Assembly: GCF_030380815.1 (NCBI RefSeq)
Contig: NZ_JAUDUY010000003.1
Coordinates: forward strand, 372,001 to 436,000
Length of the DNA stretch: 64,000 nucleotides
Direction of reading: 5' to 3'
From: Robiginitalea aurantiaca
Lineage (GTDB): Bacteria; Bacteroidota; Bacteroidia; Flavobacteriales; Flavobacteriaceae
Below the pieces are notes generated by a model. That model had not been told where the DNA came from. It worked only from the letters and a program-made list of their open reading frames with translations, and did no database searches. A program made the translations under genes and the position numbers. Positions 1 through 64,000 of the stretch are shown piece after piece (within the stretch, counting starts at the first letter, position 1; every line of letters begins with the position of its first letter).

Positions 1-6
1 AAAGTA

Positions 7-20
7 CGAAAACGGTTTCG
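7..20. promoter_or_regulatory. Candidate LacI-family operator
   Basis: The site reads CGAAAACGGTTTCG. It matches its own reverse complement at 12 of 14 positions around a central CG, the usual shape of LacI/CcpA-type operators. It lies about 240 bases upstream of a LacI-family gene, at the window edge, so it probably serves a sugar-uptake operon to the left that is not visible here. Binding is inferred. Confidence 0.45.
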
Positions 21-170
21 CGGCAAAAATTTCGATTTAATAATAATACCTGAAAATTTGTTCGGTAAATTTACGTATCTAATAATTGTGGGAGTGTTTT
101 ATTACGTAAATCTGATGCAAATATATCATTTTTTTATTTTGACGCCAATTTCAAATCCGCGCATCTTAAC

Positions 171-186
171 AAATACTTAAGTATTT
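171..186. promoter_or_regulatory. Perfect 16-bp palindrome upstream of the LacI gene
   Basis: AAATACTTAAGTATTT is a perfect palindrome without a spacer, 75 bases before the LacI-family start codon. With no loop it is more likely a dimer-binding site than a terminator. It does not resemble the CG-centred operator at the window edge, so a different regulator could bind it. The rest of positions 1-261 shows no coding signal. Confidence 0.35.
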
Positions 187-261
187 CCACGGATTTCTGG
201 TTACCCCTGTCAGGTCCGGGATTATTGATTAACTTCACGTTTCCTTTAAGCAAGCAGGAGG

Positions 262-1287
262 ATGATTCGCAGAAAAGTTACCCTCAAGGATATTGCCCGT
301 GAACTGGATGTCTCCATCTCAACAGTTTCCAAGGCATTAAAGAATAGCAATGAGATCGGTCGGGACACGAGGAATAGGATCCAGGCTTTCGCCCGGTCGC
401 ACAATTACCGGCCGAACAATATTGCCGTGAGCCTTAAGAATAAAAAGACCCGGAATATTGGCGTGATCATCCCTGATATCGTACATCACTTTTTTACAAC
501 TGTTTTCAGAGGTATAGAGAAGCATGCAAATAGTCTTGGCTACAACGTGATCGTATGTGTTTCGGACGAATCTTTCGACAAAGAAGTGATCAATACAGAG
601 CTGCTTGCCAATGGGAGTATTGACGGGTTTATAATAGGCCTGTCTGCCGAAACTCAGGAAAAAAGGGATTATTCGCATTTAAAGGAGGTAACCGACCAGG
701 GGATCCCTGTGGTGCTTTTTGACCGTGTGACAGATGAATTTCCATGTGACAAAGTAATTATAGACGACGAGGTTGCCGCCAGACAGGCCGTGGAATACCT
801 TATAAGTAAGGGTAAAAAACGAATAGCGCTTTTTACCACTGCGCATGATCTTGGGGTTACCAAGAACAGGAGTTTAGGCTATAAAAAAGCACTTGAAAAC
901 CACAGAATCCCCTTTGATAAAAACTTGGTGCTTCAGCTGCCCTTTCAATTCGAGGAGGAGGAGCTGAGCCGTTCATTTTTTAAGGAGCAGACATTTGATG
1001 CCGTGCTAAGTGTCAATGAGATTTTTGCAGTCAGGGGAATGCGTCTGGCCGGGGAATTCGGATACCGGATTCCCGAAGACGTTTCCTTTATCGGTTTCAC
1101 CGATGGAATTCTTTCAAAATACGCTGTCCCCAGCCTGACCTCCATTGCCCAGCATGGTGAACAGATGGGCGAAACCGCTGCCCGGATGCTCATCGATAAG
1201 ATTGAAAATGAATACGATGAAACGGATGCTTCCAACTACCGAACGGAAATTATCGAGGCCAGCCTGATAAAAAGGGAATCAACCTGA
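262..1287 (+). CDS. LacI-family transcriptional regulator (maltodextrin locus)
   Basis: A 341-residue DNA-binding regulator. Residues 6-26 form the LacI helix-turn-helix (VTLKDIARELDVS, then TVSKAL), followed by a hinge helix and a periplasmic-binding-protein-like sensor domain from about residue 60 to the end; length is normal for the family. An AGGAGG sits directly against the ATG, too close for a normal Shine-Dalgarno, and flavobacteria rarely use one. It precedes bpgm, GH65 and GH13 genes on the same strand, so it most likely senses maltose or a maltodextrin product and controls this locus. The effector is not readable from sequence. Two CG/GC-centred near-palindromes (7-20, 1311-1326) are candidate operators. 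Confidence 0.9.
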   Translation: MIRRKVTLKDIARELDVSISTVSKALKNSNEIGRDTRNRIQAFARSHNYRPNNIAVSLKNKKTRNIGVIIPDIVHHFFTTVFRGIEKHANSLGYNVIVCVSDESFDKEVINTELLANGSIDGFIIGLSAETQEKRDYSHLKEVTDQGIPVVLFDRVTDEFPCDKVIIDDEVAARQAVEYLISKGKKRIALFTTAHDLGVTKNRSLGYKKALENHRIPFDKNLVLQLPFQFEEEELSRSFFKEQTFDAVLSVNEIFAVRGMRLAGEFGYRIPEDVSFIGFTDGILSKYAVPSLTSIAQHGEQMGETAARMLIDKIENEYDETDASNYRTEIIEASLIKREST

Positions 1288-1310
1288 TCCGGGCTTTTGT
1301 TTTCTTTTTT

Positions 1311-1326
1311 GTGAAAAGCGTTTATA
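1311..1326. promoter_or_regulatory. Second candidate LacI-type operator
   Basis: GTGAAAAGCGTTTATA resembles cre/LacI operators. Its core AAAAGCGTTT differs from the core AAAACGGTTT at positions 7-20 mainly by the order of the central CG/GC. It lies about 40 bases upstream of the -33 box of the bpgm operon promoter and 24 bases after the regulator stop codon, so it could allow autoregulated control of the operon. Confidence 0.35.
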
Positions 1327-1363
1327 TTGATATTCAACCATGCTATCCGATACAACCCTTCAC

Positions 1364-1393
1364 TTTGCAAGACCGAATTCCTTTCTATATTTG
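1364..1393 (+). promoter_or_regulatory. Flavobacterial promoter of the maltodextrin operon
   Basis: TTTG at 1364-1367 and TATATTTG at 1386-1393 are separated by 18 bases, an exact match to the Bacteroidota consensus TTTG-(17-23)-TAnnTTTG. It lies 58 bases before the beta-phosphoglucomutase start and would drive the four-gene operon ending at 8225. Confidence 0.7.
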
Positions 1394-1451
1394 AAACTTG
1401 TAAATTCCCGGATACTTAAAACGGAAACCTACCTCGAAACTTGGAATATCT

Positions 1452-2120
1452 ATGAAAGGCTTCATTTTTGATCTGGACGGGGTCATCGTCGACACGGCCA
1501 AATACCATTACCTGGCCTGGAAGAACCTGGCCGATCATCTGGGTATCGACTTTACCTCTGAGGATAATGAAAAGTTTAAAGGGGTCAGCCGAAAACGTTG
1601 CCTGGAACTTTTATTAGAAATGGGTAACCTCGAGGTCTCCGATGAGCAATTTAATGCCTGGCTGGAAGAGAAAAATGAGGATTACCTGAAATATATCGGT
1701 GGTATGGACGCCTCTGAGATACTTCCGGAAGTCCCAAGAGTTTTAAATTACCTGAGAGAAAAGGACGTTCCTATGGCTCTTGGATCGGCCAGCAAGAATG
1801 CCGTTCGCATCCTTGAAAAGGTCGGGCTGACAGAGTACTTTGAAACGGTGGTGGACGGAACACAGGTAGTGAAAGCGAAACCAGATCCGGAAGTATTCCT
1901 GATCGCCGCTTCACGTTTGGGACTATCCCCGGAAGCATGCGTTGTCGTTGAGGATGCGCAGGCCGGGATAGCTGCTGCCAATAGCGCCGGGATGTACAGT
2001 CTGGGGATTGGGGAGACCGAAGTGCTCTCCGAGGCAGATACCGTCTTTAGAGATTTTACCGAAATGCAGGCTTCATTTTTGGATGAGGTATTGCAATTGG
2101 AAAGAAAACCGCATAAATAA
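1452..2120 (+). CDS. pgmB: Beta-phosphoglucomutase
   Basis: Cytoplasmic HAD-superfamily enzyme, 222 residues, converting beta-glucose 1-phosphate to glucose 6-phosphate. HAD motif I FDLDGVIVDT (residues 5-14) carries the nucleophile Asp and the general acid/base Asp; motif II is at GSASKN (about 113-118), the Lys at KAKPDP, and the acidic metal-binding pair at VVEDAQAG (about 166-173). A cap domain with the RKRCLELLLE helix follows motif I. It lies 8 bases before a GH65 phosphorylase that releases beta-glucose 1-phosphate, which makes the assignment firm over other HAD phosphatases. Confidence 0.92.
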   Translation: MKGFIFDLDGVIVDTAKYHYLAWKNLADHLGIDFTSEDNEKFKGVSRKRCLELLLEMGNLEVSDEQFNAWLEEKNEDYLKYIGGMDASEILPEVPRVLNYLREKDVPMALGSASKNAVRILEKVGLTEYFETVVDGTQVVKAKPDPEVFLIAASRLGLSPEACVVVEDAQAGIAAANSAGMYSLGIGETEVLSEADTVFRDFTEMQASFLDEVLQLERKPHK

Positions 2121-2128
2121 TAAGTAGT

Positions 2129-4447
2129 ATGAATCAGGATTACATCAAGCCAGATCCATGGTCAATAATCGAAGAGGGATATTCACCTTCAAATGTTAAG
2201 GCCTCTGAAAGCCTTTTCAGCATGGGTAACGGGGCTATGGGACAGCGTGCAAATTTTGAAGAGGATTACAGTGGTCCAACATTTCAGGGGAGTTATATCG
2301 GAGGCGTTTATTATCCGGATAAGACCCGGGTGGGTTGGTGGAAAAACGGGTACCCCGAATATTTTGCCAAGGTGCTGAACGCTCCAAACTGGATCGGTAT
2401 TCGAATTGTAATCAATGGGGAAACCCTTGATCTGAACCGCTGCAGCAAAGTTGCAAAGTTCAGAAGAGAGTTCAATATGAAAGAGGGTTGGTACCGGCGC
2501 TCCTTTGAAGCGGTTTTGGAAAATGGAGTGAGTGTTGAAGTTCAGGCAACCCGATTTATGAGCCTGGAACACTATGAACTGGGTGCAATTCACTATCAGT
2601 TGCGCTTTCCCAAGGATGATGTAAAAGTGGAGGCAACACCGTATTTGGATAGCGGAATCACAAACGAGGACACCAATTGGGACGATCCCTTCTGGAAAAC
2701 GACCAAGGTATGGTCCGCTGGTTCCCGGGCATTTATTGAAGCGCATACCCTGAAGACCCGATTCCATACCTGTACTTTTATGGATGCGCGTCTGTTTTTA
2801 GAGGGCAAACCACTTGAGGCATCACCCCAATGCGAAGAGCGGGAAACGTATGTAGGCCACACATACAATATTTCGGTCCCCAGGGGCGAAACACTTAGTA
2901 TCTGCAAGTACGGGGGGTATACTGTAGATCTTAACCATCCTGCGGATGGCTTAAGCAAAGCGGCGGATACGGTAATGGATACGGCTGTGAAGCAGGGATT
3001 TGATAATCTGTTAGAGGCACAGCGTTTGGCTTGGGATGCGATTTGGGAGATGAGTGACATCACGATCGAGGGAGACGTGCGAGCACAACAGGGCATTCGG
3101 TTTAATATCCTGCATCTCAATCAGACCTATACAGGAAGAGATTCCCGATTGAATATCGGACCCAAAGGATTTACAGGAGAAAAATACGGGGGGAGTACCT
3201 ACTGGGATACAGAGGCCTATTGCATCCCGTTTTACATGGCGACCAAAGACCAACATGTGGCCCGTAATCTATTGGAGTACAGGTTTAGCCACCTGGAGAA
3301 GGCGATTGAAAATGCCGCAAAATTAGGGTTTTCCAATGGGGCGGCCCTGTATCCAATGGTCACCATGAATGGGGAGGAATGCCATAACGAGTGGGAAATC
3401 ACCTTTGAAGAAATTCATCGTAATGGCGCTATCGCCTTTGCGATATACAACTATTTCCGATACACAGGGGACTATACCTATATCCCTGAAATGGGCCTTG
3501 AAGTGCTTATCGGGATTGCCAGGTTCTGGCATCAGCGGGCTACATTTTCCGAGCAAAAACAGAAATATGTCATTCTTGGGGTTACGGGGCCGAATGAATA
3601 TGAGAACAATGTGAACAACAACTGGTATACCAATTATATGGCGCGCTGGTGTATCCGGTACTGCCTGGAACAACTCGGCAAGGTCAAGGATGGGTATCCC
3701 GATGATTACACCCGTATTATTGGGCATACCCGACTTAGTGATCGCGAGACCCAACAATGGAAGAAAGTGGCTGACGGCATGTATTTCCCATACTCAGAGA
3801 CCCATCAGGTATATCTCCAGCAAGATGGATTCCTGGATAAGGAGTTGATCCCGGCCGCCGAACTGGATCGCGCAATACGCCCCCTGAATCAGAAATGGAG
3901 CTGGGATCGGATCCTCAGGTCTCCTTACATCAAACAGGCAGACACGCTGCAGGGATTCTACTTTTTCGAGGATGATTTCACCGAAGAAGAACTCGAACGC
4001 CATTTTGATTTTTACGAGCCTTTCACAGTTCATGAATCTTCGCTGTCCCCATGTGTCCACAGTATTCAGGCTTCCAAGCTTAATCGGATGGAACAGGCCT
4101 ATTCATTTTATCTGAGGACTTCCCGATTAGACCTGGACGACTACAATAAAGAGGTAGAAGAAGGATTGCACATAACTTCTATGGCAGGTACCTGGATGAG
4201 TATCGTTGAAGGTTTCGGAGGTATGCGGATACGCGATGATAAGCTCTCATTCTTTCCAAGAATTCCCAGCCAATGGAAATCGTATTCCTTTAAAATCAAC
4301 TTCAGGAATCGGATTCTCAAGGTAGAGGTGTCTTCGGAAGGCAGCCATTTTTATTTGGATTCCAAGGAGGAAATGTCGATTCGGGTCAATGGGCAGCGCG
4401 TGGTCTTAAAACCGGAAAACACGGTTCATGTCCCGGGAATCCTCTAA
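2129..4447 (+). CDS. GH65 disaccharide phosphorylase, probably maltose phosphorylase
   Basis: A 772-residue cytoplasmic enzyme without signal peptide. It should split an alpha-linked glucose disaccharide with inorganic phosphate to beta-glucose 1-phosphate and glucose. An N-terminal beta-sandwich domain (to about residue 270) precedes the (alpha/alpha)6 barrel. The catalytic acid lies in GEECHNEWEI (residues 415-424), the GH65 signature. Maltose is the best guess because of the neighbouring amylases, but trehalose or kojibiose phosphorylases share this signature and cannot be excluded by eye. Its last 20 bases overlap the next gene, suggesting translational coupling. Confidence 0.88.
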   Translation: MNQDYIKPDPWSIIEEGYSPSNVKASESLFSMGNGAMGQRANFEEDYSGPTFQGSYIGGVYYPDKTRVGWWKNGYPEYFAKVLNAPNWIGIRIVINGETLDLNRCSKVAKFRREFNMKEGWYRRSFEAVLENGVSVEVQATRFMSLEHYELGAIHYQLRFPKDDVKVEATPYLDSGITNEDTNWDDPFWKTTKVWSAGSRAFIEAHTLKTRFHTCTFMDARLFLEGKPLEASPQCEERETYVGHTYNISVPRGETLSICKYGGYTVDLNHPADGLSKAADTVMDTAVKQGFDNLLEAQRLAWDAIWEMSDITIEGDVRAQQGIRFNILHLNQTYTGRDSRLNIGPKGFTGEKYGGSTYWDTEAYCIPFYMATKDQHVARNLLEYRFSHLEKAIENAAKLGFSNGAALYPMVTMNGEECHNEWEITFEEIHRNGAIAFAIYNYFRYTGDYTYIPEMGLEVLIGIARFWHQRATFSEQKQKYVILGVTGPNEYENNVNNNWYTNYMARWCIRYCLEQLGKVKDGYPDDYTRIIGHTRLSDRETQQWKKVADGMYFPYSETHQVYLQQDGFLDKELIPAAELDRAIRPLNQKWSWDRILRSPYIKQADTLQGFYFFEDDFTEEELERHFDFYEPFTVHESSLSPCVHSIQASKLNRMEQAYSFYLRTSRLDLDDYNKEVEEGLHITSMAGTWMSIVEGFGGMRIRDDKLSFFPRIPSQWKSYSFKINFRNRILKVEVSSEGSHFYLDSKEEMSIRVNGQRVVLKPENTVHVPGIL

Positions 4448-6341
4448 ACACAAGTCTAATGTCACATTCGGGCTACTCCTCCTTATCGCGGGAATTACAG
4501 CCTTGGGCGGTGTACGGCATATGAACGCCCAGGAAACAGCAATCCGGGTAGAACCCCCAAACTGGTGGGCTGGAATGCGAAATCCCAGGCTACAACTCAT
4601 GCTCTACGGGAAGGAAATCGCAAACTACACCCCCGAAATAAAAGAGGAAGGGGTGGCCCTGGATTCCTGGCATCCCGGTGCTTCTGCCAATTATCTTTTT
4701 CTCGATCTTTCCCTCGACCCCGGCCTAGAACCGGGTGAGGTGGAAATTAACCTCGCGCGCAGGGGATTTCCTGACCAGGAGGTATCCTATGAGATCCGGA
4801 CCCGTCAGAGGGCAGGAGAAGATTTGGTTGGCTTCGATGCTTCAGACGTGATTTACCTGATCACTCCGGACCGTTTTGCAAATGGCATACCCGAAAACGA
4901 CAGTGTTTCCGGCATGCGGGAACAGGGCACAGATCGGTCCGATGATTATGCCCGCCATGGGGGAGATTTGGAGGGAATCCGACAGCATTTGGAATATATC
5001 GCCGGAATGGGTTTTACCGCGATTTGGCCTACGCCCCTGCTTACCAATGACATGCCCAGGACTTCCTATCACGGATACGCCATCACCGACTTTTACCAGG
5101 TCGACCCGAGATTCGGAACACTCCAGGCGTATATTGAATTGAGTAAAGAGGCCCGAAGAAAAGGCCTTAAGCTAATCATGGATCAGGTAGTGAACCACTG
5201 CGGCCTTTCGCACTGGTGGATGGAGGATTTGCCTTTTAGTGACTGGATTAATTACCAGGAAAACCATGAAAAAGGCCAGCCTATAACGGTTACCAACCAC
5301 CGGAGGACGGTCAATCAGGATCCGTACGCCGCCGAGGCAGACCGCATCCTGATGGAAAAGGGTTGGTTTGTGCCGTCCATGCCCGATTTGAATCAGGATA
5401 ATCCGTTCCTGGCTACCTATCTGATACAAAACAGCATTTGGTGGGTGGAAACCTTACAACTCGGTGGGATTCGCCAGGATACCTATCCCTATCCGGATAA
5501 AGATTTCCTGGCCCGATGGGCCCGCGAAATTATGGAGGAGTATCCCAATTTTAATATTGTTGGAGAGGAATGGAGTACGAATCCGCTTCTTGTGGCTTAC
5601 TGGCAGGATGGGGCGCCAAAACGGGACAGTTATCGTTCCTATTTGCGGACGACCATGGATTTCCCCCTTCAAAAGGCCCTGGTTGATGGCTTGACAGCCC
5701 AGGAGACCTGGGGAACCGGACTTATCGGAATCTATGAAGCCCTGGCCAATGACTTTCACTACGCCAGCCCCAGGAATTTACTATTCTTTGGGGATAACCA
5801 CGACATGGACCGGCTTTACACCCAGCTTGGGGAGTCGGTTGCCCTAACCCAGATGGCCCTTGCCTTTATCCTCACCACACCACGCATTCCACAGGTATAT
5901 TACGGTACGGAACTCCTGATGGAAAACAGTGCAAAACCAGGAGATCACGGTTTGATTCGCTCAGATTTTCCCGGAGGCTGGGAAGGGGATTTGAGAAATG
6001 GTTTTACAGGGGCTGGGCTGACTTCCCAGGAGAAGGAGATGCAGCTTTTCCTTCGGAAAATACTGAAGTTCCGCCAGCGTAGTCCGGCCATTCATAAAGG
6101 GGAAACACTGCATTTTGTCCCCGAAGACGGGGTTTATATTCTGGCCCGGTCCCTTAAAAATGAAACAGTAGTCCTTGTACTCAATAAAAATGAAGGCCCT
6201 GTGACAGTTCCCCTGTCCCGCTATGCAGAATTGGGGCTATCCGGGAAACCCATGAATGAGATCCTGAGCGGGAAAACGGTGATTTGGTCAGGGAGTTTGA
6301 CCCTGAAAGAACCGGGGGCGTATATTTACACCACAGAGTAA
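4428..6341 (+). CDS. Exported GH13 alpha-amylase (neopullulanase/cyclomaltodextrinase type)
   Basis: 637 residues with an N-terminal signal peptide ending around HMNAQ (residue 35), so periplasmic. Next comes an Ig-like N-terminal domain typical of cyclomaltodextrinases (about 38-125), then the GH13 barrel. Visible conserved regions: DQVVNH (region I), GIRQD with nucleophile Asp351, VGEEW with acid Glu380, and GDNHD (region IV). A C-terminal beta domain ends the protein. It resembles SusA of the starch utilization system. It starts inside the phosphorylase gene and is followed after 9 bases by a second GH13 gene. Probable substrates are maltodextrins or cyclodextrins. Confidence 0.88.
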   Translation: MSRESSKHKSNVTFGLLLLIAGITALGGVRHMNAQETAIRVEPPNWWAGMRNPRLQLMLYGKEIANYTPEIKEEGVALDSWHPGASANYLFLDLSLDPGLEPGEVEINLARRGFPDQEVSYEIRTRQRAGEDLVGFDASDVIYLITPDRFANGIPENDSVSGMREQGTDRSDDYARHGGDLEGIRQHLEYIAGMGFTAIWPTPLLTNDMPRTSYHGYAITDFYQVDPRFGTLQAYIELSKEARRKGLKLIMDQVVNHCGLSHWWMEDLPFSDWINYQENHEKGQPITVTNHRRTVNQDPYAAEADRILMEKGWFVPSMPDLNQDNPFLATYLIQNSIWWVETLQLGGIRQDTYPYPDKDFLARWAREIMEEYPNFNIVGEEWSTNPLLVAYWQDGAPKRDSYRSYLRTTMDFPLQKALVDGLTAQETWGTGLIGIYEALANDFHYASPRNLLFFGDNHDMDRLYTQLGESVALTQMALAFILTTPRIPQVYYGTELLMENSAKPGDHGLIRSDFPGGWEGDLRNGFTGAGLTSQEKEMQLFLRKILKFRQRSPAIHKGETLHFVPEDGVYILARSLKNETVVLVLNKNEGPVTVPLSRYAELGLSGKPMNEILSGKTVIWSGSLTLKEPGAYIYTTE

Positions 6342-6350
6342 ACACATCCA

Positions 6351-8225
6351 ATGAAGATTGTAAGCGGAATTCTGGCCTCCTTATTTCTGATCTCCTGTGG
6401 TCAGGATAGCAAGCGGAATCCGGCTGAAATACGCGAAACTCCAATGAAAGAATCAAGAAAGAAGGTCGTTTATCAGGTTTTCACACGTCTGTTTGGGAAT
6501 ACGACTGAAACCAATACCCCATGGGGAACCCTCGAAGAAAACGGGGTAGGCAAGTTTGAAGATTTTACGCCCGAGGCCCTGGGCGAAATCCGGCATCTGG
6601 GCGTCACACATATTTGGTACACAGGCGTGCCTCACCATGCCCTGGTCACAGACTATTCGGACTACGGCATCTCCCAGGACGATCCCGATGTGGTAAAGGG
6701 TCGCGCCGGATCTCCCTATGCTGTTAAGGACTATTACAATGTAAATCCCGACCTCGCGGTGGATCCTGCGAACCGGTTGGAGGAATTCCGGCTTTTGGTC
6801 GACCGGACACATGAGGCGGGAATGAAAGTACTCATTGATATAGTCCCGAACCACGTGGCCCGAAACTACGTGGGGGCAAGTACTCCTGAGGGTAAGACTC
6901 CCTTCGGAGCGGCCGATGACACCTCGGTAGAGTATTCAAGAGACAATGACTTCTATTATATCCCGGGAGAGGCATTCCGCGTGCCTGTGTGGAATGATGG
7001 ATACAAGCCCCTGGGAGGTAGTCCCCATCCGATGTCGGATAATCGGTTCGAAGAAAACCCGGCAAAATGGACGGGAAATGGTTCGCGCCTGGCCAGACCC
7101 GACGCGAATGACTGGTATGAAACGGTTAAATTGAACTATGGCGTACGGCCTGATGGCACATCTGATTTTGATGCCCTGCCACCTGAATATTCCGGGTTCG
7201 ATTATTCCCGGCATTTCGAATTCTGGGCAGATAAGGACGTGCCGGGAACCTGGAAAAAATTCAGGGATATCGCACTTTTCTGGCTCGACCTGGGGGTGGA
7301 TGGATTCCGGTATGATATGGCTGAAATGGTTCCTGTAGAATTCTGGAGTTATCTGAATTCACATATAAAAAAGAGTAATCCAGAGGCCTTTTTACTGGCA
7401 GAAGTTTATAATCCGGAGCGCTACCGTGATTATATCCACAGGGGAAAGATGGATTACCTCTACGACAAGGTAGAACTGTACGATAGCCTGAAACACATTA
7501 TGAAGGGCTACGGTTGGACAGACCACATCCCCGTGGTTCAGAATGGATTAATGGATATCGAGCACCACATGCTCCATTTTCTTGAAAACCACGATGAGCA
7601 GCGTATCCCATCTCCTGAGTTTGCAGGGGATGCATTGAAGGGAAAACCGGCAATGGTGGTTTCAGCTACCCTGAGTACTTCCCCGACGATGATTTATTTC
7701 GGACAGGAGCTCGGCGAACCAGGGGCAGAGGATGCCGGGTTTGGGAAGCCATCCCGAACATCTATTTTTGATTATATCGGGGTGCCTCATCTGCAGCGAT
7801 GGGTGAATGACAAAAACTTCGACGGGGGGCAATCCACAACCTCGGAAAAAGAACTCAGAGATTTTTACAGCCGTCTGCTGAATTTTACGATTCGAAGTGA
7901 GGCCCTGATGGGTGCCTATGAAGACATACACTATTTTAACAAAGAGCACACTCCGACCTACGATCACAGGGTTTATTCCTTTGTGCGATGGTCCGATACG
8001 GAACAACTGGTGATTCTGAGCAATTTTGATTCCGAAAAAGCATATCAGTTTGACCTTAAAATCCCGCCCCATATCATTGAAGCCTGGGGGTTGCAGGAGG
8101 GAAAACACCCCCTGGAAGAAATGCTGTACGGACAGTTGAATGCCGATCTCCAGGTAACAAAGGGTACCGGCTCAATTTCGCTTAAACTCGCCCCTTTGGA
8201 ATCGTTTATCTTCAGGCTAAAATAA
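6351..8225 (+). CDS. GH13 alpha-amylase lipoprotein
   Basis: 624 residues. The leader ends in a lipobox (LISCGQD, Cys about 16), so it is membrane-anchored, perhaps surface-exposed. The barrel starts at KVVYQVFTRLF. Conserved regions seen: DIVPNH (I), DGFRYDMAE with the nucleophile Asp (II), LLAEVYNPE with the acid Glu (III) and ENHDEQR (IV). It would cut starch or long maltodextrins outside the periplasm and feed the periplasmic GH13 encoded just upstream. No carbohydrate-binding module was recognised. Last gene of the operon, followed by a strong terminator. Confidence 0.87.
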   Translation: MKIVSGILASLFLISCGQDSKRNPAEIRETPMKESRKKVVYQVFTRLFGNTTETNTPWGTLEENGVGKFEDFTPEALGEIRHLGVTHIWYTGVPHHALVTDYSDYGISQDDPDVVKGRAGSPYAVKDYYNVNPDLAVDPANRLEEFRLLVDRTHEAGMKVLIDIVPNHVARNYVGASTPEGKTPFGAADDTSVEYSRDNDFYYIPGEAFRVPVWNDGYKPLGGSPHPMSDNRFEENPAKWTGNGSRLARPDANDWYETVKLNYGVRPDGTSDFDALPPEYSGFDYSRHFEFWADKDVPGTWKKFRDIALFWLDLGVDGFRYDMAEMVPVEFWSYLNSHIKKSNPEAFLLAEVYNPERYRDYIHRGKMDYLYDKVELYDSLKHIMKGYGWTDHIPVVQNGLMDIEHHMLHFLENHDEQRIPSPEFAGDALKGKPAMVVSATLSTSPTMIYFGQELGEPGAEDAGFGKPSRTSIFDYIGVPHLQRWVNDKNFDGGQSTTSEKELRDFYSRLLNFTIRSEALMGAYEDIHYFNKEHTPTYDHRVYSFVRWSDTEQLVILSNFDSEKAYQFDLKIPPHIIEAWGLQEGKHPLEEMLYGQLNADLQVTKGTGSISLKLAPLESFIFRLK

Positions 8226-8227
8226 GA

Positions 8228-8252
8228 AAGCCCGCCTCAGGAGGGCGGGCTT
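8228..8252. terminator. Bidirectional intrinsic terminator
   Basis: A perfect 9-bp GC-rich stem (AAGCCCGCC / GGCGGGCTT) with a 7-base loop lies 2 bases after the amylase stop codon and 24 bases from the end of the convergent membrane-protein gene. It should stop transcription from both sides. Confidence 0.85.
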
Positions 8253-8276
8253 GACTTTCATTATGAAGTGCGATTT

Positions 8277-8708
8277 TCAGGCCGCATCTTTCTTTGCAGT
8301 TGCTTTGTAGACCAGGGAAATGACCACACCGGCAATACCGTAGTACACGATATCCGTAATGGCCTCTACAAGATGTCCTGTAGTATCCATGAAATTGGAG
8401 GTGCCCAACCATACAAAGCCCATTCCCAGGCCAATAATCATGCCTATAAGGGCCCCGAAAGTAAAACCTTCCGATACCCCGTGATATCCACGGGCCCACT
8501 TGCCATAGAGGGTCGCCATAGCGAGAGCGGCGAACAAATTGCCCAGAAAGATGAAGCCCATATTCATTTCTTCATCCGGTTTCATCACGTCAGTAATGGT
8601 GTGCGACTTCATAATGGAGTCGAGGGCGATTCCCCAGAGCAGATACCCCAGCAGGAACATGACAACAGCAGCTGCCGCCGTTGCCAACAGGTTTTGTTTT
8701 GTAAACAT
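8277..8708 (-). CDS. Small integral membrane protein, function unknown
   Basis: 143 residues with four predicted transmembrane segments (about 9-30, 50-66, 82-104 and 116-137) separated by short loops, rich in Gly and Ala, ending in a Lys-rich tail. The general layout recalls DUF1761-like bacterial membrane proteins but I do not recognise the family with confidence. It is transcribed alone, convergent with the maltodextrin operon and divergent from the glycerophosphodiesterase. Nothing in the sequence gives a function. Confidence 0.75.
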   Translation of the reverse strand: MFTKQNLLATAAAAVVMFLLGYLLWGIALDSIMKSHTITDVMKPDEEMNMGFIFLGNLFAALAMATLYGKWARGYHGVSEGFTFGALIGMIIGLGMGFVWLGTSNFMDTTGHLVEAITDIVYYGIAGVVISLVYKATAKKDAA

Positions 8709-8838
8709 AATTGTCGAATTAACTGGTTGTTAGTATTTTAAATATAGGAAAAGTTTCTTTAATCCGTTTTTGGGAACTGGACTATCCCGACTGTGAATGT
8801 TTTGGAGGAATCCTTATTTTTGGGTCAAAGAAATAAAA

Positions 8839-9585
8839 ATGAAGCGCAGCCTGATTTTAATTTTATTCTGTACGTTGATGAGTTGTGAATCCAAATCGGA
8901 AGGCCCATTGATCATCGGCCATAGGGGAGCAATGGGGTATGAAACCGAAAATACACTGGCCTCCGTCGAGAAGGCCTTGTCGCTCGGCGTGGATATGATT
9001 GAGATCGATGTCTTTCAGATAAGTTCCGGGGAGATCGTGGTTTTTCACGATGAACGCGTAGATCGCCTTTCCAATAGCGCAGGCCTTATAAAAGAGTACA
9101 ATATTTTTGATTTAAAGAAATTGATTCTCGATGGGGGGCATCAAATCCCTATGTTGCAGGACGTACTAAAACTTATGAAAGGGAGGGCAGCTCTGAATAT
9201 CGAGCTGAAGGATACTCAGATTGCCGATAATATTCACCAGATCGTTTCCGGGTATTCTCAAAAACCAGAATGGTCAGAGGAACAGTTCATCGTCTCGAGT
9301 TTTGATTGGGAAGAGTTGCGCGCGTATCGGGGATACAGTCCTCAGGGACGGATTGCCGTGCTTACGGAAGGAGATCCCCTGGAAGCCATACCTGTTGCGA
9401 AGGAATTGGGAGCGGAGGCCATCAACCCGCATTTTACCCAGCTCAATGCGGGTAATGTAGCCAAGCTGCATGAAGCGGGTTTTAAAGTTTATACCTGGAC
9501 AGTAAATGATCCTGCGGACTATCAGAAATTGAAGGAAATGGGAGTAGATGGGGTCTTTTCAGACTACCCGGACCGCATGAAATAA
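8839..9585 (+). CDS. Glycerophosphodiester phosphodiesterase, lipoprotein
   Basis: Hydrolyses glycerophosphodiesters to glycerol 3-phosphate and an alcohol. Family signatures: HRGAMGYETENTLAS near the N-terminus, EIDVFQ, VVFHDERVDR and NIELKD, plus YTWTVND and GVDGVFSDYPD at the C-terminus. I chose the ATG at 8839 rather than the in-frame one 42 bases upstream because it gives a clean lipoprotein signal peptide with lipobox LMSCES (Cys about 15). It faces glpF and glpK, which handle the glycerol that could derive from its products. Confidence 0.88.
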   Translation: MKRSLILILFCTLMSCESKSEGPLIIGHRGAMGYETENTLASVEKALSLGVDMIEIDVFQISSGEIVVFHDERVDRLSNSAGLIKEYNIFDLKKLILDGGHQIPMLQDVLKLMKGRAALNIELKDTQIADNIHQIVSGYSQKPEWSEEQFIVSSFDWEELRAYRGYSPQGRIAVLTEGDPLEAIPVAKELGAEAINPHFTQLNAGNVAKLHEAGFKVYTWTVNDPADYQKLKEMGVDGVFSDYPDRMK

Positions 9586-9643
9586 CCTTCCGCTTACCAC
9601 ATCCGGCCTTGCCTGTTCAAGTTTGGTTTTCGTTACGTTCGCC

Positions 9644-10372
9644 TCAGGAAAGCCCCAGGAATAAGAGTGCCGCCAGAACAGCTCCTATTACAGGCCCCAC
9701 AACCGGGATCCAGCTATAGCCCCAATCTCCGTCCCCTTTATGTTTTATGGGTGCCAGGGAATGTAAAATCCGGGGTCCGAGGTCCCTTGCCGGATTGATT
9801 GCGTAGCCTGTCGTCCCACCCAGACTTAACCCAATTGCCCATACCAGAAAAGCTACCGGAAGAGCTCCCAGAGAGCCAAGGCCGATTACTGTCCCCTCAT
9901 TGCCAAGGGTCGCATCTGTAAAATACAGTACTGTGAAAACCAATACGAAGGTGCCCAAAACCTCACTAAGCAGATTGCGCATGGTATTTCGAATGGCTGG
10001 GGCAGTACTGAAAACAGCCAACTGCATTCCGGGATCTTCGGTCCGGTCAAAATGATCTTTATAAATCCCCCAAACGGCAAATGCCCCTAAGAAGGCCCCG
10101 ATAAACTGAGCGAGGACATATAGTCCGGTATCTGCCCAGGGAAATGCTCCGGCAGCGGCCAATCCTAAAGTAACAGCCGGATTTATATGGGCTCCGCTAT
10201 AGGGCCCGGCCACAACAACTGCCACGTAGACGGCCATACCCCACCCGGTTGTAATTACAATCCATCCACTGTTATGCCCCTTTGTATCTTTCAATACGAC
10301 GTTGGCGGTTACCCCGCACCCCAACAGGATCAGAAGAAAGGTTCCGATGACTTCAGCTGTAAATGCACTCAT
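9644..10372 (-). CDS. glpF: Glycerol uptake facilitator (aquaglyceroporin)
   Basis: 242-residue MIP-family channel of the inner membrane. Both half-helix motifs are present: HINPAVTLG and [11 protein letters not shown]; the Asp after the second NPAR is typical of glycerol-permeable members. Six membrane segments are recognisable. Its start codon overlaps the end of glpK by 4 bases, so the two are translated as a unit, with glpK first. Glycerol entering by this channel would be trapped as glycerol 3-phosphate by GlpK. Confidence 0.92.
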
Positions 10373-11877
10373 AGTTCTTTTTCTGTATCTGCCGCCCAGT
10401 ATTCAACAGCTCTGATTGCCCGATGCCATTGGGCTATTCCTTTCTTTGTCTTCTCCGGATCTCCTTTTGGGGTAAATCGCTGTTCCACCTTCCAGAGCTT
10501 ATCGATCTCATCCAAATCTTCCCAGTACCCCACAGCCAGTCCGGCGAGAAATGCAGCACCCATTACCGTGGTTTCCACAATTTCGGGTCGGATAGCCGCT
10601 ATATTTAAAACATCAGCCTGGAATTGCATCAGATGGCTGTTGACGGAGGCTCCTCCGTCCACCCTGAGCTCGCTGATGGAAATTCCCGAGTCTGCCTCCA
10701 TTGCCCTGAGAACATCCATGGTTTGGTAGGCGATGGACTCCACCGCAGCCCGCGCTAAATGGGCATCGGTACTGCCGCGGGTGAGTCCAAAAACAGCCCC
10801 CTTTGCCTGTTGGTTCCAATACGGCGCCCCCATTCCTGCAAAAGCAGGCACGAAATACACCCCGTCTGAATCCGGAACCCCGGAAATCAGGTTTTCTATG
10901 TCCGCAGAATTCTCGAAGAATTTAAGGCCATCTCTCAGCCATTGTACCACTGCACCGGCAATAAAAATACTGCCCTCCAGAACGTAGGTGGTTTTGCCAT
11001 CGATTTTCCATCCCACTGAAGTGAGTAAGTTATTCTTAGAAACGATCGGTTTGTCCCCGATGTTCATCAGCATAAAACAGCCGGTTCCATAGGTGTTTTT
11101 GACCATCCCTGCCCGCGTGCACATCTGACCGAAAAGCGCGGCTTGCTGATCCCCGGCGATCCCGGCTATCGGAATGCCTTCAGAGAGAAATGCTCCCCCG
11201 GTATGTCCGTAGACTTCGCTCGATTCCTTTACTTCGGGTAACATAGAGGGGGGGATATCTAGGAGGGAAAGCATTTCTTCATCCCATTCCAGGGTGTGCA
11301 GGTTTAAAAAAAGTGTGCGGCAGGCATTGGTCACATCTGTAATATGAAGCAATCCCGAGGACATTTTCCAAATCAGCCAGGTATCAATGGTACCCATCAG
11401 CAGCTCCCCTGCTTCCGCCCGATTCCGGGCACCCGGGACATTTTCCAGGATCCACTTAACCTTGGTTCCTGAAAAATAGGCATCGATGACCAAACCGGTT
11501 TTTTCCCTGACCATGGGCTGTTTCCCTTCTTTCTTGAGGGATTCGCAAAACGCCGCCGTTCGTTTATCCTGCCAGACAATGGCATTGTAAATCGGCTTTC
11601 CTGTGTTCTTATCCCACACCACAACGGTTTCACGCTGATTCGTTATTCCGATGGCTTTGATATCCCTGGAATCGAGATTTGCCTCTTCCAGGGCTTTGCC
11701 CGCCATTTCTTTCTGGACTTCCCAGATTTCAAGAGGGTCGTGTTCTACCCAACCCGGTTTGGGAAAGTGCTGTTCAAACTCTTTTTGAGCCGTCGAAATG
11801 ATTTCACCAGCCCGGTCAAAAACGAGTGCCCGGCAGCTGGTTGTACCCTGGTCCAGGGCTAAAATATATCCTTGCAT
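10369..11877 (-). CDS. glpK: Glycerol kinase
   Basis: 502-residue FGGY-family kinase, ATP plus glycerol to glycerol 3-phosphate. The N-terminal ATPase motif [13 protein letters not shown] (residues 8-20), the substrate-site ITNQRET, and [13 protein letters not shown] in the second domain are all present; length is canonical. A His-containing regulatory loop as in PTS-regulated Gram-positive GlpK was not evident. It starts the glpKF pair; no glpD or glpR is in the window. Confidence 0.94.
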
Positions 11878-11884
11878 AAAGTTG

Positions 11885-12367
11885 CTAATTGAGCTGAACG
11901 ATTTTAAAATTTAGAATCCCGGCAAAAAGCACCCAAAGCAGATATGGGACCATAAGATATGCCGCGGTCCTGCTGACGATCTTAAACCGGCGAATGGTTA
12001 GGAGGATCAATCCCAAAAGGATTATCAGGATGAGAAGGGCTGGCAAAGGGCTCTGTAAACCAAAGAAGATGATACTCCAGGAGGCATTAAATAGTAATTG
12101 AAAACCAAAGAAGTAAAGTGCAGTTTTCACCCATTTATGATAGTAGCCATGCCCCCAAACGATTCCCGCCGCAATCCCCATAAGAATATAGAGCGTGGTC
12201 CAGACGGGAGCAAAAATCCAATTGGGGGGGTTAAAGGAGGGTTTGTTCAGCGTGGTGTACCAGGTATCGACAGAAGATTGGGTTGCAAAACCTGACAGAG
12301 CACCAACAAGCAGGCATACAATGACAGCTAACGCGATACGCAAATACGTTTTTTTCTCCCTTCTCAT
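11885..12367 (-). CDS. TspO/MBR family membrane protein
   Basis: 160 residues with five transmembrane helices and the family pattern: [22 protein letters not shown] after the first helix, [13 protein letters not shown] in the second, and WSIIFFGLQ with paired aromatic residues. TspO proteins bind porphyrins and other hydrophobic ligands; the physiological role in Bacteroidota is unclear. It ends 7 bases before glpK on the same strand, so it may be the first gene of the glpKF transcript, although no functional link is known. Confidence 0.9.
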
Positions 12368-12420
12368 GGATTTAAAAATAGGAAATTTTTAAGTAGTAAA
12401 GTGGTGAAGGTGCAAAGGCA

Positions 12421-12428
12421 TATCTTTG
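12421..12428 (+). promoter_or_regulatory. -7 box of the mevalonate decarboxylase promoter
   Basis: TATCTTTG matches TAnnTTTG. No good TTTG stands at the expected distance upstream. The box overlaps a possible TTG start at 12426, which argues that the gene starts at the ATG at 12444. Confidence 0.45.
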
Positions 12429-12443
12429 CAAAAAAACCTGTGG

Positions 12444-13526
12444 ATGATCGAAAAGGATTTTATTCCCGGACCTTCAGGGGACTTGCCTGATGCAGGCACG
12501 TTCAGTTGGAAGGCCCCCAGCAACATCGCCCTTGTCAAATACTGGGGTAAGCTGGCAGGCCAGATTCCCACGAATCCCTCTGTCAGTTTTACGCTGGATA
12601 CCTCAGCTACCCGCACCACCCTTATTTGCGAAAAAACAATGGATCCCGGGGAGTTTCCCCATTTTAGCATATACCTGGATGGAGCCCCTGCACCCCATTT
12701 TTCGGAGAAGATTCGCACTTTTTTTGAACGCATTTTGCCCTATCAACCGTTTCTCTCTGAGTATGCTTTTGAGATTCGAACGGAAAACACCTTTCCCCAT
12801 AGCAGCGGGATTGCTTCCTCGGCCAGCGGTATGGCGGCCCTCTCGCTTTGTCTGATGGATCTGGAGCTTAAAATCTATCCGGATATGTCAACAGAATTCT
12901 TCCATCATAAGGCTTCTTTTCTGGCGCGGTTGGGTTCAGGTTCTGCCGCCAGAAGTATTAAAGGCGGGGTTGTGCAATGGGGTGAGCACGACGCTGTACC
13001 GGGGAGTTCCAATCTGTACGGCATTTCCTATCCCTTCGAAGTGCATCCTGTTTTTGAATCATTTCAGGATACGATTCTCCTGGTGGATAAGGGAAAGAAA
13101 GAGGTGAGCAGTACCGTAGGTCACGCGCTGATGCAGGGACATCCCTTTGCCAAATCCCGGTTTGACCAGGCTCGCAAACACATAGATCAATTACGGCCTG
13201 TATTCCGTGAAGGAGATCTCAATGCCTTTATGGCTCTGGTGGAATCCGAAGCCCTCAGTTTGCATGCCATGATGATGAGCAGCAACCCTTATTTTATACT
13301 CATGAAACCCGGAACCCTTGAAATTATTGAACGTATATGGGAATACCGGAGGCGCACAGGGCATGCCGTTTGCTTTACCCTGGATGCCGGGGCAAATGTC
13401 CATTTGCTCTATCCCGGAGAGAATAAAGAAACAATACAGGCGTTTTTAAAGGAGGAACTTGTTTCCTTTTGTCAGGATGGACATTATTTACTCGACCGCG
13501 TAGGACCCGGTGCATCAAGGCTTTAA
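12444..13526 (+). CDS. mvaD: Diphosphomevalonate decarboxylase
   Basis: About 360 residues, cytoplasmic GHMP-superfamily enzyme turning mevalonate diphosphate into isopentenyl diphosphate with ATP. Family marks: SNIALVKYWGK near the N-terminus, the phosphate loop HSSGIASSASGMAAL, GSGSAARSIKGGVVQW, and the C-terminal DAGANVHLLYP. I chose the ATG at 12444 because a -7 promoter box occupies the upstream TTG alternative. With the next gene it shows that isoprenoids are made by the mevalonate route, as in Flavobacteriia. Confidence 0.93.
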   Translation: MIEKDFIPGPSGDLPDAGTFSWKAPSNIALVKYWGKLAGQIPTNPSVSFTLDTSATRTTLICEKTMDPGEFPHFSIYLDGAPAPHFSEKIRTFFERILPYQPFLSEYAFEIRTENTFPHSSGIASSASGMAALSLCLMDLELKIYPDMSTEFFHHKASFLARLGSGSAARSIKGGVVQWGEHDAVPGSSNLYGISYPFEVHPVFESFQDTILLVDKGKKEVSSTVGHALMQGHPFAKSRFDQARKHIDQLRPVFREGDLNAFMALVESEALSLHAMMMSSNPYFILMKPGTLEIIERIWEYRRRTGHAVCFTLDAGANVHLLYPGENKETIQAFLKEELVSFCQDGHYLLDRVGPGASRL

Positions 13527-13557
13527 GGTTTAACACTACCTTTAGAATAAAGTTTGC

Positions 13558-13565
13558 TACTTTTG
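13558..13565 (+). promoter_or_regulatory. -7 box upstream of the GHMP kinase
   Basis: TACTTTTG matches TAnnTTTG and lies 24 bases before the ATG at 13590. No convincing -33 element was seen. It may give the kinase and the genes after it their own promoter apart from mvaD. Confidence 0.4.
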
Positions 13566-13589
13566 TTCTTAACGTTTATAGACACTTCA

Positions 13590-14528
13590 ATGAAAGGACC
13601 GTTGTTTTATTCCAAAATCCTGCTCTTCGGAGAATACGGAATCATAAAAGATTCCCGTGGACTGTCCATTCCCTATAATTTCTTTAAGGGAGCCCTAAAG
13701 AAATCGGATCATCTGGAAGGCAAAGCCCTGGAATCGAATAAAAACCTGAACCAATTTGCCGTGTACCTGCAAGAAGTTCAGACGGAATCGCCGGATCTGG
13801 TCTCCTTTGATCTGGACTCCCTGAAGAAAGATATACGCGAGGGGATGTTTTTCGACAGTTCAATCCCACAGGGCTATGGCGTTGGAAGCAGCGGAGCGCT
13901 CGTAGCAGCCATCTATGATCGATACGGGAAGGATAAGATTACGGTCTTAGAGAATCTTACGCGGGAAAAGTTACTTCGGCTTAAGGCTATTTTCGGGAAA
14001 ATGGAATCGTTTTTCCACGGAAAATCCTCCGGTTTGGATCCCCTCAACAGTTATTTGAGTTTGCCCATACTGATCAATTCACAGGACAATATCGAATCCA
14101 CCAGTATTCCCACTCAAAACCCGGATGGGAAAGGTGCTGTGTTTCTATTGGATAGCGGTACGGTGGGGGAGACAGCTCCAATGGTACAGATCTTTATGGA
14201 GCAGATGAAACATGAAGGGTTTCGGAAAGTCCTTAAGGATCAGTTTATCCGATACACGGATGCTTGTGTGGAGGATTTCATAAGCGGCAATGTCAAATCC
14301 CTTTTTGGGAATATCAAGAAATTGTCCAATGTGGTGCTAAACCACTTCAGCCCAATGATCCCCAAAGAATTTCACCAGTTATGGAAGCAGGGAATCGAGT
14401 CCAATTCGTATTACCTCAAATTATGCGGATCCGGAGGCGGCGGCTATATCCTTGGATTTACTGAAGATCTGGATCAGGCCCGTGAGGCCCTCAAGGGACA
14501 TCGTTTGGAGGTGGTTTACAACTTCTAA
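13590..14528 (+). CDS. GHMP kinase, probably mevalonate kinase
   Basis: 312 residues from the ATG at 13590, chosen because homologues begin at the sequence FYSKILLFGEYGI and the upstream extension is hydrophobic and atypical. The ATP loop is PQGYGVGSSGALVAA; KLCGSGGGGYILGF is the third GHMP motif near the C-terminus, and GKSSGLDPLNSYLS holds the catalytic-Asp region. With mvaD beside it, mevalonate kinase is the best fit; phosphomevalonate kinase is the alternative. No other mevalonate-pathway gene is in this window. Confidence 0.82.
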   Translation: MKGPLFYSKILLFGEYGIIKDSRGLSIPYNFFKGALKKSDHLEGKALESNKNLNQFAVYLQEVQTESPDLVSFDLDSLKKDIREGMFFDSSIPQGYGVGSSGALVAAIYDRYGKDKITVLENLTREKLLRLKAIFGKMESFFHGKSSGLDPLNSYLSLPILINSQDNIESTSIPTQNPDGKGAVFLLDSGTVGETAPMVQIFMEQMKHEGFRKVLKDQFIRYTDACVEDFISGNVKSLFGNIKKLSNVVLNHFSPMIPKEFHQLWKQGIESNSYYLKLCGSGGGGYILGFTEDLDQAREALKGHRLEVVYNF

Positions 14529-14539
14529 ACACAAACTTC

Positions 14540-15445
14540 ATGTTTTCCCGTAAGACCAGGTTGTTTCTGCTGAAGTCACTGAGTCTTATTTCCATTGTCA
14601 GGGGTTACAACATTCTGGTTATCGCATTGGCCCAATACCTGGCGGCTATTTTTATCATGTCACCCGATCTACCGTGGGGAGAGGTGGCCTTCGATCCAAA
14701 TCTCTTTGTACTGGTATTGTCTTCTGCCCTGGTCATTGCGGGAGGCTACATCATCAATAGTTTTTACGACTCTGAAAAGGACCTGATCAATAAACCCCAG
14801 AAGATGATGCTCGACAGACTCGTGAGTCAACGGGTTAAGATCTACGCCTATTTTGTGTTGAATTTTCTGGGCGTTTTGCTGGCCAGCTCTGTTTCTTTCC
14901 GGGCCGCGCTATTTTTTGCAGCCTATGTTTTTGCCATTTGGCTCTATTCACACCGGTTAAAGAAATTACCGTTTTTGGGAAATATCGTTTCTGCCCTTTT
15001 GGCGATCACCCCGTTCTTTGCCATTTTTGTATACTACCGAAACTTCGACACGGTAATTTTCGTACATGCCCTCTTCCTTTTCCTGATCATACTCAGCAGG
15101 GAACTCATAAAAGATATGGAAAACCTGGCCGGGGATATCGCCCAGAATTACCAAACGATTGCAGTGCGCTATGGCACGCGTTTTTCCAAACAATGTGTAA
15201 CACTGCTTGTCCTGCTTGCCCTGGTCCCTGCAGGATTGCTGATAGCCTACTTCGATGTTGGGTATATGTATCTCTATTTTAGTGCAACCAGCCTTCTGTT
15301 GATCTTGTTTTTGGTGTTGCTATGGAAATCAAACTCAAAGAAACAGTTTGTATGGCTTCACAATATTCTTAAGTTTATTATTGTTTCGGGGGTCATCGGT
15401 ATTCTCCTGATAGACATAGACCTTTTGATAAACAGATTGTTATGA
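14540..15445 (+). CDS. UbiA-family prenyltransferase (digeranylgeranylglyceryl-phosphate-synthase-like)
   Basis: 301 residues with about eight or nine membrane helices. The first Asp-rich motif reads NSFYDSEKD (UbiA NDxxDxxxD variant, residues 73-81) and the second is ELIKDMENLAGD (about 191-202). In flavobacterial genomes such proteins next to mevalonate genes are usually annotated as geranylgeranylglycerol-phosphate geranylgeranyltransferase; menaquinone prenyltransferase is an alternative. It is 11 bases after the kinase and overlaps the following gene by 4 bases. It consumes polyprenyl diphosphates made by the pathway upstream. Confidence 0.82.
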   Translation: MFSRKTRLFLLKSLSLISIVRGYNILVIALAQYLAAIFIMSPDLPWGEVAFDPNLFVLVLSSALVIAGGYIINSFYDSEKDLINKPQKMMLDRLVSQRVKIYAYFVLNFLGVLLASSVSFRAALFFAAYVFAIWLYSHRLKKLPFLGNIVSALLAITPFFAIFVYYRNFDTVIFVHALFLFLIILSRELIKDMENLAGDIAQNYQTIAVRYGTRFSKQCVTLLVLLALVPAGLLIAYFDVGYMYLYFSATSLLLILFLVLLWKSNSKKQFVWLHNILKFIIVSGVIGILLIDIDLLINRLL

Positions 15446-16404
15446 ATTCCAATACACTGAGGGTTGCCATTGCCCAGTTCGCCCCTAAATGGCTGGATAA
15501 GCGAGGCACCCTTAAAGTAATTGAGGAAGCCATTAAGAGTGCCGCTGAAAAGAATGCGGAACTCCTTGTATTTGGGGAGGCCTTCTGGCCAGGGTATCCT
15601 TATTGGCTTGCCTATATGGATGGGGCAGCCTGGGAAGTGCCTGGCAATAAAGCACTGCATGCTCATTATCTCGAAAACGCTGTCATACCTGAACACGGAG
15701 ATCTTAACCCGATAATTTCCCTGGCCTCGGAATTCGGCATATCCATATACCTGGGTATTGTGGAACGCGCCCAGGACCGGGGAGGACATAGCCTTTACTG
15801 TTCACTTGCCTATATCGATGCTTCCAGGGGTTTGTGTTCCATTCACAGGAAATTGCAACCCACATACGATGAAAGACTTACCTGGGCTCCCGGCGATGGG
15901 CATGGAATTCAGGTTCACCCCTTGAAGGAATTTAGAGTAGGTGGTTTGAACTGCTGGGAAAATTGGATGCCACTTGCGAGAACTGCTCTCTATGGACAGG
16001 GCGAAAATGTACATATTGCGGTTTGGCCCGGCAGCGATTACAATACGCGGGATATTACCCGTTTTATAGCAAGGGAATCCCGTAGTTACGTTATTTCGGC
16101 CTCTGCCCTTATGCGGCGGGAAGATTTTCCTGAAAGTACGCCCCACCTCAGTGAGTTTTTAGAAAAAACACCAAAAATTCTGAGCAATGGCGGCTCATGT
16201 GTTGCAGGTCCGGACGGAAACTGGGTTCTGGAGCCCCAAACAGGTGAGGAGGGCCTATTTCTTGCAGATCTCTCTCTTCAAAGAATATATCAGGAGCGAC
16301 AAAACTTTGACCCTTCGGGTCATTACAGTCGCCCCGATGTTACCCGTTTGATCCTGAATCGGTCAAGACAATCGATTTTAGGGTTTGATCAAGCGGACAT
16401 TTAA
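15442..16404 (+). CDS. Nitrilase-type carbon-nitrogen hydrolase
   Basis: 320-residue cytoplasmic enzyme with the Glu-Lys-Cys triad: Glu in VFGEAFWPGYP (about residue 47), Lys in HRKLQPT, and Cys in GGLNCWENWMPL. The CWEN motif is that of true nitrilases, which turn nitriles into carboxylic acids and ammonia, rather than of amidases or NAD synthetase domains. The start overlaps the UbiA stop as ATGA, implying co-translation, though no metabolic link to isoprenoids is evident. The natural substrate is unknown. Confidence 0.87.
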   Translation: MNSNTLRVAIAQFAPKWLDKRGTLKVIEEAIKSAAEKNAELLVFGEAFWPGYPYWLAYMDGAAWEVPGNKALHAHYLENAVIPEHGDLNPIISLASEFGISIYLGIVERAQDRGGHSLYCSLAYIDASRGLCSIHRKLQPTYDERLTWAPGDGHGIQVHPLKEFRVGGLNCWENWMPLARTALYGQGENVHIAVWPGSDYNTRDITRFIARESRSYVISASALMRREDFPESTPHLSEFLEKTPKILSNGGSCVAGPDGNWVLEPQTGEEGLFLADLSLQRIYQERQNFDPSGHYSRPDVTRLILNRSRQSILGFDQADI

Positions 16405-16412
16405 TACCTTTG
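16384..16412 (+). promoter_or_regulatory. Flavobacterial promoter of the pseudouridine synthase
   Basis: TTTG at 16384-16387 and TACCTTTG at 16405-16412, 17 bases apart, match the consensus. The promoter overlaps the end of the nitrilase gene and is only 13 bases before the ATG at 16426, giving a very short leader. Confidence 0.65.
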
Positions 16413-16425
16413 CGGAAACCTCGAT

Positions 16426-17622
16426 ATGAGCAACTCCGATTCTGGTAAAGGCAGAAAGCCCACCCAAAAACCCACAGGAACCAATTCCGGCAAGAAGGCA
16501 GGCCCGAGAAAGGCAGCTTCCAAAGCCTCGAAATCCGGGTCTGGAAGGTCTTCCAGAACTGAGGCAACCGGTCAGGATTCATCAACTCCGCGATCGTCCC
16601 GATCCACCGCTTCCGGCCCATCGAAAAGAACACCTGCCCGATCTTCAGGCAGGACAACACCCAGCAGGGATTCCTCTGGCTCCCGACCTGCACGGTCATC
16701 CGGAGGGAGCGCTGAACGGTCCTTCAGGAGGGATTCTTCTGATCGTGACGCAACCGGGCAACGGTCATCGCGATCGTCCTCGACCTCAAAATCCGGACCC
16801 TATAAAAAGCGGACTCCGGGATCGGCAAAATCCGGTTCATGGGACGCCTCTAAACGCCCTGCCCCGCGTCCGCGTCCATCGGCCAGTGCGAAGACATCAA
16901 ATGCGGACTCTGGAAAAATCCGTCTCAATAAGTATATCGCAAATGCCGGGGTTTGTTCCAGGAGGGAAGCCGATGTCCTGATTGCAGCCGGGAATGTTAC
17001 CGTAAATGGAAAGATCATCTCCGAAATGGGGTATAAGGTTGATCCCACAGATGAAGTACGCTTCGACGGGCGCTTGCTGCAGCGCGAAAAGAAAGAGTAC
17101 GTGCTATTGAATAAACCCAAAAACTTTATAACTACCACAAAGGATGAAAAGGGGAGAAGGACGGTTATGGAACTCATAACCCGGGCCAGTTCTTCAAGAC
17201 TTCCCCCGGTAGGCCGATTGGATCGCATGACTACCGGATTGCTCCTCTTCACCAACGATGGGGAACTCACTAAAAAGCTGACACATCCCAAACACGGGGT
17301 ACGCAAGATCTATCACGTAGAGCTGGATTCAAACCTGAAAGCGGGAGATATGGCGAGTATCCGGAAGGGACTGGAACTGGAAGATGGTCTGATTGAAGTA
17401 GATGAGGTGAGCTATATCGATGGTGTTTCCAAGCGGGAAGTTGGGATTGAGATACACAGTGGACGGAACCGAATTGTGCGACGGATTTTTGAACATTTGG
17501 GATACCAGGTCGTCAAACTCGATCGGGTAGTGCTGGCCGGACTTACCAAAAAAGACCTGCCAAGGGGACACTGGAGGCATTTAACGCCTCAGGAGGTGAT
17601 AAACCTTCGGATGATTTCGTAA
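16426..17622 (+). CDS. rluB: 23S rRNA pseudouridine synthase (RluB type) with low-complexity tail
   Basis: 398 residues. The C-terminal 235 are a standard RsuA/RluB-type enzyme: S4 RNA-binding domain (RLNKYIANAGVCSRREADVLI, about 165-185), then the catalytic Asp in GRLDRMTTGLLLFTNDGEL, and KIYHVEL and RNRIVRRIFEHLGY. The first about 160 residues are disordered, made mainly of Ser, Arg, Gly, Pro, Lys and Thr; such tails occur in Bacteroidota RluB homologues and probably help bind RNA. The family modifies the U2605 region of 23S rRNA in E. coli. Convergent with argH, with only 5 bases between them. Confidence 0.9.
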   Translation: MSNSDSGKGRKPTQKPTGTNSGKKAGPRKAASKASKSGSGRSSRTEATGQDSSTPRSSRSTASGPSKRTPARSSGRTTPSRDSSGSRPARSSGGSAERSFRRDSSDRDATGQRSSRSSSTSKSGPYKKRTPGSAKSGSWDASKRPAPRPRPSASAKTSNADSGKIRLNKYIANAGVCSRREADVLIAAGNVTVNGKIISEMGYKVDPTDEVRFDGRLLQREKKEYVLLNKPKNFITTTKDEKGRRTVMELITRASSSRLPPVGRLDRMTTGLLLFTNDGELTKKLTHPKHGVRKIYHVELDSNLKAGDMASIRKGLELEDGLIEVDEVSYIDGVSKREVGIEIHSGRNRIVRRIFEHLGYQVVKLDRVVLAGLTKKDLPRGHWRHLTPQEVINLRMIS

Positions 17623-17627
17623 CGCGC

Positions 17628-18914
17628 TTACCCATTCCAGGCCGATTCCATTTTGGATCGGATTTCATCCAGGCATAGATTCCCCAGACTCCCCTGATGA
17701 CTGTGATTTAGGCTTTTATCGGGCTCATAAGTGCCCTCTTCAATCTGCGCTGCCATTTTGCGATAGGCCTCCCTGAAGGAAATGCCCTGTTGAACCATCG
17801 CATCCATGGTATCTACGCTGAACAAATAATCGTATTTGGGGTCAGAAAGAATATTTGAATTCACCTGGATTCTCCCCAAACTGCTTATAGTGATTTCAAG
17901 ACAGGATTTTAAATCTTCAACAGCGGGAAGGATCAGGGGTTTGGTCATTTGGAGGTCCCTATGATATCCACTGGGAAGATTAGTCGTCAGCAAACTCAAT
18001 TGATTTGGCAGGCCCTGAATGATATTGCATTTTGCCCTTACGAGTTCAAAGAGGTCCGGGTTCTTTTTATGCGGCATAATACTACTTCCGGTAGTGAGCT
18101 CCTGCGGAAAGGAAACAAACCCGAAATTCTGATTCATGTACAGGCAAATGTCCATAGCTAGTTTCCCTAGAGTACCCGCTATGGAAGCCATAGCCATGGC
18201 TGAAAGCCTTTCTACTTTCCCCCGGCCCATCTGGGCGGCTACCACGTTATACTTCTGAGTTGCGAACCCCATTTGCGCAGTTGTAAAATCCCGATCGATG
18301 GGAAAAGAGCTTCCGTATCCGGCAGCGCTTCCCAGGGGATTCTGATCTGCGACCCTGTAGGCTGCCCGGAGCATGTAGACATCGTCGATAAGGCTTTCGG
18401 CATAGGCGGAGAACCAAAGGCCAAAAGAGGAAGGCATGGCGACCTGCAGATGGGTATATCCGGGAAGCAGGACGTCTTTATGTTGGTCAGCAAGTCGCAG
18501 GAGCAGGTCGAAAAGCGCCTTTACTTGCCCGTGAAAACCCGAAAGAGCATCTTTGAGGTATAGCTGAAGCGCCACGAGGACCTGATCGTTTCTGGAGCGT
18601 GCGGTATGTATTTTCTTTCCCGCTTCTCCCAGGCGCTCCGTGAGTTCGAATTCTATTTTGGAGTGCATGTCCTCAAAGGGTGGATCAATGGAAAACTCCC
18701 CGTTCCGCACTTCCTCCAGCATAAGGTCCAGAGCTGAGGTTAGGGATTCGGTTTCTGCCTTAGAAAGGATTCCGATCCGGCCCAGCATATTGGCATGGGC
18801 TCTTGAAGCCTTCAAGTCATAAGTTACAAGCACCTGATCGAGTTCCCTGTCGTTACCGACCGTGAAGTGATCCATTTGCTCGTCCGGAGTACCGCCTTTA
18901 TCCCAAAGTTTCAT
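17628..18914 (-). CDS. argH: Argininosuccinate lyase
   Basis: 428 residues of the fumarase/aspartase superfamily; last step to arginine, releasing fumarate. The signature GSSIMPHKKNPD carries the catalytic Ser loop, and HTARSRNDQV and TGYTHLQ-like GYTHLQVAMP complete the active site. It has the arginine operon direction but is separated from argE by 226 bases that hold a hairpin, so it may have its own promoter or be attenuated. Slightly shorter than the E. coli enzyme (457), as usual in Bacteroidota. Confidence 0.94.
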   Translation of the reverse strand: MKLWDKGGTPDEQMDHFTVGNDRELDQVLVTYDLKASRAHANMLGRIGILSKAETESLTSALDLMLEEVRNGEFSIDPPFEDMHSKIEFELTERLGEAGKKIHTARSRNDQVLVALQLYLKDALSGFHGQVKALFDLLLRLADQHKDVLLPGYTHLQVAMPSSFGLWFSAYAESLIDDVYMLRAAYRVADQNPLGSAAGYGSSFPIDRDFTTAQMGFATQKYNVVAAQMGRGKVERLSAMAMASIAGTLGKLAMDICLYMNQNFGFVSFPQELTTGSSIMPHKKNPDLFELVRAKCNIIQGLPNQLSLLTTNLPSGYHRDLQMTKPLILPAVEDLKSCLEITISSLGRIQVNSNILSDPKYDYLFSVDTMDAMVQQGISFREAYRKMAAQIEEGTYEPDKSLNHSHQGSLGNLCLDEIRSKMESAWNG

Positions 18915-19010
18915 AAGCTTTTTTTTTAGTGACTATTTTTTTCCTTTTGAACCCTAACGACTGAAGCCATAATTTCGTGAACCCGGGCTGCTTTTGAGAA
19001 CTTTATTTTA

Positions 19011-19028
19011 AGGGGGAAAAAGCCCCCT
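19011..19028. terminator. Hairpin in the argE-argH gap
   Basis: AGGGGG and CCCCCT form a 6-bp stem with a 6-base loop; on the minus strand it reads through CTTTTT in the loop and is followed by an A/T-rich stretch without a clean U tract. A perfect 13-base palindrome, CCTGGATTCCAGG, lies at 19094-19106. The gap (18915-19140) has no coding signal. These elements could reduce read-through from argE into argH. Confidence 0.35.
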
Positions 19029-19140
19029 GTATCCCCCAGGTTTAATATCGTCTTCATCCCTGCAAAACCCTATCACCTTCCCAAAGTAATACGCCTGGAT
19101 TCCAGGGAGGTACTGCCAGGTACTCCCCACACCCGCGAAG

Positions 19141-20223
19141 TTACCCAAATCTTTCAGGTTGCAGGAATCCCTTTAGCATTGCGACGTATATGGCAATGCC
19201 TTCCTCAACCTCTTGAACCATGATGAACTCATCCGCTGAATGGGAACGCTGGCTCTTCCCAGGCCCCATTTTCAGGGAAGGACAACTGAGCGCAGCCTGG
19301 TCCGAAAGCGTAGGGGACCCATAGGTTTTTCGGCCCAAACCAATCCCGCTGATCACCAGGGGATGTTCCGGATCTATGGAAGAGGAATTCAGGCGCAGCG
19401 ACCGCGCACGGAGCTTACAAGGAGCCTCCTTTTCCAGGATTTCGGCAATTTCACCATTGCTGTAGCGATCATTTACGCGTACATCCAATACGATTTCCAC
19501 CTGTGCGGGAACCGCATTGTGCTGTTTTCCTCCTTTAATTTGGGTGACGGTCAATTTGACTTCTCCAAGTGTTTCTGAGACCCTTGGGAACCGGTAATTT
19601 CGGAACCAATCGAGTACGGGAATGGCATTGTAAATGGCATTATCTGGATTGGGATGGGCGGCATGAGAAGGTGTACCTGTGATTGTGCCGTCAAATACGA
19701 CAAGCCCTTTTTCGGCAATTGCCAGATTCATTTCTGTGGGCTCCCCAACGATCGCCACATCGATCGCAGGCAACGAATCCAGGATTCCCCTTAAGCTGTT
19801 TGGTCCTGAATTTTCTTCTTCCGCCGAGGCAACCATGAGAAGATTATGGGATAGGTCCTTTGCCTGATGCCAATAGACAAAAGAGGCCAGAAGGGATACC
19901 AGACACCCACCGGCATCATTGCTGCCCAGGCCGTAAAGTTTTCCATCCTCGAGGGTGGCCTTAAACGGATCGCGGGTGTATCCCTTGTTTGGACGCACCG
20001 TATCGTGGTGGGAGTTCAGCAGTAGTGTGGGTTTATCTTCTGAAAACCAGGCATTCCTCGCAATGATGTTATTTCCAATTTGTTCACACCCAATATCATG
20101 GGATTCCAGCCATTGGCGTATTAAATTGGCCGTTGCAGATTCCTCACCGGAAAAGGAGGGGGTTTCTATCAATTGCTGCAGAAGCGCAAGCGCCTCACGG
20201 GTAAGCTTTTCGAGAGAATTCAT
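19141..20223 (-). CDS. argE: Acylornithine/acylcitrulline deacylase, M20 family
   Basis: 360-residue M20 metallopeptidase that removes the N-acyl group in the arginine pathway. Metal ligands are visible at NSHHDTV (residues about 71-77), GSNDAGG and the catalytic Glu pair SAEEEN; a dimerisation insert follows and the final His is in KMGPGKSQRSHSADEF. In Bacteroidota the substrate is N-acylcitrulline because the transcarbamylase acts on acylornithine; this is known for the pathway and inferred here. Its ATG overlaps the argB stop as ATGA. Confidence 0.9.
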   Translation of the reverse strand: MNSLEKLTREALALLQQLIETPSFSGEESATANLIRQWLESHDIGCEQIGNNIIARNAWFSEDKPTLLLNSHHDTVRPNKGYTRDPFKATLEDGKLYGLGSNDAGGCLVSLLASFVYWHQAKDLSHNLLMVASAEEENSGPNSLRGILDSLPAIDVAIVGEPTEMNLAIAEKGLVVFDGTITGTPSHAAHPNPDNAIYNAIPVLDWFRNYRFPRVSETLGEVKLTVTQIKGGKQHNAVPAQVEIVLDVRVNDRYSNGEIAEILEKEAPCKLRARSLRLNSSSIDPEHPLVISGIGLGRKTYGSPTLSDQAALSCPSLKMGPGKSQRSHSADEFIMVQEVEEGIAIYVAMLKGFLQPERFG

Positions 20224-20999
20224 AATATGATTTGAGTGAATTTAGGGGCATTTCCGCTCAGAAGACCCACCGAACCGATACATACCTGGCCGACCCCTTC
20301 CTCCAAAGCTTTAAAGCTATTAAACAATTTAGGAATCATTCCTGTGGCAATATCCCCGGATTTCCGCAGGGCTTCGAAAGCATACCTGTCGATTTCAGAA
20401 ATCACACTTTCGGGGTCATTTACGTCTCGTAAAACACCTTCCTTCTCAAAACAGTAAATCAATTTTGTGCTGTAGGATGCACTCAGTGCAATGGCGAGTG
20501 AAGCGGCAATGGAGTCCGCATTCGTATTGAGCAGTTGCCCGTTCCCATCATGCGTCAGGGCGCAAAAAACAGGAGTGAATCCGGCATCCAATAATCGGAT
20601 TAACGCCGTTGTCTGAACGCGCTCCACATCCCCTACAAACCCAAAATCGATCTCAGATACCGGTCTTTTCCGGGCCCGTATCAGATCGGCATCCGCGCCG
20701 CTTAGGCCGAGGGCGTTGCAGCCCTGACCCTGCAGCCCGGATACCAACTTTTTGTTCGCCCAACCGGCATACACCATGGTGACCACTTCGAGACTCCGGA
20801 CATCTGTTATTCTTCGCCCATCCACCATTTTGGGGGTTATGCCCAATTCCCTGCTGAGTTTACTTGCGCGTTGTCCCCCGCCGTGAATCAGGATCTTACG
20901 CCCTTTCAATTCAGAAAAAGAGGTATAAAACGATTCCAGAAGAATTTGATCCTCCAGAAAGGCTCCTCCGATTTTTACAATAGTTATTTCCTGATTCAC
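20220..20999 (-). CDS. argB: Acylglutamate kinase
   Basis: 259-residue amino-acid kinase phosphorylating N-acylglutamate. The phosphate loop KIGGAFLED (about 9-17), LIHGGGQRASKL (37-48), the Asn/Asp substrate region NTNADSIAASLA and GMIPKLFNS near the C-terminus are all present. In Bacteroidota the acyl group may be succinyl rather than acetyl. It lies 13 bases after argF' and overlaps argE. Confidence 0.93.
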   Translation of the reverse strand: MNQEITIVKIGGAFLEDQILLESFYTSFSELKGRKILIHGGGQRASKLSRELGITPKMVDGRRITDVRSLEVVTMVYAGWANKKLVSGLQGQGCNALGLSGADADLIRARKRPVSEIDFGFVGDVERVQTTALIRLLDAGFTPVFCALTHDGNGQLLNTNADSIAASLAIALSASYSTKLIYCFEKEGVLRDVNDPESVISEIDRYAFEALRKSGDIATGMIPKLFNSFKALEEGVGQVCIGSVGLLSGNAPKFTQIIL

Positions 21000-21012
21000 G
21001 AGTTTATGTTTC

Positions 21013-21951
21013 TTATGATTTTCCCAATACGTGCATCATCGCAAGCTGGGCAGCGACCGTACGGTTAGCTGCCTGTCTGAGAACAAGGGACTGATGTCCG
21101 TCCAGAACCTCATCGGCCACGACGACATTCCGCCTGACCGGCAGGCAATGCATGAATTGCGCTTTACCGAGTTTTTCGGATGTCATCATCCAGGTGGAAT
21201 CCCGGAGAAGTACTTCGCCGTAGCGGGTGACACTGCTCCAGTTTTTTACATAGACAAAGTCAGCCTCTTCGAGTGCCTGGCGCTGGTCGTAGACAGGAGT
21301 GTAGGCTCCTGTAATATCGACATCGAGTTCATATCCGGGCGGGTGCGTGACTACCAAATCCACGGGCATTCGCCTCATTATCTTAACAAAGGAATTCGGT
21401 ACCGCCTGGGGTAGTGCTTTTGGATGTGGAGCCCAGGACAAGACTACTTTTGGTCTGTTCTTTTTTGTCGCGCCGGAGATTGTCAGGGCGTCGGCCAACG
21501 CCTGTAATGGATGCCCCGTAGCACTCTCCATATTGATTACCGGAATCCCTGAATGGGCGGCAAATCCGTTTAGAATACCTTCTGCCTTATCAGTTTCCCG
21601 ATCCTTGAGACCGGCAAAAGCCCGTACTCCTATCAGGTCTGCATACACGCCCACAACGGCGGCAGCCTCCCTGATGTGCTCTGCAGCCCCATGCTCCATT
21701 ACCGTTCCATCTGTCAATTCCAGATTCCAGCCTTCTGAACCAAAATTCATCACAATAACCTCGAGCCCCAGAAGATGGGCAGCTTTTTGTGTGCTGAGCC
21801 TGGTCCGCAGACTGTTGTTAAAAAAAAGCAGACAGAGGGTTTTGCCATTCCCGAGGGATCTGAGGTCTTTGGGGTTTTCTGTGAGTTCCTTCCCTTTTGC
21901 AATCCATTCCGGGAGGGACCCGATGTCCTCGGTGCTTAAGAAATGCTTCAT
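21013..21951 (-). CDS. argF': N-acylornithine carbamoyltransferase (ArgF' type, probably N-succinylornithine)
   Basis: 312 residues of the transcarbamylase superfamily; carbamoyl phosphate plus N-acylornithine gives N-acylcitrulline. The carbamoyl-phosphate motif reads FFNNSLRTRLS (about 47-57) instead of the STRTR of ordinary OTCases, and the C-terminal HCLPVRRNVVVADEV is the form of AOTCase/SOTCase. At GTVMEHGAAEHI the residue that is Glu92 in Xanthomonas AOTCase appears to be Ala; from memory, Pro or Ala there favours succinylornithine. Co-translated with argD (4-base overlap). Confidence 0.88.
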   Translation of the reverse strand: MKHFLSTEDIGSLPEWIAKGKELTENPKDLRSLGNGKTLCLLFFNNSLRTRLSTQKAAHLLGLEVIVMNFGSEGWNLELTDGTVMEHGAAEHIREAAAVVGVYADLIGVRAFAGLKDRETDKAEGILNGFAAHSGIPVINMESATGHPLQALADALTISGATKKNRPKVVLSWAPHPKALPQAVPNSFVKIMRRMPVDLVVTHPPGYELDVDITGAYTPVYDQRQALEEADFVYVKNWSSVTRYGEVLLRDSTWMMTSEKLGKAQFMHCLPVRRNVVVADEVLDGHQSLVLRQAANRTVAAQLAMMHVLGKS

Positions 21952-23075
21952 TGGAGTTCAGTTTTGAGGGCTTTGAAAAACAGGTCTAATTCATCGGCGC
22001 CAATATTGAGGGCCGGAAGGATGCGAAGCAAATTCTTGTTTTTAGAACTGCCGGTTAAAATGCGATGTTCGTACAGCAACTTTTTTCGAAGGTCAGCGAC
22101 CTCGAATTCCATTTCAAAACCAAGCATCAGCCCTTTACCCTTAATTTGGCGTATGTATGGAACGGCTGAAAGTTCCATGCGGAAGTATCGTTCCAGTTCC
22201 GGTATTTTGGAGATGAGTTTCTCATTTTCCAAAACGTCCAGAACCGTTAGCGCGGCGACACATGCCAGGTGGTTGCCTCCAAAAGTAGTCCCCAACATAC
22301 CGCTCTGGGCTGAGATATCAGGGTGAATGAGGATACCTCCAACCGGAAATCCGTTCCCCATCCCTTTTGCCATACTGATGATACCAGGGGTAGCTGTACT
22401 GTGCTGAAAAGCAAAGAATTTCCCTGTCCTTCCGAATCCGCTCTGTACTTCATCTGCAATGAACACGGCCCCATAACGCTTGCAGAGCATCGCCACGGAC
22501 TCCATAAAGGCATTATCAGCCATCCCGAGACCACCCACGCCCTGAATGGGCTCCAGGATGACTGCGCAAACGTCTTCTTCGGACAATGCATTTTCAAGGG
22601 CTGTAAGGTCATTCAGCGGGACAAACGCAACCTCGTGACCCGCATTGAGTTTTGAAATAATCGATGGGTTATCCGTAGCGGCTACGGCAGCTGAAGTACG
22701 ACCGTGAAAACTATTCTTAAAGGCTATAACCTTTGATTTCCCCGTGTGAAAGGATGCTAATTTTAAGGCGTTTTCATTTGCTTCAGCGCCTGAATTACAT
22801 AGAAACAACTGGTAGGTGTCCAATCCGGAGGCCGCTCCTAGGGCAGCGCATAGCTTCTCCTGCAGGGGGATTTGGACGGAATTGCTGTAATAGGCAATCC
22901 GATGGAGCTGTTCGGAAAGGTTTTTTACAAATTCAGGGTGAGAATGGCCAATGGAAATGACCGCGTGGCCGCCATATAAATCCAGGAATCGCTCTCCGTT
23001 CTGGTCCGTAATCCAGCAACCCCGGGCAGAGACCGGCGTGATATCAAATCTGGGATATACGTCAAAGAGTTCCAT
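21948..23075 (-). CDS. argD: Acylornithine aminotransferase
   Basis: 375-residue class III PLP-dependent aminotransferase. CNSGAEANENALKLA (about 96-110), FKNSFHGRTSAAVAAT, the FIADEVQSGFGRTGKFFAF block with the PLP Asp, and the Schiff-base Lys in ISMAKGMGNGFPVG are plain. It makes N-acylornithine from the semialdehyde and glutamate. It starts 3 bases after proC and overlaps argF' by 4. Confidence 0.93.
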   Translation of the reverse strand: MELFDVYPRFDITPVSARGCWITDQNGERFLDLYGGHAVISIGHSHPEFVKNLSEQLHRIAYYSNSVQIPLQEKLCAALGAASGLDTYQLFLCNSGAEANENALKLASFHTGKSKVIAFKNSFHGRTSAAVAATDNPSIISKLNAGHEVAFVPLNDLTALENALSEEDVCAVILEPIQGVGGLGMADNAFMESVAMLCKRYGAVFIADEVQSGFGRTGKFFAFQHSTATPGIISMAKGMGNGFPVGGILIHPDISAQSGMLGTTFGGNHLACVAALTVLDVLENEKLISKIPELERYFRMELSAVPYIRQIKGKGLMLGFEMEFEVADLRKKLLYEHRILTGSSKNKNLLRILPALNIGADELDLFFKALKTELQ

Positions 23076-23078
23076 GCG

Positions 23079-23873
23079 CTATCCTTTTCGGATTTCTGAA
23101 ATTTTTTCAAAAGAGGTTATGATCCCCCGAATCAGGGAAGCACTCAAGCCCTGATGCTCCATTTCATTCAGCCCTTCAATAGTGCAGCCCATGGGCGTAG
23201 TCACCCGGTCGATTTCGGCTTCCGGGTGCCTGCCGGATTGTATCAGGAGTTCGGCCGCACCCCTGGAAGTATGCATGGCCAGCTCCTGAGCCTCTTCCGC
23301 ATCGAATCCCAGCTGAATAGCCCCTTGGGTGGTTGCCCGGATCAGGCGCATCCAAAAGGCAATTCCACTGGCACATATTACGGTGGCGGCCTGCATTCTG
23401 TCCTCTGGGATAATCATGGAATGCCCCATGCGGTTAAAAATCGCCTCGGCGAGTTCCAAACGCGTTTTACCGTGTTCGTTGCTGCACAAACAGGTCATGG
23501 AATGTGCTACCGAGATAGCTGTATTGGGCATCGCCCGAATAATGAACCGCTCCGGACCCGTAATGGCTTCAATTTCGCCGATTGAAAAGCCGGTAATTGT
23601 CGAGATAATGACGTGATTATCGCTGAAAAGATCTGCGACAGACTGAAGTACATCCGGGAAATCCCCGGGTTGTACCGCAAAGATGATAATGTCTGATTTG
23701 CTCACGGCCATGCGGTTGTCCGAACTGGTCACCACATTGCCATATGCCTCAAATTCCCGAAGGGCTTCCGGGTATCGCCGGGTCAGATACATTGTCGTAG
23801 CCGCCCCGCTGTTGAGAATGCCGGTTGCAATGGAGAGGCCAAGATTGCCGGCACCGATAATTGCTATTTTCAT
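23079..23873 (-). CDS. proC: Pyrroline-5-carboxylate reductase
   Basis: 264 residues. Rossmann motif IGAGNLGLSIATG at the start and the P5CR signature in the C-terminal half (AATVICASGIAFWMRLI and VTTPMGCTIEGLNEME). It makes proline from P5C. It lies inside the arginine operon (3 bases before argD, 18 after argC), an arrangement common in Flavobacteriia, where proline and arginine share glutamate; proA and proB are not in the window. Confidence 0.93.
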   Translation of the reverse strand: MKIAIIGAGNLGLSIATGILNSGAATTMYLTRRYPEALREFEAYGNVVTSSDNRMAVSKSDIIIFAVQPGDFPDVLQSVADLFSDNHVIISTITGFSIGEIEAITGPERFIIRAMPNTAISVAHSMTCLCSNEHGKTRLELAEAIFNRMGHSMIIPEDRMQAATVICASGIAFWMRLIRATTQGAIQLGFDAEEAQELAMHTSRGAAELLIQSGRHPEAEIDRVTTPMGCTIEGLNEMEHQGLSASLIRGIITSFEKISEIRKG

Positions 23874-23891
23874 CAGGATGTTTTTTTAGAT

Positions 23892-24866
23892 TTAGAAGCC
23901 TATAGCTTTTAGTTTTAGTCCGGTATCCCTGGGAATACCAAACATCAGATTCATGTTTTCAACTGCCTGTCCCGAAGCCCCTTTCAGGAGGTTATCCAGG
24001 ATTGAAGTGATCAGCAGCACCCCATTGTGTTTATGAAGGTGCAGGTGTGCTGAATTTGTATTGACCACCTGTTTGAGGTTTGGGACGGCCTCAGTGAGAA
24101 GGGTAAAGGGAGCTTCCCTGTAATAGGAGGCATACAGATCCCGGGCCTCTTGAATTGTGCCTTCATAGGCCACGTATGCCGTAGCAAAAATACCCCTGGG
24201 GAAATCGCCCCTGTGCGGAAGAAAGAAGAGCTCGGGAACGGGGGGTCCAAAACCATCCAGAGTTTCGCGGATTTCCGCAAGGTGTTGATGGATAAAGGGT
24301 TTATAGAGGGAAAAATTGTTATTCCGCCAGCTAAAATGGGAGGTCTCCGAAAGCCCGGCTCCGGCCCCGGTACTGCCCGTTACGGCGTTTATATGTACTG
24401 CCTGCGTAAGAAGTTGTTCCTGCGCCAGCGGAAGCAGCGCCAACTCAATGGCTGTTGCAAAACAACCCGGATTAGCAATATTCCGAGCCCTGGAGATGCG
24501 ATCTGCATTGCGTTCCGGAAGACCGTACACAAAAGCCTTTCCTTTAAAATCAGAAGTTTCAGACAACCGGAATTCATTGCTCAAATCAATGATCCGGGTT
24601 TCCGGATTAAATGACCATTCTTCCATGAATCGCCCTGAATTTCCATGTCCAAGGCAGAGGAATACGACATCCACATCGGGTTCAGGCCGATTGGTGTAGA
24701 CCAGTGTGGTCTGTCCGGTGAGATCCGGGAAGGTGGTGTGCAGGGATTCCCCGTTGCGGGTTCTGCTGAACACAAAATCCAGACGGACCTCCGTGTGGTT
24801 GAGCAACAGGCGAATGAGTTCACCTCCTGTATATCCTGAACCACCTATAATTCCAGCCCGTATCAT
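23892..24866 (-). CDS. argC: N-acyl-gamma-glutamyl-phosphate reductase
   Basis: 324 residues from the ATG at 24866, chosen because it overlaps the argG stop as ATGA and begins directly with the Rossmann motif GIIGGSGYTGGELIRLLL; an upstream in-frame codon would add 27 unlikely residues. The active-site Cys lies in ANPGCFATAIELALLP and the catalytic His region in LFFLPHRGDFPRGIFAT. It reduces the acylglutamyl phosphate made by ArgB to the semialdehyde. Confidence 0.93.
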   Translation of the reverse strand: MIRAGIIGGSGYTGGELIRLLLNHTEVRLDFVFSRTRNGESLHTTFPDLTGQTTLVYTNRPEPDVDVVFLCLGHGNSGRFMEEWSFNPETRIIDLSNEFRLSETSDFKGKAFVYGLPERNADRISRARNIANPGCFATAIELALLPLAQEQLLTQAVHINAVTGSTGAGAGLSETSHFSWRNNNFSLYKPFIHQHLAEIRETLDGFGPPVPELFFLPHRGDFPRGIFATAYVAYEGTIQEARDLYASYYREAPFTLLTEAVPNLKQVVNTNSAHLHLHKHNGVLLITSILDNLLKGASGQAVENMNLMFGIPRDTGLKLKAIGF

Positions 24867-26050
24867 TCCCCTGATTTTATTTGTGAAGCAATTTTCCCGG
24901 GGTTTGAAAGGATTTTGATAAATCCTTTGGCATCCCTGGCGGACCACCCCAGATTGAGCTCGCCGTAACTCCCGAAGGAAGCGTCCATCAGATCGTATTC
25001 AGATTCGATTCCTTCGAGTTCGAACCGATAGGGATGCAGTTTGACAAATACACGTCCGCTGACGTGTCTCTGGGCATCCTCGAGGAAGCACTCAATATTG
25101 CGCATGACTTCGTCCAGATACTGCCCTTCGTGAAGGAGCATCCCGTAAAAACTGCCCAGCTGTTCTTTCTGAAATTGCTGCCATTTGCTTAGGGTATGTT
25201 TTTCAAGCAAATGGTGAGATTTCAGGATAATTAAAGGGGCCGCAGCCTCAAAGCCGACGCGTCCCTTGATACCTATAATCGTATCCCCCACGTGGATGTC
25301 CCTTCCAATGGCAAAGGCTGAAGCCAGTTTATCCAGTTTCAGGATGTTGTTTACCGGAGTGTCTTTTTCTCCGTTAAGGGCAGTTAATTCTCCTTTGGTA
25401 AATTCCAGGGCCACGGATTCTGATTCGCGTTGTTCCAGGGGACTCGGATACGCCTGATCCGGCAGGGGTTTGCGGGATCCCAGGGTTTCCTCCCCTCCCA
25501 CAGAAGTCCCCCACAAACCTTTGTTGACGCTGTATTTGGCTTTTTCCCAGCTGTACGCGATACCTGCCTCCTGGAGGTATGCGATTTCCGCCTCCCGGGA
25601 GAGTTTGTTATCCCGGATGGGTGTAATGATTTCAACCTCCGGGGCCATTATCTGGAAAATGAGGTCGAAGCGGACCTGGTCATTCCCTGCACCTGTGCTT
25701 CCATGCGCGATATGGGTTGCACCAATAGTCCTTGCGTATTGGGCAATTTCCATGGCCTGCACAATCCGTTCGGCGCTAACGGATAGGGGGTAGGTATTGT
25801 TTCTCAGGACATTTCCGTAGATCAGGTATTTCACCACCCGATCGTAAAAGGATTGGACTGCATTTCTGGCGAGATAGGAGTGAGCGCCCAGTTCCAGGGC
25901 CTTTGCTTCGATATCTTCCAGTTCTTTTTTGTCAAAACCGCCTGTATTTACAGTTACGGCATGGACTTCATATCCTTCTTTGTGGGTGAGGTAATGCGCA
26001 CAGTAGGAAGTGTCGAGGCCCCCGCTGTAGGCCAGTACGAGTTTTTTCAT
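24863..26050 (-). CDS. argG: Argininosuccinate synthase
   Basis: 395 residues. The ATP PP-loop is AYSGGLDTSYC (residues 7-17), GSTGAGNDQVRFD contacts aspartate and citrulline, and YSVNKGLWGTSVGGE follows. It joins citrulline and aspartate. Second gene of the operon, overlapping the GNAT gene by 4 bases and argC by 4. The order GNAT-argG-argC-proC-argD-argF'-argB-argE-argH is recognisable across Bacteroidota. Confidence 0.95.
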   Translation of the reverse strand: MKKLVLAYSGGLDTSYCAHYLTHKEGYEVHAVTVNTGGFDKKELEDIEAKALELGAHSYLARNAVQSFYDRVVKYLIYGNVLRNNTYPLSVSAERIVQAMEIAQYARTIGATHIAHGSTGAGNDQVRFDLIFQIMAPEVEIITPIRDNKLSREAEIAYLQEAGIAYSWEKAKYSVNKGLWGTSVGGEETLGSRKPLPDQAYPSPLEQRESESVALEFTKGELTALNGEKDTPVNNILKLDKLASAFAIGRDIHVGDTIIGIKGRVGFEAAAPLIILKSHHLLEKHTLSKWQQFQKEQLGSFYGMLLHEGQYLDEVMRNIECFLEDAQRHVSGRVFVKLHPYRFELEGIESEYDLMDASFGSYGELNLGWSARDAKGFIKILSNPGKIASQIKSGE

Positions 26051-26664
26051 GGATTTTTCTTTTTTGAAAGGAGGCTCCGCCTGATCTGCTTCAGGCGTTC
26101 CATGGATTTTTTATCAAATCTCGATGGCGCTTCCTCCGGCGTTTGTTTTGGGTCGTATAACATCCCCGTGCAAAGGCACATATTGCGATTGGTTCGGGTT
26201 AGGATATCAAAATTTTTACACGTTTGGCATCCTTTCCAGAACTGGGGATCATCGGTGAGTTCGGAATAGGTAACCGGGCGATACCCGAGGTCCGAATTGA
26301 TTTTCATCACCGCCAGACCTGTGGTAATACCGAAAAGCTTGGCCTCAGGGAATTTCCTGCGGGAAAGCTCAAAAACGGCTTTTTTGATTTTCTTGGCCAG
26401 CCCCTGTTTCCGGTAATCGGGATGTACGATAAGTCCTGAATTCGCAACGTATTTCTGGTGACTCCAGACCTCTATATAACAGAAGCCTGCAAACCGGTCC
26501 CCGTCGATGGCGATTACAGCATTTCCATTTTTAAGGCGTTGGATGATATACTCTGGCGTCCGTTTTGCGATACCGGTTCCGCGAACCTTAGCCGATTCAG
26601 TGATGGTTTCTGAAATGACCGTTGCAAATTTTATATGTGATGCATCAGCAACTACGATTTTCAT
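26047..26664 (-). CDS. GNAT acyltransferase with C-terminal Cys cluster, candidate acylglutamate synthase
   Basis: 205 residues from the ATG at 26664 (a TTG two codons earlier is possible). A GNAT fold spans residues 1-150, with the acyl-CoA loop LIVHPDYRKQGLAKKI. The C-terminal part has CQTC followed by CLC, a likely zinc-binding set unusual for GNATs, then a basic tail. It is the first gene of the arginine operon and overlaps argG by 4 bases, and no argA or argJ is present, so it is the natural candidate for N-acetyl- or N-succinylglutamate synthase. This role is inferred from context. Confidence 0.8.
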   Translation of the reverse strand: MKIVVADASHIKFATVISETITESAKVRGTGIAKRTPEYIIQRLKNGNAVIAIDGDRFAGFCYIEVWSHQKYVANSGLIVHPDYRKQGLAKKIKKAVFELSRRKFPEAKLFGITTGLAVMKINSDLGYRPVTYSELTDDPQFWKGCQTCKNFDILTRTNRNMCLCTGMLYDPKQTPEEAPSRFDKKSMERLKQIRRSLLSKKKNP

Positions 26665-26728
26665 TGCCAATAAATTGATAAAAAGTGGGAAAAGAATTTA
26701 AAATACGATGCGGAACTGGACTCACCTA

Positions 26729-26803
26729 ATTCCAAGGAAGAAGTGCACCCTTACGGGCGGAGGCGGAAACGCCTGAGCGATGCCGGATAACCTGGCATGG
26801 AAT
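26729..26803 (-). ncRNA. Candidate structured leader RNA of the arginine operon
   Basis: A compact 75-base element. ATTCC (26729-26733) pairs with GGAAT (26799-26803) and encloses three hairpins: CCC-TTAC-GGG (26748-26757), AGGCG-GAAA-CGCCT (26761-26774) and ATGCCGG-ATAA-CC-bulge-GGCAT (26780-26798). On the minus strand it would sit in the leader of the GNAT-arg operon, 65 bases before the start codon and after a -7 box at 26846-26839. On the plus strand the second loop is a GNRA tetraloop, so orientation is uncertain. It has no T-loop or anticodon loop, so it is not a tRNA. A cis-regulator for arginine genes is inference. Confidence 0.45.
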
Positions 26804-26838
26804 AGAAGGAAAGAAGTTGTTCTGTCTTCATCGTATTC

Positions 26839-26846
26839 CAAATGTA
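26839..26846 (-). promoter_or_regulatory. -7 box for the arginine operon
   Basis: On the minus strand the site reads TACATTTG, matching TAnnTTTG; no good TTTG at -33. Initiation here would give a leader of about 170 bases that contains the hairpin element. Confidence 0.4.
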
Positions 26847-26856
26847 CAAATATTAT

Positions 26857-28239
26857 TTAATCAGTCGGGATTCTCACCTGGTTTTTGACAATCACGGACA
26901 GATTTCTTTTATTTCTGATGATCTCATAAATGAGAAAACCATAGACGGTGGCGTATTCAATAAACAGAATCCACGGCCTTTCCTGCACTTCGGACCCGGC
27001 GTAGGCCACATAACTAAGGATCACGGTGGCAGACCACAGGTACACAAATCTGAAGTTGGTAAAAGTGCTTAACAGCAGAGGAAAAATAACGTACCATGGA
27101 TGCACGGTGGTCGATAGAAAGTAATATGAACAGAGTGCCAGCAAAGCCCCGCCAAACCAGTATTTAGGCAGCTTGATTATGGGGTGTGCGCAGACCCCAA
27201 GTGTGATCAGTGCAGTTAGACCCGGTACAATGGCCCCGTACTGCTTGATGAATTCCCAGGGTTTTGCGCCCTGATTAACAGCAATCCATTCCGCCAGATT
27301 ATAAAGACTGGCATTAAATTCAAAGTTTGAAAACCACAGGCGCAGGGTTTGGCCGTAATGGGATCCGAATTCAGGAAAATAGAGTGGATACAGAAGGGTT
27401 GCGATTAATAGGCCAATACCCAGATAAAAACCTGTCGCTTTTTTCCAACCGAGGAGGGGAAGTAAAAGGGGAAGGAAAAGCAGGGGTATGAGTTTAATGC
27501 CAATTGAAAAAGCATACGGGAAAAGGGCCAGATACCATTTGTTGGTAATAACCAGGAACATGGCCAGAACAAAGAAAAACAACATGACACCTTCAGAATG
27601 AAGGTTCCCTGTGAGTTCTATAATGACCAGCGGATTGAGGAAATACCAGAAAATCAGGTTGGGGGCCCGGTTGATTTTTTTCAGGATCCGCCTTCCAAAA
27701 TACAGAATGCCGAGATCTGCCAGAATGATCATGACGCGCATACTGATAATGGTACCCATGATGGTTTTGCCACCCAGATAGGCTGAGAGCGCAAAGAAAT
27801 ACTGGTTAGCAGGTGGATAGTTACTGTAATTTTCCCTGCTCAGACTTCCCATCCCTTTATGGAGTTCTGCCGCCGTATCAAAGGATAATCCCCCCTGTGC
27901 CATCCATTGGTCCGGCGTGAGCAAATATGGGTTAAGGCCCTCCAGGATGAGGTTTCCATCCCATATAAACCGATAAAAATCCTGGGACAGGTTGGGCAGG
28001 GCAAACAATAAAACAGCTCGGAAAAGCAGACCGCTTGTCACCATAAACCTCAGATTCCATTTCTCAAACTGTATCAATTTGAAAGAAAAAAAGAAGAGGG
28101 CAGCAAAGAGTGTGATCAGTTTTACAGAATCTTCACGCCCGAGGTCGTACCCGAACACCCAGTAGAAAACAAGACTCAGCCCTACCAGTAAAATGGAAAT
28201 ACGGTGCAGATTCCAGAAGGTTTGCAGGGCGCGGATCAT
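26857..28239 (-). CDS. Polytopic membrane glycosyltransferase (GT87/MptB-like mannosyltransferase)
   Basis: 460 residues, about 11-12 membrane helices. The loop NLSQDFYRFIWDGNLILEGLNPY after the second or third helix has the Asp-Arg/Trp-Asp pattern of GT-C polyprenyl-phosphate-sugar transferases, and NYPPANQYFFA resembles the PPAxxY motif of mannosyltransferases in archaea and Bacteroidota. It would add a sugar, probably mannose, from a lipid-linked donor on the outer face of the inner membrane. The GT2 at 29957 could make that donor. It follows 229 bases after the upstream GT2, possibly in the same transcript. Confidence 0.75.
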   Translation of the reverse strand: MIRALQTFWNLHRISILLVGLSLVFYWVFGYDLGREDSVKLITLFAALFFFSFKLIQFEKWNLRFMVTSGLLFRAVLLFALPNLSQDFYRFIWDGNLILEGLNPYLLTPDQWMAQGGLSFDTAAELHKGMGSLSRENYSNYPPANQYFFALSAYLGGKTIMGTIISMRVMIILADLGILYFGRRILKKINRAPNLIFWYFLNPLVIIELTGNLHSEGVMLFFFVLAMFLVITNKWYLALFPYAFSIGIKLIPLLFLPLLLPLLGWKKATGFYLGIGLLIATLLYPLYFPEFGSHYGQTLRLWFSNFEFNASLYNLAEWIAVNQGAKPWEFIKQYGAIVPGLTALITLGVCAHPIIKLPKYWFGGALLALCSYYFLSTTVHPWYVIFPLLLSTFTNFRFVYLWSATVILSYVAYAGSEVQERPWILFIEYATVYGFLIYEIIRNKRNLSVIVKNQVRIPTD

Positions 28240-28468
28240 GAAGTTTGGTTTCGCCCCTGCAAGAAAAAGAAAAATAACGGGTTTTTAAAGCGTGTGTTCT
28301 ACCCAATGACTGATTCCGCTCCGAAGGCTTATCCTCACCCAGAATATATAACTACTGCGTCACAAACATTCTTTGAGTACAGGAATACAGGAAAAAGGAC
28401 TCCCCTGTCTTTGGTTTTGCCGTGAATTCTTGAAGGGTAAGGACTGTTTCGACCTGATTTACGAATTG

Positions 28469-29953
28469 TTACGCCTTGGCAGAGACAGATTTCATAAAGA
28501 CGAAACCAAAGCCTAAAAAGAGCATGAAGTGGAAGGGAAAGAGTCCAAAATCATTCAGGGGAATGGCGCTGTACATCCCAAAGAGGAAGTATAACATCAG
28601 CGCAAACTCGAGAATGGTATTCGGAGAAATCTTTTCAACCAGATATTTGTTGCCCTTCCAGGTATCTTTCAAACTGTTGATGTTGAACTTAGGCGTACGG
28701 ACAAATTCTGAGCGTTTGCCCATATGCCCCTCCAGGACTGCCACGGTATTGTGCAGGGAAAACCCTAAGGCTACCGAAAAGAAGGTGAAAAACAGTTTGA
28801 TGTACGAAACAAAATTATCGAGTCCGCTTCCCTGAATACTCTTATAGGTAAACCAGTAACAAACAAAGAGGATGATCGTACTGACGATGAAAAAACTGGT
28901 CATTTCAAATATCCATCCCAGGTGCCCAAACGAATTTTTGATATACAGCATGGGAATACTGAGGATGGCAACCAGGAATACAAAGAGGAACATAGAGCTG
29001 TTCAACAGGTGCATCACCCCGTGAAATTTTGTCTTAAATGGAATATTGTTTGCCCGTAAAACACTCAAAACGGTCTTGCGGAAGTTTTCGGCTCCCCCTT
29101 TATTCCATCGGAATTGCTGGGACCGCGCTGCACTGATGACTACGGGCAGTTCTGCGGGAGTTTCAACATTTTCCAGATACTTGAATTTCCAGTTCTTAAG
29201 CTGAGCCCGGTAACTCAGGTCCAGGTCTTCTGTTAAGGTGTCGCCTTCCCAGTTCCCAGCATCAAGGATGCACTCTTTCCTCCAAATACCGGCAGTACCG
29301 TTGAAATTAATAAAGTGACCTTTGGCATTTCGACCTGCCTGCTCAAGGGTAAAATGCGCATCCAGGGCAAAAGCCTGAATACGGGTAAGCGTAGAATAAT
29401 CGCGGTTAATATGCCCCCAACGTGTTTGAACAACACCGATCTCTGAATCTTTAAAGTAGGGAACGGTTTTCTTAAGCCAGTCGGAATCGGGCAGGAAGTC
29501 AGCATCGAATATTGCGATATACTCTCCTTTTGCGATTTTCAGACCTTCCTTAAGGGCACCGGCTTTAAAACCTTCCCTGTTGGTCCTGCAGATATGCTGA
29601 ATGTCCAGTCCCGTTTTTTGCAAATCCCTGATCTTCTCTGCTGTCTGCAGGACGGAATCGTCTGTTGAATCGTCAAGGACCTGAATCTCCAGTTTGCTTT
29701 TGGGATATTCCAGCAGGGCTATATTAGCCAACAAGCGGTCTATCACATATTGTTCATTATAAATCGGTAACTGAACGGTTACGTGAGGGATTTCCCGGGG
29801 ATCCATCAAATTAAATTTTGGCGCCTCCTTCTGATTGCGCCGCTGCCCGAGGTAGTTGACCAGAAGATTTAGCTGGGCGAGGCTGTACATAAAAATCAGA
29901 ATAAGCGAAAGGGTGTAAATCCCAATAATGATGTAAGCAATGGTTAGTCCCAT
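28469..29953 (-). CDS. Membrane GT2 glycosyltransferase, cellulose-synthase-like
   Basis: 494 residues. One N-terminal membrane helix (5-30), a GT2 domain with VLDDSTDDS, the DAD-type metal site IFDADFLPDSDWL, TLTEDLDLSYR (ED acid), and QQFRWNKGG, the Q-x-x-R-W motif of processive enzymes; then about four C-terminal helices. Such proteins make beta-glycans or transfer sugars to lipids; glucomannan or glucosyl transfer are possible. It starts 3 bases after a polyprenyl-phosphate sugar synthase gene. The gap 28240-28468 shows no coding signal. Confidence 0.85.
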   Translation of the reverse strand: MGLTIAYIIIGIYTLSLILIFMYSLAQLNLLVNYLGQRRNQKEAPKFNLMDPREIPHVTVQLPIYNEQYVIDRLLANIALLEYPKSKLEIQVLDDSTDDSVLQTAEKIRDLQKTGLDIQHICRTNREGFKAGALKEGLKIAKGEYIAIFDADFLPDSDWLKKTVPYFKDSEIGVVQTRWGHINRDYSTLTRIQAFALDAHFTLEQAGRNAKGHFINFNGTAGIWRKECILDAGNWEGDTLTEDLDLSYRAQLKNWKFKYLENVETPAELPVVISAARSQQFRWNKGGAENFRKTVLSVLRANNIPFKTKFHGVMHLLNSSMFLFVFLVAILSIPMLYIKNSFGHLGWIFEMTSFFIVSTIILFVCYWFTYKSIQGSGLDNFVSYIKLFFTFFSVALGFSLHNTVAVLEGHMGKRSEFVRTPKFNINSLKDTWKGNKYLVEKISPNTILEFALMLYFLFGMYSAIPLNDFGLFPFHFMLFLGFGFVFMKSVSAKA

Positions 29954-29956
29954 GAT

Positions 29957-30646
29957 TTATTTAAAACTATATTTAAATATCCAGCCTAAAATTTTTATGC
30001 CGGCAAATATACTACCTTTTACGGTGCCGGAGACCTTTGAGATCCCAATTCTTTTTCTGTAACGAACAGGCACTTCGGTATATGCCAGATTCTTCTTTAT
30101 GGCCTTAAGCTGCATCTCGACAGTCCAGCCGTATGTTTTGTCTTCCATCTCCAGAGTTTCCAGTGCGCTAAACGTTATCGCTCTGAAGGGACCCAGATCC
30201 GTATAATTGGCCCCGAATAACACCTTCATCAGGAAGGTTGCCAATGCATTGCCAAAAACTTGTTGAGGCGTCATTGAACCCTCCTCACGAAGGGATTTTA
30301 CCCGGGCCCCGATCACCATATCCATCCCCTGTTCCAATATTGGAGCGACCACTTTAGGAAGCTCTTCAGGGTAATCGGAATAATCTCCATCCATAAATAC
30401 GATAATATCAGGCCTTCTGGATGTTTTACTCAAATAATCAATGCCTTTCAGACACGCATACCCATATCCTTTTTGAGGTTCATAGAGTACCGTTGCCCCG
30501 CCATTTCTGGCCACATCAGCCGTGCCATCGCTGGAATTATTGTCCACCACTACGGTTTCAGCTACAACAGACGGGATATCCGCCAGGACATTTCCTATGG
30601 ATTTTTCTTCATTAAATGCTGGAATAATCAGGGCAATACGTTGCAT
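29957..30646 (-). CDS. GT2, dolichyl-phosphate-mannose-synthase-like
   Basis: 229 residues, soluble GT2 domain: ALIIPAFNEEKSIGNVL, VVDNNSSDGT, FMDGDYSDYPEEL (Asp-x-Asp metal site) and RYRKRIGISKVSGT, the pattern of polyprenyl-phosphate mannose/glucose synthases without membrane tail. It would charge undecaprenyl phosphate with mannose or glucose for membrane transferases such as the GT87-like protein at 26857. It is tightly coupled to the cellulose-synthase-like gene and 35 bases after the polyferredoxin gene. Confidence 0.83.
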   Translation of the reverse strand: MQRIALIIPAFNEEKSIGNVLADIPSVVAETVVVDNNSSDGTADVARNGGATVLYEPQKGYGYACLKGIDYLSKTSRRPDIIVFMDGDYSDYPEELPKVVAPILEQGMDMVIGARVKSLREEGSMTPQQVFGNALATFLMKVLFGANYTDLGPFRAITFSALETLEMEDKTYGWTVEMQLKAIKKNLAYTEVPVRYRKRIGISKVSGTVKGSIFAGIKILGWIFKYSFK

Positions 30647-30681
30647 TGTAGTTTTGAAAGGGGTTCCGGAATAGATAATGG

Positions 30682-32277
30682 TCAGGCTACTGAATCACTG
30701 TTTTGATTGGCGAGTTCCATCAGGTTGACATCGTTGCCCAGCAAGACTTCATGTGGGTTAATCCGTCCCTTCAGGGGTCCGTTTTCAAGTTTGAGTACGC
30801 CTCTGGGGCAGACCGCAGAACAGATCCCGCAGCCCACGCAACTCGCCCTTACGATATTCGCGCCCTTCTGGGCATAGGCCCGTACATCGATCCCCATCTC
30901 GCAATACGTAGAGCAATTCCCGCAGGAGATGCACTGCCCGCCGTTAGTCGTTATCCTGAAGCGCGAAAAGAGTCGCTGTTGGAGCCCGAGGATGGCTGCC
31001 ATAGGACAGCCGAACCGGCACCAGACCCGATTGCCGAAAATCGGATAAAAGCCCGTTCCGATGACTCCTGAAAAAACACTTCCAATAAGGAAGCTATAGG
31101 TTTTCCTCAGACCCTCAGAGGAGAAAACAAAGACATGCCTGGAATCACTGAAAAAATGAATGGCCAGCAACCCGAGAATGATAAGAAGGTATCCGCATGC
31201 CCCGTATATCGCATCTTTTTTAAGTGCACTTCGCCTGTAGACCATCACCCAGGCAAAAACACCCGTAAGCAGCACGCCTACCCCGATAAGAAACTGGGAT
31301 TTACTCAGCCAGTATTTTGAAGTGTCCGGACCCAGATAGGAGTAAATAACCGCTGTGGTCATAAGTACCACAAAAACCAGCACGCTATGCACAACCCAGC
31401 GCTCCACCTTCCAGGCAAAAGTGCTTTTATCGCTCAGTTGTCTGAAAGCGTCCCCCGCAGTTTCGGCCAGGCCGCCACAACCACAAACCCAGGAACAATA
31501 CCAGCGTTTACCGTAGAAATACGTAAGCAGAGGAGTGATGACAAGTATGGAAACTATCCCGAAGATGAGCATCCCCAGACCGATATCCCCGGAATCGATA
31601 AAGGCATTCACCCGATACCGTTCAAAATTGTAATAATTCAGCGGCCATATGTTTTTCAGGTCGTAGTAGGGAAGGTCTCCGTTTAACCGCGCCATGATTT
31701 CCGGGATAATGAAAGCAAAGGCCGTCTGGAAGAACATGACGCTCATCGTTCTGAGCTGTTGGTACCTATTGTGGCGGTACTTCCAGATAAATTTGATGCC
31801 GAAGGCTAGAATAGCCAGGGTATATAAGGTCCCGTAAACAAACCACTGGCTTGCCGGATTGCCACTTAACGCGCGGCTCAGGGGGTCAAAAAGCGAAATC
31901 AGGCCCCGGTTCGGGCCATCTTTGACCAGACCCAGATACTCGGGGTAGAAATACAGTACGATGTAAAACCCGGTGATCAGAATACCCAGGGCCCAGGCCC
32001 AGAGACCCCGGCCGGAAATCGATTTAAACCAGACACCGTGGTTTTTAATTCCTTTCGGGTCGTCCCGGTAGGCAATCCAGCTGAACCAAATCACCGCTCC
32101 CAAAATCCCCGAAAGCGATGCTGTCAGCCAGAAGCCCTTATTTGGAAAATTGAGTCCGAACGCGGCAAGCACGACAATAAAAAAACTCGATAGTCCCAGG
32201 AAAACGGCAAATTTCTGACCGTTCTTCAGGCCCTTGGGTGGCCCGCCGGCCAATGACATAGAATCCAGGGTATTCAT
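30682..32277 (-). CDS. Membrane polyferredoxin (NapH/NosR/CcoG-like)
   Basis: 531 residues with about ten membrane helices. Two cytoplasmic 4Fe-4S ferredoxin motifs lie near the C-terminus: CISCGNCSTYCEMG and CVGCGICSAVCPRG. Two more Cys groups face the membrane: WYCSWVCGCGG after the helices at about residue 270 and WCRFGCPMAA at about 425, as in NapH/NosR-type proteins. It should move electrons between a quinone pool and a partner. The partner is probably the FAD oxidoreductase whose stop overlaps its start as ATGA. What is finally reduced is unknown. Confidence 0.85.
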   Translation of the reverse strand: MNTLDSMSLAGGPPKGLKNGQKFAVFLGLSSFFIVVLAAFGLNFPNKGFWLTASLSGILGAVIWFSWIAYRDDPKGIKNHGVWFKSISGRGLWAWALGILITGFYIVLYFYPEYLGLVKDGPNRGLISLFDPLSRALSGNPASQWFVYGTLYTLAILAFGIKFIWKYRHNRYQQLRTMSVMFFQTAFAFIIPEIMARLNGDLPYYDLKNIWPLNYYNFERYRVNAFIDSGDIGLGMLIFGIVSILVITPLLTYFYGKRWYCSWVCGCGGLAETAGDAFRQLSDKSTFAWKVERWVVHSVLVFVVLMTTAVIYSYLGPDTSKYWLSKSQFLIGVGVLLTGVFAWVMVYRRSALKKDAIYGACGYLLIILGLLAIHFFSDSRHVFVFSSEGLRKTYSFLIGSVFSGVIGTGFYPIFGNRVWCRFGCPMAAILGLQQRLFSRFRITTNGGQCISCGNCSTYCEMGIDVRAYAQKGANIVRASCVGCGICSAVCPRGVLKLENGPLKGRINPHEVLLGNDVNLMELANQNSDSVA

Positions 32278-33575
32278 ACTACTTTTTCGGCTTTAGAGGT
32301 GAAGGTCTGGGCAATCTCGGTTTCATAATGACGATACCATTCCGGATCGAAGTTGGCTTCCCCAAGGCGGGGAACAACCTGATCTACGGTGCGATTTTCG
32401 GTAAGCCATTGGTCGATAACCTCATGCCGCATTCGAATTCCAAACGTGTTGATGCCCAGCAGCACCCGCGACTCTTTGTGATAGGATATCGTGAGGCAGA
32501 GGTATTGCTCCGGATGTCTCCAGTGGAATTGTCGTTCCTGTGGATCCTTGCTACTCGCCCCGGAAACCCACCCATAGGTCTGGTATTCAATATCGAAGAA
32601 TTTGGCAGAATTAAACCAGTGGCCCGGGTTGTATTCCATGGGCGCGCCGCAGATTGTCCGGGCTACTGTTTCACCCATCATTCGTCCGGTGTACCAGACG
32701 GCTTCCACAGCGCGCCGTTTGCCAATTGGGGTACGCTGCTGGGCGCAGTCTCCAATGGCAAATACATCCGGAATGTTGGTTCGTAATTGGCGGTCGACCA
32801 GAACCCCTTTATCTGTTTGGACTCCCGAACCGGAAAGAAAATCAATATTGGGCCTGACCCCGGCGGTAAGGCCGACCAGATCACAATCGATCTGTTCGCC
32901 ACCATCCGTAATCACGGCTCGGGCAGCCCCGGCGTCATCCGAGAGGATTTCTTTCAGGTTGGTATTCAGTCGCAGATCCACGTGGTGTTCACGAATGTGT
33001 TCGTTAATCATTGCGGACTCTCCCTGGGGGAGTACACCATTCCAGAAACTGGTTTCGCGTACCAGGAAGGTCACCGGGATATTGCGACTCCTGAGCATTT
33101 CTGCCAATTCGATCCCGATAAGCCCCCCACCTACAATTACGGCCCTTTTACATCGGTGGGAATCCGGGGCGTTTTTCTCCAGAGCTTCGAGATCCTGAAG
33201 GGAATAAAGGCCCTGAACCCTTTTTAAATCCTGTCCCGGCCACCCAAACCGATTTGGCTGGGAACCAGTTGCGATGATGAGTTTGTCATAGGCTATCTGT
33301 GATCCGGAATCCAGGATCAGGGTCTTTGTTTCAGTGTCTACGGATCGAACCCTTGCCCGTTTTAGTTCGATTCGGTTCTTTTTCCAGAATGAATCTTCAT
33401 AGGGTTTGGTATGTTGATATTTCATATGCCCCATATAGATATACATCAGGGCCGTGCGTGAGAAAAAGTAGTCGCTCTCCGCGGAGATTACCGTTATTTG
33501 ATGATCGGAAAGTTTTCGGATATGCCTTGCCGCAGTAATTCCTGAAATTCCATTTCCGATGATTACAATTTGCAT
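32274..33575 (-). CDS. NAD(P)/FAD-dependent oxidoreductase
   Basis: 433 residues of the nitrite/rubredoxin reductase-like pyridine nucleotide-disulfide superfamily. FAD motif GNGISGITAARHI at the N-terminus, NAD motif VIVGGGLIGIELAEML (about 148-163) and FAD motif DVFAIGDCAQ (about 288). No CxxxxC redox disulfide and no siroheme or Rieske domain. It forms a co-translated pair with the polyferredoxin, so it probably passes NAD(P)H electrons to it or the reverse. A C-terminal extension of about 100 residues is less conserved. Confidence 0.86.
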   Translation of the reverse strand: MQIVIIGNGISGITAARHIRKLSDHQITVISAESDYFFSRTALMYIYMGHMKYQHTKPYEDSFWKKNRIELKRARVRSVDTETKTLILDSGSQIAYDKLIIATGSQPNRFGWPGQDLKRVQGLYSLQDLEALEKNAPDSHRCKRAVIVGGGLIGIELAEMLRSRNIPVTFLVRETSFWNGVLPQGESAMINEHIREHHVDLRLNTNLKEILSDDAGAARAVITDGGEQIDCDLVGLTAGVRPNIDFLSGSGVQTDKGVLVDRQLRTNIPDVFAIGDCAQQRTPIGKRRAVEAVWYTGRMMGETVARTICGAPMEYNPGHWFNSAKFFDIEYQTYGWVSGASSKDPQERQFHWRHPEQYLCLTISYHKESRVLLGINTFGIRMRHEVIDQWLTENRTVDQVVPRLGEANFDPEWYRHYETEIAQTFTSKAEKVV

Positions 33576-33617
33576 GGTATCGGGTAAGGTGTTTTACATT
33601 GAGTCGCTCTGAAGTTA

Positions 33618-33625
33618 CAAACTTA
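33618..33625 (-). promoter_or_regulatory. -7 box of the FAD oxidoreductase operon
   Basis: Reads TAAGTTTG on the minus strand (TAnnTTTG), 43 bases before the start codon. The -33 element is weak. It sits in the short divergent region shared with the GH113-like gene. Confidence 0.4.
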
Positions 33626-33687
33626 ACAGAACAGGAAAGCATTCCTGCGATTAATATGTACCTTTAAGTCTGGATGAGACCTCAGCT

Positions 33688-34686
33688 ATGAAGAAATTTG
33701 GCCTCCTTTTGGTACTGCTTTGTTATTGCTGCACCAACCGACCATCAGAAAAGATCAATGGCGTTAGTTTCGTGGCTTCACGGGAGCCTGCAAATGTTGA
33801 ACACGTGCAGGCAATACGGGCTATCCACGCAGGCTATGCCGCTGTAATGCCCTTTGGTTTTATTCGGGAAAAGGAGAGTCCGGAAATTATTTTTGATACT
33901 GATCGCCAGTGGTTCGGGGAAACCCGGCAGGGAGCCCGGCAGTACATCAGCCTGCTACATAAAAATGGGATCCGGGTGATGTTGAAACCACAACTGTGGA
34001 TTTGGCGGGGGATCTTTACCGGGGACCTCAAGATGAATTCCGAAGCAGACTGGAAGCAACTGGAATGGCAGTATGCCGATTTTATCCTAACCTATGCTGA
34101 GCTGGCTGAAGAGACCGGGGTTCGTCTGTTTTGTATCGGCACGGAATTGGAAACCTTTGTGGAACATCGGCCCAAGTACTGGAAATGGCTGATACGACAG
34201 GTCCGGGAACGCTATTCCGGAAAGCTTACCTATGCGGCCAATTGGGATGAATACAAACGCATTTCTTTCTGGCAGGACCTGGACCTTATCGGGATCGATG
34301 CGTATTTTCCGCTATCTGAGGCCCGAAATCCCGGGGTTTCTGAATTGAGGGAGGGATGGAGTCGATGGAAAACAGAAATTGAAAAACTTCAACAGAACGT
34401 GAACAGGCCGGTCCTGTTTACGGAATTCGGATACCGCAGCATGGATTTTACAGCAAAAAAACCCTGGTTGGTAGACCGAAATGAGGAAGAGGTCAACCTG
34501 GAGGCGCAGGCAAATGCCAAAGAGGCAATTTTTCAGGAATTCTGGTCAGAAGACTGGTTTGCCGGCGGGTTTGTATGGAAGTGGTTTATTCACCATTCCA
34601 GGGCTGGCGGACCCTCAGATAACCGGTTCACCCCCCAAAACAAACCTGCAGAACAGGTCATCCGCGATTATTATCTGAAGTATTAG
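33688..34686 (+). CDS. GH113-like glycoside hydrolase lipoprotein
   Basis: 332 residues with a lipoprotein leader (LLCYCCTN, Cys about 16-17). The (beta/alpha)8 fold follows, with the acid Glu in CIGTELETFV and the nucleophile Glu in VLFTEFGYRS; VMLKPQLWIW and YAANWDEYKR line the site, as in GH113 beta-mannanases and related glycosidases. It is the only plus-strand gene between the redox/glycosyltransferase genes and the arsenosugar genes, and its stop codon overlaps that of the TIGR04283 gene by 4 bases. Its substrate might be a mannan or the glycan made by its neighbours. Confidence 0.82.
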   Translation: MKKFGLLLVLLCYCCTNRPSEKINGVSFVASREPANVEHVQAIRAIHAGYAAVMPFGFIREKESPEIIFDTDRQWFGETRQGARQYISLLHKNGIRVMLKPQLWIWRGIFTGDLKMNSEADWKQLEWQYADFILTYAELAEETGVRLFCIGTELETFVEHRPKYWKWLIRQVRERYSGKLTYAANWDEYKRISFWQDLDLIGIDAYFPLSEARNPGVSELREGWSRWKTEIEKLQQNVNRPVLFTEFGYRSMDFTAKKPWLVDRNEEEVNLEAQANAKEAIFQEFWSEDWFAGGFVWKWFIHHSRAGGPSDNRFTPQNKPAEQVIRDYYLKY

Positions 34687-35393
34687 GTATCCGCTTTTGG
34701 CTCAACAGAAATATGTTTTTTGTAGTAGCGGTACAGGGATTCCGGACTGGCTCCAAAGAATTTTTTAAGGTGAACGACCGCATAATGGAATTGGAGTTGA
34801 TAGACGCCCTTTTCCCGATAGCGCCTTGCAGATGTTCTCAACTCCGAGGGAAGCACAGTAAAGGTATAATGGCGATAAAGCCTTCCCGTGAATTCATTAT
34901 CCTCATATACGCGGTAGCGCTCATCGAAACCACCCAGGGCCTCAAACCATTTTTTGGGCAGGAAAAGCGATTGATCTCCACCCCGGCATATTGGAAAATT
35001 CAGTCGGCTACACCAGGCAAAGGCACTGAGGAAAGCATTGGATGGTTCAAAACGAATTCTGAAACATCCGGCGGTTTCCCGGCGCTTGAGGGCGGAGGTG
35101 ATTTTGGATTGGAAGTTCGGGGGTGGTAGTGAATCCGCATGCAGGAAATACAAAATACGACCCTTCGCCTGTTTGGCCCCGGCATTCATCTGAGACGCCC
35201 TGCCCCTGGGTGCAGAGATTACCAGAGCTCCTTCCTTTCGGGCGATTTCTTTGGTATCATCCGTACTTCCCCCGTCGGATATGATGATTTCAGGAAGCGC
35301 TCCGGGATCTGCATTTGCATAGAGATAGGGAAGCAGGGTTTCCAGGCGGGGCCCCTCATTGAGGGTCGGAATGATAATACTGAATTCACTCAC
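34683..35393 (-). CDS. TIGR04283-type glycosyltransferase (arsenosugar-associated)
   Basis: 236-residue soluble GT2: FSIIIPTLNEGPRLETLL, IISDGGSTDDT, FLHADSLPPP (DxD-like His-Ala-Asp), GGDQSLFLPKKWFEALGGFDE and ARRYREKGVYQ. This short GT2 type is named in databases after its genomic tie to arsenosugar genes. It overlaps the DUF547 gene by 4 bases and ends the operon that begins at the TIGR04282 gene. It probably transfers a sugar in building an arsenosugar or a glycolipid; donor and acceptor are unknown. Confidence 0.85.
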   Translation of the reverse strand: MSEFSIIIPTLNEGPRLETLLPYLYANADPGALPEIIISDGGSTDDTKEIARKEGALVISAPRGRASQMNAGAKQAKGRILYFLHADSLPPPNFQSKITSALKRRETAGCFRIRFEPSNAFLSAFAWCSRLNFPICRGGDQSLFLPKKWFEALGGFDERYRVYEDNEFTGRLYRHYTFTVLPSELRTSARRYREKGVYQLQFHYAVVHLKKFFGASPESLYRYYKKHISVEPKADT

Positions 35394-36136
35394 TGCACAG
35401 ATTCATTGAGGGACCAGTCGTATGGCAGAAATTCAATCGGTGTTGAAGGTTTCAGCCGTTTGTCTGTGTAGCGATTTAAATAATCCAGGAGGGAGACTCC
35501 GGCCGATTCGAAGTCTGCCCGGAACCATTTGAAGATTTTTGAGACTTGCGCTTTTTCAGGACAAATGACGTTCCGCTGTGGATCATTGATAAAGGCACGT
35601 GTGACACCCTCAAGCTGGGATTCGACCTCTGCTTCAGTGAATGCCTGTTTCGGAAGGGGCGGACAGGAAAAGGAGGCGCAATTGATCGCAAAGTGTATTC
35701 TTGGATCCTCCATTTTTCGCAGGATCTTATGTTCAATATCCCCCAGGGAATACAGGTCTTCTCCTACCTGTATCCACTTTCTTCCCCATGGCCTTTTTAT
35801 ATCCCGAATGCTCTTAACCGGATAATTCTCGAGAATCATGGCAATAGTACCCGCATTGTAGAGGTTGATAAAATAAGCCAGTCGTGCTTCCCGGGTCCAA
35901 TTTGGCTGGGGCGGGGTCTCTGACAGTTCTGACAAATACGACCGAAGGCTTTCCCGATCTTCCAGAAACCCTTTATAATTGACCATTCCATCATTGCTAA
36001 CGTGAGCCTTTAAAAGGGAATCCCAGGAGGCGTGGAGGTAGGGGCTGATATCCGTGTCCCCCTTCATACGCCCGGACTGAGCGTGAAGGCTGCCGAAAAT
36101 CAGAACCAAAGCCAGTATGTGGATACACCTGTTCAT
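35390..36136 (-). CDS. Exported DUF547 protein
   Basis: 248 residues from the ATG at 36136; this start gives a good signal peptide (cleavage after LHAQ) and avoids 35 extra residues reaching toward arsM. The DUF547 core includes ARLAYFINLYNAGTIAMIL, SLGDIEHKILR and RIHFAINCASFSCPPL. The conserved Asn, His and Cys residues recall thiol-protease-like folds but the function of DUF547 is unknown. It recurs in arsenosugar clusters of Bacteroidota and other phyla. It is exported, unlike its neighbours. Confidence 0.83.
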   Translation of the reverse strand: MNRCIHILALVLIFGSLHAQSGRMKGDTDISPYLHASWDSLLKAHVSNDGMVNYKGFLEDRESLRSYLSELSETPPQPNWTREARLAYFINLYNAGTIAMILENYPVKSIRDIKRPWGRKWIQVGEDLYSLGDIEHKILRKMEDPRIHFAINCASFSCPPLPKQAFTEAEVESQLEGVTRAFINDPQRNVICPEKAQVSKIFKWFRADFESAGVSLLDYLNRYTDKRLKPSTPIEFLPYDWSLNESVQ

Positions 36137-36200
36137 GATGTAGATTTCAGTGCCGGAGATCCGCTTTAGATTTCCCCCCCGAAAGAACCCTGACACCTTG

Positions 36201-37166
36201 TTAGCAGCACCCGCCACCATTATAATGCCAGGTGCTATCACTCACATAGATTTCAGCATCTAATTCTGAGAGTGCCTGAGCCGTTTTATCACAGACAGCA
36301 AGGGGTTGATTCTGAATCAGGACATGCCCTTTTTGATCGTCGAAATAGTCTTCTTTACCATAATACACCGCGCTTTTGCCCGTAAAAATACACGGGCCAT
36401 CTTCCGGCATGGGATCCTTAATGGCAGCGATCTCTATGGACTCTATGGGTATGAGTTCATCAACAGCGTAGTGGTTTGGACTCAATACCCTGTATAAACG
36501 TCGTGCGCGTACTTCAATGGTTCCGAACCCAACATCCGTCAGTATTTTGATGTAATCCTTTACCGGGATGCTGCCGCTCAGGCACAACGCTCTCAGGCGG
36601 TCATCATTGCGAAGCGCATCACTTAAGGGCACATCGCAAACCGGGTCGCTCATAACCAGACGGCCATGGGGCCTCAGCACCCGGTACATTTCCGCTACGG
36701 CCTTTCTCAGGTCTTCTTCTTTGAAAATGTTGAAAAGGCAGTTCTGAGCCGCGATATCTACACTTTGGTCCGCAATGGGAAGATTTAGTGCATCCCCCTG
36801 AACGAGTTCAACAAAATCTGACGAAAACCAGGGGTTCTCCGATTCAGCAATTTTAAAATTCTTTCGGCAAGCCTCCAGCATTTCCGTTACGACATCTACA
36901 CCGATCACCCCTGCTTTCTGCCTTGAAAAATAAGCGAACTGAAGCAGCTCCATGCCCCCGCCCACCCCGGCGTAAAGTATTTTTGGGTTTCCTGACAGAT
37001 CCTGGGCAGAAACTGTGCTTCCGCAGCCGTAATTCATCTCCTGCATGATTGTGGGGATGGATAGTCCAGGGAATTGCCATATCGGATTGGTAGTACAGCA
37101 AAGTCCGACATCCGGCTTTAAAGCGGCTTCTTTATAAAGATCGGAAGTAGCTTGAAGATAACTCAT
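36201..37166 (-). CDS. arsM: Arsenite methyltransferase, arsenosugar type
   Basis: 321 residues. SAM-binding Rossmann domain with ILYAGVGGGMELLQFA (about 63-78) and VQGDALNLP. Arsenic-binding Cys residues: GLCCTT near residue 23, NYGCGS about 48, QNCLFN and DPVCDVP. A C-terminal domain follows and the protein ends in WHYNGGGCC, the hallmark of the ArsM subfamily found with arsenosugar genes. It would methylate As(III), ending at dimethylarsenite, the substrate for sugar transfer. Lies 77 bases after the phosphorylase gene and 64 before DUF547. Confidence 0.87.
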   Translation of the reverse strand: MSYLQATSDLYKEAALKPDVGLCCTTNPIWQFPGLSIPTIMQEMNYGCGSTVSAQDLSGNPKILYAGVGGGMELLQFAYFSRQKAGVIGVDVVTEMLEACRKNFKIAESENPWFSSDFVELVQGDALNLPIADQSVDIAAQNCLFNIFKEEDLRKAVAEMYRVLRPHGRLVMSDPVCDVPLSDALRNDDRLRALCLSGSIPVKDYIKILTDVGFGTIEVRARRLYRVLSPNHYAVDELIPIESIEIAAIKDPMPEDGPCIFTGKSAVYYGKEDYFDDQKGHVLIQNQPLAVCDKTAQALSELDAEIYVSDSTWHYNGGGCC

Positions 37167-37243
37167 AAGGGTTTAAAATATTAAAGCGGTTACTTTGATG
37201 AATTAGTAGGGGTTCAGGAATATTGCTTACAACTGAAGTTGTG

Positions 37244-38059
37244 TTAAATTTCGGCAATCAGATTTCGGAATAGCGCAATCATATGTGGCTCTGCCTCACT
37301 GGCGATTTGTATAATCTCAGAAACATTGACCGGAGCAAGGTTGTCCGGGTCACATTCATCGGTGAGAACGGAAATGGCCGCAACAGGTAACTTAAGTTGA
37401 TTTGCAACGATGACCTCCGGTACTGTGCTCATTCCCACGGCATCCGCCCCAAGGGTTTTCAGCATCCGGTATTCCGCCCGTGTTTCCAGTTGCGGGCCTG
37501 TTACGGCTGCATAAACCCCTGTCCTCAAAGTAATACCGAGCCTTCGGCTGGTCTCCAGCAGGCCTTCTCTCAGGTCCGGATCGTAGGGGTCACTCATGTC
37601 TATAAACCGGTCCCCGAAGTCGGTAACATTTTTAAATGCCAAAGGGGATCCCCCCTGCAGGTTGATGTGATCCTCCAGAAGCATCAATTCCCCTTTTTTG
37701 AAGTTCAGGTTTACGGCACCGGCCGCATTGGAAATTAGTAGTTTCTTTATCCCTAGGCGCTGCATAACCCTAATGGGATAGGTGACTTCGGTTAAGCTGT
37801 AACCTTCGTAAAGATGGAAGCGGCCCTGCATCACGACAACCTTCTTTCCTTCCAGGTTCCCGTAAACTAGTTTCCCGCTATGGAATTCCACCGTGGCCAA
37901 TGGAAAAAACGGAATCTCATGGTAATGCGCGATATGGGCATTCTCAATGTCATCTGCCATACGCCCCAGGCCCGAACCCAGAATGATACCTATTTCAGGT
38001 TCGATAAATCCTTTTTCTTTTAATAAGGTTGCCGATGCCGATAGTTGCTTTTCTGTCAT
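37244..38059 (-). CDS. Purine-nucleoside phosphorylase
   Basis: 271-residue trimeric-type PNP: GIILGSGLGRMADDI, the phosphate loop, LLISNAAGAVNLNFKKGELMLLEDHINL, TGPQLETRAEYRMLKTLGADAVGMSTVPEV with the base-binding Glu, and ISVLTDECD. Its start overlaps the TIGR04282 gene by 4 bases. PNP releases purine from a nucleoside with phosphate; in an arsenosugar pathway it could remove adenine from a dimethylarsinoyl-deoxyadenosine intermediate. That role is inferred; ordinary purine salvage is the alternative. Confidence 0.9.
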   Translation of the reverse strand: MTEKQLSASATLLKEKGFIEPEIGIILGSGLGRMADDIENAHIAHYHEIPFFPLATVEFHSGKLVYGNLEGKKVVVMQGRFHLYEGYSLTEVTYPIRVMQRLGIKKLLISNAAGAVNLNFKKGELMLLEDHINLQGGSPLAFKNVTDFGDRFIDMSDPYDPDLREGLLETSRRLGITLRTGVYAAVTGPQLETRAEYRMLKTLGADAVGMSTVPEVIVANQLKLPVAAISVLTDECDPDNLAPVNVSEIIQIASEAEPHMIALFRNLIAEI

Positions 38060-38679
38060 TTTATTTTTTTTGCAAAAGTTTCGAAAACAGGGATTCCTGC
38101 GATGTCTTCGTACTGGTCAATGTCATTTCGAACGGATAGTTGGGATACCTTTAAATCCTTCAGGTCTTCCAGGGTATCTTTGAGTACGGTGTGGGTTCCC
38201 CAGGCTTTATTGCGGAATAGTTTTGGGATTGGGCCTTTGAGGCCCAGCAGGTAGTAGCCCCCATCCTGGGCGGGGCCAAGCACGACTTCCGCCTCCATGA
38301 ATCGGTTAAAAGCTTCCTTGAGATCGGAAGTGTTCAGGTTATACATATCACTCCCAATAATGAGTACTTCGGAATAGCCTGCCTCAAAGGCATCTTCAAA
38401 AGCATTTTGCATTCGCTGGCCCAGATCTGTGCCCTCTTGTAGCTTGTAGCGAAAGGTCTCGGGATCCCAGATAGTACCATTTCCGAGGTGCTCACTGAAA
38501 TAGACCAGTTTGTCTGCGTCATTGAGTTTGGCAGTTATCGCAGCGGTATGTCGAAGTAAGATAAGGTAAACCTCCAGGGCGGCCTGATCGCCAATAGTAG
38601 CAGCCAATCTGGTTTTACATTTTCCGGGAACAGGATTCCTGGTGAAGATAAGAAGTGCACGGGAGGAGGTCCTCAACAA
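38056..38679 (-). CDS. TIGR04282-type nucleotidyl/glycosyltransferase (arsenosugar-associated)
   Basis: 207 residues of the CofC/MobA-like GT-A fold: ALLIFTRNPVPGKCKTRLAA at the start, LIIGSDMYNLN (Asp metal site), VLGPAQDGGYYLLGLK, and FRNKAWGTHTVLKDT. Database models tie this family to arsenosugar clusters. The only possible starts are TTG codons at 38679 or 38676, since an in-frame stop lies just upstream. First gene of the five-gene operon, preceded by a -7 box and a 13-codon upstream reading frame. Confidence 0.84.
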   Translation of the reverse strand: MLRTSSRALLIFTRNPVPGKCKTRLAATIGDQAALEVYLILLRHTAAITAKLNDADKLVYFSEHLGNGTIWDPETFRYKLQEGTDLGQRMQNAFEDAFEAGYSEVLIIGSDMYNLNTSDLKEAFNRFMEAEVVLGPAQDGGYYLLGLKGPIPKLFRNKAWGTHTVLKDTLEDLKDLKVSQLSVRNDIDQYEDIAGIPVFETFAKKIK

Positions 38680-38714
38680 GTCTCAGTGTTGTTAAAACTA
38701 CCCAAACGTTCCAT
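38673..38714 (-). CDS. 13-codon upstream reading frame before the TIGR04282 gene
   Basis: ATG at 38714 encodes MERLGSFNNTETC and its TGA overlaps the TTG start codons of the next gene in another frame. It lies inside the predicted leader. Translation of this frame could deliver ribosomes to the poor TTG start. It may be chance. Confidence 0.25.
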   Translation of the reverse strand: MERLGSFNNTETC

Positions 38715-38744
38715 GTAAACGGAATGAGGGTATGCGTTCAACTA

Positions 38745-38752
38745 CAAAGATA
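38745..38752 (-). promoter_or_regulatory. -7 box of the arsenosugar operon
   Basis: TATCTTTG on the minus strand fits TAnnTTTG; a TTTT stands about 18 bases upstream as an imperfect -33 box. Transcription would start near 38738 and run through TIGR04282, PNP, arsM, DUF547 and TIGR04283. No arsenic-responsive ArsR gene or obvious ArsR box was seen. Confidence 0.45.
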
Positions 38753-38877
38753 TCATTTAGACGCCATAAAAATGTGGTCTTCCGGGCTTTCTGAATTTAG
38801 GTATTGGGTATCGGATTCCCGCTGTATCAAAGGACCGCGGGAAAACCTGTGGCTGAACCCGATTTGCTTAGTGAATA

Positions 38878-39009
38878 TTAATACTCCACCAGGCGGGTAG
38901 CATAGATGACAATGGCCATAAGATAAACCCAGAAGAGTATAGCTCCACGGTACCGGTGCACCGTATTGGCAATTTCGGCAAAAAACGAGAGGGTTGGGTT
39001 ATTTTTCAT
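38878..39009 (-). CDS. Tiny membrane protein, paralogue of its neighbour
   Basis: 43 residues, MKNNPTLSFFAEIANTVH and so on, with one hydrophobic helix (about residues 23-38) ending in IYATRLVEY. It resembles the 56-residue protein encoded just upstream: both have a short amphipathic N-terminal part with an E-(I/L)-x-N-x-x-x-R pattern and a helix ending V-(I/V)-Y-A-x-x-x-R-L. Single-helix proteins of this kind are probably subunits or regulators of a membrane complex; function unknown. Confidence 0.6.
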   Translation of the reverse strand: MKNNPTLSFFAEIANTVHRYRGAILFWVYLMAIVIYATRLVEY

Positions 39010-39081
39010 AATAATAGTGTTCGCGTAAAAGAGTCAATTATCAGTTTCGTCAGTCTGGGTAACCTGATCCCAGATAAAGGC

Positions 39082-39252
39082 TTATACAAAAGCGTAACCG
39101 GTGGCTAGTCTGAATACAAAAGCGTAGACAACGGTAGCGATCATTGCAAAGCTGAACCATGCAAAAGCCTTAAAAGAATTTCTAATGATAAAATTTCCAA
39201 GTTCTCTGAATGCTTCAAAATAAAGATCTCTAAGAAGTAGTGTTGTTTTCAT
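39082..39252 (-). CDS. Small membrane protein (DUF6747-like)
   Basis: 56 residues from the ATG at 39252, which gives MKTTLLLRDLYFEAFREL rather than seven extra residues. An N-terminal amphipathic segment is followed by one membrane helix (about 31-50) with MIATVVYAFVFRLATGY. I recall similar short flavobacterial proteins annotated DUF6747, with moderate certainty. A paralogue of 43 residues follows after 72 bases. The coding sequence carries a 12-base direct repeat (TACAAAAGCGTA on the plus strand) from the doubled YAF motif. Confidence 0.65.
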   Translation of the reverse strand: MKTTLLLRDLYFEAFRELGNFIIRNSFKAFAWFSFAMIATVVYAFVFRLATGYAFV

Positions 39253-39335
39253 GTCGTAGGATTTAGGATTCAATTACAAATTTCAGGTCTAAAGAGATAT
39301 CAGGCCAGTGAAATGGACTGACCCCTTATATTATC

Positions 39336-39385
39336 GATGAAATGCACTTTCCATTTCCACTTATCGAAAAAACCTGCATTTCATC
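39336..39385. repeat. 11-bp inverted repeat in a divergent promoter region
   Basis: GATGAAATGCA (39336-39346) and TGCATTTCATC (39375-39385) are perfect inverted copies 28 bases apart, each preceded by TTATCGA in direct orientation. They lie between the small membrane-protein genes (minus) and the ABA4-like gene (plus), and may be paired binding sites for one regulator or a hairpin. Confidence 0.4.
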
Positions 39386-39505
39386 CCCGGAGTATAATTT
39401 TGCACACAAGGGGCATGTGTGGGAAAACACCGATGTTTGGTGCGTTCGGGACCTTGCCATATCTTCTTTGGTACTGGTTATCAGATGGTGTATCTTACTA
39501 TCGTA

Positions 39506-39955
39506 ATGACCGGATCCTTTGAAACTATTTTTTCGATTGCCAATGCCTGGATTTTGCCTGGCTGGCTTTTATTGCTATTTGCCCCGTCCTGGAAGTATAC
39601 CGGTAAGATGGTGTATTACCTGATCATCCTGGCGCTGGCTATCACTTATGCGGTGTTGTTATTTGGAGATTTGGGGAGTTTCGATCCTGAAGCGGGTTCT
39701 TCATTGGAGGCCCTGGCGAATGCATTTGGATCCCCTCGGGTTATCCTGATCGGTTGGATACATTATTTGGCCTTTGATTTATTTGCAGGGCTTATTATTG
39801 CCAGGGATGCGCGGAGGATCGGGTTGAATCGATTTTTAATGATCGTTCCCCTGTTTTTCACCCTGATGACCGGGCCCTTCGGCTTGCTGGTTTACTCTTT
39901 GATACGAATCGCTCATACCCGTAAGCTGGATATCCCTTTTGAGGATCAGGGATAA
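39506..39955 (+). CDS. ABA4-like membrane protein
   Basis: 149 residues from the ATG at 39506; the upstream in-frame extension is not protein-like. Four membrane helices with the ABA4 features: NAWILPGWLLLLFAP in the first, FDLFAGLIIARDARR and the closing TGPFGLLVYSLIR. ABA4 is needed for neoxanthin formation in plants; in bacteria related DUF4281 proteins are of unknown role, possibly carotenoid modification, and marine flavobacteria make zeaxanthin. A -7-like TAATTTTG lies about 105 bases upstream. Convergent with the S9 peptidase gene. Confidence 0.82.
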   Translation: MTGSFETIFSIANAWILPGWLLLLFAPSWKYTGKMVYYLIILALAITYAVLLFGDLGSFDPEAGSSLEALANAFGSPRVILIGWIHYLAFDLFAGLIIARDARRIGLNRFLMIVPLFFTLMTGPFGLLVYSLIRIAHTRKLDIPFEDQG

Positions 39956-39968
39956 AAGGGAGGCGGAC

Positions 39969-40006
39969 CCGGGGGGTTACGCTAACACAGTAACCATAAG
40001 CCCCGG
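39969..40006. terminator. Bidirectional terminator-like hairpin
   Basis: CCGGGG (39969-39974) pairs with CCCCGG (40001-40006) and inside it GGTTAC (39975-39980) pairs with GTAACC (39990-39995), with a 5-base bulge. It lies between the ends of two convergent genes. No long T tract follows. Confidence 0.5.
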
Positions 40007-40007
40007 C

Positions 40008-42221
40008 TTACCTTCCTCCGGGAGGGCAATGAAGTTTAAGGTAGTTTGTGTACATCGTTGAAAGATGCTCCCACGTCCCTTCTCCTTCACTAAAACCATG
40101 CGATCGGTTCGGATAGGGCATAAACTGGAATTGTTTGTTGTGTTTTATCAACTCGTTGATCAGCAACTCCGCATTTTGGTAATGGACATTGTCATCTCCG
40201 GTTCCATGGATGTAGAGCAAGTTGCCTTCCAGCTTCCCGGCGTGCGTTACAGGTGAGCCTGCGATAAAGTCTTCTCTGTTTTCCTGGGGTAAGCCCATAT
40301 AGCGCTCCTGATAAATGTTGTCATAGGTCAGCTGATTGGCCACAGCCGCGAGTGAAATCCCTGTCTTGTATATATCCGGGTGTTTAAACATCAGGTTCAG
40401 GGTTGCTGACCCCCCTCCGCTATGGCCCCATACGGCTACGCGTTCTGAATCGACGAAATCCCATTTCAGGATTTCCCTGGCTGCCATAGCCTGGTCCCTG
40501 ATATTTACTACCCCAATTTTTCGATAGATGGATTTTCTCCATTCCCTTCCCTTGGGAGCAGGGGTGCCCCGGTTATCCAAGGAAATATAGATATATCCGT
40601 CATCGGCCATATTCCCTTTGTAAAACCAATTCCGACCGACGTTATACGCGTCGTTCACCGTTGTTCCCGCAGGTTCGGTATAGACGTAAAATACGATAGG
40701 GTATTTTTTAGACGGATCAAAATCGGTTGGTTTGACCATCCATCCGTCCATTTCAATATTGTCTGCTGTTGTTATGGTAAAAAACTCTGCGGTTGGCTTT
40801 TCTTCCAGTTCCCCAAGTTTGGCGAGAATGCTTTCTTTCTCAGTCAGGGCTTTGTGATTGACAACTTTTATAAACTCCTTGGCCCTGGGCGTATGGTGGT
40901 TTGAAAACGTATGCTCTGCGTAGGTGCCGTTCGAGGAGAATGAATAATCATGGGTACCCTTGAGGCTTTCCGGGGATACAAGCTCATTTTTTCCTTTTCC
41001 GTTCAGTCTGGACCGGTATAAATACTTTTGGGTGGCGTTATCCGGGGATGCCAGGTAATAGACGAATCCTTCTTTGGTATTGATGTGCTTCAAATCTATG
41101 ACGTCGAATTCGCCCTTTGTGATGAGCATCTCCGGCTTACCCTCAAGGGAAACCTGGTACAAATGCCGCCAACCGTCTTTTTCGGAGGCCCACAGGATAT
41201 TTTTGTTTTTATCCAGAAAACTGAATCCGTTGGTGTAGTCTATGGCATAGGGATTCCCGACTTGAAACATGTCTACCCAGGCCTCGTCCGACTCCTGGTG
41301 AATCGATTTCGTATTTCCATTTGAGGCGTCCGCGATGTACAGTGTACTCTGGTTCTGCTTTCGATTCAATTGCTGAAGCAAAAGCTCGTTGGTCCCCGGG
41401 ATATACTCCATACGGACCAGGTAGTTTTGGGCGGGGTCCCCCGGGACCTCCATCCATTTTGTTTTGGCATCTGAAAGCGCAACAACTCCAACCCTGCAGA
41501 CAGATGGGGTTTCACCTACTTTAGGGTATTCCAGCGGGACTAACTGAGAATAGATTTCCTCGGTGTTGTTTATCATGTAGAACTTTTTAATATCCCCTGC
41601 ATCGATCTGCCAGTAGGCAATGGATTTGCTGTCCGGACTCCATCGAAAGCCATCTCTGCAGAAAAATTCTTCCTCATATGCCCAATCAAAGGTTCCGTTT
41701 ATCAGGGAAACCGTGCCGTTGGTTGTAAGGGCTTGAATGGCGCCGGATTCATAGTTTTCACTGTATAAGTTGTTCCCCGAGACATAAGCGATTTTGTTTC
41801 CGTCAGGTGAGAATTTCGCAAACATCAGGGAGGCCGATGGGAGGTTTTTCCCGAGCTGCTTCAGTGTATTGGTTTTAAAGTCAAAAACCCAGTAATCCCC
41901 TTTTGTGTTCAGCCTCCAAACTCTCTGCGTATTGGTAAACAACAGTATTTTTTGCTGATCCGATGAAAATGAGAAATGGGCCACTTCCAGGGGTTCTGAA
42001 TGGCCTTCAGGGGTTAATTGGGTTTTGGAAATGACGGTTTTTGCCTCATGATCCGGCAGGGTATAAGTCCGCAACTCATTGTTTTCCAGTTTAAAATAGG
42101 AATCCCCGTCGTTTGTCCAGTTTACCTGGGCTGCCCCCGTAAAGTAAAGGCATAAAAGGCAAACAAATAAAAGGGTTTTAAAGGTCTTCTTAGGCATGGG
42201 TAGTTGATTTTTAAGCTTCAT
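40008..42221 (-). CDS. Exported S9 prolyl oligopeptidase-family peptidase (DPP IV-like)
   Basis: 737 residues with a signal peptide (cleavage about TGAAQ); the ATG at 42197 is an equally good start. A DPP IV-type beta-propeller (about 40-470) with WAYEEEF, the double-Glu motif for substrate N-terminus binding, precedes the alpha/beta-hydrolase domain. Catalytic Ser is in WGHSGGG, Asp in GTGDDNVH and His in NRSHGF. It removes X-Pro dipeptides from peptides in the periplasm. Monocistronic. Confidence 0.9.
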   Translation of the reverse strand: MKLKNQLPMPKKTFKTLLFVCLLCLYFTGAAQVNWTNDGDSYFKLENNELRTYTLPDHEAKTVISKTQLTPEGHSEPLEVAHFSFSSDQQKILLFTNTQRVWRLNTKGDYWVFDFKTNTLKQLGKNLPSASLMFAKFSPDGNKIAYVSGNNLYSENYESGAIQALTTNGTVSLINGTFDWAYEEEFFCRDGFRWSPDSKSIAYWQIDAGDIKKFYMINNTEEIYSQLVPLEYPKVGETPSVCRVGVVALSDAKTKWMEVPGDPAQNYLVRMEYIPGTNELLLQQLNRKQNQSTLYIADASNGNTKSIHQESDEAWVDMFQVGNPYAIDYTNGFSFLDKNKNILWASEKDGWRHLYQVSLEGKPEMLITKGEFDVIDLKHINTKEGFVYYLASPDNATQKYLYRSRLNGKGKNELVSPESLKGTHDYSFSSNGTYAEHTFSNHHTPRAKEFIKVVNHKALTEKESILAKLGELEEKPTAEFFTITTADNIEMDGWMVKPTDFDPSKKYPIVFYVYTEPAGTTVNDAYNVGRNWFYKGNMADDGYIYISLDNRGTPAPKGREWRKSIYRKIGVVNIRDQAMAAREILKWDFVDSERVAVWGHSGGGSATLNLMFKHPDIYKTGISLAAVANQLTYDNIYQERYMGLPQENREDFIAGSPVTHAGKLEGNLLYIHGTGDDNVHYQNAELLINELIKHNKQFQFMPYPNRSHGFSEGEGTWEHLSTMYTNYLKLHCPPGGR

Positions 42222-42309
42222 TATTACAATTGGAAAGTCAATTTTTATCCTGTATTTGGCCGGGCCGGCAAATCAATGTCGTATACTGTTTAGAGTATGT
42301 TTCTAAGCG

Positions 42310-42819
42310 CTATTCCTGATAGGCTCCTGAGGAGTAGGTCAGTTCATAACTATGGGTATAGATCTCGAAGACGATGCCGAAAGGATCCTCCACATAGACC
42401 ATTTTATAAGGTTTTTCGTTCGGGTAGTATTCGCGAATAGGCATCCGCTGTTTCCCGCCATGTGCAACAATTTTTTGCGTTAAAGCTTCAATCTCCGGGT
42501 CCTGTACACAGAAGTGGAAAAGCCCGGTGTTAAACGGATTGAACTCAGGGGCTTCCTTCATTCCATGGGGGAAAGCGAACAATTCGATCCCTATTCCGTC
42601 TGAAGTGGACATATGGGCGATTTCAAAGGCTTCCCAATCCGTTCCGAAAACATCGATGCACATTTGCCCTATGGCCGTTTCACTTTCCTTCAGGACTTTT
42701 GAAGGGGGCATAATGAGATACCACCCCATTACTTGACTATAAAAATCTACCGCCTTTTCAATGTCCGGAACGGTAATGCCGATGTGTGAAAAAGACCTTG
42801 GGTAATTTGAGTTGATCAT
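42310..42819 (-). CDS. VOC-family (glyoxalase-like) protein
   Basis: 169 residues from the ATG at 42819; the upstream extension lacks similarity to the fold. Starts with the typical SHIGITVPDIEKAVDFYSQVMGW and contains FHFCVQDPEIEAL and the C-terminal VYVEDPFGIVFEIYTHS with a conserved Glu. The HIGI His, central His and last Glu could bind metal. Substrate unknown; lactoylglutathione lyase or a dioxygenase-like activity are possible. Confidence 0.82.
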   Translation of the reverse strand: MINSNYPRSFSHIGITVPDIEKAVDFYSQVMGWYLIMPPSKVLKESETAIGQMCIDVFGTDWEAFEIAHMSTSDGIGIELFAFPHGMKEAPEFNPFNTGLFHFCVQDPEIEALTQKIVAHGGKQRMPIREYYPNEKPYKMVYVEDPFGIVFEIYTHSYELTYSSGAYQE

Positions 42820-42914
42820 ATTGTGAGGTTTTATCTCGTTTTCAAAGAGCGGCCCTGACCCGGGCTTACGAAAGTATTTCATGGAATTACAATCCCATGC
42901 CAATCCATTTCTTT

Positions 42915-43124
42915 TTACGGTTCTTCAAATGCCAGGATCCGCTTCTGAAGGGCTTCGTTTTCCCTTTCCAGAGTTTGTACTCTGGTTTCCAGGGCTTTGA
43001 TCTGCTCCTGGGACTGTGCGATTTCAGTTTCGAGTTTCTGAAGTCGTTCTTCTTTGTTTGGATTCATATTGCAGGCCGTAATTGAGACCAATAAGGCTGC
43101 AATGAGAAGTGTTTTTTTTATCAT
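42915..43124 (-). CDS. Small coiled-coil lipoprotein
   Basis: 69 residues from the ATG at 43124, which gives a lipoprotein leader MIKKTLLIAALLVSITACN with Cys about 18. The rest is one heptad-rich helix (KLETEIAQSQEQIKALETRV). The layout resembles Lpp-type or SlyX-like envelope lipoproteins, but no family can be named. Monocistronic or read with the VOC gene downstream. Confidence 0.65.
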   Translation of the reverse strand: MIKKTLLIAALLVSITACNMNPNKEERLQKLETEIAQSQEQIKALETRVQTLERENEALQKRILAFEEP

Positions 43125-43270
43125 GATTACGGGGTGAATAATGGTTTCAAAGGCCATGTACAAAATGATATGCAGGCCGAAAGTTTCGGACCCACATGGT
43201 TCCGGAACAAAATTTCAATCCCAGAATGTCTTCGTGCTTTACGTATTCCAATGGAAAATCTAATGTGCTC

Positions 43271-43486
43271 CTAAGTCCGGTTCAAGGATTTGTCTTTCCG
43301 GTATCTTATAAATAAATATACCAAAGAAATGAAGGCAACCATGATATAGGCCAGAAAAGCCACTTCCAGATTAAAATAGTAATCCAGGAGAAGAAAGGGC
43401 AAAGCGAAAACTACTGTGGCTACAACGATCAAAAGGAGCAGGGTAAAAACGCTGAAAGAGCCTTGAAGTAATTTTTTTGTCGTCAT
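43271..43486 (-). CDS. Small two-helix membrane protein
   Basis: 71 residues from the ATG at 43486. Two hydrophobic helices (about 12-36 and 42-60) joined by a short turn with DYYFN, then a basic tail YRKDKSLNRT. I do not recognise the family. It is the downstream neighbour of a decayed small frame at 43629-43808 and the PSD-like lipoprotein. Confidence 0.6.
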   Translation of the reverse strand: MTTKKLLQGSFSVFTLLLLIVVATVVFALPFLLLDYYFNLEVAFLAYIMVAFISLVYLFIRYRKDKSLNRT

Positions 43487-43628
43487 GGGATTTGTGTTGA
43501 CTTGGCGCAATGATTGAAAATTTGGAGCTGTCCAGATAAAATGCAGCGGCTCCTAAAAATAAGGAAAAAATAAATACCCCGGGGAAGCATCCATTTGAGG
43601 GAAGTCAGCAACTAACTGCTTTTATTTA

Positions 43629-43808
43629 TTAGGGTCTCTTAATGTTAAATCCAAGGGAGGACATAAAGGCAATGTAACAGACCACTACCAATGCATGGTT
43701 GTCAAAGTTCCATTCTTAAAAGTCGAACACGTAAAGCAGGCGCCACTCGCAATAAGGGCGATGATGAAAGCAAAAATAATTAAGGATAGTGTTAAGATTC
43801 ACTATCAT
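43629..43808 (-). pseudogene. Possible frameshifted two-helix membrane protein gene
   Basis: The 318-base gap 43487-43804 is not empty. An ATG at 43808 overlaps the PSD-like stop as ATGA. Its frame soon stops (TTT TAA), but the +1 frame from codon 5 encodes the hydrophobic LTLSLIIFAFIIALIASGAC, and the original frame resumes as HALVVVCYIAFMSSLGFN before stopping at 43629. The total is a multiple of three, as if one insertion and one deletion had broken a 59-residue gene. It may also be coincidence. Confidence 0.35.
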
Positions 43809-45070
43809 TTAAGGGTTACAGCCCCTAAATGTTCCCCCATGAGCATGTGCTTGTAATATGTGCTGTCCTCATTCATAGGGGCTTGTAATTCAAAGCGCAC
43901 ATTTTCCTGGAAGATCATGACAAAATCTGAGCCCCCAAATGCAAAGTGCCCCAGCATATCTCCTTTTTGGACCAGCGTGCCAGGGGTAATATTGGCCTCA
44001 AAATTAACGGAGCTAACTACTGCCATGCCAATGGGTAGTAGGGCCACCAATCCATAGTTTTCGGTTTCGAGGATAACACACCCACGGGTTTCCACAGATT
44101 GCCAACCTGTTTTGGCCGTGGGGTTGAAGGCATATCGTTTTTGATCTGCATCCCACCAAAGCTCACCTCCTGTTGGGTTAATACCCTTTATAATCCGTGA
44201 TTCGAGGATCTTGCCGCCTATGGGAAAGTGATACCTGTGGTAATCATTGACGTTCAAAAAGGAATGTGTCAGTGTTCCATTGGCAAAAGCGTTTTGGTAG
44301 GCACTTCCTTCACCAATCAACTCACTAACGGATCTCAGGGTAGCAGACTTTACGGGTACCCCGGCTTTACTTTCAATATTCGATAGACTATCAATTGCCC
44401 AAACTCCCTGAGGTTCGGAGTCGGCAAACGATACCACGACGGAATCCACCTCCGGACTTGCGATGGGGCGCTGGTCCGGGGATTTCAAATAGCGTGCAAA
44501 GAACTGGTTGAAAGTCTTCCAGTTTGAAGGGTCTTCATACCACCCATTTTGAAGGCCAAAATTTGGATCGTTTAGCGCCATATGATAGTATTCTTCGTTC
44601 CAAGATGCTTCGGTATCGAGGTAGTCGCCCCAGGTTTTACTAAAGGAGGTCAACCATGCTGAAAAGGGCCCGTAATACTGAAGGGAATTATTTACCAGTC
44701 CTTTACCTTCCAGCTCTGGAAGGGGTTGATCTATAAGGAAATAGAAGGCGCAGAACCCCTGAAAAATATTGTCAAAAATCTCGGGATACTCTTCTTTTTC
44801 AATAATTGCCCATGGCATTGTGGTTTCCATCCATGTCACAAACCTGTAATACTCTTCAAGGCTTTGGGCCGGGTTCGTATTTGGGTCCGGATTAATGGCT
44901 TTCGCCTTCTCTAAGGAGGATTCCAGCATTGCTTTTAAAGCAGGATCCTTCTCCAAAAGGGTCATAAGTTCTTTTGTCGCTTTTCCAGCTTCAACTTCTT
45001 CAGGGGCGCCACATGAAAATACCAGGAGGCTTAGCGCCAGGACGAAAATCAAATTTTTTAAGGCTCTCAT
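43805..45070 (-). CDS. Phosphatidylserine-decarboxylase-like lipoprotein
   Basis: 421 residues. A lipoprotein leader (LLVFSCGAPEE, Cys 20) and an extra helical domain (to about 190) precede a PSD-like domain: NQFFARYLKSPDQRPI, NDYHRYHFPIGG with the catalytic Asp/His region, and FGGSDF, matching the (L)GGS self-cleavage motif that creates the pyruvoyl group (Ser381). Known PSDs are cytoplasmic-membrane enzymes; an exported lipoprotein form could act on phosphatidylserine or another substrate in the envelope, or be a non-canonical relative. It overlaps the decayed frame downstream. Confidence 0.78.
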   Translation of the reverse strand: MRALKNLIFVLALSLLVFSCGAPEEVEAGKATKELMTLLEKDPALKAMLESSLEKAKAINPDPNTNPAQSLEEYYRFVTWMETTMPWAIIEKEEYPEIFDNIFQGFCAFYFLIDQPLPELEGKGLVNNSLQYYGPFSAWLTSFSKTWGDYLDTEASWNEEYYHMALNDPNFGLQNGWYEDPSNWKTFNQFFARYLKSPDQRPIASPEVDSVVVSFADSEPQGVWAIDSLSNIESKAGVPVKSATLRSVSELIGEGSAYQNAFANGTLTHSFLNVNDYHRYHFPIGGKILESRIIKGINPTGGELWWDADQKRYAFNPTAKTGWQSVETRGCVILETENYGLVALLPIGMAVVSSVNFEANITPGTLVQKGDMLGHFAFGGSDFVMIFQENVRFELQAPMNEDSTYYKHMLMGEHLGAVTLK

Positions 45071-45088
45071 TTTAATAAATTTAGGTGG

Positions 45089-45847
45089 TTATCTCTTATG
45101 CTCCGGACTGTCAAATCCAGCCTGGCACCCGGCGGTCCATTCATCGGGTTGATTTCCATAGGCAGGGATTCCTCCATTGTCCTTCAGCATTCTGGCCAGG
45201 TGCAAACAGTTCCAAACCAGGAATGTCGTATTCCGGTTTGTAAAGTCATTTTCCGGTCCTCCGGAACCGGGATCCCGGTATGATGGTCCAGGACCTGCCT
45301 CACCCATCCAACCTGCATCTGCCTGGGGTGGAACAGTATATCCGATATGGGACAAGGAAAACAAAATGTTCATGGCACAATGTTTTACCCCATCTTCATT
45401 TCCTGTGATTAATGTGGCCCCCACTTTATCGTAATCCCTGTATTGGCCTTTCTGGTTGAATTGATGCGTATAGCCATACATGCGCTCCAGGGTTCGGTTG
45501 CAAACGGATGACTTTTCGCCCAGCCAAACCGACGTACAAAGAATAAGAATGTCACAGGCATCCACTTCTTTTTGAATAAGGGGCCAATCGTCACGGTCCC
45601 ATTCCGGTGTTTTAGACATGTCGAGGCCCAGACCTGCCGGAATGACGTAATCTACGGGTCTTATAATTTTCGTGGCAGCACCCACAGATTCAAAGATGGT
45701 CTGTGCTTTCTGAATCAGGCCCTCTGTATGGGACAGCACAGGAGTGCGGTTTAGCGTACAATTGAGAAACAGCACCTTGAGGTCATCGTAGGATGCCGGA
45801 GGGTTTTCGCAATGCTTTTCGGTCATCCGTTTAAGTTGATCGCTCAT
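45089..45847 (-). CDS. Flavodoxin-family/NAD(P)H-dependent oxidoreductase
   Basis: 252 residues, cytoplasmic. The flavodoxin-like fold is seen in LKVLFLNCTLNRTP at the N-terminus (phosphate loop TLNRTPVLSHT), DILILCTSVWLGEKSS, and ATLITGNEDGVKHCAMNI. The family binds FMN and reduces quinones, azo or nitro compounds. It is 18 bases upstream of the PSD-like gene on the same strand, so probably co-transcribed, without obvious functional tie. Confidence 0.8.
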   Translation of the reverse strand: MSDQLKRMTEKHCENPPASYDDLKVLFLNCTLNRTPVLSHTEGLIQKAQTIFESVGAATKIIRPVDYVIPAGLGLDMSKTPEWDRDDWPLIQKEVDACDILILCTSVWLGEKSSVCNRTLERMYGYTHQFNQKGQYRDYDKVGATLITGNEDGVKHCAMNILFSLSHIGYTVPPQADAGWMGEAGPGPSYRDPGSGGPENDFTNRNTTFLVWNCLHLARMLKDNGGIPAYGNQPDEWTAGCQAGFDSPEHKR

Positions 45848-45880
45848 TTTTAAGGTTTAGGTTTATATGCCGCTTGTAAT

Positions 45881-46738
45881 TTACTTTCTGTATTCGTGCT
45901 TTACCCAGTCCACCTCCATGACCCATTCGCCGCTCATAGGCGAGTCGGTGATTTTGGCGAAGTTTAAAATAGCAAACATGGGCTCTGGATACTTATCACC
46001 TTCACCCGGATTCCGGTAGACTTCTTTGCCGTCGAGTCGATAAACCAGGTCACTCGCTTCCCATTCCACGGAGTATTCATGAAATTCATTCAGTGTTGCC
46101 GGAAAATTTCTTCTTTGACTTTCCCAGTCCCCTTTGTCACATTCACCCAAACTAACAATTGCCCCTGTGGTAAATTCATCTTTCATATGGTCCCCGTGAT
46201 GTTCAAAAATGTCGATTTCTCCGGATCCTGTAAGCGGCCAGCAAATGGTCTCATCATCCTCCTGAACCGGGGGCTCGTTGTTCTGGGCCCCGAGCAACCA
46301 CCAGGCCGGGAACATACTTGCCTCTCCATTACTCGATAGTTTAAGACGAGCCGTCCACTTGCCCTTCACAAATTCTTTGCGATTTTTAGAACAAATTCGT
46401 CCGGCAACATATTCGGTGTCGGGGTGTTGTTGGCCATGTTTGTCAAAATTATCACAAGGTCGCTTTTCGCCTGTATTGACCACTTTGATCTTTAAGGTAC
46501 CCTCACTTACCTCCCGGGTGCCAAACTCGCCATCGGGCACGTAGCAGTGATTTTCATTATTTACCCAAATCCTTTGGTCCTGCCAATTCTCTGGATTAAA
46601 AGTTTCAAATTCATCGAGGAAATCCGTTTCCCAAATAGCATCCGATTCTTGTACTGCCATACTTTTTTTATCGCTGTTTTTACAACTATAAACCAATGTT
46701 AAAAATACAAGCAAGCCTATGGTTAAAACCTGTTTCAT
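45881..46738 (-). CDS. GH16 beta-glucanase, lipoprotein
   Basis: 285 residues with lipobox VYSCKN (Cys about 19). The GH16 jelly-roll shows ETFNPENWQDQRIW and the catalytic motif GEIDIFEHHGD (Glu-x-Asp-x-x-Glu without the extra residue of agarases/carrageenases type, so laminarinase/lichenase class). MFPAWWLLG and EWEASDLVYRLDGKEV are typical. Probably cuts beta-1,3-glucan (laminarin) at the cell surface. Stands near GH30 and a second GH16, indicating beta-glucan use. Confidence 0.87.
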   Translation of the reverse strand: MKQVLTIGLLVFLTLVYSCKNSDKKSMAVQESDAIWETDFLDEFETFNPENWQDQRIWVNNENHCYVPDGEFGTREVSEGTLKIKVVNTGEKRPCDNFDKHGQQHPDTEYVAGRICSKNRKEFVKGKWTARLKLSSNGEASMFPAWWLLGAQNNEPPVQEDDETICWPLTGSGEIDIFEHHGDHMKDEFTTGAIVSLGECDKGDWESQRRNFPATLNEFHEYSVEWEASDLVYRLDGKEVYRNPGEGDKYPEPMFAILNFAKITDSPMSGEWVMEVDWVKHEYRK

Positions 46739-46827
46739 TTTGTGAAAATTTAATACAGAAAGATCATTCCTTTCTTTGGAGACAGACTAAAGGTAAGGGA
46801 TAGATTTGACAGATGGTAACCGCTGGG

Positions 46828-47793
46828 TTACTCAATATTAATTTTGCCCTCTATCCAGTCCGGCAAATGGAAATTCATACCGGTTTTTTCCTCGATTTCC
46901 ACCAATTTATTTCGCAACCCTATGGATCGCAACCCGATTTTAGCCCTTAATTCATCCGTCTGTGAAAGGGTGGATTTTTTAGGTGAAATCAGAAACCCAT
47001 ATCCTATAGCCGTCCTTTCTGAGGCGGCCGCCTTTTGCCAATCATCTGCCAGGGCAAATTCATAAGGTGACATCTCGCCATTTTCAATAGCCCCGATCAA
47101 TTTGGGCTTGATGAAATTATAAAGGGTATCTCTTCTGGAATATTCAAGGGAAATCGAATTGTGGTGACTGATAATCGTAGACATCCAGAAGTCGTTCCCA
47201 ATCAGTTTTTCTCCCGGATATCCCACTGTGTCGATTATTTCCACAAGGCTGAGCATCTGTTTTTCGCTATGCGGTGCAAATGTGATTGTCCCGTACTTTT
47301 CCTGAGCCTTATTCCCTATCTTTAGGAGGGCCCCCATGGCCTTCTTCTGATCTTTTTTGAACATAAGATGTACTTCCTCCCTTAAATCCGGATCGATTTT
47401 GGCCTGGTACTGACTGCGAAGCCCGGCATAAGACTGCTGTATTTCAGTCCATTCAGAGTCCTTCTGAAGGGGCTTTAAAAACTTATTTTTCTTAATGTCC
47501 TTCAGGGCCCATCCGGCCGCCATTCCCGCCTTGATATATTCGCAAGCCTTAGCCCTGTCATCCAGGTATAGCGCCAATTGCGAAGCCACTTTGTAGTCTC
47601 GCATAAAAACGAAATCGTAGCGCTCAAAAATTTGAGCGTATTGTTCTAAAGCCGCTTTAAATTGGTGTTCGCCAATTGACTTTTCCGCTGCGGTAATTTG
47701 TTTGTGATACTCCAGATAATCCGGACTTTCGTACGTCTGAAATCCCATGGATGTCAGTAGGGGGAGGAGAAACAAAACAATTGCCTTCTTCAT
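46828..47793 (-). CDS. Exported protein with DUF6624-like domain
   Basis: 321 residues with a signal peptide (about 1-20). The first half is helical, with a TPR-like stretch (EHQFKAALEQYAQIFERY). The second half has VGYPGEKLIGND followed by the conserved SHHNS and FALADDW pattern that recalls DUF6624. Function unknown. It is 6 bases upstream of an SDR gene's end on the same strand. Confidence 0.65.
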   Translation of the reverse strand: MKKAIVLFLLPLLTSMGFQTYESPDYLEYHKQITAAEKSIGEHQFKAALEQYAQIFERYDFVFMRDYKVASQLALYLDDRAKACEYIKAGMAAGWALKDIKKNKFLKPLQKDSEWTEIQQSYAGLRSQYQAKIDPDLREEVHLMFKKDQKKAMGALLKIGNKAQEKYGTITFAPHSEKQMLSLVEIIDTVGYPGEKLIGNDFWMSTIISHHNSISLEYSRRDTLYNFIKPKLIGAIENGEMSPYEFALADDWQKAAASERTAIGYGFLISPKKSTLSQTDELRAKIGLRSIGLRNKLVEIEEKTGMNFHLPDWIEGKINIE

Positions 47794-47799
47794 GGGATA

Positions 47800-48402
47800 T
47801 CAGTTATAAACCCTGATGATCTTACCGTTGTCTTTTCCCTTTACACTTCGGGTATACGCGTTTACAACCTTGGTCATGGGAATCGGATTATGGCCCGGGA
47901 AATAATCCCTGTACTTATCGTAGGCATCCTCAACCACACCCAGGGAGACCGCATTTACGCGTATTCCGTCTTCAATTTCGAGTGCAACTGCCTGGACAAA
48001 GCTGTGAATACCGCCATTGACCATTGCAGCACTTGTCGTTTTGATTACCGGATCATCGGCCAAAATACCAGTAGAGAGCGTAATGGATCCTCCTTTGCTC
48101 AAATAGTTCTTTCCAATCCGGACAAGGTTAACCTGCCCCATCAGTTTGCTTTTTAAGCCAATATAGTAGTCTGCCTCTGTCAACTCCTCAAAGTCTGCCC
48201 ATTTCGCCTCTCCTGCAATACAGATTACCGCATCGACTGAACCAACCTTTTCGAACAATGCCTGTATGGAATTACTATCCGAGATGTCTACGGTATAATC
48301 CCCGCTTGTCCGGCCAGCAATAACCAGGTCGTTTCCCTCTGCAAAATGGGAAGTCACCTTTTTTCCAATCGTACCATGACCTCCAATGATTAGTATTCTC
48401 AT
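47800..48402 (-). CDS. Short SDR-family dehydrogenase lacking the usual Tyr
   Basis: 200 residues. Nucleotide motif IIGGHGTIGKKV, CIAGEAKW in place of NNAG, and GIRVNAVSLGV are clear SDR features. At the position of the YxxxK motif it has SAAMVNGGIHSF with no Tyr, like the small NAD-dependent epimerase/dehydrogenase-like proteins of about 200 residues found in many bacteria. Activity therefore is uncertain. Probably first gene of a pair with the DUF6624-like gene. Confidence 0.82.
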   Translation of the reverse strand: MRILIIGGHGTIGKKVTSHFAEGNDLVIAGRTSGDYTVDISDSNSIQALFEKVGSVDAVICIAGEAKWADFEELTEADYYIGLKSKLMGQVNLVRIGKNYLSKGGSITLSTGILADDPVIKTTSAAMVNGGIHSFVQAVALEIEDGIRVNAVSLGVVEDAYDKYRDYFPGHNPIPMTKVVNAYTRSVKGKDNGKIIRVYN

Positions 48403-48532
48403 CGTATTTACTTTGAGATAAAGCTAGGGTTTTCAGTTCAATATAGCTTTATTCCTGTTGAGGTCATCCCCGGCATTTCAACCGTGGTAACTACAGATTA
48501 AAATTGACAATTTTGCTTCTCAGGGGAGTTGT

Positions 48533-50146
48533 TTACCTGCTTTGAAAATGGATCGTCTGCATCGCCCTGGGTGCAATTTGCATGGCATGTGAATCCCCCT
48601 CCAGGGTAATGGTAAGTTCATGAGCCACTTCGTTTCGGTTAAAAACAACCACGGCAATGGAACCATCCGGGTTTTTGGCAGCCGTATAAATAAGGCCTTC
48701 CACATCTTCGCCTTTCACTTCGATCCTGCGGGCTTCAGGGCGGATGAATTTGCTAAAGTGGCTTAGCAAATAATAAAGCGGGGTGTAAATCACTTCGTGC
48801 GTAACCGGATTGATAAGTACCGGAGCGCTGTTAAAGTTGTCATAGGGATTTGGTTGCCCTTTATGGCTAAGAATGATGCACCATTCAACATACCCCTGTG
48901 TTCCGTGATTCAAATCGGAAATGATATCATAGGCGTAGGTGTCGAAAGGCACAAAAGTACCCGCATAGTCGGTGCTCTCCCTCCAGTACTGACCAATGGG
49001 ATCCTCGGCATCAATATCGATACTCGATTCGGAGTGGATCATTCCCTTTTGTGGCCAGGCCGTCCTTAGGGCGTCCAATTCCTCCGCATACCAGTTATTC
49101 GCTTCCAGTTCTGAGTTGGCATACCAATGAAATGCCGTGCCCCAGGCATATTTTGAGGCTTCAGGGTCCTGGTATGTCGGCGTTACATAATCGTTTAGTG
49201 TAGATTTGTTGTGGTCGTAGATCAGCACCCGCAATCCGGAATCCAGGTCATCGGGGTTAAGGTGACCGTCTTTTACAAGTTGAGGACCCAGGTGATCCCG
49301 CAAAAAGTCACGACCCTGCTCAGGGGTAAACCCATTGCTGTCCCAGCGGGCATCATGAGCATGTAAGGGCTCGTTCTGGGGCGTAATGCCCCAGAGCGTA
49401 ATTCCCTGTTCGGCATAGGCACTTACATATTTCGACAGGTATTTGGCCCAAAGCCCATAATACTCTGGGAGTAAGGTGCCATTGGTCATCTCAGCCGTTT
49501 CTCCTGTTTTCATCCATGAAGGCGGGCTCCATGGGGATGCAATTATTTTGAAGTCTGCCCCGGGAATATTGGAGGCCTCTAAGATCATCGGGATAAGGTC
49601 ATAGGAGGGTTCTGCCAGTTCAATTCCGCGTACCTGTTCGTTTTCATCACCTGTGAAACCTCTCATATCCTCATATACACTGAATGTGGAAAGATCTACA
49701 TCACCATCCTCAACATAGGTGTAATGATTGTTGGCGTAGTCACTGCTGTTGATGTGCGTTCGCGTAAGAGTGAATCCTGCGCCCTCCGATGGGCTGAACA
49801 ACCGGGTCAGGACCTCGTGTCGCTGTTCCGATGGAAGGGTTGCAAGGTTCCAGGCCGATGATTCCGTAAAGGAAGCTCCGAAGCCGTAATATTTTTGAAA
49901 TTCTTTATCAGGAAAAAGCTCCAGAGCAACTTGCTTACCGTGCACTCCAGGGAATTGCACTTCATCGTTCGAAAGTAATTGGAGATTGTCACCAGCCTGG
50001 GATGTTTGATAAACAAAGGCTTTATAAGCTGCGGAATCACTTTTAGGTTTGCAGCCTACTGAAACAAGGGATAAGGCGAGAACCAGCGAAGGCATAAGCC
50101 ATGCAAAGGTCATCAGGGAAATTCTGTGAAGGGTTCGGTCTGTCAT
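48533..50146 (-). CDS. GH30 glycoside hydrolase, lipoprotein
   Basis: 537 residues. Lipoprotein leader ending SVGCKP (Cys about 32). The (beta/alpha)8 barrel begins at YYGFGASFTESSAWNLA; acid/base Glu in WGITPQNEPLH and nucleophile in GMIHSESSID; IIASPWSPPSWMK is a GH30 hallmark. A beta-sandwich domain closes the protein. In marine flavobacteria GH30 enzymes with GH16 neighbours attack the beta-1,6 branches of laminarin; glucosylceramidase or xylanase are other GH30 activities. Confidence 0.88.
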   Translation of the reverse strand: MTDRTLHRISLMTFAWLMPSLVLALSLVSVGCKPKSDSAAYKAFVYQTSQAGDNLQLLSNDEVQFPGVHGKQVALELFPDKEFQKYYGFGASFTESSAWNLATLPSEQRHEVLTRLFSPSEGAGFTLTRTHINSSDYANNHYTYVEDGDVDLSTFSVYEDMRGFTGDENEQVRGIELAEPSYDLIPMILEASNIPGADFKIIASPWSPPSWMKTGETAEMTNGTLLPEYYGLWAKYLSKYVSAYAEQGITLWGITPQNEPLHAHDARWDSNGFTPEQGRDFLRDHLGPQLVKDGHLNPDDLDSGLRVLIYDHNKSTLNDYVTPTYQDPEASKYAWGTAFHWYANSELEANNWYAEELDALRTAWPQKGMIHSESSIDIDAEDPIGQYWRESTDYAGTFVPFDTYAYDIISDLNHGTQGYVEWCIILSHKGQPNPYDNFNSAPVLINPVTHEVIYTPLYYLLSHFSKFIRPEARRIEVKGEDVEGLIYTAAKNPDGSIAVVVFNRNEVAHELTITLEGDSHAMQIAPRAMQTIHFQSR

Positions 50147-50273
50147 AATTCTTTGCGGTCTGAAAATCTGGTTCGGATCCTAAACCCTTTAGAATTGAAC
50201 CGGAATTGAGAAAGCATACAAGATAGTTGTTTCAAGACCAACGAGTACTGCCAACCTTCAATTGGAGTGGTTC

Positions 50274-50828
50274 TTACAAAGCAAGATGCCGCTTTCGGAG
50301 ATAATGATTCTGGGTTACCTGGTCTAAAAATGTTTTGGTGCCGGCCAATTCAAATTGCAGTGCCTTCGGAAGTTCGGAAAACAAAGGAGAACCACCACCC
50401 AGTAAAATAGGGATTGTGGTTAGAATCATCTCATCAATAAGGTCCGCTTTCAGAAAATTACGTATGGTTACCCCGCCATCTATATAAAGCCGGAAAAAAC
50501 CCATTTGGTGGATCTGCGCTAAAATTTCTCCAGGGCTTCCCTGGGTTAAAAACACCTTTTCTTTCAGGTCCTCAGGTATTTCTTTCAGCGAATTGCTCAA
50601 AACAAAAACAGGTATTGAATAGGGCCAGACTACATTAAACCCACATACCGTTTCAAACGTTTGTCGCCCCATAACGAGGGCGTCAATTCTATTGATAAAG
50701 TCCGTGTACCCCATATCCTCCTGATTTGGATTGGGAATTGTGTGCAGCCAATCAATACCCCCCTTTTTATCGGCGATATAGCCATCCAGACTCGACGCGA
50801 TGAATACGCTGTTCTTTTTAAGCATCAC
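50274..50828 (-). CDS. DHFR/RibD-like reductase family protein
   Basis: 184 residues, RibD C-terminal/DHFR-like fold: SVFIASSLDGYIADKKGGIDWL, ALVMGRQTFETV, and FRLYIDGGVTIRNFLKADLIDEM. This is the YyaP/YwjB group of small stand-alone reductases that bind NADPH; substrate unknown. Probably not a housekeeping dihydrofolate reductase. Confidence 0.87.
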   Translation of the reverse strand: MMLKKNSVFIASSLDGYIADKKGGIDWLHTIPNPNQEDMGYTDFINRIDALVMGRQTFETVCGFNVVWPYSIPVFVLSNSLKEIPEDLKEKVFLTQGSPGEILAQIHQMGFFRLYIDGGVTIRNFLKADLIDEMILTTIPILLGGGSPLFSELPKALQFELAGTKTFLDQVTQNHYLRKRHLAL

Positions 50829-50915
50829 TTATTTGTTCCTTGCGAAGGACACCACCTCGATTGATCAGAGCAGGATCGCGTTTTAAAACGCCTTGCATGA
50901 GGTCTTAAAGGTGGT

Positions 50916-51980
50916 TTACCATTCCCAGCCAAATCCCGTAGTAAAGATATAATCGACCTCTCTGCCAGCTTCAACCGGACGGTTATCGTAGTTCAGGGTA
51001 AAACCCGCTCTGACATAAAAGTCATCAATAAAAATATCGTCGTATTTCGCATCGAATCTAAAGTCTGTACGAATACGTCCGGATTCTACAGATTCGTCGG
51101 AAATAATGGTTGGGTAGAATACCACAGTTGTGAGAAGGTTCAAATCCCCGATATCATACAAGTTTAGCTCAGTACCCACAAATCCTTCAAGGGACCTTCT
51201 GCTGGGGGCCGTTGTCGTAGTCCCATCCTCCGGGTTTAATACCGGGGTATAGGATTCAGCCGTGAACGCAACCCCTCCCGTCACATTCCAGTACATGGAG
51301 TTTGACCGTTTCACAAAATTACCAACTCCAAGTTTTCCGGTAGACCGCAAATCTAACGACTGTTCCGTATTGGATAGGAAATCCAGGTCCACTCCGAGAT
51401 TCCAATCTTTAGGCAGGAAGTACCGGTAACCGATGCCGGCGTCATTTCTTTGAATATCGGATACATTGTCCTGGGTGGTGATCAGCGTATTATAGTACAA
51501 TTCTGCTGACCAACGATCCTCGAGATAACCCAATCTCAGATTGCCATTTAATTGTCTTTGATTATTGGCCTTGGTCAGAGAAAGTCCAAAGTCAATATTG
51601 GCTGAGAGGCGGCTTAAAAAACCACTATCGATACTTTTGATATTTACGACATCAATTTGGTCTACGGTCAGGTCCTCCCCCTCTTCATTATCGATGAATA
51701 TTTTCCCTTCGCCGGCACTGCTGAATGTCCCATTGATTCTTTCTCCATCGGAAAGCGTAATGAGATAGCGTTGTGTCGCCTTCATTTCTTTGATGTCTTC
51801 CCAGGTGATTTTAAAATCAGAATCTGAATACGTAGGTTCAATGGTCAAAACACCCCGGTCCATTCCTTTTAAATCCCCGACAATAATATCGCCATTGTTG
51901 AGATACAAAGTGTCATTTTGTGCCCAGCTCACGCTGTGCAGGCCTACGAGTAAAAAAACAATAAAGTAGAATTTGTTCAT
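50916..51980 (-). CDS. DUF481 outer-membrane protein
   Basis: 354 residues with signal peptide (cleavage about SWAQ). The first 100 residues form a small beta domain (LYLNNGDIIVGDLKGMDRG), followed by a DUF481 beta-barrel: repeated aromatic-flanked strands such as ERWSAELYYNT-like DRWSAELYYNTLI, and a C-terminal TTGFGWEW ending in an aromatic residue. Probably an outer-membrane barrel of unknown transport role, induced perhaps by salt in some species. Confidence 0.82.
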   Translation of the reverse strand: MNKFYFIVFLLVGLHSVSWAQNDTLYLNNGDIIVGDLKGMDRGVLTIEPTYSDSDFKITWEDIKEMKATQRYLITLSDGERINGTFSSAGEGKIFIDNEEGEDLTVDQIDVVNIKSIDSGFLSRLSANIDFGLSLTKANNQRQLNGNLRLGYLEDRWSAELYYNTLITTQDNVSDIQRNDAGIGYRYFLPKDWNLGVDLDFLSNTEQSLDLRSTGKLGVGNFVKRSNSMYWNVTGGVAFTAESYTPVLNPEDGTTTTAPSRRSLEGFVGTELNLYDIGDLNLLTTVVFYPTIISDESVESGRIRTDFRFDAKYDDIFIDDFYVRAGFTLNYDNRPVEAGREVDYIFTTGFGWEW

Positions 51981-52068
51981 GGTAAAAGATGTTTAGAAAA
52001 CTGTTCTTTCCGGCATGTAACTTCTTTTTTTTGGGAATCCAGTTACAGTCGAAGCGTCAAATTCACGG

Positions 52069-52076
52069 CAAATATA
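52069..52076 (-). promoter_or_regulatory. -7 box of the DUF481 gene
   Basis: TATATTTG on the minus strand fits TAnnTTTG, about 88 bases before the start codon; the -33 element is poor. The rest of the 309-base gap 51981-52289 shows no coding signal. Confidence 0.45.
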
Positions 52077-52289
52077 AATCCTATAGCCCGGTTCTTCTAT
52101 ATCATACTTCTGGTTTTTGCAACTGAGCGCTTACATAGGCGATTTCACTTAAGGGTTTCCTTAAGGATCTGGTTCAGGGATTATTATGATGATTAGATCG
52201 TGCCTTAATGATTACAACAAAGGACTTCGGAAATGTCTGAATTGACTTTGGATTACATCGCCGGAATCTTCTCTGTTCACAAAAGGTGT

Positions 52290-52685
52290 TTACTCAATAT
52301 CCTCAGCAGTTATTTGATAATCATACTTATAAAAGCGCTTTGAGGGCTCGCTAAAAATCCAGTAATCATCCACATTAAAAATATTCTTTCCAGCCGTATT
52401 TTGATTGAATACTTTGAGAATTTCCTGTGAGGTACTTTCGATGTAAACGGAGTCAAATTCCATTAATGACGGTTCTAGAAAACCGCCGGTAGAAGAAAAG
52501 CCTTCCTGAAACAAAAGGGTTTCACCAGGGCGGAGGACCAATGTTTCGTTTGGGACTACGGAAGAAAATAAAATGAGGGATAGGGGTTGTGACGTTTTAT
52601 TTTCAATATTGGCGTCCATCACAGACGCCGGGTCGCAACTCGTTACAACAGCAGTAAGAAAGAGGCAAAGGATAAATCGCTTCAT
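52290..52685 (-). CDS. Lipoprotein of unknown function
   Basis: 131 residues with lipobox VTSCDP (Cys about 17). The mature part looks beta-rich (ENKTSQPLSLILFSS, ETLVLRPGETLLF, FDSVYIES) and could be an Ig-like small domain; ends YDYQITAEDIE. No family recognised. Neighbours are a monooxygenase-like protein and DUF481. Confidence 0.65.
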   Translation of the reverse strand: MKRFILCLFLTAVVTSCDPASVMDANIENKTSQPLSLILFSSVVPNETLVLRPGETLLFQEGFSSTGGFLEPSLMEFDSVYIESTSQEILKVFNQNTAGKNIFNVDDYWIFSEPSKRFYKYDYQITAEDIE

Positions 52686-52714
52686 GGGGCATTTGGTGTT
52701 GGCGCCTTTGCGGT

Positions 52715-53005
52715 CTAATCGTTTCTCAGTTGAAATAAAATATCCATGATTTCAATATCCGGAGCGGCTACAATTTCATAGGCTTGCGGGATGCTTTTGG
52801 CTAAATCCGTTTTTTGGAAGGATTGAAGGGATTCTGGGGAATCCCAAACGTAAACACCCCCGTACACTCCAGCCTGACCTGTTTTTACATAGTATTTCTG
52901 GACAAGCCCTGGTATCGCTTTAAACTGGGGCTCCCTTTCTCGTGCCTTACGTAAGAGTTCTTCTTCCGAAAGGTCAGATCTTAATTTGATAATCTGTAGG
53001 ATCAT
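52715..53005 (-). CDS. YdhR/ABM-like small protein
   Basis: 96 residues from the ATG at 53005; this start leaves the upstream GH16 stop clear, and the longer frame overlaps it. A ferredoxin-like alpha/beta dimeric fold is suggested: MILQIIKLRSDLSEEELLRKAREREPQF, GLVQKYYVKTGQAGVYGGVYVWDSPESL and a C-terminal strand. Resembles mono-oxygenase YdhR or ABM-domain proteins, which are often antibiotic-biosynthesis-like or function unknown. Follows GH16 by 25 bases. Confidence 0.72.
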   Translation of the reverse strand: MILQIIKLRSDLSEEELLRKAREREPQFKAIPGLVQKYYVKTGQAGVYGGVYVWDSPESLQSFQKTDLAKSIPQAYEIVAAPDIEIMDILFQLRND

Positions 53006-53030
53006 AATTTTGAATGTATTTGCGTGGGTT

Positions 53031-53879
53031 TTATTGATAGATTCTGATATAATCCACCTCAAGCGCACTTTCGGTAAATTCAGGATCAATGTCCGGTTCA
53101 ATGGCAATATTCAGAATTAAATAATAGTCCGAATCGTAGGGCCAGGTATTGGTGTCCTTCTTCGAGGGTTCGTATACATAATGAACGACACCATCAATGC
53201 TGAAAGTCATTTTGTTTTTTGTCCATTCAATCGCATAAACGTGAAATTGATCGGATACTCCCGCCACGCGCCGCCCTCCAAGATTTTCAACTGCGCCCCC
53301 ATAACCTGAACCATTATGGACCGCACTGGACACGTAGTCCTGGTTCTTTCCCCAGTGTTCAAGAATATCTATTTCCCCACAGTAGGGCCATTTCACCTTC
53401 CCAAACCCTTCGTTATCCCAGTAGGCGCCATCTTCGTCAATGTTTTTGTTCAACATCCAGATGGCCGGCCATGTACCTGTCCCTTTGGGCATTTTTGCCT
53501 TAATCTCCACCCGTCCATGCGTAAATGTAAATTTTGAATTCAATCGGGCTGAGGTATAGTTTTTCACTTCACCCTGATCTTTGAACACTTCCTTTTTTGC
53601 AACCAGGTGTAAGAGGCCGTCTTTTAGATAAGTATTTTCCTGTCGGTCTGTGTAATGGTTTATTATTCCACCAAACCAACTTCCTCCTGGTGGCAGTTGG
53701 GTCTGGTGAAACCATTTTTTGGCATCTACAGGTCCATTGCCTTCAAACTCATCTGACCATACTAAAGTTTCGAAGCGCTTACCTGTTGCTGTTTCCTGTA
53801 AAGGATTTACGCTGTTTTGTGCGCGTAAATTTCCAAGAAAAGTCAGGCATGTTATAAAAAGTACAACACTATATTTCAT
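53031..53879 (-). CDS. GH16 beta-glucanase with signal peptide
   Basis: 282 residues from the ATG at 53879, giving a Sec signal peptide (cleavage about LRAQ) rather than a lipobox. GH16 core: LVWSDEFEGNGPVDAKKW, TGTWPAIWMLNK, and catalytic GEIDILEHWGK (two Glu and Asp). SFDGVVHYVYEP and DYIRIYQ close the jelly-roll. It differs in anchoring from the GH16 at 45881 (periplasmic or secreted versus lipoprotein), so the two could act in sequence on beta-1,3-glucans. Confidence 0.88.
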   Translation of the reverse strand: MKYSVVLFITCLTFLGNLRAQNSVNPLQETATGKRFETLVWSDEFEGNGPVDAKKWFHQTQLPPGGSWFGGIINHYTDRQENTYLKDGLLHLVAKKEVFKDQGEVKNYTSARLNSKFTFTHGRVEIKAKMPKGTGTWPAIWMLNKNIDEDGAYWDNEGFGKVKWPYCGEIDILEHWGKNQDYVSSAVHNGSGYGGAVENLGGRRVAGVSDQFHVYAIEWTKNKMTFSIDGVVHYVYEPSKKDTNTWPYDSDYYLILNIAIEPDIDPEFTESALEVDYIRIYQ

Positions 53880-53903
53880 GTAAGCGGTCGGTATATTCAT
53901 CTT

Positions 53904-54098
53904 TTATTTAAGCTTAGTATGGTTTGGGGTACCCTTGTCATTTTCGTTTCTCCCTTTTGTATTTTGTTTCGTACTCTTTTCAATTTTGGCAGGCGCACCA
54001 CCGGATTCCCAGATGGTGATTCTGTTGTCATCCGCTTCTGCCGGGAATGTAATTTTTAAGGGAATCTCTTCAAGAACGAATACCTTTTCACCTGTGGA
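53904..54098 (-). pseudogene. C-terminal remnant of an unknown gene
   Basis: The 316-base gap between GH16 and PD40 holds an open minus-strand stretch of 64 codons with protein-like composition (EKVFVLEEIPLKITFPA, then DDNRITIWESGGAPAKIEK and a Lys/Asn/Thr-rich tail) but no in-frame ATG. Immediately upstream a TAA interrupts a further nine codons (FNQVNTAWQ) in the same frame. This looks like the 3-prime end of a degraded gene. A GC-rich hairpin, 54150-54163, lies between it and the PD40 stop codon. I cannot name the family. Confidence 0.5.
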
Positions 54099-54195
54099 TT
54101 ATTGCCAGGCCGTATTGACTTGATTAAATTAAGAATTTTTATCCTACACGGGGCTCTTGCCCCACTTGGAGGTGCAAATTACCTACCCTCTAAAC

Positions 54196-55158
54196 TCAAA
54201 AAATGGATTCCAAGTTCAGATACTCGGTTTCAAGAAAGAAAATATTCCATTCCCCATATTCATAGTTACCCAAATTCTCGGCACGGGAAAAGAAGAAATA
54301 CTTTCCATCTCTGGAAAACCTGGGACTGCTTTCCTCATTTTTAGTGTTTATCAATTTTCCAATTGGCCTGGCTTCACTCCATCCATCTGCTACTTTTTTC
54401 GACACAAAAATGTCTTCACCTCCCGCTCCGCCTGGAACTCCGTAGGAATTGAAAAGCAAGTACTTTCCATCCGGGGAAATTACCGCTGAATATATCCAGT
54501 ACTGCTCATCACTGAAGATGCCTTTTACCTCTTTTGGTTCCGTGAAGCCCTTGCCATCAAAATTGGTTTCGTAGAGTTTAATAGCGTTTGTTCCACGCTT
54601 CATTGTGGTGAAGTAAAAGGTTGTGTTGTCATGGGTAAAGAAGAAATTATTGTTGGAGGAGGGCCATTCTTCATTTTCGCTTTGAACGGCGTTGATGGGT
54701 TCGGGCAAAGGTCTGGGTTCACTCCAGCCGTTATCCGCTTTTTCCATCATCCAAATATTCATGTCAAAGTTGCCTTTGTTGGGCTTATTCGGAATGGGTC
54801 GTTTTGAACCGAAGAACAGGTATTTGCCGTCCGGTGTTATGGAGGCGGCCTCGTCCCGGTCTGTCGAGAATTCGGCACGTCTGGCTTCGGTCCACTGCCC
54901 ATCTTTAAAATGGCTGATATATATTTTCTGTTTTTGTTCCGGGGCCCTCCGTGAGAAGTAGGTTGTCAGGCCGTCAGGTGAAAAAGCGAGTTCAAATTCA
55001 CTGTGGTCTTCTGTGGAGATCACGCCAGGTGCAAAAGGGACAGGACTCTTAACGGGCTCTTTAGAATAAACTGCGTTGGGGATTTCGGTTTTTTGATTGC
55101 AACTGCTAAGCGCAAAGATTGAGAATAGGATGATGATGTATTTTTTTTTCATGGCCAT
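54196..55158 (-). CDS. PD40 beta-propeller lipoprotein
   Basis: 320 residues; lipobox LSSCNQ (Cys about 20). Repeated WD40-like PD40 motifs: LAFSPDGLTTYFSRR, ITPDGKYLFFGSKR, VISPDGKYLLFNSYG and SRDGKYFFFSRAE, each a TolB-like blade start. Likely a periplasmic or surface propeller binding a peptide or glycan; sensor function in Bacteroidota is unknown. The final residues EWNIFFLETEYLNL lack further domains. An alternative ATG lies two codons downstream. Confidence 0.8.
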   Translation of the reverse strand: MAMKKKYIIILFSIFALSSCNQKTEIPNAVYSKEPVKSPVPFAPGVISTEDHSEFELAFSPDGLTTYFSRRAPEQKQKIYISHFKDGQWTEARRAEFSTDRDEAASITPDGKYLFFGSKRPIPNKPNKGNFDMNIWMMEKADNGWSEPRPLPEPINAVQSENEEWPSSNNNFFFTHDNTTFYFTTMKRGTNAIKLYETNFDGKGFTEPKEVKGIFSDEQYWIYSAVISPDGKYLLFNSYGVPGGAGGEDIFVSKKVADGWSEARPIGKLINTKNEESSPRFSRDGKYFFFSRAENLGNYEYGEWNIFFLETEYLNLESIF

Positions 55159-55171
55159 TTAGTTTTCTCGG

Positions 55172-55918
55172 TTATCGTGACTCCCTTTTCAGACTCAGGT
55201 CAATCAGCTCAATGAGTTCCTTTGCCTGCTGTTTAAGGCTCTGAAAATACCGGATCATTCCCGTTCTGTGTATATAATTCTCCTTAATATAATTCCTTCC
55301 CTGAATGCTTTGTGCAAAATCCAGTATAGCATCAGGCTGGCCGTTATCCCGGGGAAGCATAGGAAAATCCGCGATATGGATTTCTATTTTGGAGCGTATG
55401 ATTTCATTTATGTCGTTCTCAAAGGCGTGATACTTTTCTTCTTCATTATACGCATCCAAGAGGTATTTAGTGTCGGTATAATATTTGGTGAGTTTGTTTT
55501 GGAGGTCTGCAAAACCTGTGAGGTTCGGGTTTTCGGAATTTTGTAGTTTATTGAAGGTCCGTGCCGTCATAGGTTGCTGGTAATAGGGGCCTAAGAGCAC
55601 TTTTCTCAAACTATCTCTATGACTCAGATCATAGGAAACCAATGTCAGGGCCCAGCGTTCCAGTTTTACCTGATCTTCCAACTTTCCGATGACATAATTG
55701 GATTCCAGGGTATCCCTAACCAAATCTTTTCTGAATTCTTTCAGCAAAGCCCTGGACTTTCCAATTTCTTTCCTGCTTTCATTCCAGGTATTGATTTGCA
55801 GGGCGATCAAAATACCTATGACCACCAGTACAATTTCCCCAAGGGCGTAGGTGAGGTACTTGCCTGTTTTGCCTTGTGAAAGCAGGTTTCGTCTGATGCG
55901 TTTGAAGAATTTAAACAT
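55172..55918 (-). CDS. DUF6090 membrane-anchored protein
   Basis: 248 residues. An N-terminal basic segment MFKFFKRIRRNLL, then one membrane helix (about 24-43, LTYALGEIVLVVIGILIALQ) with INTWNESR, the DUF6090 signature, and an alpha-helical periplasmic part. Many flavobacterial genomes carry families of these proteins; no function is known. Immediately upstream of the PD40 gene (13 bases). Confidence 0.85.
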   Translation of the reverse strand: MFKFFKRIRRNLLSQGKTGKYLTYALGEIVLVVIGILIALQINTWNESRKEIGKSRALLKEFRKDLVRDTLESNYVIGKLEDQVKLERWALTLVSYDLSHRDSLRKVLLGPYYQQPMTARTFNKLQNSENPNLTGFADLQNKLTKYYTDTKYLLDAYNEEEKYHAFENDINEIIRSKIEIHIADFPMLPRDNGQPDAILDFAQSIQGRNYIKENYIHRTGMIRYFQSLKQQAKELIELIDLSLKRESR

Positions 55919-55970
55919 AAGGCTGGGGGGTTAATATGCTAAGATACTAAGGTCTTTTATCTTATTGGGT

Positions 55971-56141
55971 ATGGATTGCAAGCGGGGCTGTCATTCATTG
56001 AGAACCGAATGCAGGGGGCGAGTCTCCTGTTCTGAGGGGTGTCCACTTGCCTCCGAAACACATGTAGTGACTATTGCAGCCCGGCTTATGGAAATTGCGA
56101 ACGAGATCACAAGCCTTAGATTATCAAAAAAGGACGAATAG
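55971..56141 (+). CDS. Doubtful 56-residue Cys-rich small protein
   Basis: In the 298-base gap between DUF6090 and the alpha/beta hydrolase a plus-strand frame encodes 56 residues, with five Cys in the first 24 (C3, C7, C14, C20, C24) then a helical part THVVTIAARLMEIANEITSL. No recognised family, no clear promoter; a 57-codon frame can occur by chance. Confidence 0.2.
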   Translation: MDCKRGCHSLRTECRGRVSCSEGCPLASETHVVTIAARLMEIANEITSLRLSKKDE

Positions 56142-56216
56142 GAGACTGTAAGTATCCAACGCTGTGTGAATTGAACAATTTCCTTCCAGAATGGATATCA
56201 CGGTCCGTCTTTAAGT

Positions 56217-56996
56217 TTAGAGTGATTCATAAATATCCACCAGGATTTTTGAAATTTCCGACATGGAAGGATCCTGTTCCTGAAGGGTATGCGGACCTTC
56301 TACTGTGATTACTTCCCAGTTTCTGGCTTTAGCTTTTTTGGGTGCGCTTTTAGTTCTCATGTACCCAAATATTTCCATGGCTTCGGTAGCAATTATTATG
56401 GTGCCATCTGTTTTTACATCATTGACAATTTCTACGCGCTCCGTATAGGATTTCAAAGGATGTTTAGACATTGTTGGAATGGGTTCTCTCAATGCATCGG
56501 CAGTAATGAGCCATCCGTCTCCATTTTCTTTTGCAGATTCCATTGAGATACGCGCAACCTCAGGGCCAAAAACATCCAGCGTATTTTCTCCATTGTCTGC
56601 GGGTGCGCAATCGATATAAACTTGATGTTTTATCTTGTTTCCAACCTTGTCAACAACTCCCGATATTACAGGCCCGCCATAGGAGTGCGCTACCAATATG
56701 ATATTGTCTAAATCGCGCCATTTGATAAAATTAACAATGTCATTTATATGGGTTGAAATGCCAGTCTCCTTGGATAATAAGTGATTCTTTTCACCCAGAC
56801 CGGTCAGCGTTGGATTGTACACTACATAACCTTTAGAAACCAGGTCAGATTTGAGCAGGTTCCACTGTCCTCCCCATTGAAAGGTGCCATGCACCAGAAC
56901 AAAAACAGGTTTGGCAGATTCATCCTGGCCAGAAATGGGCGAGGGATAAAGACAAAGGGTTAACAGAAAAAGCAAAAATGAATTGATGTGTTTCAT
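56217..56996 (-). CDS. Exported alpha/beta hydrolase
   Basis: 259 residues with a signal peptide (about 1-23, SPISGQ). VLVHGTFQWGGQWNLL (oxyanion), nucleophile Ser in VAHSYGG, and catalytic His in VEGPHTLQEQDPS. It belongs to the AB-hydrolase group related to plant salicylate esterases (methylesterase-like); acid residue is likely between. Substrate unknown, perhaps an ester or amide in the periplasm. It lies 2 bases after the next minus-strand gene's end, so the two probably form an operon. Confidence 0.84.
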   Translation of the reverse strand: MKHINSFLLFLLTLCLYPSPISGQDESAKPVFVLVHGTFQWGGQWNLLKSDLVSKGYVVYNPTLTGLGEKNHLLSKETGISTHINDIVNFIKWRDLDNIILVAHSYGGPVISGVVDKVGNKIKHQVYIDCAPADNGENTLDVFGPEVARISMESAKENGDGWLITADALREPIPTMSKHPLKSYTERVEIVNDVKTDGTIIIATEAMEIFGYMRTKSAPKKAKARNWEVITVEGPHTLQEQDPSMSEISKILVDIYESL

Positions 56997-56998
56997 GT

Positions 56999-57505
56999 CT
57001 AATTCGTTTTTCGAGTTTTACTGGATAGGACTGATTCGGCTTTCATGAATGTAAAAGTCTTTAAATCCTCATTCCATACCCAGTATTTACGGGACTCTTC
57101 GGTTTCTCCAGTCGGGGATTGCGCAACAGCAACGGTTAAAAGAGTTTCACTTTCTTTTTTTGATTCAATATAGGTTCCGTTACCTCCCCATTCCTTGTCC
57201 TCAGGCATCGAATAAACCTTTCCATCTCGCGTATCAACCATGGCCCCGGTCACACAACCAGACCCACACCCCCAGGTTGTAATTACATAATAGGAAGCAA
57301 AATTCACCTCGAGTGCGTTATACTTTTCGGAGATGACATCCCTGTGGTCTTCGGCCATTGGGTTACTCATAAAATCGATATCCGCCTTACTTCTGATTTC
57401 TGAATTCGAAGGAATTTCGCTTGCTGATTTTGCATCCTTTTGCGCTACCCCTTTGCAGGAAATTAGCGCGATTGGCATTAGAAGTGATAGTATAAGTTTT
57501 CTCAT
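56999..57505 (-). CDS. Lipoprotein of unknown function
   Basis: 168 residues; lipobox LISCKG (Cys about 17). The mature part has FASYYVITTWGCGSGCVTGAMVDTRDGKVY, with a Cys pair that may be disulfide-linked, and a C-terminal strand pattern ESRKYWVWNEDLKTFTF. The TTWGCGSGC motif recurs in small flavobacterial lipoproteins as I recall, but no name applies. Co-transcribed with the alpha/beta hydrolase. Confidence 0.68.
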   Translation of the reverse strand: MRKLILSLLMPIALISCKGVAQKDAKSASEIPSNSEIRSKADIDFMSNPMAEDHRDVISEKYNALEVNFASYYVITTWGCGSGCVTGAMVDTRDGKVYSMPEDKEWGGNGTYIESKKESETLLTVAVAQSPTGETEESRKYWVWNEDLKTFTFMKAESVLSSKTRKTN

Positions 57506-57633
57506 AATTTTGGCTGCTATAATATATTCATAAGGTATTGATGGGGTGTAAACCCCCCGAAGCGATTTAGAAGAGCCAGTTGTATCCAGACTGATTTTAA
57601 CCCGAAACCCCGGGAGATCAGGTCAGGCACTTG

Positions 57634-59718
57634 CTACATATCGTCAATACGTTCCTTTTTCTCCAAATTCGATTCCTGAGCTTCCCGGGAAAACCAGATT
57701 TCTCTCAATTGGTTTTTACTAAAAAGCTCCAATTGATCTCCGTAATGGGGATTATCAGGGTCAGAGGAATTCCCATAGGTCAAAAGACCTTTGGCCTTAA
57801 TGGTTTCATCCATTTCCACGACCAGAACAAAAGAGTCCCCAAAATAACCGACGAACTCACCCTCCCCATCCGGACTGGCGATCATAATCCTGAAAACACC
57901 CAGATATTGAGGTCCTCCGGTACCGGCATATTCCAAATCCCCTAATTTTAGCTTGAAATAGTCTCCATAAAGAACCTCAAGTGACGGGTATTTGGACAAG
58001 TGATTCTCAGCAGCTGTCCTGATGATTCCAATTACCTCTTCCTGGTCCGGGAACCCGTCCGGGGTGTTTATCGGATCTTCGAAACTCCAGGGTTCTTTTA
58101 AAAAACTTCCAAGTTGATAGGCCCCGATTTGTTTTTCGGATCGGATAGTGTTGACGAATTCCATAAAAAAAATGGCACCAAGGCTCTGGGCGTCGTATGA
58201 GCCATCCCACGTTGTAATCACATCAATGGCAGCGAGGGCCAAGGAGTCGGTTGTGACATCCTTCAGGCCAATCAGATCGTCCCGTAGCCTCAGGGCAAGC
58301 TCTGCTTTGTTATCGTGTTTTAGTTCAACAAGTCTGTCAAAGGAAATAGCGTCCTCTTCATGAAGCAGTCTCGCTGCCCGCTGAGGTCTAAAGGCCATGT
58401 CGAGAGGTGCGATATGGGAGGCAAAATCATTTGGGTCCAGCACAGTAGGGACCGTATTTACGTAAGGCGGGTCATTGGCATTTTGCAACCACCCGGAAGT
58501 TGGATTGACAACCATTGGCAGCTGGTCGCTTTCGTAATACGTCGTCCAGATATTCGCGCTGGAATCTCCTGAAACAACCCCCTGCCATTTGTCCCAGTCC
58601 CCATTCTTTACAGGAACTAATCCGCCAAAATGATGCATGATATTTCCGTCCGTGTCTGCATAAACCGTATTTAAAAATGGCATTTGCCTTAAGGCGAGCG
58701 CATTGTTCATGTCGTCCAGGTTTTGGGCTTTGGCCATTCGGTCATACTGTTCAATTATAGGCTCGAAGTCTTCCATTTGTGCAAATCGGATGGCGATTAC
58801 CTGCTCCTCTGACTCATTGACCACGATTCCGTGCCTGGTTTTTTTGCGGGTAAATTCATGGCTGGAAGTGGTTCCATCCTCGTTTAATGTTTTAACGGTA
58901 TAGTTGCTTTCCTCGAAGGGCAGGTATTCTCCATCGAGAAAGTAGGTGTTGTCCTGTTTTTGAATTTCAAACAAATCTGTATTGTCCAGGGTGTTTACCG
59001 TATGTGTCCAGGAAACAAATTCATTAAAGCCAAGTACGAGAGAAGGGGTACCGATAAGGCTGGCGCCATACATATTGTACTGTTCTGTTATAAACTGCTG
59101 TTCATGCCAAAGAAACAGATCGGACCAGGGCAGATGCGGGTTTACTACAAGCATGGGGTTCCCGGTAGCGGTTTTGCTGCCTGAAAGTGCCCAGGAATTG
59201 GATCCTCCTTCAATTCTTTCTCCTGTCAGGAACTGTTGTCTAATCAGGAATTCATAATTGATCACACGGAACTGGTGCGCAATAATATCTTCTACGGTGA
59301 CCGGGAGTACCTTTATGTATTTTTCATCGAGTTCAGGGGCGTGTTTTTCTGCATAACTGTTGATTCCTTCCGCAAAGGAGGTGAGCATTTGCTGGTATTT
59401 TTTGTCTAACTGATTGTAGGCAGGCTCCAATTGGTCATAGATTCCCAACTGATTAAGCGCTTTGTTGATTTCAAATCCCTCGCCCCATAGTTCCGCACTG
59501 ACCCCTCTTGCTTCTCCATAAAGCTTCAAAACCAGATCTCCATGGTTTTTCATTTGGCCCCATCCAGCCATGTAGTAAAGACTGGAATCGGAGGTTGCAT
59601 AGATGTGAGGAACACCGTAACTGTCCCAAAGAATTTCGTCTTGTTTAATTCCCGAATCTACAGGAGCGGCACAAGCGGTGAGGAGTATTAGTAGTGAGAT
59701 TATAAATACTTTGTTCAT
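57634..59718 (-). CDS. Penicillin-acylase-family N-terminal nucleophile hydrolase, lipoprotein
   Basis: 694 residues, leader with lipobox LTACAA (Cys about 16). The Ntn nucleophile is Ser173 in GGSNSWALSG; autocleavage before it would give a small alpha and large beta subunit. Downstream are HLPWSDLFLWHEQQF and the Asn/Arg-type loops. Members cleave amides such as penicillin G, cephalosporins or acyl-homoserine lactones; the substrate is not clear here. Periplasmic or surface-anchored. Situated 18 bases from the MBL gene. Confidence 0.87.
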   Translation of the reverse strand: MNKVFIISLLILLTACAAPVDSGIKQDEILWDSYGVPHIYATSDSSLYYMAGWGQMKNHGDLVLKLYGEARGVSAELWGEGFEINKALNQLGIYDQLEPAYNQLDKKYQQMLTSFAEGINSYAEKHAPELDEKYIKVLPVTVEDIIAHQFRVINYEFLIRQQFLTGERIEGGSNSWALSGSKTATGNPMLVVNPHLPWSDLFLWHEQQFITEQYNMYGASLIGTPSLVLGFNEFVSWTHTVNTLDNTDLFEIQKQDNTYFLDGEYLPFEESNYTVKTLNEDGTTSSHEFTRKKTRHGIVVNESEEQVIAIRFAQMEDFEPIIEQYDRMAKAQNLDDMNNALALRQMPFLNTVYADTDGNIMHHFGGLVPVKNGDWDKWQGVVSGDSSANIWTTYYESDQLPMVVNPTSGWLQNANDPPYVNTVPTVLDPNDFASHIAPLDMAFRPQRAARLLHEEDAISFDRLVELKHDNKAELALRLRDDLIGLKDVTTDSLALAAIDVITTWDGSYDAQSLGAIFFMEFVNTIRSEKQIGAYQLGSFLKEPWSFEDPINTPDGFPDQEEVIGIIRTAAENHLSKYPSLEVLYGDYFKLKLGDLEYAGTGGPQYLGVFRIMIASPDGEGEFVGYFGDSFVLVVEMDETIKAKGLLTYGNSSDPDNPHYGDQLELFSKNQLREIWFSREAQESNLEKKERIDDM

Positions 59719-59736
59719 AAGAGAATGATAAATGAT

Positions 59737-60705
59737 TTACCGTGCAATAATGCCCGCTTTTATACCGGTTTCCAAATTAAAACTATCCCCCACAGACCCC
59801 ACAACGGCATCACTGCGATTGAGTCCGAGCGTTTCTTTCAGGGCGTACAGTGAATTGATTCCCGTGCAATGGGATCCAATTATTTTCGAAACGCCAAAAT
59901 CCTTTAATTTACCCGCCGTCCAGTTTAATTGTTCATCGGATGCTTGGATTAAATGAAAGCCGCCAATTATTGCAAAAACGGCTTCTTTATTAATGTTTGC
60001 ATGAATATGCTCCAGGGTATTTACAAGGCCCGCATGCCCGCACCCCGAAACCAGGACATAGCCCTCTGGGGTATCAATCACCAAAGACTGATCTTCCGGT
60101 ATCGTATCTTCAATGGTACCATTTTCAGTTTCTATCTTTCCATTTCCGGACCAGTTGCGCTCGTCATGTATTCTCTGAATCGGCCCTGTGATCCAGACTC
60201 CGGGGAATAATTCGCGTTGCCCGGAATAGACAATAAACGTGACATTGTCTTCTTCCAATGCCTCTTTTGTGACCAAAAGGGTGTTGTCGGAATTCACTCT
60301 TTTACTGAAGATGCCGTCCCCTACGTGAACTCGTTTAAGGGCATTGGGGTTGCTTTTTTTGAGCGCCTCCCTCAGGGTGAGCAGGCCACCGGTATGATCC
60401 CAGTGGTTGTGGCTTAAGAAGACGTCTTCGACATCCGATAAATCAATACCCAACTCCCGTGCATTATTTAAGACCGTCTCCGGCCTGGCGCCCGTATCGA
60501 ATAGTATCTTCCTTCCGTCCACTTCAATTAAGGCCGAATATCCCCATTCGCCAATGCCTTTGCCGTTGGTCAGCATGGTGGAGAGGGTGGTGATTTTTAA
60601 TTCGTAAACGGGTTTCCTGTCCTGCTGTCCTGTGAGGAAAGAGCTATTGAGGACAATTATGATCAGAAGGATTTGATGTCTGATGAAGGTCGTTTTAAAG
60701 GTCAT
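59737..60705 (-). CDS. Exported MBL-fold metallo-hydrolase
   Basis: 322 residues with a signal peptide (about 1-26). HxHxDH motif in LSHNHWDHTGG, further ligands GCGHAGL and IGSHCTG. The pattern is that of the MJ0936-like group annotated 7,8-dihydropterin-6-methyl-4-aminobenzene phosphate synthase-like, but the export signal points to an extracytoplasmic phosphodiesterase or hydrolase. It precedes the penicillin acylase gene in the same direction; its start overlaps the end of an upstream decayed frame. Confidence 0.85.
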   Translation of the reverse strand: MTFKTTFIRHQILLIIIVLNSSFLTGQQDRKPVYELKITTLSTMLTNGKGIGEWGYSALIEVDGRKILFDTGARPETVLNNARELGIDLSDVEDVFLSHNHWDHTGGLLTLREALKKSNPNALKRVHVGDGIFSKRVNSDNTLLVTKEALEEDNVTFIVYSGQRELFPGVWITGPIQRIHDERNWSGNGKIETENGTIEDTIPEDQSLVIDTPEGYVLVSGCGHAGLVNTLEHIHANINKEAVFAIIGGFHLIQASDEQLNWTAGKLKDFGVSKIIGSHCTGINSLYALKETLGLNRSDAVVGSVGDSFNLETGIKAGIIAR

Positions 60706-60884
60706 TCAGTTCTGAGTTTAGTGCTTTAATGGCGCTATCAATTTCACCGTAATAATTCCTCTAAACATGTGCGTGCAATACTTTCCTGTTTTCTTTTGAA
60801 AGTAAAGATTACCTGTTGAGGTTTGAGAATTTGATCATTGGTGAATGGTCGGTAATGGTGAAACATAAGTTCACGAAAGCACAT
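60695..60884 (-). pseudogene. Possible frameshifted small gene ahead of the MBL hydrolase
   Basis: An ATG at 60884 opens a 46-codon frame ending KQESIARTCLEELLR at 60744. In the -1 frame a 21-codon stretch, YYGEIDSAIKALNSELNDL at its end, runs on and stops at 60695, overlapping the MBL start. Joined by one base change the two give a plausible 65-residue helical protein with a natural end at the next gene. This suggests decay by frameshift; no family recognised. Confidence 0.35.
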
Positions 60885-61241
60885 AAATATAGTACTTATC
60901 CTGCACTATAGAGGTGGATAAGCACCTTTGGAGCTGTCCTTACCTATTTGGTGACCCTCCTCCGATTTCATTTCAGGCTTTTTTCTTTCTAAAGGAAATC
61001 TCAATTCGCGTATCATTAGCTCCAAGAAGCGCTGGAGAGCTTACTTGTGCAGGGCTTTACTCTGATCATACTCTCTCATAGGTATATGGTTATTTCACTC
61101 TACTCATGATACAGATCATTGCTGACATTGTAGTCTAAAACTACTTTTAAAAGATTCTGATTCCACGGTTTGGTTACCTGTGTTTCAGACCTGACTGTAG
61201 AATCTCAGTACTGTTTGAATTTAACTAAAATCCAAAATGTG
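60885..61241. other. Intergenic region without recognised genes
   Basis: Divergent region of 357 bases between the remnant before the MBL gene and the beta-barrel gene. No consensus promoter pair or stable hairpin was found by eye; short frames here look random. Confidence 0.4.
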
Positions 61242-62072
61242 ATGATGTTGAAAATTCAATTCAATGAAAGGTTCTGCAGGGTTTGGCTGGTATCCATATT
61301 CTTTTTAGTGGGCCTTATGGTTCATGGGCAGCAAACTAAGGAAGAATTATCCCAGCAGGCCGCAAATCCGTTGGCAGATCTGATGAGTTTCCCTTTTCAG
61401 AATAATCTCAATATGAACTATGGGGAATTCAACCGGAATCTGAATGTTCTGAACATCCAGCCCGTACTACCTTTTGCCGATGGCCGTATCATAACGCGAA
61501 CCATCTTCCCAATTGTCAGCATCCCAGACTTTGGCAGTGAAAGCGGCAACTTGTCTTCTGGTCTTGGCGACATCGTTTTTACGGCCTTCTACTCCCCGGA
61601 AAGCAAGACGACCTGGGGAATAGGCCCTGTTGTTGAAATTCCTTCAGGCGGGGCGATTCGCGGGACCCAGAAATGGAGCATCGGCCCATCCTTTGTGGTC
61701 CTGATGCAACCCGGGGACTGGACTTTTGGCCTTCTGGCCAACAATACCTGGTCCATTGCAGGCAAGGACGAAAGGGAGGATGTAAATCACATGCTTCTTA
61801 ACCTATTTATTGTGCGCCAGTTGGGGGATGGATGGTATGTGAATTCCGCCCCTATCATCACGGCAGACTGGCAGGCCGATTCTGGAGATCAATGGATTGT
61901 ACCCCTGGGCGGTGGCGGCGGGAAGTTAGTCATGTTGGGAGGCAAACTACCGGTAAACCTCCAAACCCAGCTGTATTATAATATAGTCCGCCCGGACTTC
62001 GGTCCGGAATGGCAATGGAGGTTCCAGGTACAGTTTCTCATACCGAAATCAATTCTTTCCGGAAAGAAATAG
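61242..62072 (+). CDS. Outer-membrane beta-barrel-like transporter protein
   Basis: 276 residues from the ATG at 61242 (another ATG follows at once); upstream residues in frame are unlike a signal. A signal peptide ends about MVHGQQ. The mature part has alternating strands: NLNMNYGEFNRNLNVLNIQPVLPF, TRTIFPIVSIPDFG, LGDIVFTAFYSPESK and a final WQWRFQVQFLIPKS. It resembles MetA-pathway-of-phenol-degradation or similar channel proteins. It is 49 bases before the DUF1254 gene and probably shares its transcript. Confidence 0.78.
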   Translation: MMLKIQFNERFCRVWLVSIFFLVGLMVHGQQTKEELSQQAANPLADLMSFPFQNNLNMNYGEFNRNLNVLNIQPVLPFADGRIITRTIFPIVSIPDFGSESGNLSSGLGDIVFTAFYSPESKTTWGIGPVVEIPSGGAIRGTQKWSIGPSFVVLMQPGDWTFGLLANNTWSIAGKDEREDVNHMLLNLFIVRQLGDGWYVNSAPIITADWQADSGDQWIVPLGGGGGKLVMLGGKLPVNLQTQLYYNIVRPDFGPEWQWRFQVQFLIPKSILSGKK

Positions 62073-62121
62073 TCCGGAATCTCTATAAGTGATATTGATT
62101 AACAACTGAAAATAAATTACA

Positions 62122-63579
62122 ATGAGAAAATTAAGTATCACAGCTTCCTTACTCCTTGGGTTGCTTTTTTTGGTTGCATCCTGTAATGATGCCAGAAAGG
62201 ACAAAACAGAAAGTTCCATTTCCGAACTATCCCATGAAGAGATAGTCGATATCACTGCAGAGGCCTATGTATATGGGTTTCCCATGGTGGTGAATTACAA
62301 GACCTTGTATAACTATACTTTAAATACGGAATCACCGGAGTACAAAGGCCCGATCAATCAAAAAAGTTGTGTCGCCCGCCTGTTTACCCCAGACGATAAA
62401 GCTGTTGTAACCCCGAATTCCGACACGCCTTATTGCATGTTTTGGATGGATCTTCGCGACGAGCCCCAGGTTATTTCCGTCCCTGAAATGGAACCGGAAA
62501 GGTTTTACCATTTTCAACTCGTCGATTTATACACGCATAACTTCGCCTACATAGGTACTTTAACCAATGATAATAAGGAAGGAAATTATCTGATTGCCAG
62601 ACAAGGATGGGAAGGTGATAAACCCGAGGGCATCACGGACATCATCTATTGCGAGACAGACTTGTTCTTTGTGGTGGTTCGCACTCAGCTTATGGGTCCG
62701 GATGACCTTGAAAATGTGAAAGCCATCCAGGATGCCTATACCGTGCAAAGTATGAACGAATTTTTAGGCCGGGAACCTATGGTTACCGACAGAGATGAAG
62801 CGTTTTTGGTTTGGAAGGATGGCGATGAGTTTACAACCGCTTCATTTAACTACTTAAACTTCATGCTGAACCTGACCGCTCCGGTTGAAAGTGAAGTAGC
62901 ATTGAGAAACGACATGGCCAAACTGGGTATTGGGACTCAGGAAGGTTTTGACCTCAATCGCTTTGATGAAGAAACGCAGAAAGCCATAGAAGAAGGCGTA
63001 GCTAAGGGTCTGCAGGAGATAAAAGATTTTACTGCCGCCATCACAACAGATCCTCTGGCAAGTGCCAAAATATTTGGCACCCGTGAGTTTTTAACCACAA
63101 GTGCAAAAGAAAATTTTAAGCTCGACAAGCTTTATTTACTTCGGGCTACGGCTGCTGAGAGGGGACTTTATGGCAACACAGGTTCAGAAGCCATTTATCC
63201 AACGTATTTGCTGGATGAATCCGCTGAACCGTTCAACGCGGCCAATAATAGATATACCCTGACTTTTGAAAAAGACGGGTTGCCCCCTGTGAATGCTTTT
63301 TGGTCGCTGAGTATGTATGACGGACAGACGCAGTTGTTTATTGATAATCCGTTGGAGAGGTACTTACTCAACTCCAGTTCCCTGGATGAATTTGTGTATG
63401 GAGAAGATGGTTCGTTAACCCTTTATGTTCAAAAAGATTCACCGGGCAAAGCGTTAGAAAGCAATTGGCTGCCCGCACCGGATGGACCTTTTTACTGTGT
63501 GATGCGCCTCTATGGTCCTAAAGAAGAAGCGCTCTCCGGGGAGTGGGTTAATCCACCGCTGGTTAAGACTAATGAATAA
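62122..63579 (+). CDS. DUF1254/DUF1214 lipoprotein
   Basis: 485 residues; lipobox VASCND (Cys about 21). DUF1254 N-terminal part (EAYVYGFPMVVNY, TPNSDTPYCMFWMDLRDEP, FYHFQLVDLYTHNFAYIG) and a C-terminal DUF1214 part (FWSLSMYDGQTQLFIDN, LTLYVQKDSPG). The family is of unknown biochemical function; some members are linked to outer-membrane or stress responses. The pairing with the barrel protein upstream is a common arrangement. Confidence 0.86.
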   Translation: MRKLSITASLLLGLLFLVASCNDARKDKTESSISELSHEEIVDITAEAYVYGFPMVVNYKTLYNYTLNTESPEYKGPINQKSCVARLFTPDDKAVVTPNSDTPYCMFWMDLRDEPQVISVPEMEPERFYHFQLVDLYTHNFAYIGTLTNDNKEGNYLIARQGWEGDKPEGITDIIYCETDLFFVVVRTQLMGPDDLENVKAIQDAYTVQSMNEFLGREPMVTDRDEAFLVWKDGDEFTTASFNYLNFMLNLTAPVESEVALRNDMAKLGIGTQEGFDLNRFDEETQKAIEEGVAKGLQEIKDFTAAITTDPLASAKIFGTREFLTTSAKENFKLDKLYLLRATAAERGLYGNTGSEAIYPTYLLDESAEPFNAANNRYTLTFEKDGLPPVNAFWSLSMYDGQTQLFIDNPLERYLLNSSSLDEFVYGEDGSLTLYVQKDSPGKALESNWLPAPDGPFYCVMRLYGPKEEALSGEWVNPPLVKTNE

Positions 63580-63766
63580 TTGCTTGGGTAACGAAATCTC
63601 AATGGTTGTGTGAGAAAATTGTAAAAAGATCGTGCCACTGCGTGGCCGTGCAAAATGTCAATAATGAGTCAGCTCTCATGCAGGGAGGAGTACCTGACTT
63701 TTAATGAGGATGGCTCTTTAGGCCTTTGGGATTGGATCAGCAGATATTGTAATTAAAATATACTAT

Positions 63767-64000
63767 ATGCCTTTCGCACGCTTAAATATTCGGAGTTTGC
63801 AAAGAACACAATGGATTATTGGGTTAATCATAGGGTTTTTTGGCCAGCAGCTTTACCCACAGTATGTTTCCGGTAGTTTGCCCTATTTCTCCAATCAGCA
63901 GATTTCGGAATTAAGCATAGGTACTGTCGGAGTAGAGGCGCTGGTGGCACACGATTTATCCAATGTCATTCTGGATAATCATGGATTTCTGGACAGCGAA
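63767..64000 (+). CDS. Partial exported protein, runs off the window
   Basis: An ATG at 63767 opens a frame with no stop to the window end (78 codons). The start MPFARLNIRSLQRTQW is followed by a hydrophobic stretch and QQLYPQYVSG, fitting an export signal of about 27 residues, then a soluble part. The family is not recognisable from the visible part. The gap 63580-63766 has only a short GCCAC/GTGGC hairpin near 63634. Confidence 0.55.
   Translation, partial: MPFARLNIRSLQRTQWIIGLIIGFFGQQLYPQYVSGSLPYFSNQQISELSIGTVGVEALVAHDLSNVILDNHGFLDSE

Follow-up and report, generated by a model that had tools for sequence, protein, structure and literature searches.

A putative arginine leader peptide and conserved hairpins ahead of the arginine gene cluster of Flavobacteriaceae

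The nine-gene arginine cluster of Robiginitalea aurantiaca is preceded by an intergenic gap, which raises the question of how this gap might contribute to the control of arginine synthesis. In the window, i.e. the whole stretch of 64,000 nucleotides analysed, the gap is bounded by the end of a GT87-like gene at 26857 and the ATG of a GNAT-family N-acetyltransferase gene at 26664, both on the minus strand (Table 1). The sequence-only reading of this DNA had placed an element in this gap, ahead of the nine arginine-pathway genes; sequence and homology agree with this and put it on the minus strand. We propose that the element is probably a leader-peptide (uORF) device that controls the arginine operon through ribosome stalling at Arg codons. 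Within the cluster, argC, proC, argB and argH pass the NCBIfam cut-off, whereas the other five genes fall below it and carry family-level names. In the GNAT protein, a putative N-acetyltransferase of the arginine pathway, CxxC and CxC cysteines are invariant across nine aligned sequences and resemble a metal site. For the GT87-like gene, a Pfam search at E 0.001 gave no match.

Table 1. Features of the leader region and the arginine gene cluster (positions in the window)
Feature	Position	Strand	Description and basis
-7 promoter box TACATTTG	26839..26846	minus	Exact TAnnTTTG match; 7 nt before leader ATG
Leader ORF MKTEQLLSFYSMPGYPASLRRFRLRP	26751..26831	minus	26 codons, then TAA (26753-26751); translation and family-wide frame statistics
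Arg-rich codons R-R-F-R-L-R	26757..26774	minus	Presumed sensing codons; Arg conservation in 151 leaders
HP0 (AUGCC / GGCAU)	26780..26798	minus	Hairpin within the ORF; register scan and codon shuffling
HP1 (CGCCC-GUAA-GGGUG)	26746..26759	minus	Last Arg codon in 5' arm, stop codon in loop
HP2 (GGAAUU-A-GG-UGAGU-CC-AGUUCC)	26712..26733	minus	Clearest covariation among HP1 and HP2
G-poor gap	26665..26711	minus	HP2 to GNAT start codon, 47 nt; sequence and family-wide spacing
GNAT-family N-acetyltransferase	26047..26664	minus	Cluster gene 1; homology, family-level name
argG	24863..26050	minus	Homology, family-level name
argC	23892..24866	minus	Passes NCBIfam cut-off; start from homology, open frame to 24947
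proC	23079..23873	minus	Passes NCBIfam cut-off
argD-like transaminase	21948..23075	minus	Family-level name
N-acetylornithine carbamoyltransferase-like	21013..21951	minus	Family-level name
argB	20220..20999	minus	Passes NCBIfam cut-off
ArgE/DapE-family deacylase-like	19141..20223	minus	Family-level name
argH	17628..18914	minus	Passes NCBIfam cut-off
GT87-like gene	26857..28239	minus	Upstream of leader; ends 10 bp before -7 box

The element is widespread in the family and is found together with the arginine genes. BLAST with the leader (176 nt) gave matches in 70 of 199 family genomes (E <= 0.001), and homologues of GNAT and argG adjoin the match in all 29 relatives taken from this search (L003-L031). 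A covariance model (R1), built from 30 leaders including that of the window, matched 180 of 299 sampled Flavobacteriaceae genomes (E <= 0.1), and the GNAT gene was present in 196 of the same genomes (E <= 1e-30); both occurred in 178, GNAT only in 18, the model match only in two, each with argG downstream of the element, and neither in 101. In a sample of the phylum, 17 of 296 genomes matched, 13 of them in Flavobacteriaceae; the four marginal matches outside the family (L072-L075, E 0.07-0.1) were dropped because GNAT and argG were both absent from their loci. Among named genomes, the element was present at 77 of the best 80 of at least 581 GNAT loci, mostly about 100 nt before GNAT and in genera that include Zobellia, Maribacter, Arenibacter, Winogradskyella, Polaribacter and Leeuwenhoekiella; the other three of these 80 loci (L255, L313 and L314) gave no model match. 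A search of 12 genomes at E <= 10 gave a single strong match in each of nine, located at the arg leader. Eight of 23 weaker matches were inspected as possible further copies and look like chance, all lying within open frames of 192 to 1010 codons.

The family-wide statistics given below refer to 151 genomes, namely the 155 model-matching loci analysed less the four outside the family, with 149 coming from the 180 family matches and two from the phylum sample. This set leans towards stronger matches, as the remaining 31 of the 180, mostly the weakest, were left out; 30 of the 151 leaders trained the model, and 149 cores are distinct. Two more hits (L078 on the minus strand, E 0.84, and L156 on the plus strand, E 0.2) had been dropped before the count of 155. 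GNAT lies downstream of the leader in 149 of the 151 loci. A genus-level group, g128, seems to be without the element, which was absent by eye in L175 (G127), one of the 18 GNAT genomes lacking a model match, and in five more leaders of the group taken from the phylum sample (L174, L176, L177, L181 and L182). Loci L174-L177 of this group share a recurring cttctcccgaagtacgga stretch about 230-330 nt upstream of GNAT, flanked in some loci by inverted arms (atgaataaaa ... tttttattcat) and without an Rfam match, which may be an opposite-strand gene end or another RNA.

The -7 box noted earlier upstream of the element, in the right orientation, is an exact match (26846-26839) to the consensus TAnnTTTG (PMC9723704). 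From its position, the 5' end of the leader mRNA is predicted to lie almost at the leader ATG, which would be unusual, because leaderless mRNAs are reported to make up only 5.5% in F. psychrophilum (PMC9723704). The sequence-only reading saw no coding signal here; contrary to this, the minus strand carries an Arg-rich ORF with coding statistics that extend through the family. The codon register was anchored on a fixed CGC, so that Arg at this position in 151 of 151 leaders is demanded by the anchor. The preceding codon is Arg in 141 leaders (CGT 104, CGC 34, CGA 3), and the following one is Pro in 149 and Thr in two. A stop codon comes immediately after this Pro or Thr in 143 of the 151 (TAA 124, TAG 18, TGA 1); the other eight leaders, one of which (L172) also belongs to the Thr set, run on and end 3 to 10 codons further, either ahead of the HP2 loop or at it. 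Over the 12 codons upstream, Arg codons account for 476 of 1812 in frame versus 88 and 52 in the other two frames, and a stop codon within 25 codons was met in frame in only six leaders, against 135 and 108 in the other frames.

A -7-like box (at most one mismatch) with an ATG or GTG within 14 nt was found in 109 of the 151 leaders, most commonly at a spacing of 7 nt, and was absent in 42. The start codon is in frame and open in 92 of these 109, in frame but closed in two and out of frame in 15. Outside its ending the leader peptide is variable in sequence, and some leaders have just two Arg codons near the end of the ORF. Across the 151 genomes, the leader is thus a short ORF rich in codons for arginine, the end product of the operon, and it is placed between the promoter, recognised solely from box matches and in 109 of the 151 leaders, and the arg operon. 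In five leaders (L015, L051, L093, L097 and L099), an ATG lies 9 codons from the stop (MRRNFPRRP type) and an in-frame GTG lies 29-30 codons upstream, after a TAATTTTA box; the longer, GTG-started ORF seems more likely in these, because HP0 precedes the internal ATG.

Comparison of relatives also supports three hairpins, which we call HP0, HP1 and HP2. Of the three short hairpins proposed from the single sequence, two correspond to HP0 and HP1, whereas the one at 26761-26774, between them, is not among the 25 best registers in the family; a neighbouring register shows a mild excess (z 6.7), and further registers in the ORF reach z values of up to 7.5. The register scan peaks 34-37 nt before the CGC, at HP0, with z up to 20.9. 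In the HP0 stretch, whose limits for the shuffling test were chosen after the scan had been seen, 118 of 151 leaders have a hairpin score of at least 11, compared with a mean of 35.4 after shuffling of the codon order, and a control stretch further upstream has a strong hairpin in 53 of 151. HP0 is formed by 93 distinct arm pairs among 128. HP1 is paired in 714 of 755 cells, in a register chosen to fit, and is mostly invariant, with CGCCC/GGGUG replaced by CGCAC/GUGCG in L160 and L172; its loop varies while the stem mostly holds. Conserved RNA structure therefore lies over the sensing codons, HP1 covering the last Arg codon and HP0 lying elsewhere in the ORF.

HP2 follows the ORF stop by about 17 nt and lies mostly beyond the interval 26729..26846, within which the element had been taken to be closed; the interval in fact cuts HP2, which runs to 26712. 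The 5-bp stem thought to close the element joins the ORF to the 5' arm of HP2, a matching 5-mer occurs in only 17 of 151 leaders (60 nt of ORF), and ORF and arm do not co-evolve when partners are swapped between leaders. HP2 itself is paired in 1187 of 1208 cells, in a register again chosen to fit and thus leaning towards pairing. Its pair 5 is C-G in 78, A-U in 46, U-A in 12 and U-G in 11 of the 151 leaders, and unpaired in four; pair 4 is A-U in 128, G-C in 16 and G-U in seven; the inner pair 8 is G-C in 147 and A-U in four. The bulge usually ends in A, and the loop follows UGNGU (UGAGU 113, UGUGU 28, UGCGU 9), with UGUGG in one leader. In a MAFFT alignment of 30 leaders, 96.3% of the HP2 cells are paired with a covariation score of 0.265, neither value being reached in any of 500 shuffles, and slid versions of HP2 pair in 20 to 74% of cells. 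Two further measures were unexceptional, namely pairs with changes on both sides (3, reached by 100 of 500 shuffles) and further pair types (8, reached by 72 of 500). In a structure-free alignment of all 151 leaders, the top covarying column pair falls within HP2; high ranks are also taken by some column pairs that do not base-pair, as is to be expected among related sequences. The covariation in relatives by which the element was to stand or fall is therefore present. Wobble pairs (G-U at HP1 pair 2 in 142 of 151 leaders, U-G at HP2 pair 6 in 38) place the element on the minus strand.

Folding of the interval as a whole is mildly unusual (z -2.03 on the minus strand and -2.12 on the plus strand), and in free RNA the predicted formation of HP1 is 0.84 and that of HP2 on average 0.59 (72 leaders). 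AGGUGA in the HP2 loop region, which we took to be a candidate partner of the 16S anti-SD, was rejected in this role: four leaders swap the inner G-C for A-U with pairing kept, and the third base of the loop varies, so that structure explains the loop better. One GNAT genome without a model match (L179, G033) has the leader CGACGTCGCCTTTTGGCGTAA, in which RRRLLA-stop is accompanied by CGCC-UUUU-GGCG and the second hairpin (GUGAUGU/ACAUCAC) is quite different from HP2. It looks like a degenerate leader and suggests that another hairpin can take the place of HP2 without loss of HP1 or the Arg codons.

The near-constant R-P-stop ending is likewise compatible with arrest by the nascent peptide, as in TnaC and the ornithine-sensing SpeFL, which are stop-codon arrest peptides. 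Under such a scheme, the nascent ...RRP-stop peptide would sense arginine or a precursor and halt the ribosome at the stop codon, consistent with the prevalence of Pro after the last Arg (149/151) and of an immediate stop (143/151), for which all three stop codons are used. We consider this unlikely. The rest of the peptide is variable, and in the eight run-on leaders and the two with Thr, the HP1 pairing is kept or re-made, so that HP1 can account, at least in part, for the Pro-stop ending. The absence of an immediate stop in 8 of 151 leaders and the re-paired HP1 of the two Thr leaders favour codon sensing over peptide sensing.

A second alternative, which we judge to be quite improbable, is translational control, in which the leader ribosome or HP1/HP2 would set the access of ribosomes to the GNAT start. 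It would agree with the tight distance between HP2 and this start, which has a median of 48 nt and quartiles of 45 and 52 nt among the 138 leaders (of 151) in which the start was placed by pattern. However, for 72 leaders parsed out of 80 drawn at random, the GNAT start has a predicted accessibility of 0.49 in free RNA, 0.49 with the ribosome stalled at Arg and 0.50 with the ribosome at the stop codon. Since ribosome placement leaves it unchanged, sequestration of the RBS or start codon was rejected. The sequence between HP2 and GNAT is poor in G (42% A, 16% C, 7% G and 35% T). As a loose control limited to a single genome, the sequences upstream of 25 other genes in the window contain 16.5% G.

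A cognate-codon leader peptide with three hairpins also recalls the classical trp/his-type attenuator with its mutually exclusive terminator and anti-terminator, a mechanism that appears very unlikely here. No terminator-like site was found in 26640-26900 and no U-tract after HP2, where T averages 2.75 in 9 nt (138 leaders). Co-evolution was assessed by swapping partner segments between leaders, with the HP2 arms as positive control (11.21 vs 9.03), in a procedure insensitive to invariant bases. As a mutually exclusive anti-terminator pairing, none of five alternatives did better than shuffled partners: the pairings of the spacer with the 5' side and with the 3' side of HP2, of the ORF with HP2 and with the gap, and of HP2 with the gap all stay within or below the shuffled range. 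A complement of the HP1 3' arm occurs in the ORF in 30 leaders versus 30.4 for shuffled ones.

The sequence-only reading had instead suggested a ligand- or protein-binding leader RNA that controls arginine synthesis. The position of the element, its covariation and its link to the arg cluster support a leader RNA with such a function, whereas direct binding by a non-coding RNA, in which translation plays no role, is not the best reading and seems hardly probable. The conserved loop and bulge of HP2 do resemble a recognition site, but the in-frame starts, stop synonymy and Arg-codon synonymy of the leader ORF speak for coding. As had been claimed, no tRNA was found in the interval, and a search of the window against Rfam, including Flavo-1 (RF01705), gave no match at gathering score; nor did a search of ten loci, of which four carry the complete element. 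A permissive Rfam scan of 26600-26920 returned three weak matches to eukaryotic families, at chance level. Finally, the possibility that the element is the terminator of the GT87-like gene, whose end lies 10 bp upstream of the -7 box, likewise on the minus strand, can be set aside almost with certainty, since a U-tract is lacking and 13 of the 30 loci with 1.5 kb of upstream sequence keep the element without a GT87 homologue. A homologue is present in the other 17 of these 30 and was seen in 52 of the 155 loci, of which many had an upstream flank of just 0.7 kb.

Returning to the proposed stalling at Arg codons, we envisage the following hypothetical sequence of events, in which (i) ribosomes would start at the AUG close to the 5' end of the mRNA; (ii) with plentiful charged Arg-tRNA, the ribosome would reach the stop codon and leave, allowing HP1 to fold; (iii) the naked leader would reduce expression of the operon, with Rho-dependent termination or decay of the RNA as the most likely routes, since the uncovered, G-poor RNA would be accessible to Rho or RNases in arginine-replete cells; (iv) when arginine is short, the ribosome would stall on the Arg codons, between HP0 and HP2, cover HP1 and keep it open and shield the RNA, so that the operon is expressed. 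Rho or RNA decay is proposed because neither an intrinsic terminator nor start-codon sequestration was seen. How HP1 would alter expression is a guess, as no switch between exclusive structures was found.

The distribution of ArgR adds a further aspect. The ArgR family (PF01316) was found in none of 149 sampled Flavobacteriaceae genomes, in a search whose positive controls matched in 9 of 14 cases, and in 55 of 148 genomes of the phylum sample, one of these being a marginal hit in the same family (G174, E 1.1e-5). Elsewhere in the phylum, argG lies within the same locus in all of the 30 best ArgR loci fetched, so that ArgR stands beside argG in other families and the leader element does so in Flavobacteriaceae. 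The element would do the work of ArgR seen elsewhere in the phylum. More tentatively, we regard it as conceivable that a near-leaderless, terminator-less device stands in for ArgR across the family, in which the Arg-stalled ribosome has HP0 behind it and HP2 ahead of it, with HP2 as the recognition site of a factor (a protein, Rho or the ribosome) that would execute the regulatory decision. HP2 may bind a protein, and its candidate recognition features are the conserved bulge and the UGNGU loop, which lie about 48 nt upstream of the first gene. If true, the proposed stalling would offer a testable explanation of how arginine synthesis may be controlled in Flavobacteriaceae in the absence of ArgR and add an arginine leader peptide in Bacteroidota. 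Its output step may be unlike that of textbook attenuators, because the mRNAs are predicted to start near the leader AUG and no terminator is visible. An alignment and a covariance model of the leader are now available.

We found no report of this arg leader element in open-access full text. Known systems resemble it in part. The fungal arginine attenuator peptide is encoded by a uORF of similar length and serves arginine synthesis, but it is eukaryotic and acts by nascent-peptide arrest in response to free arginine. Among RNA motifs listed for Bacteroidetes, neither Flavo-1 nor Bacteroid-trp (RF01692) matches the window at gathering score, and the GUCCY-hairpin motif is tabulated without an Rfam number (PMC2864571); in HP2, the base after GUCC is mostly A or G. 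The map of B. thetaiotaomicron mentions leader-like sORFs in general (PMC7366714). The ilvB-II leader, a trp/his/ilv-type attenuator, likewise has a cognate-codon ORF over covarying hairpins before a biosynthetic operon, once per genome; in contrast to the arg leader, in which none was found, it ends in an intrinsic terminator stem (PMC10272879). In S. aureus rbfL, Arg codons of a leader peptide also sense arginine limitation, but rbfL overlaps the RBS of a biofilm regulator, which it represses at low arginine, and its description, in the sections concerned, includes no hairpin element (PMC13009471). A partial precedent is the Salmonella speF leader, where orf34, a short ORF with consecutive Arg codons, shows arginine-dependent ribosome pausing and Rho and RNase G are involved; high arginine lowers expression, and Rho acts when orf34 is untranslated, a step that differs from the one proposed here (PMC6386406). 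The two share the short leader ORF with consecutive Arg codons and a hairpin 'downstream of stop', and the speF authors, in the relevant part of their report, likewise saw no Rho-independent terminator; however, speF controls ornithine decarboxylase, encodes a conserved DUF2618 peptide and has both alternative structures and a sequestered start site (PMC6386406), of which the arg leader showed no sign.
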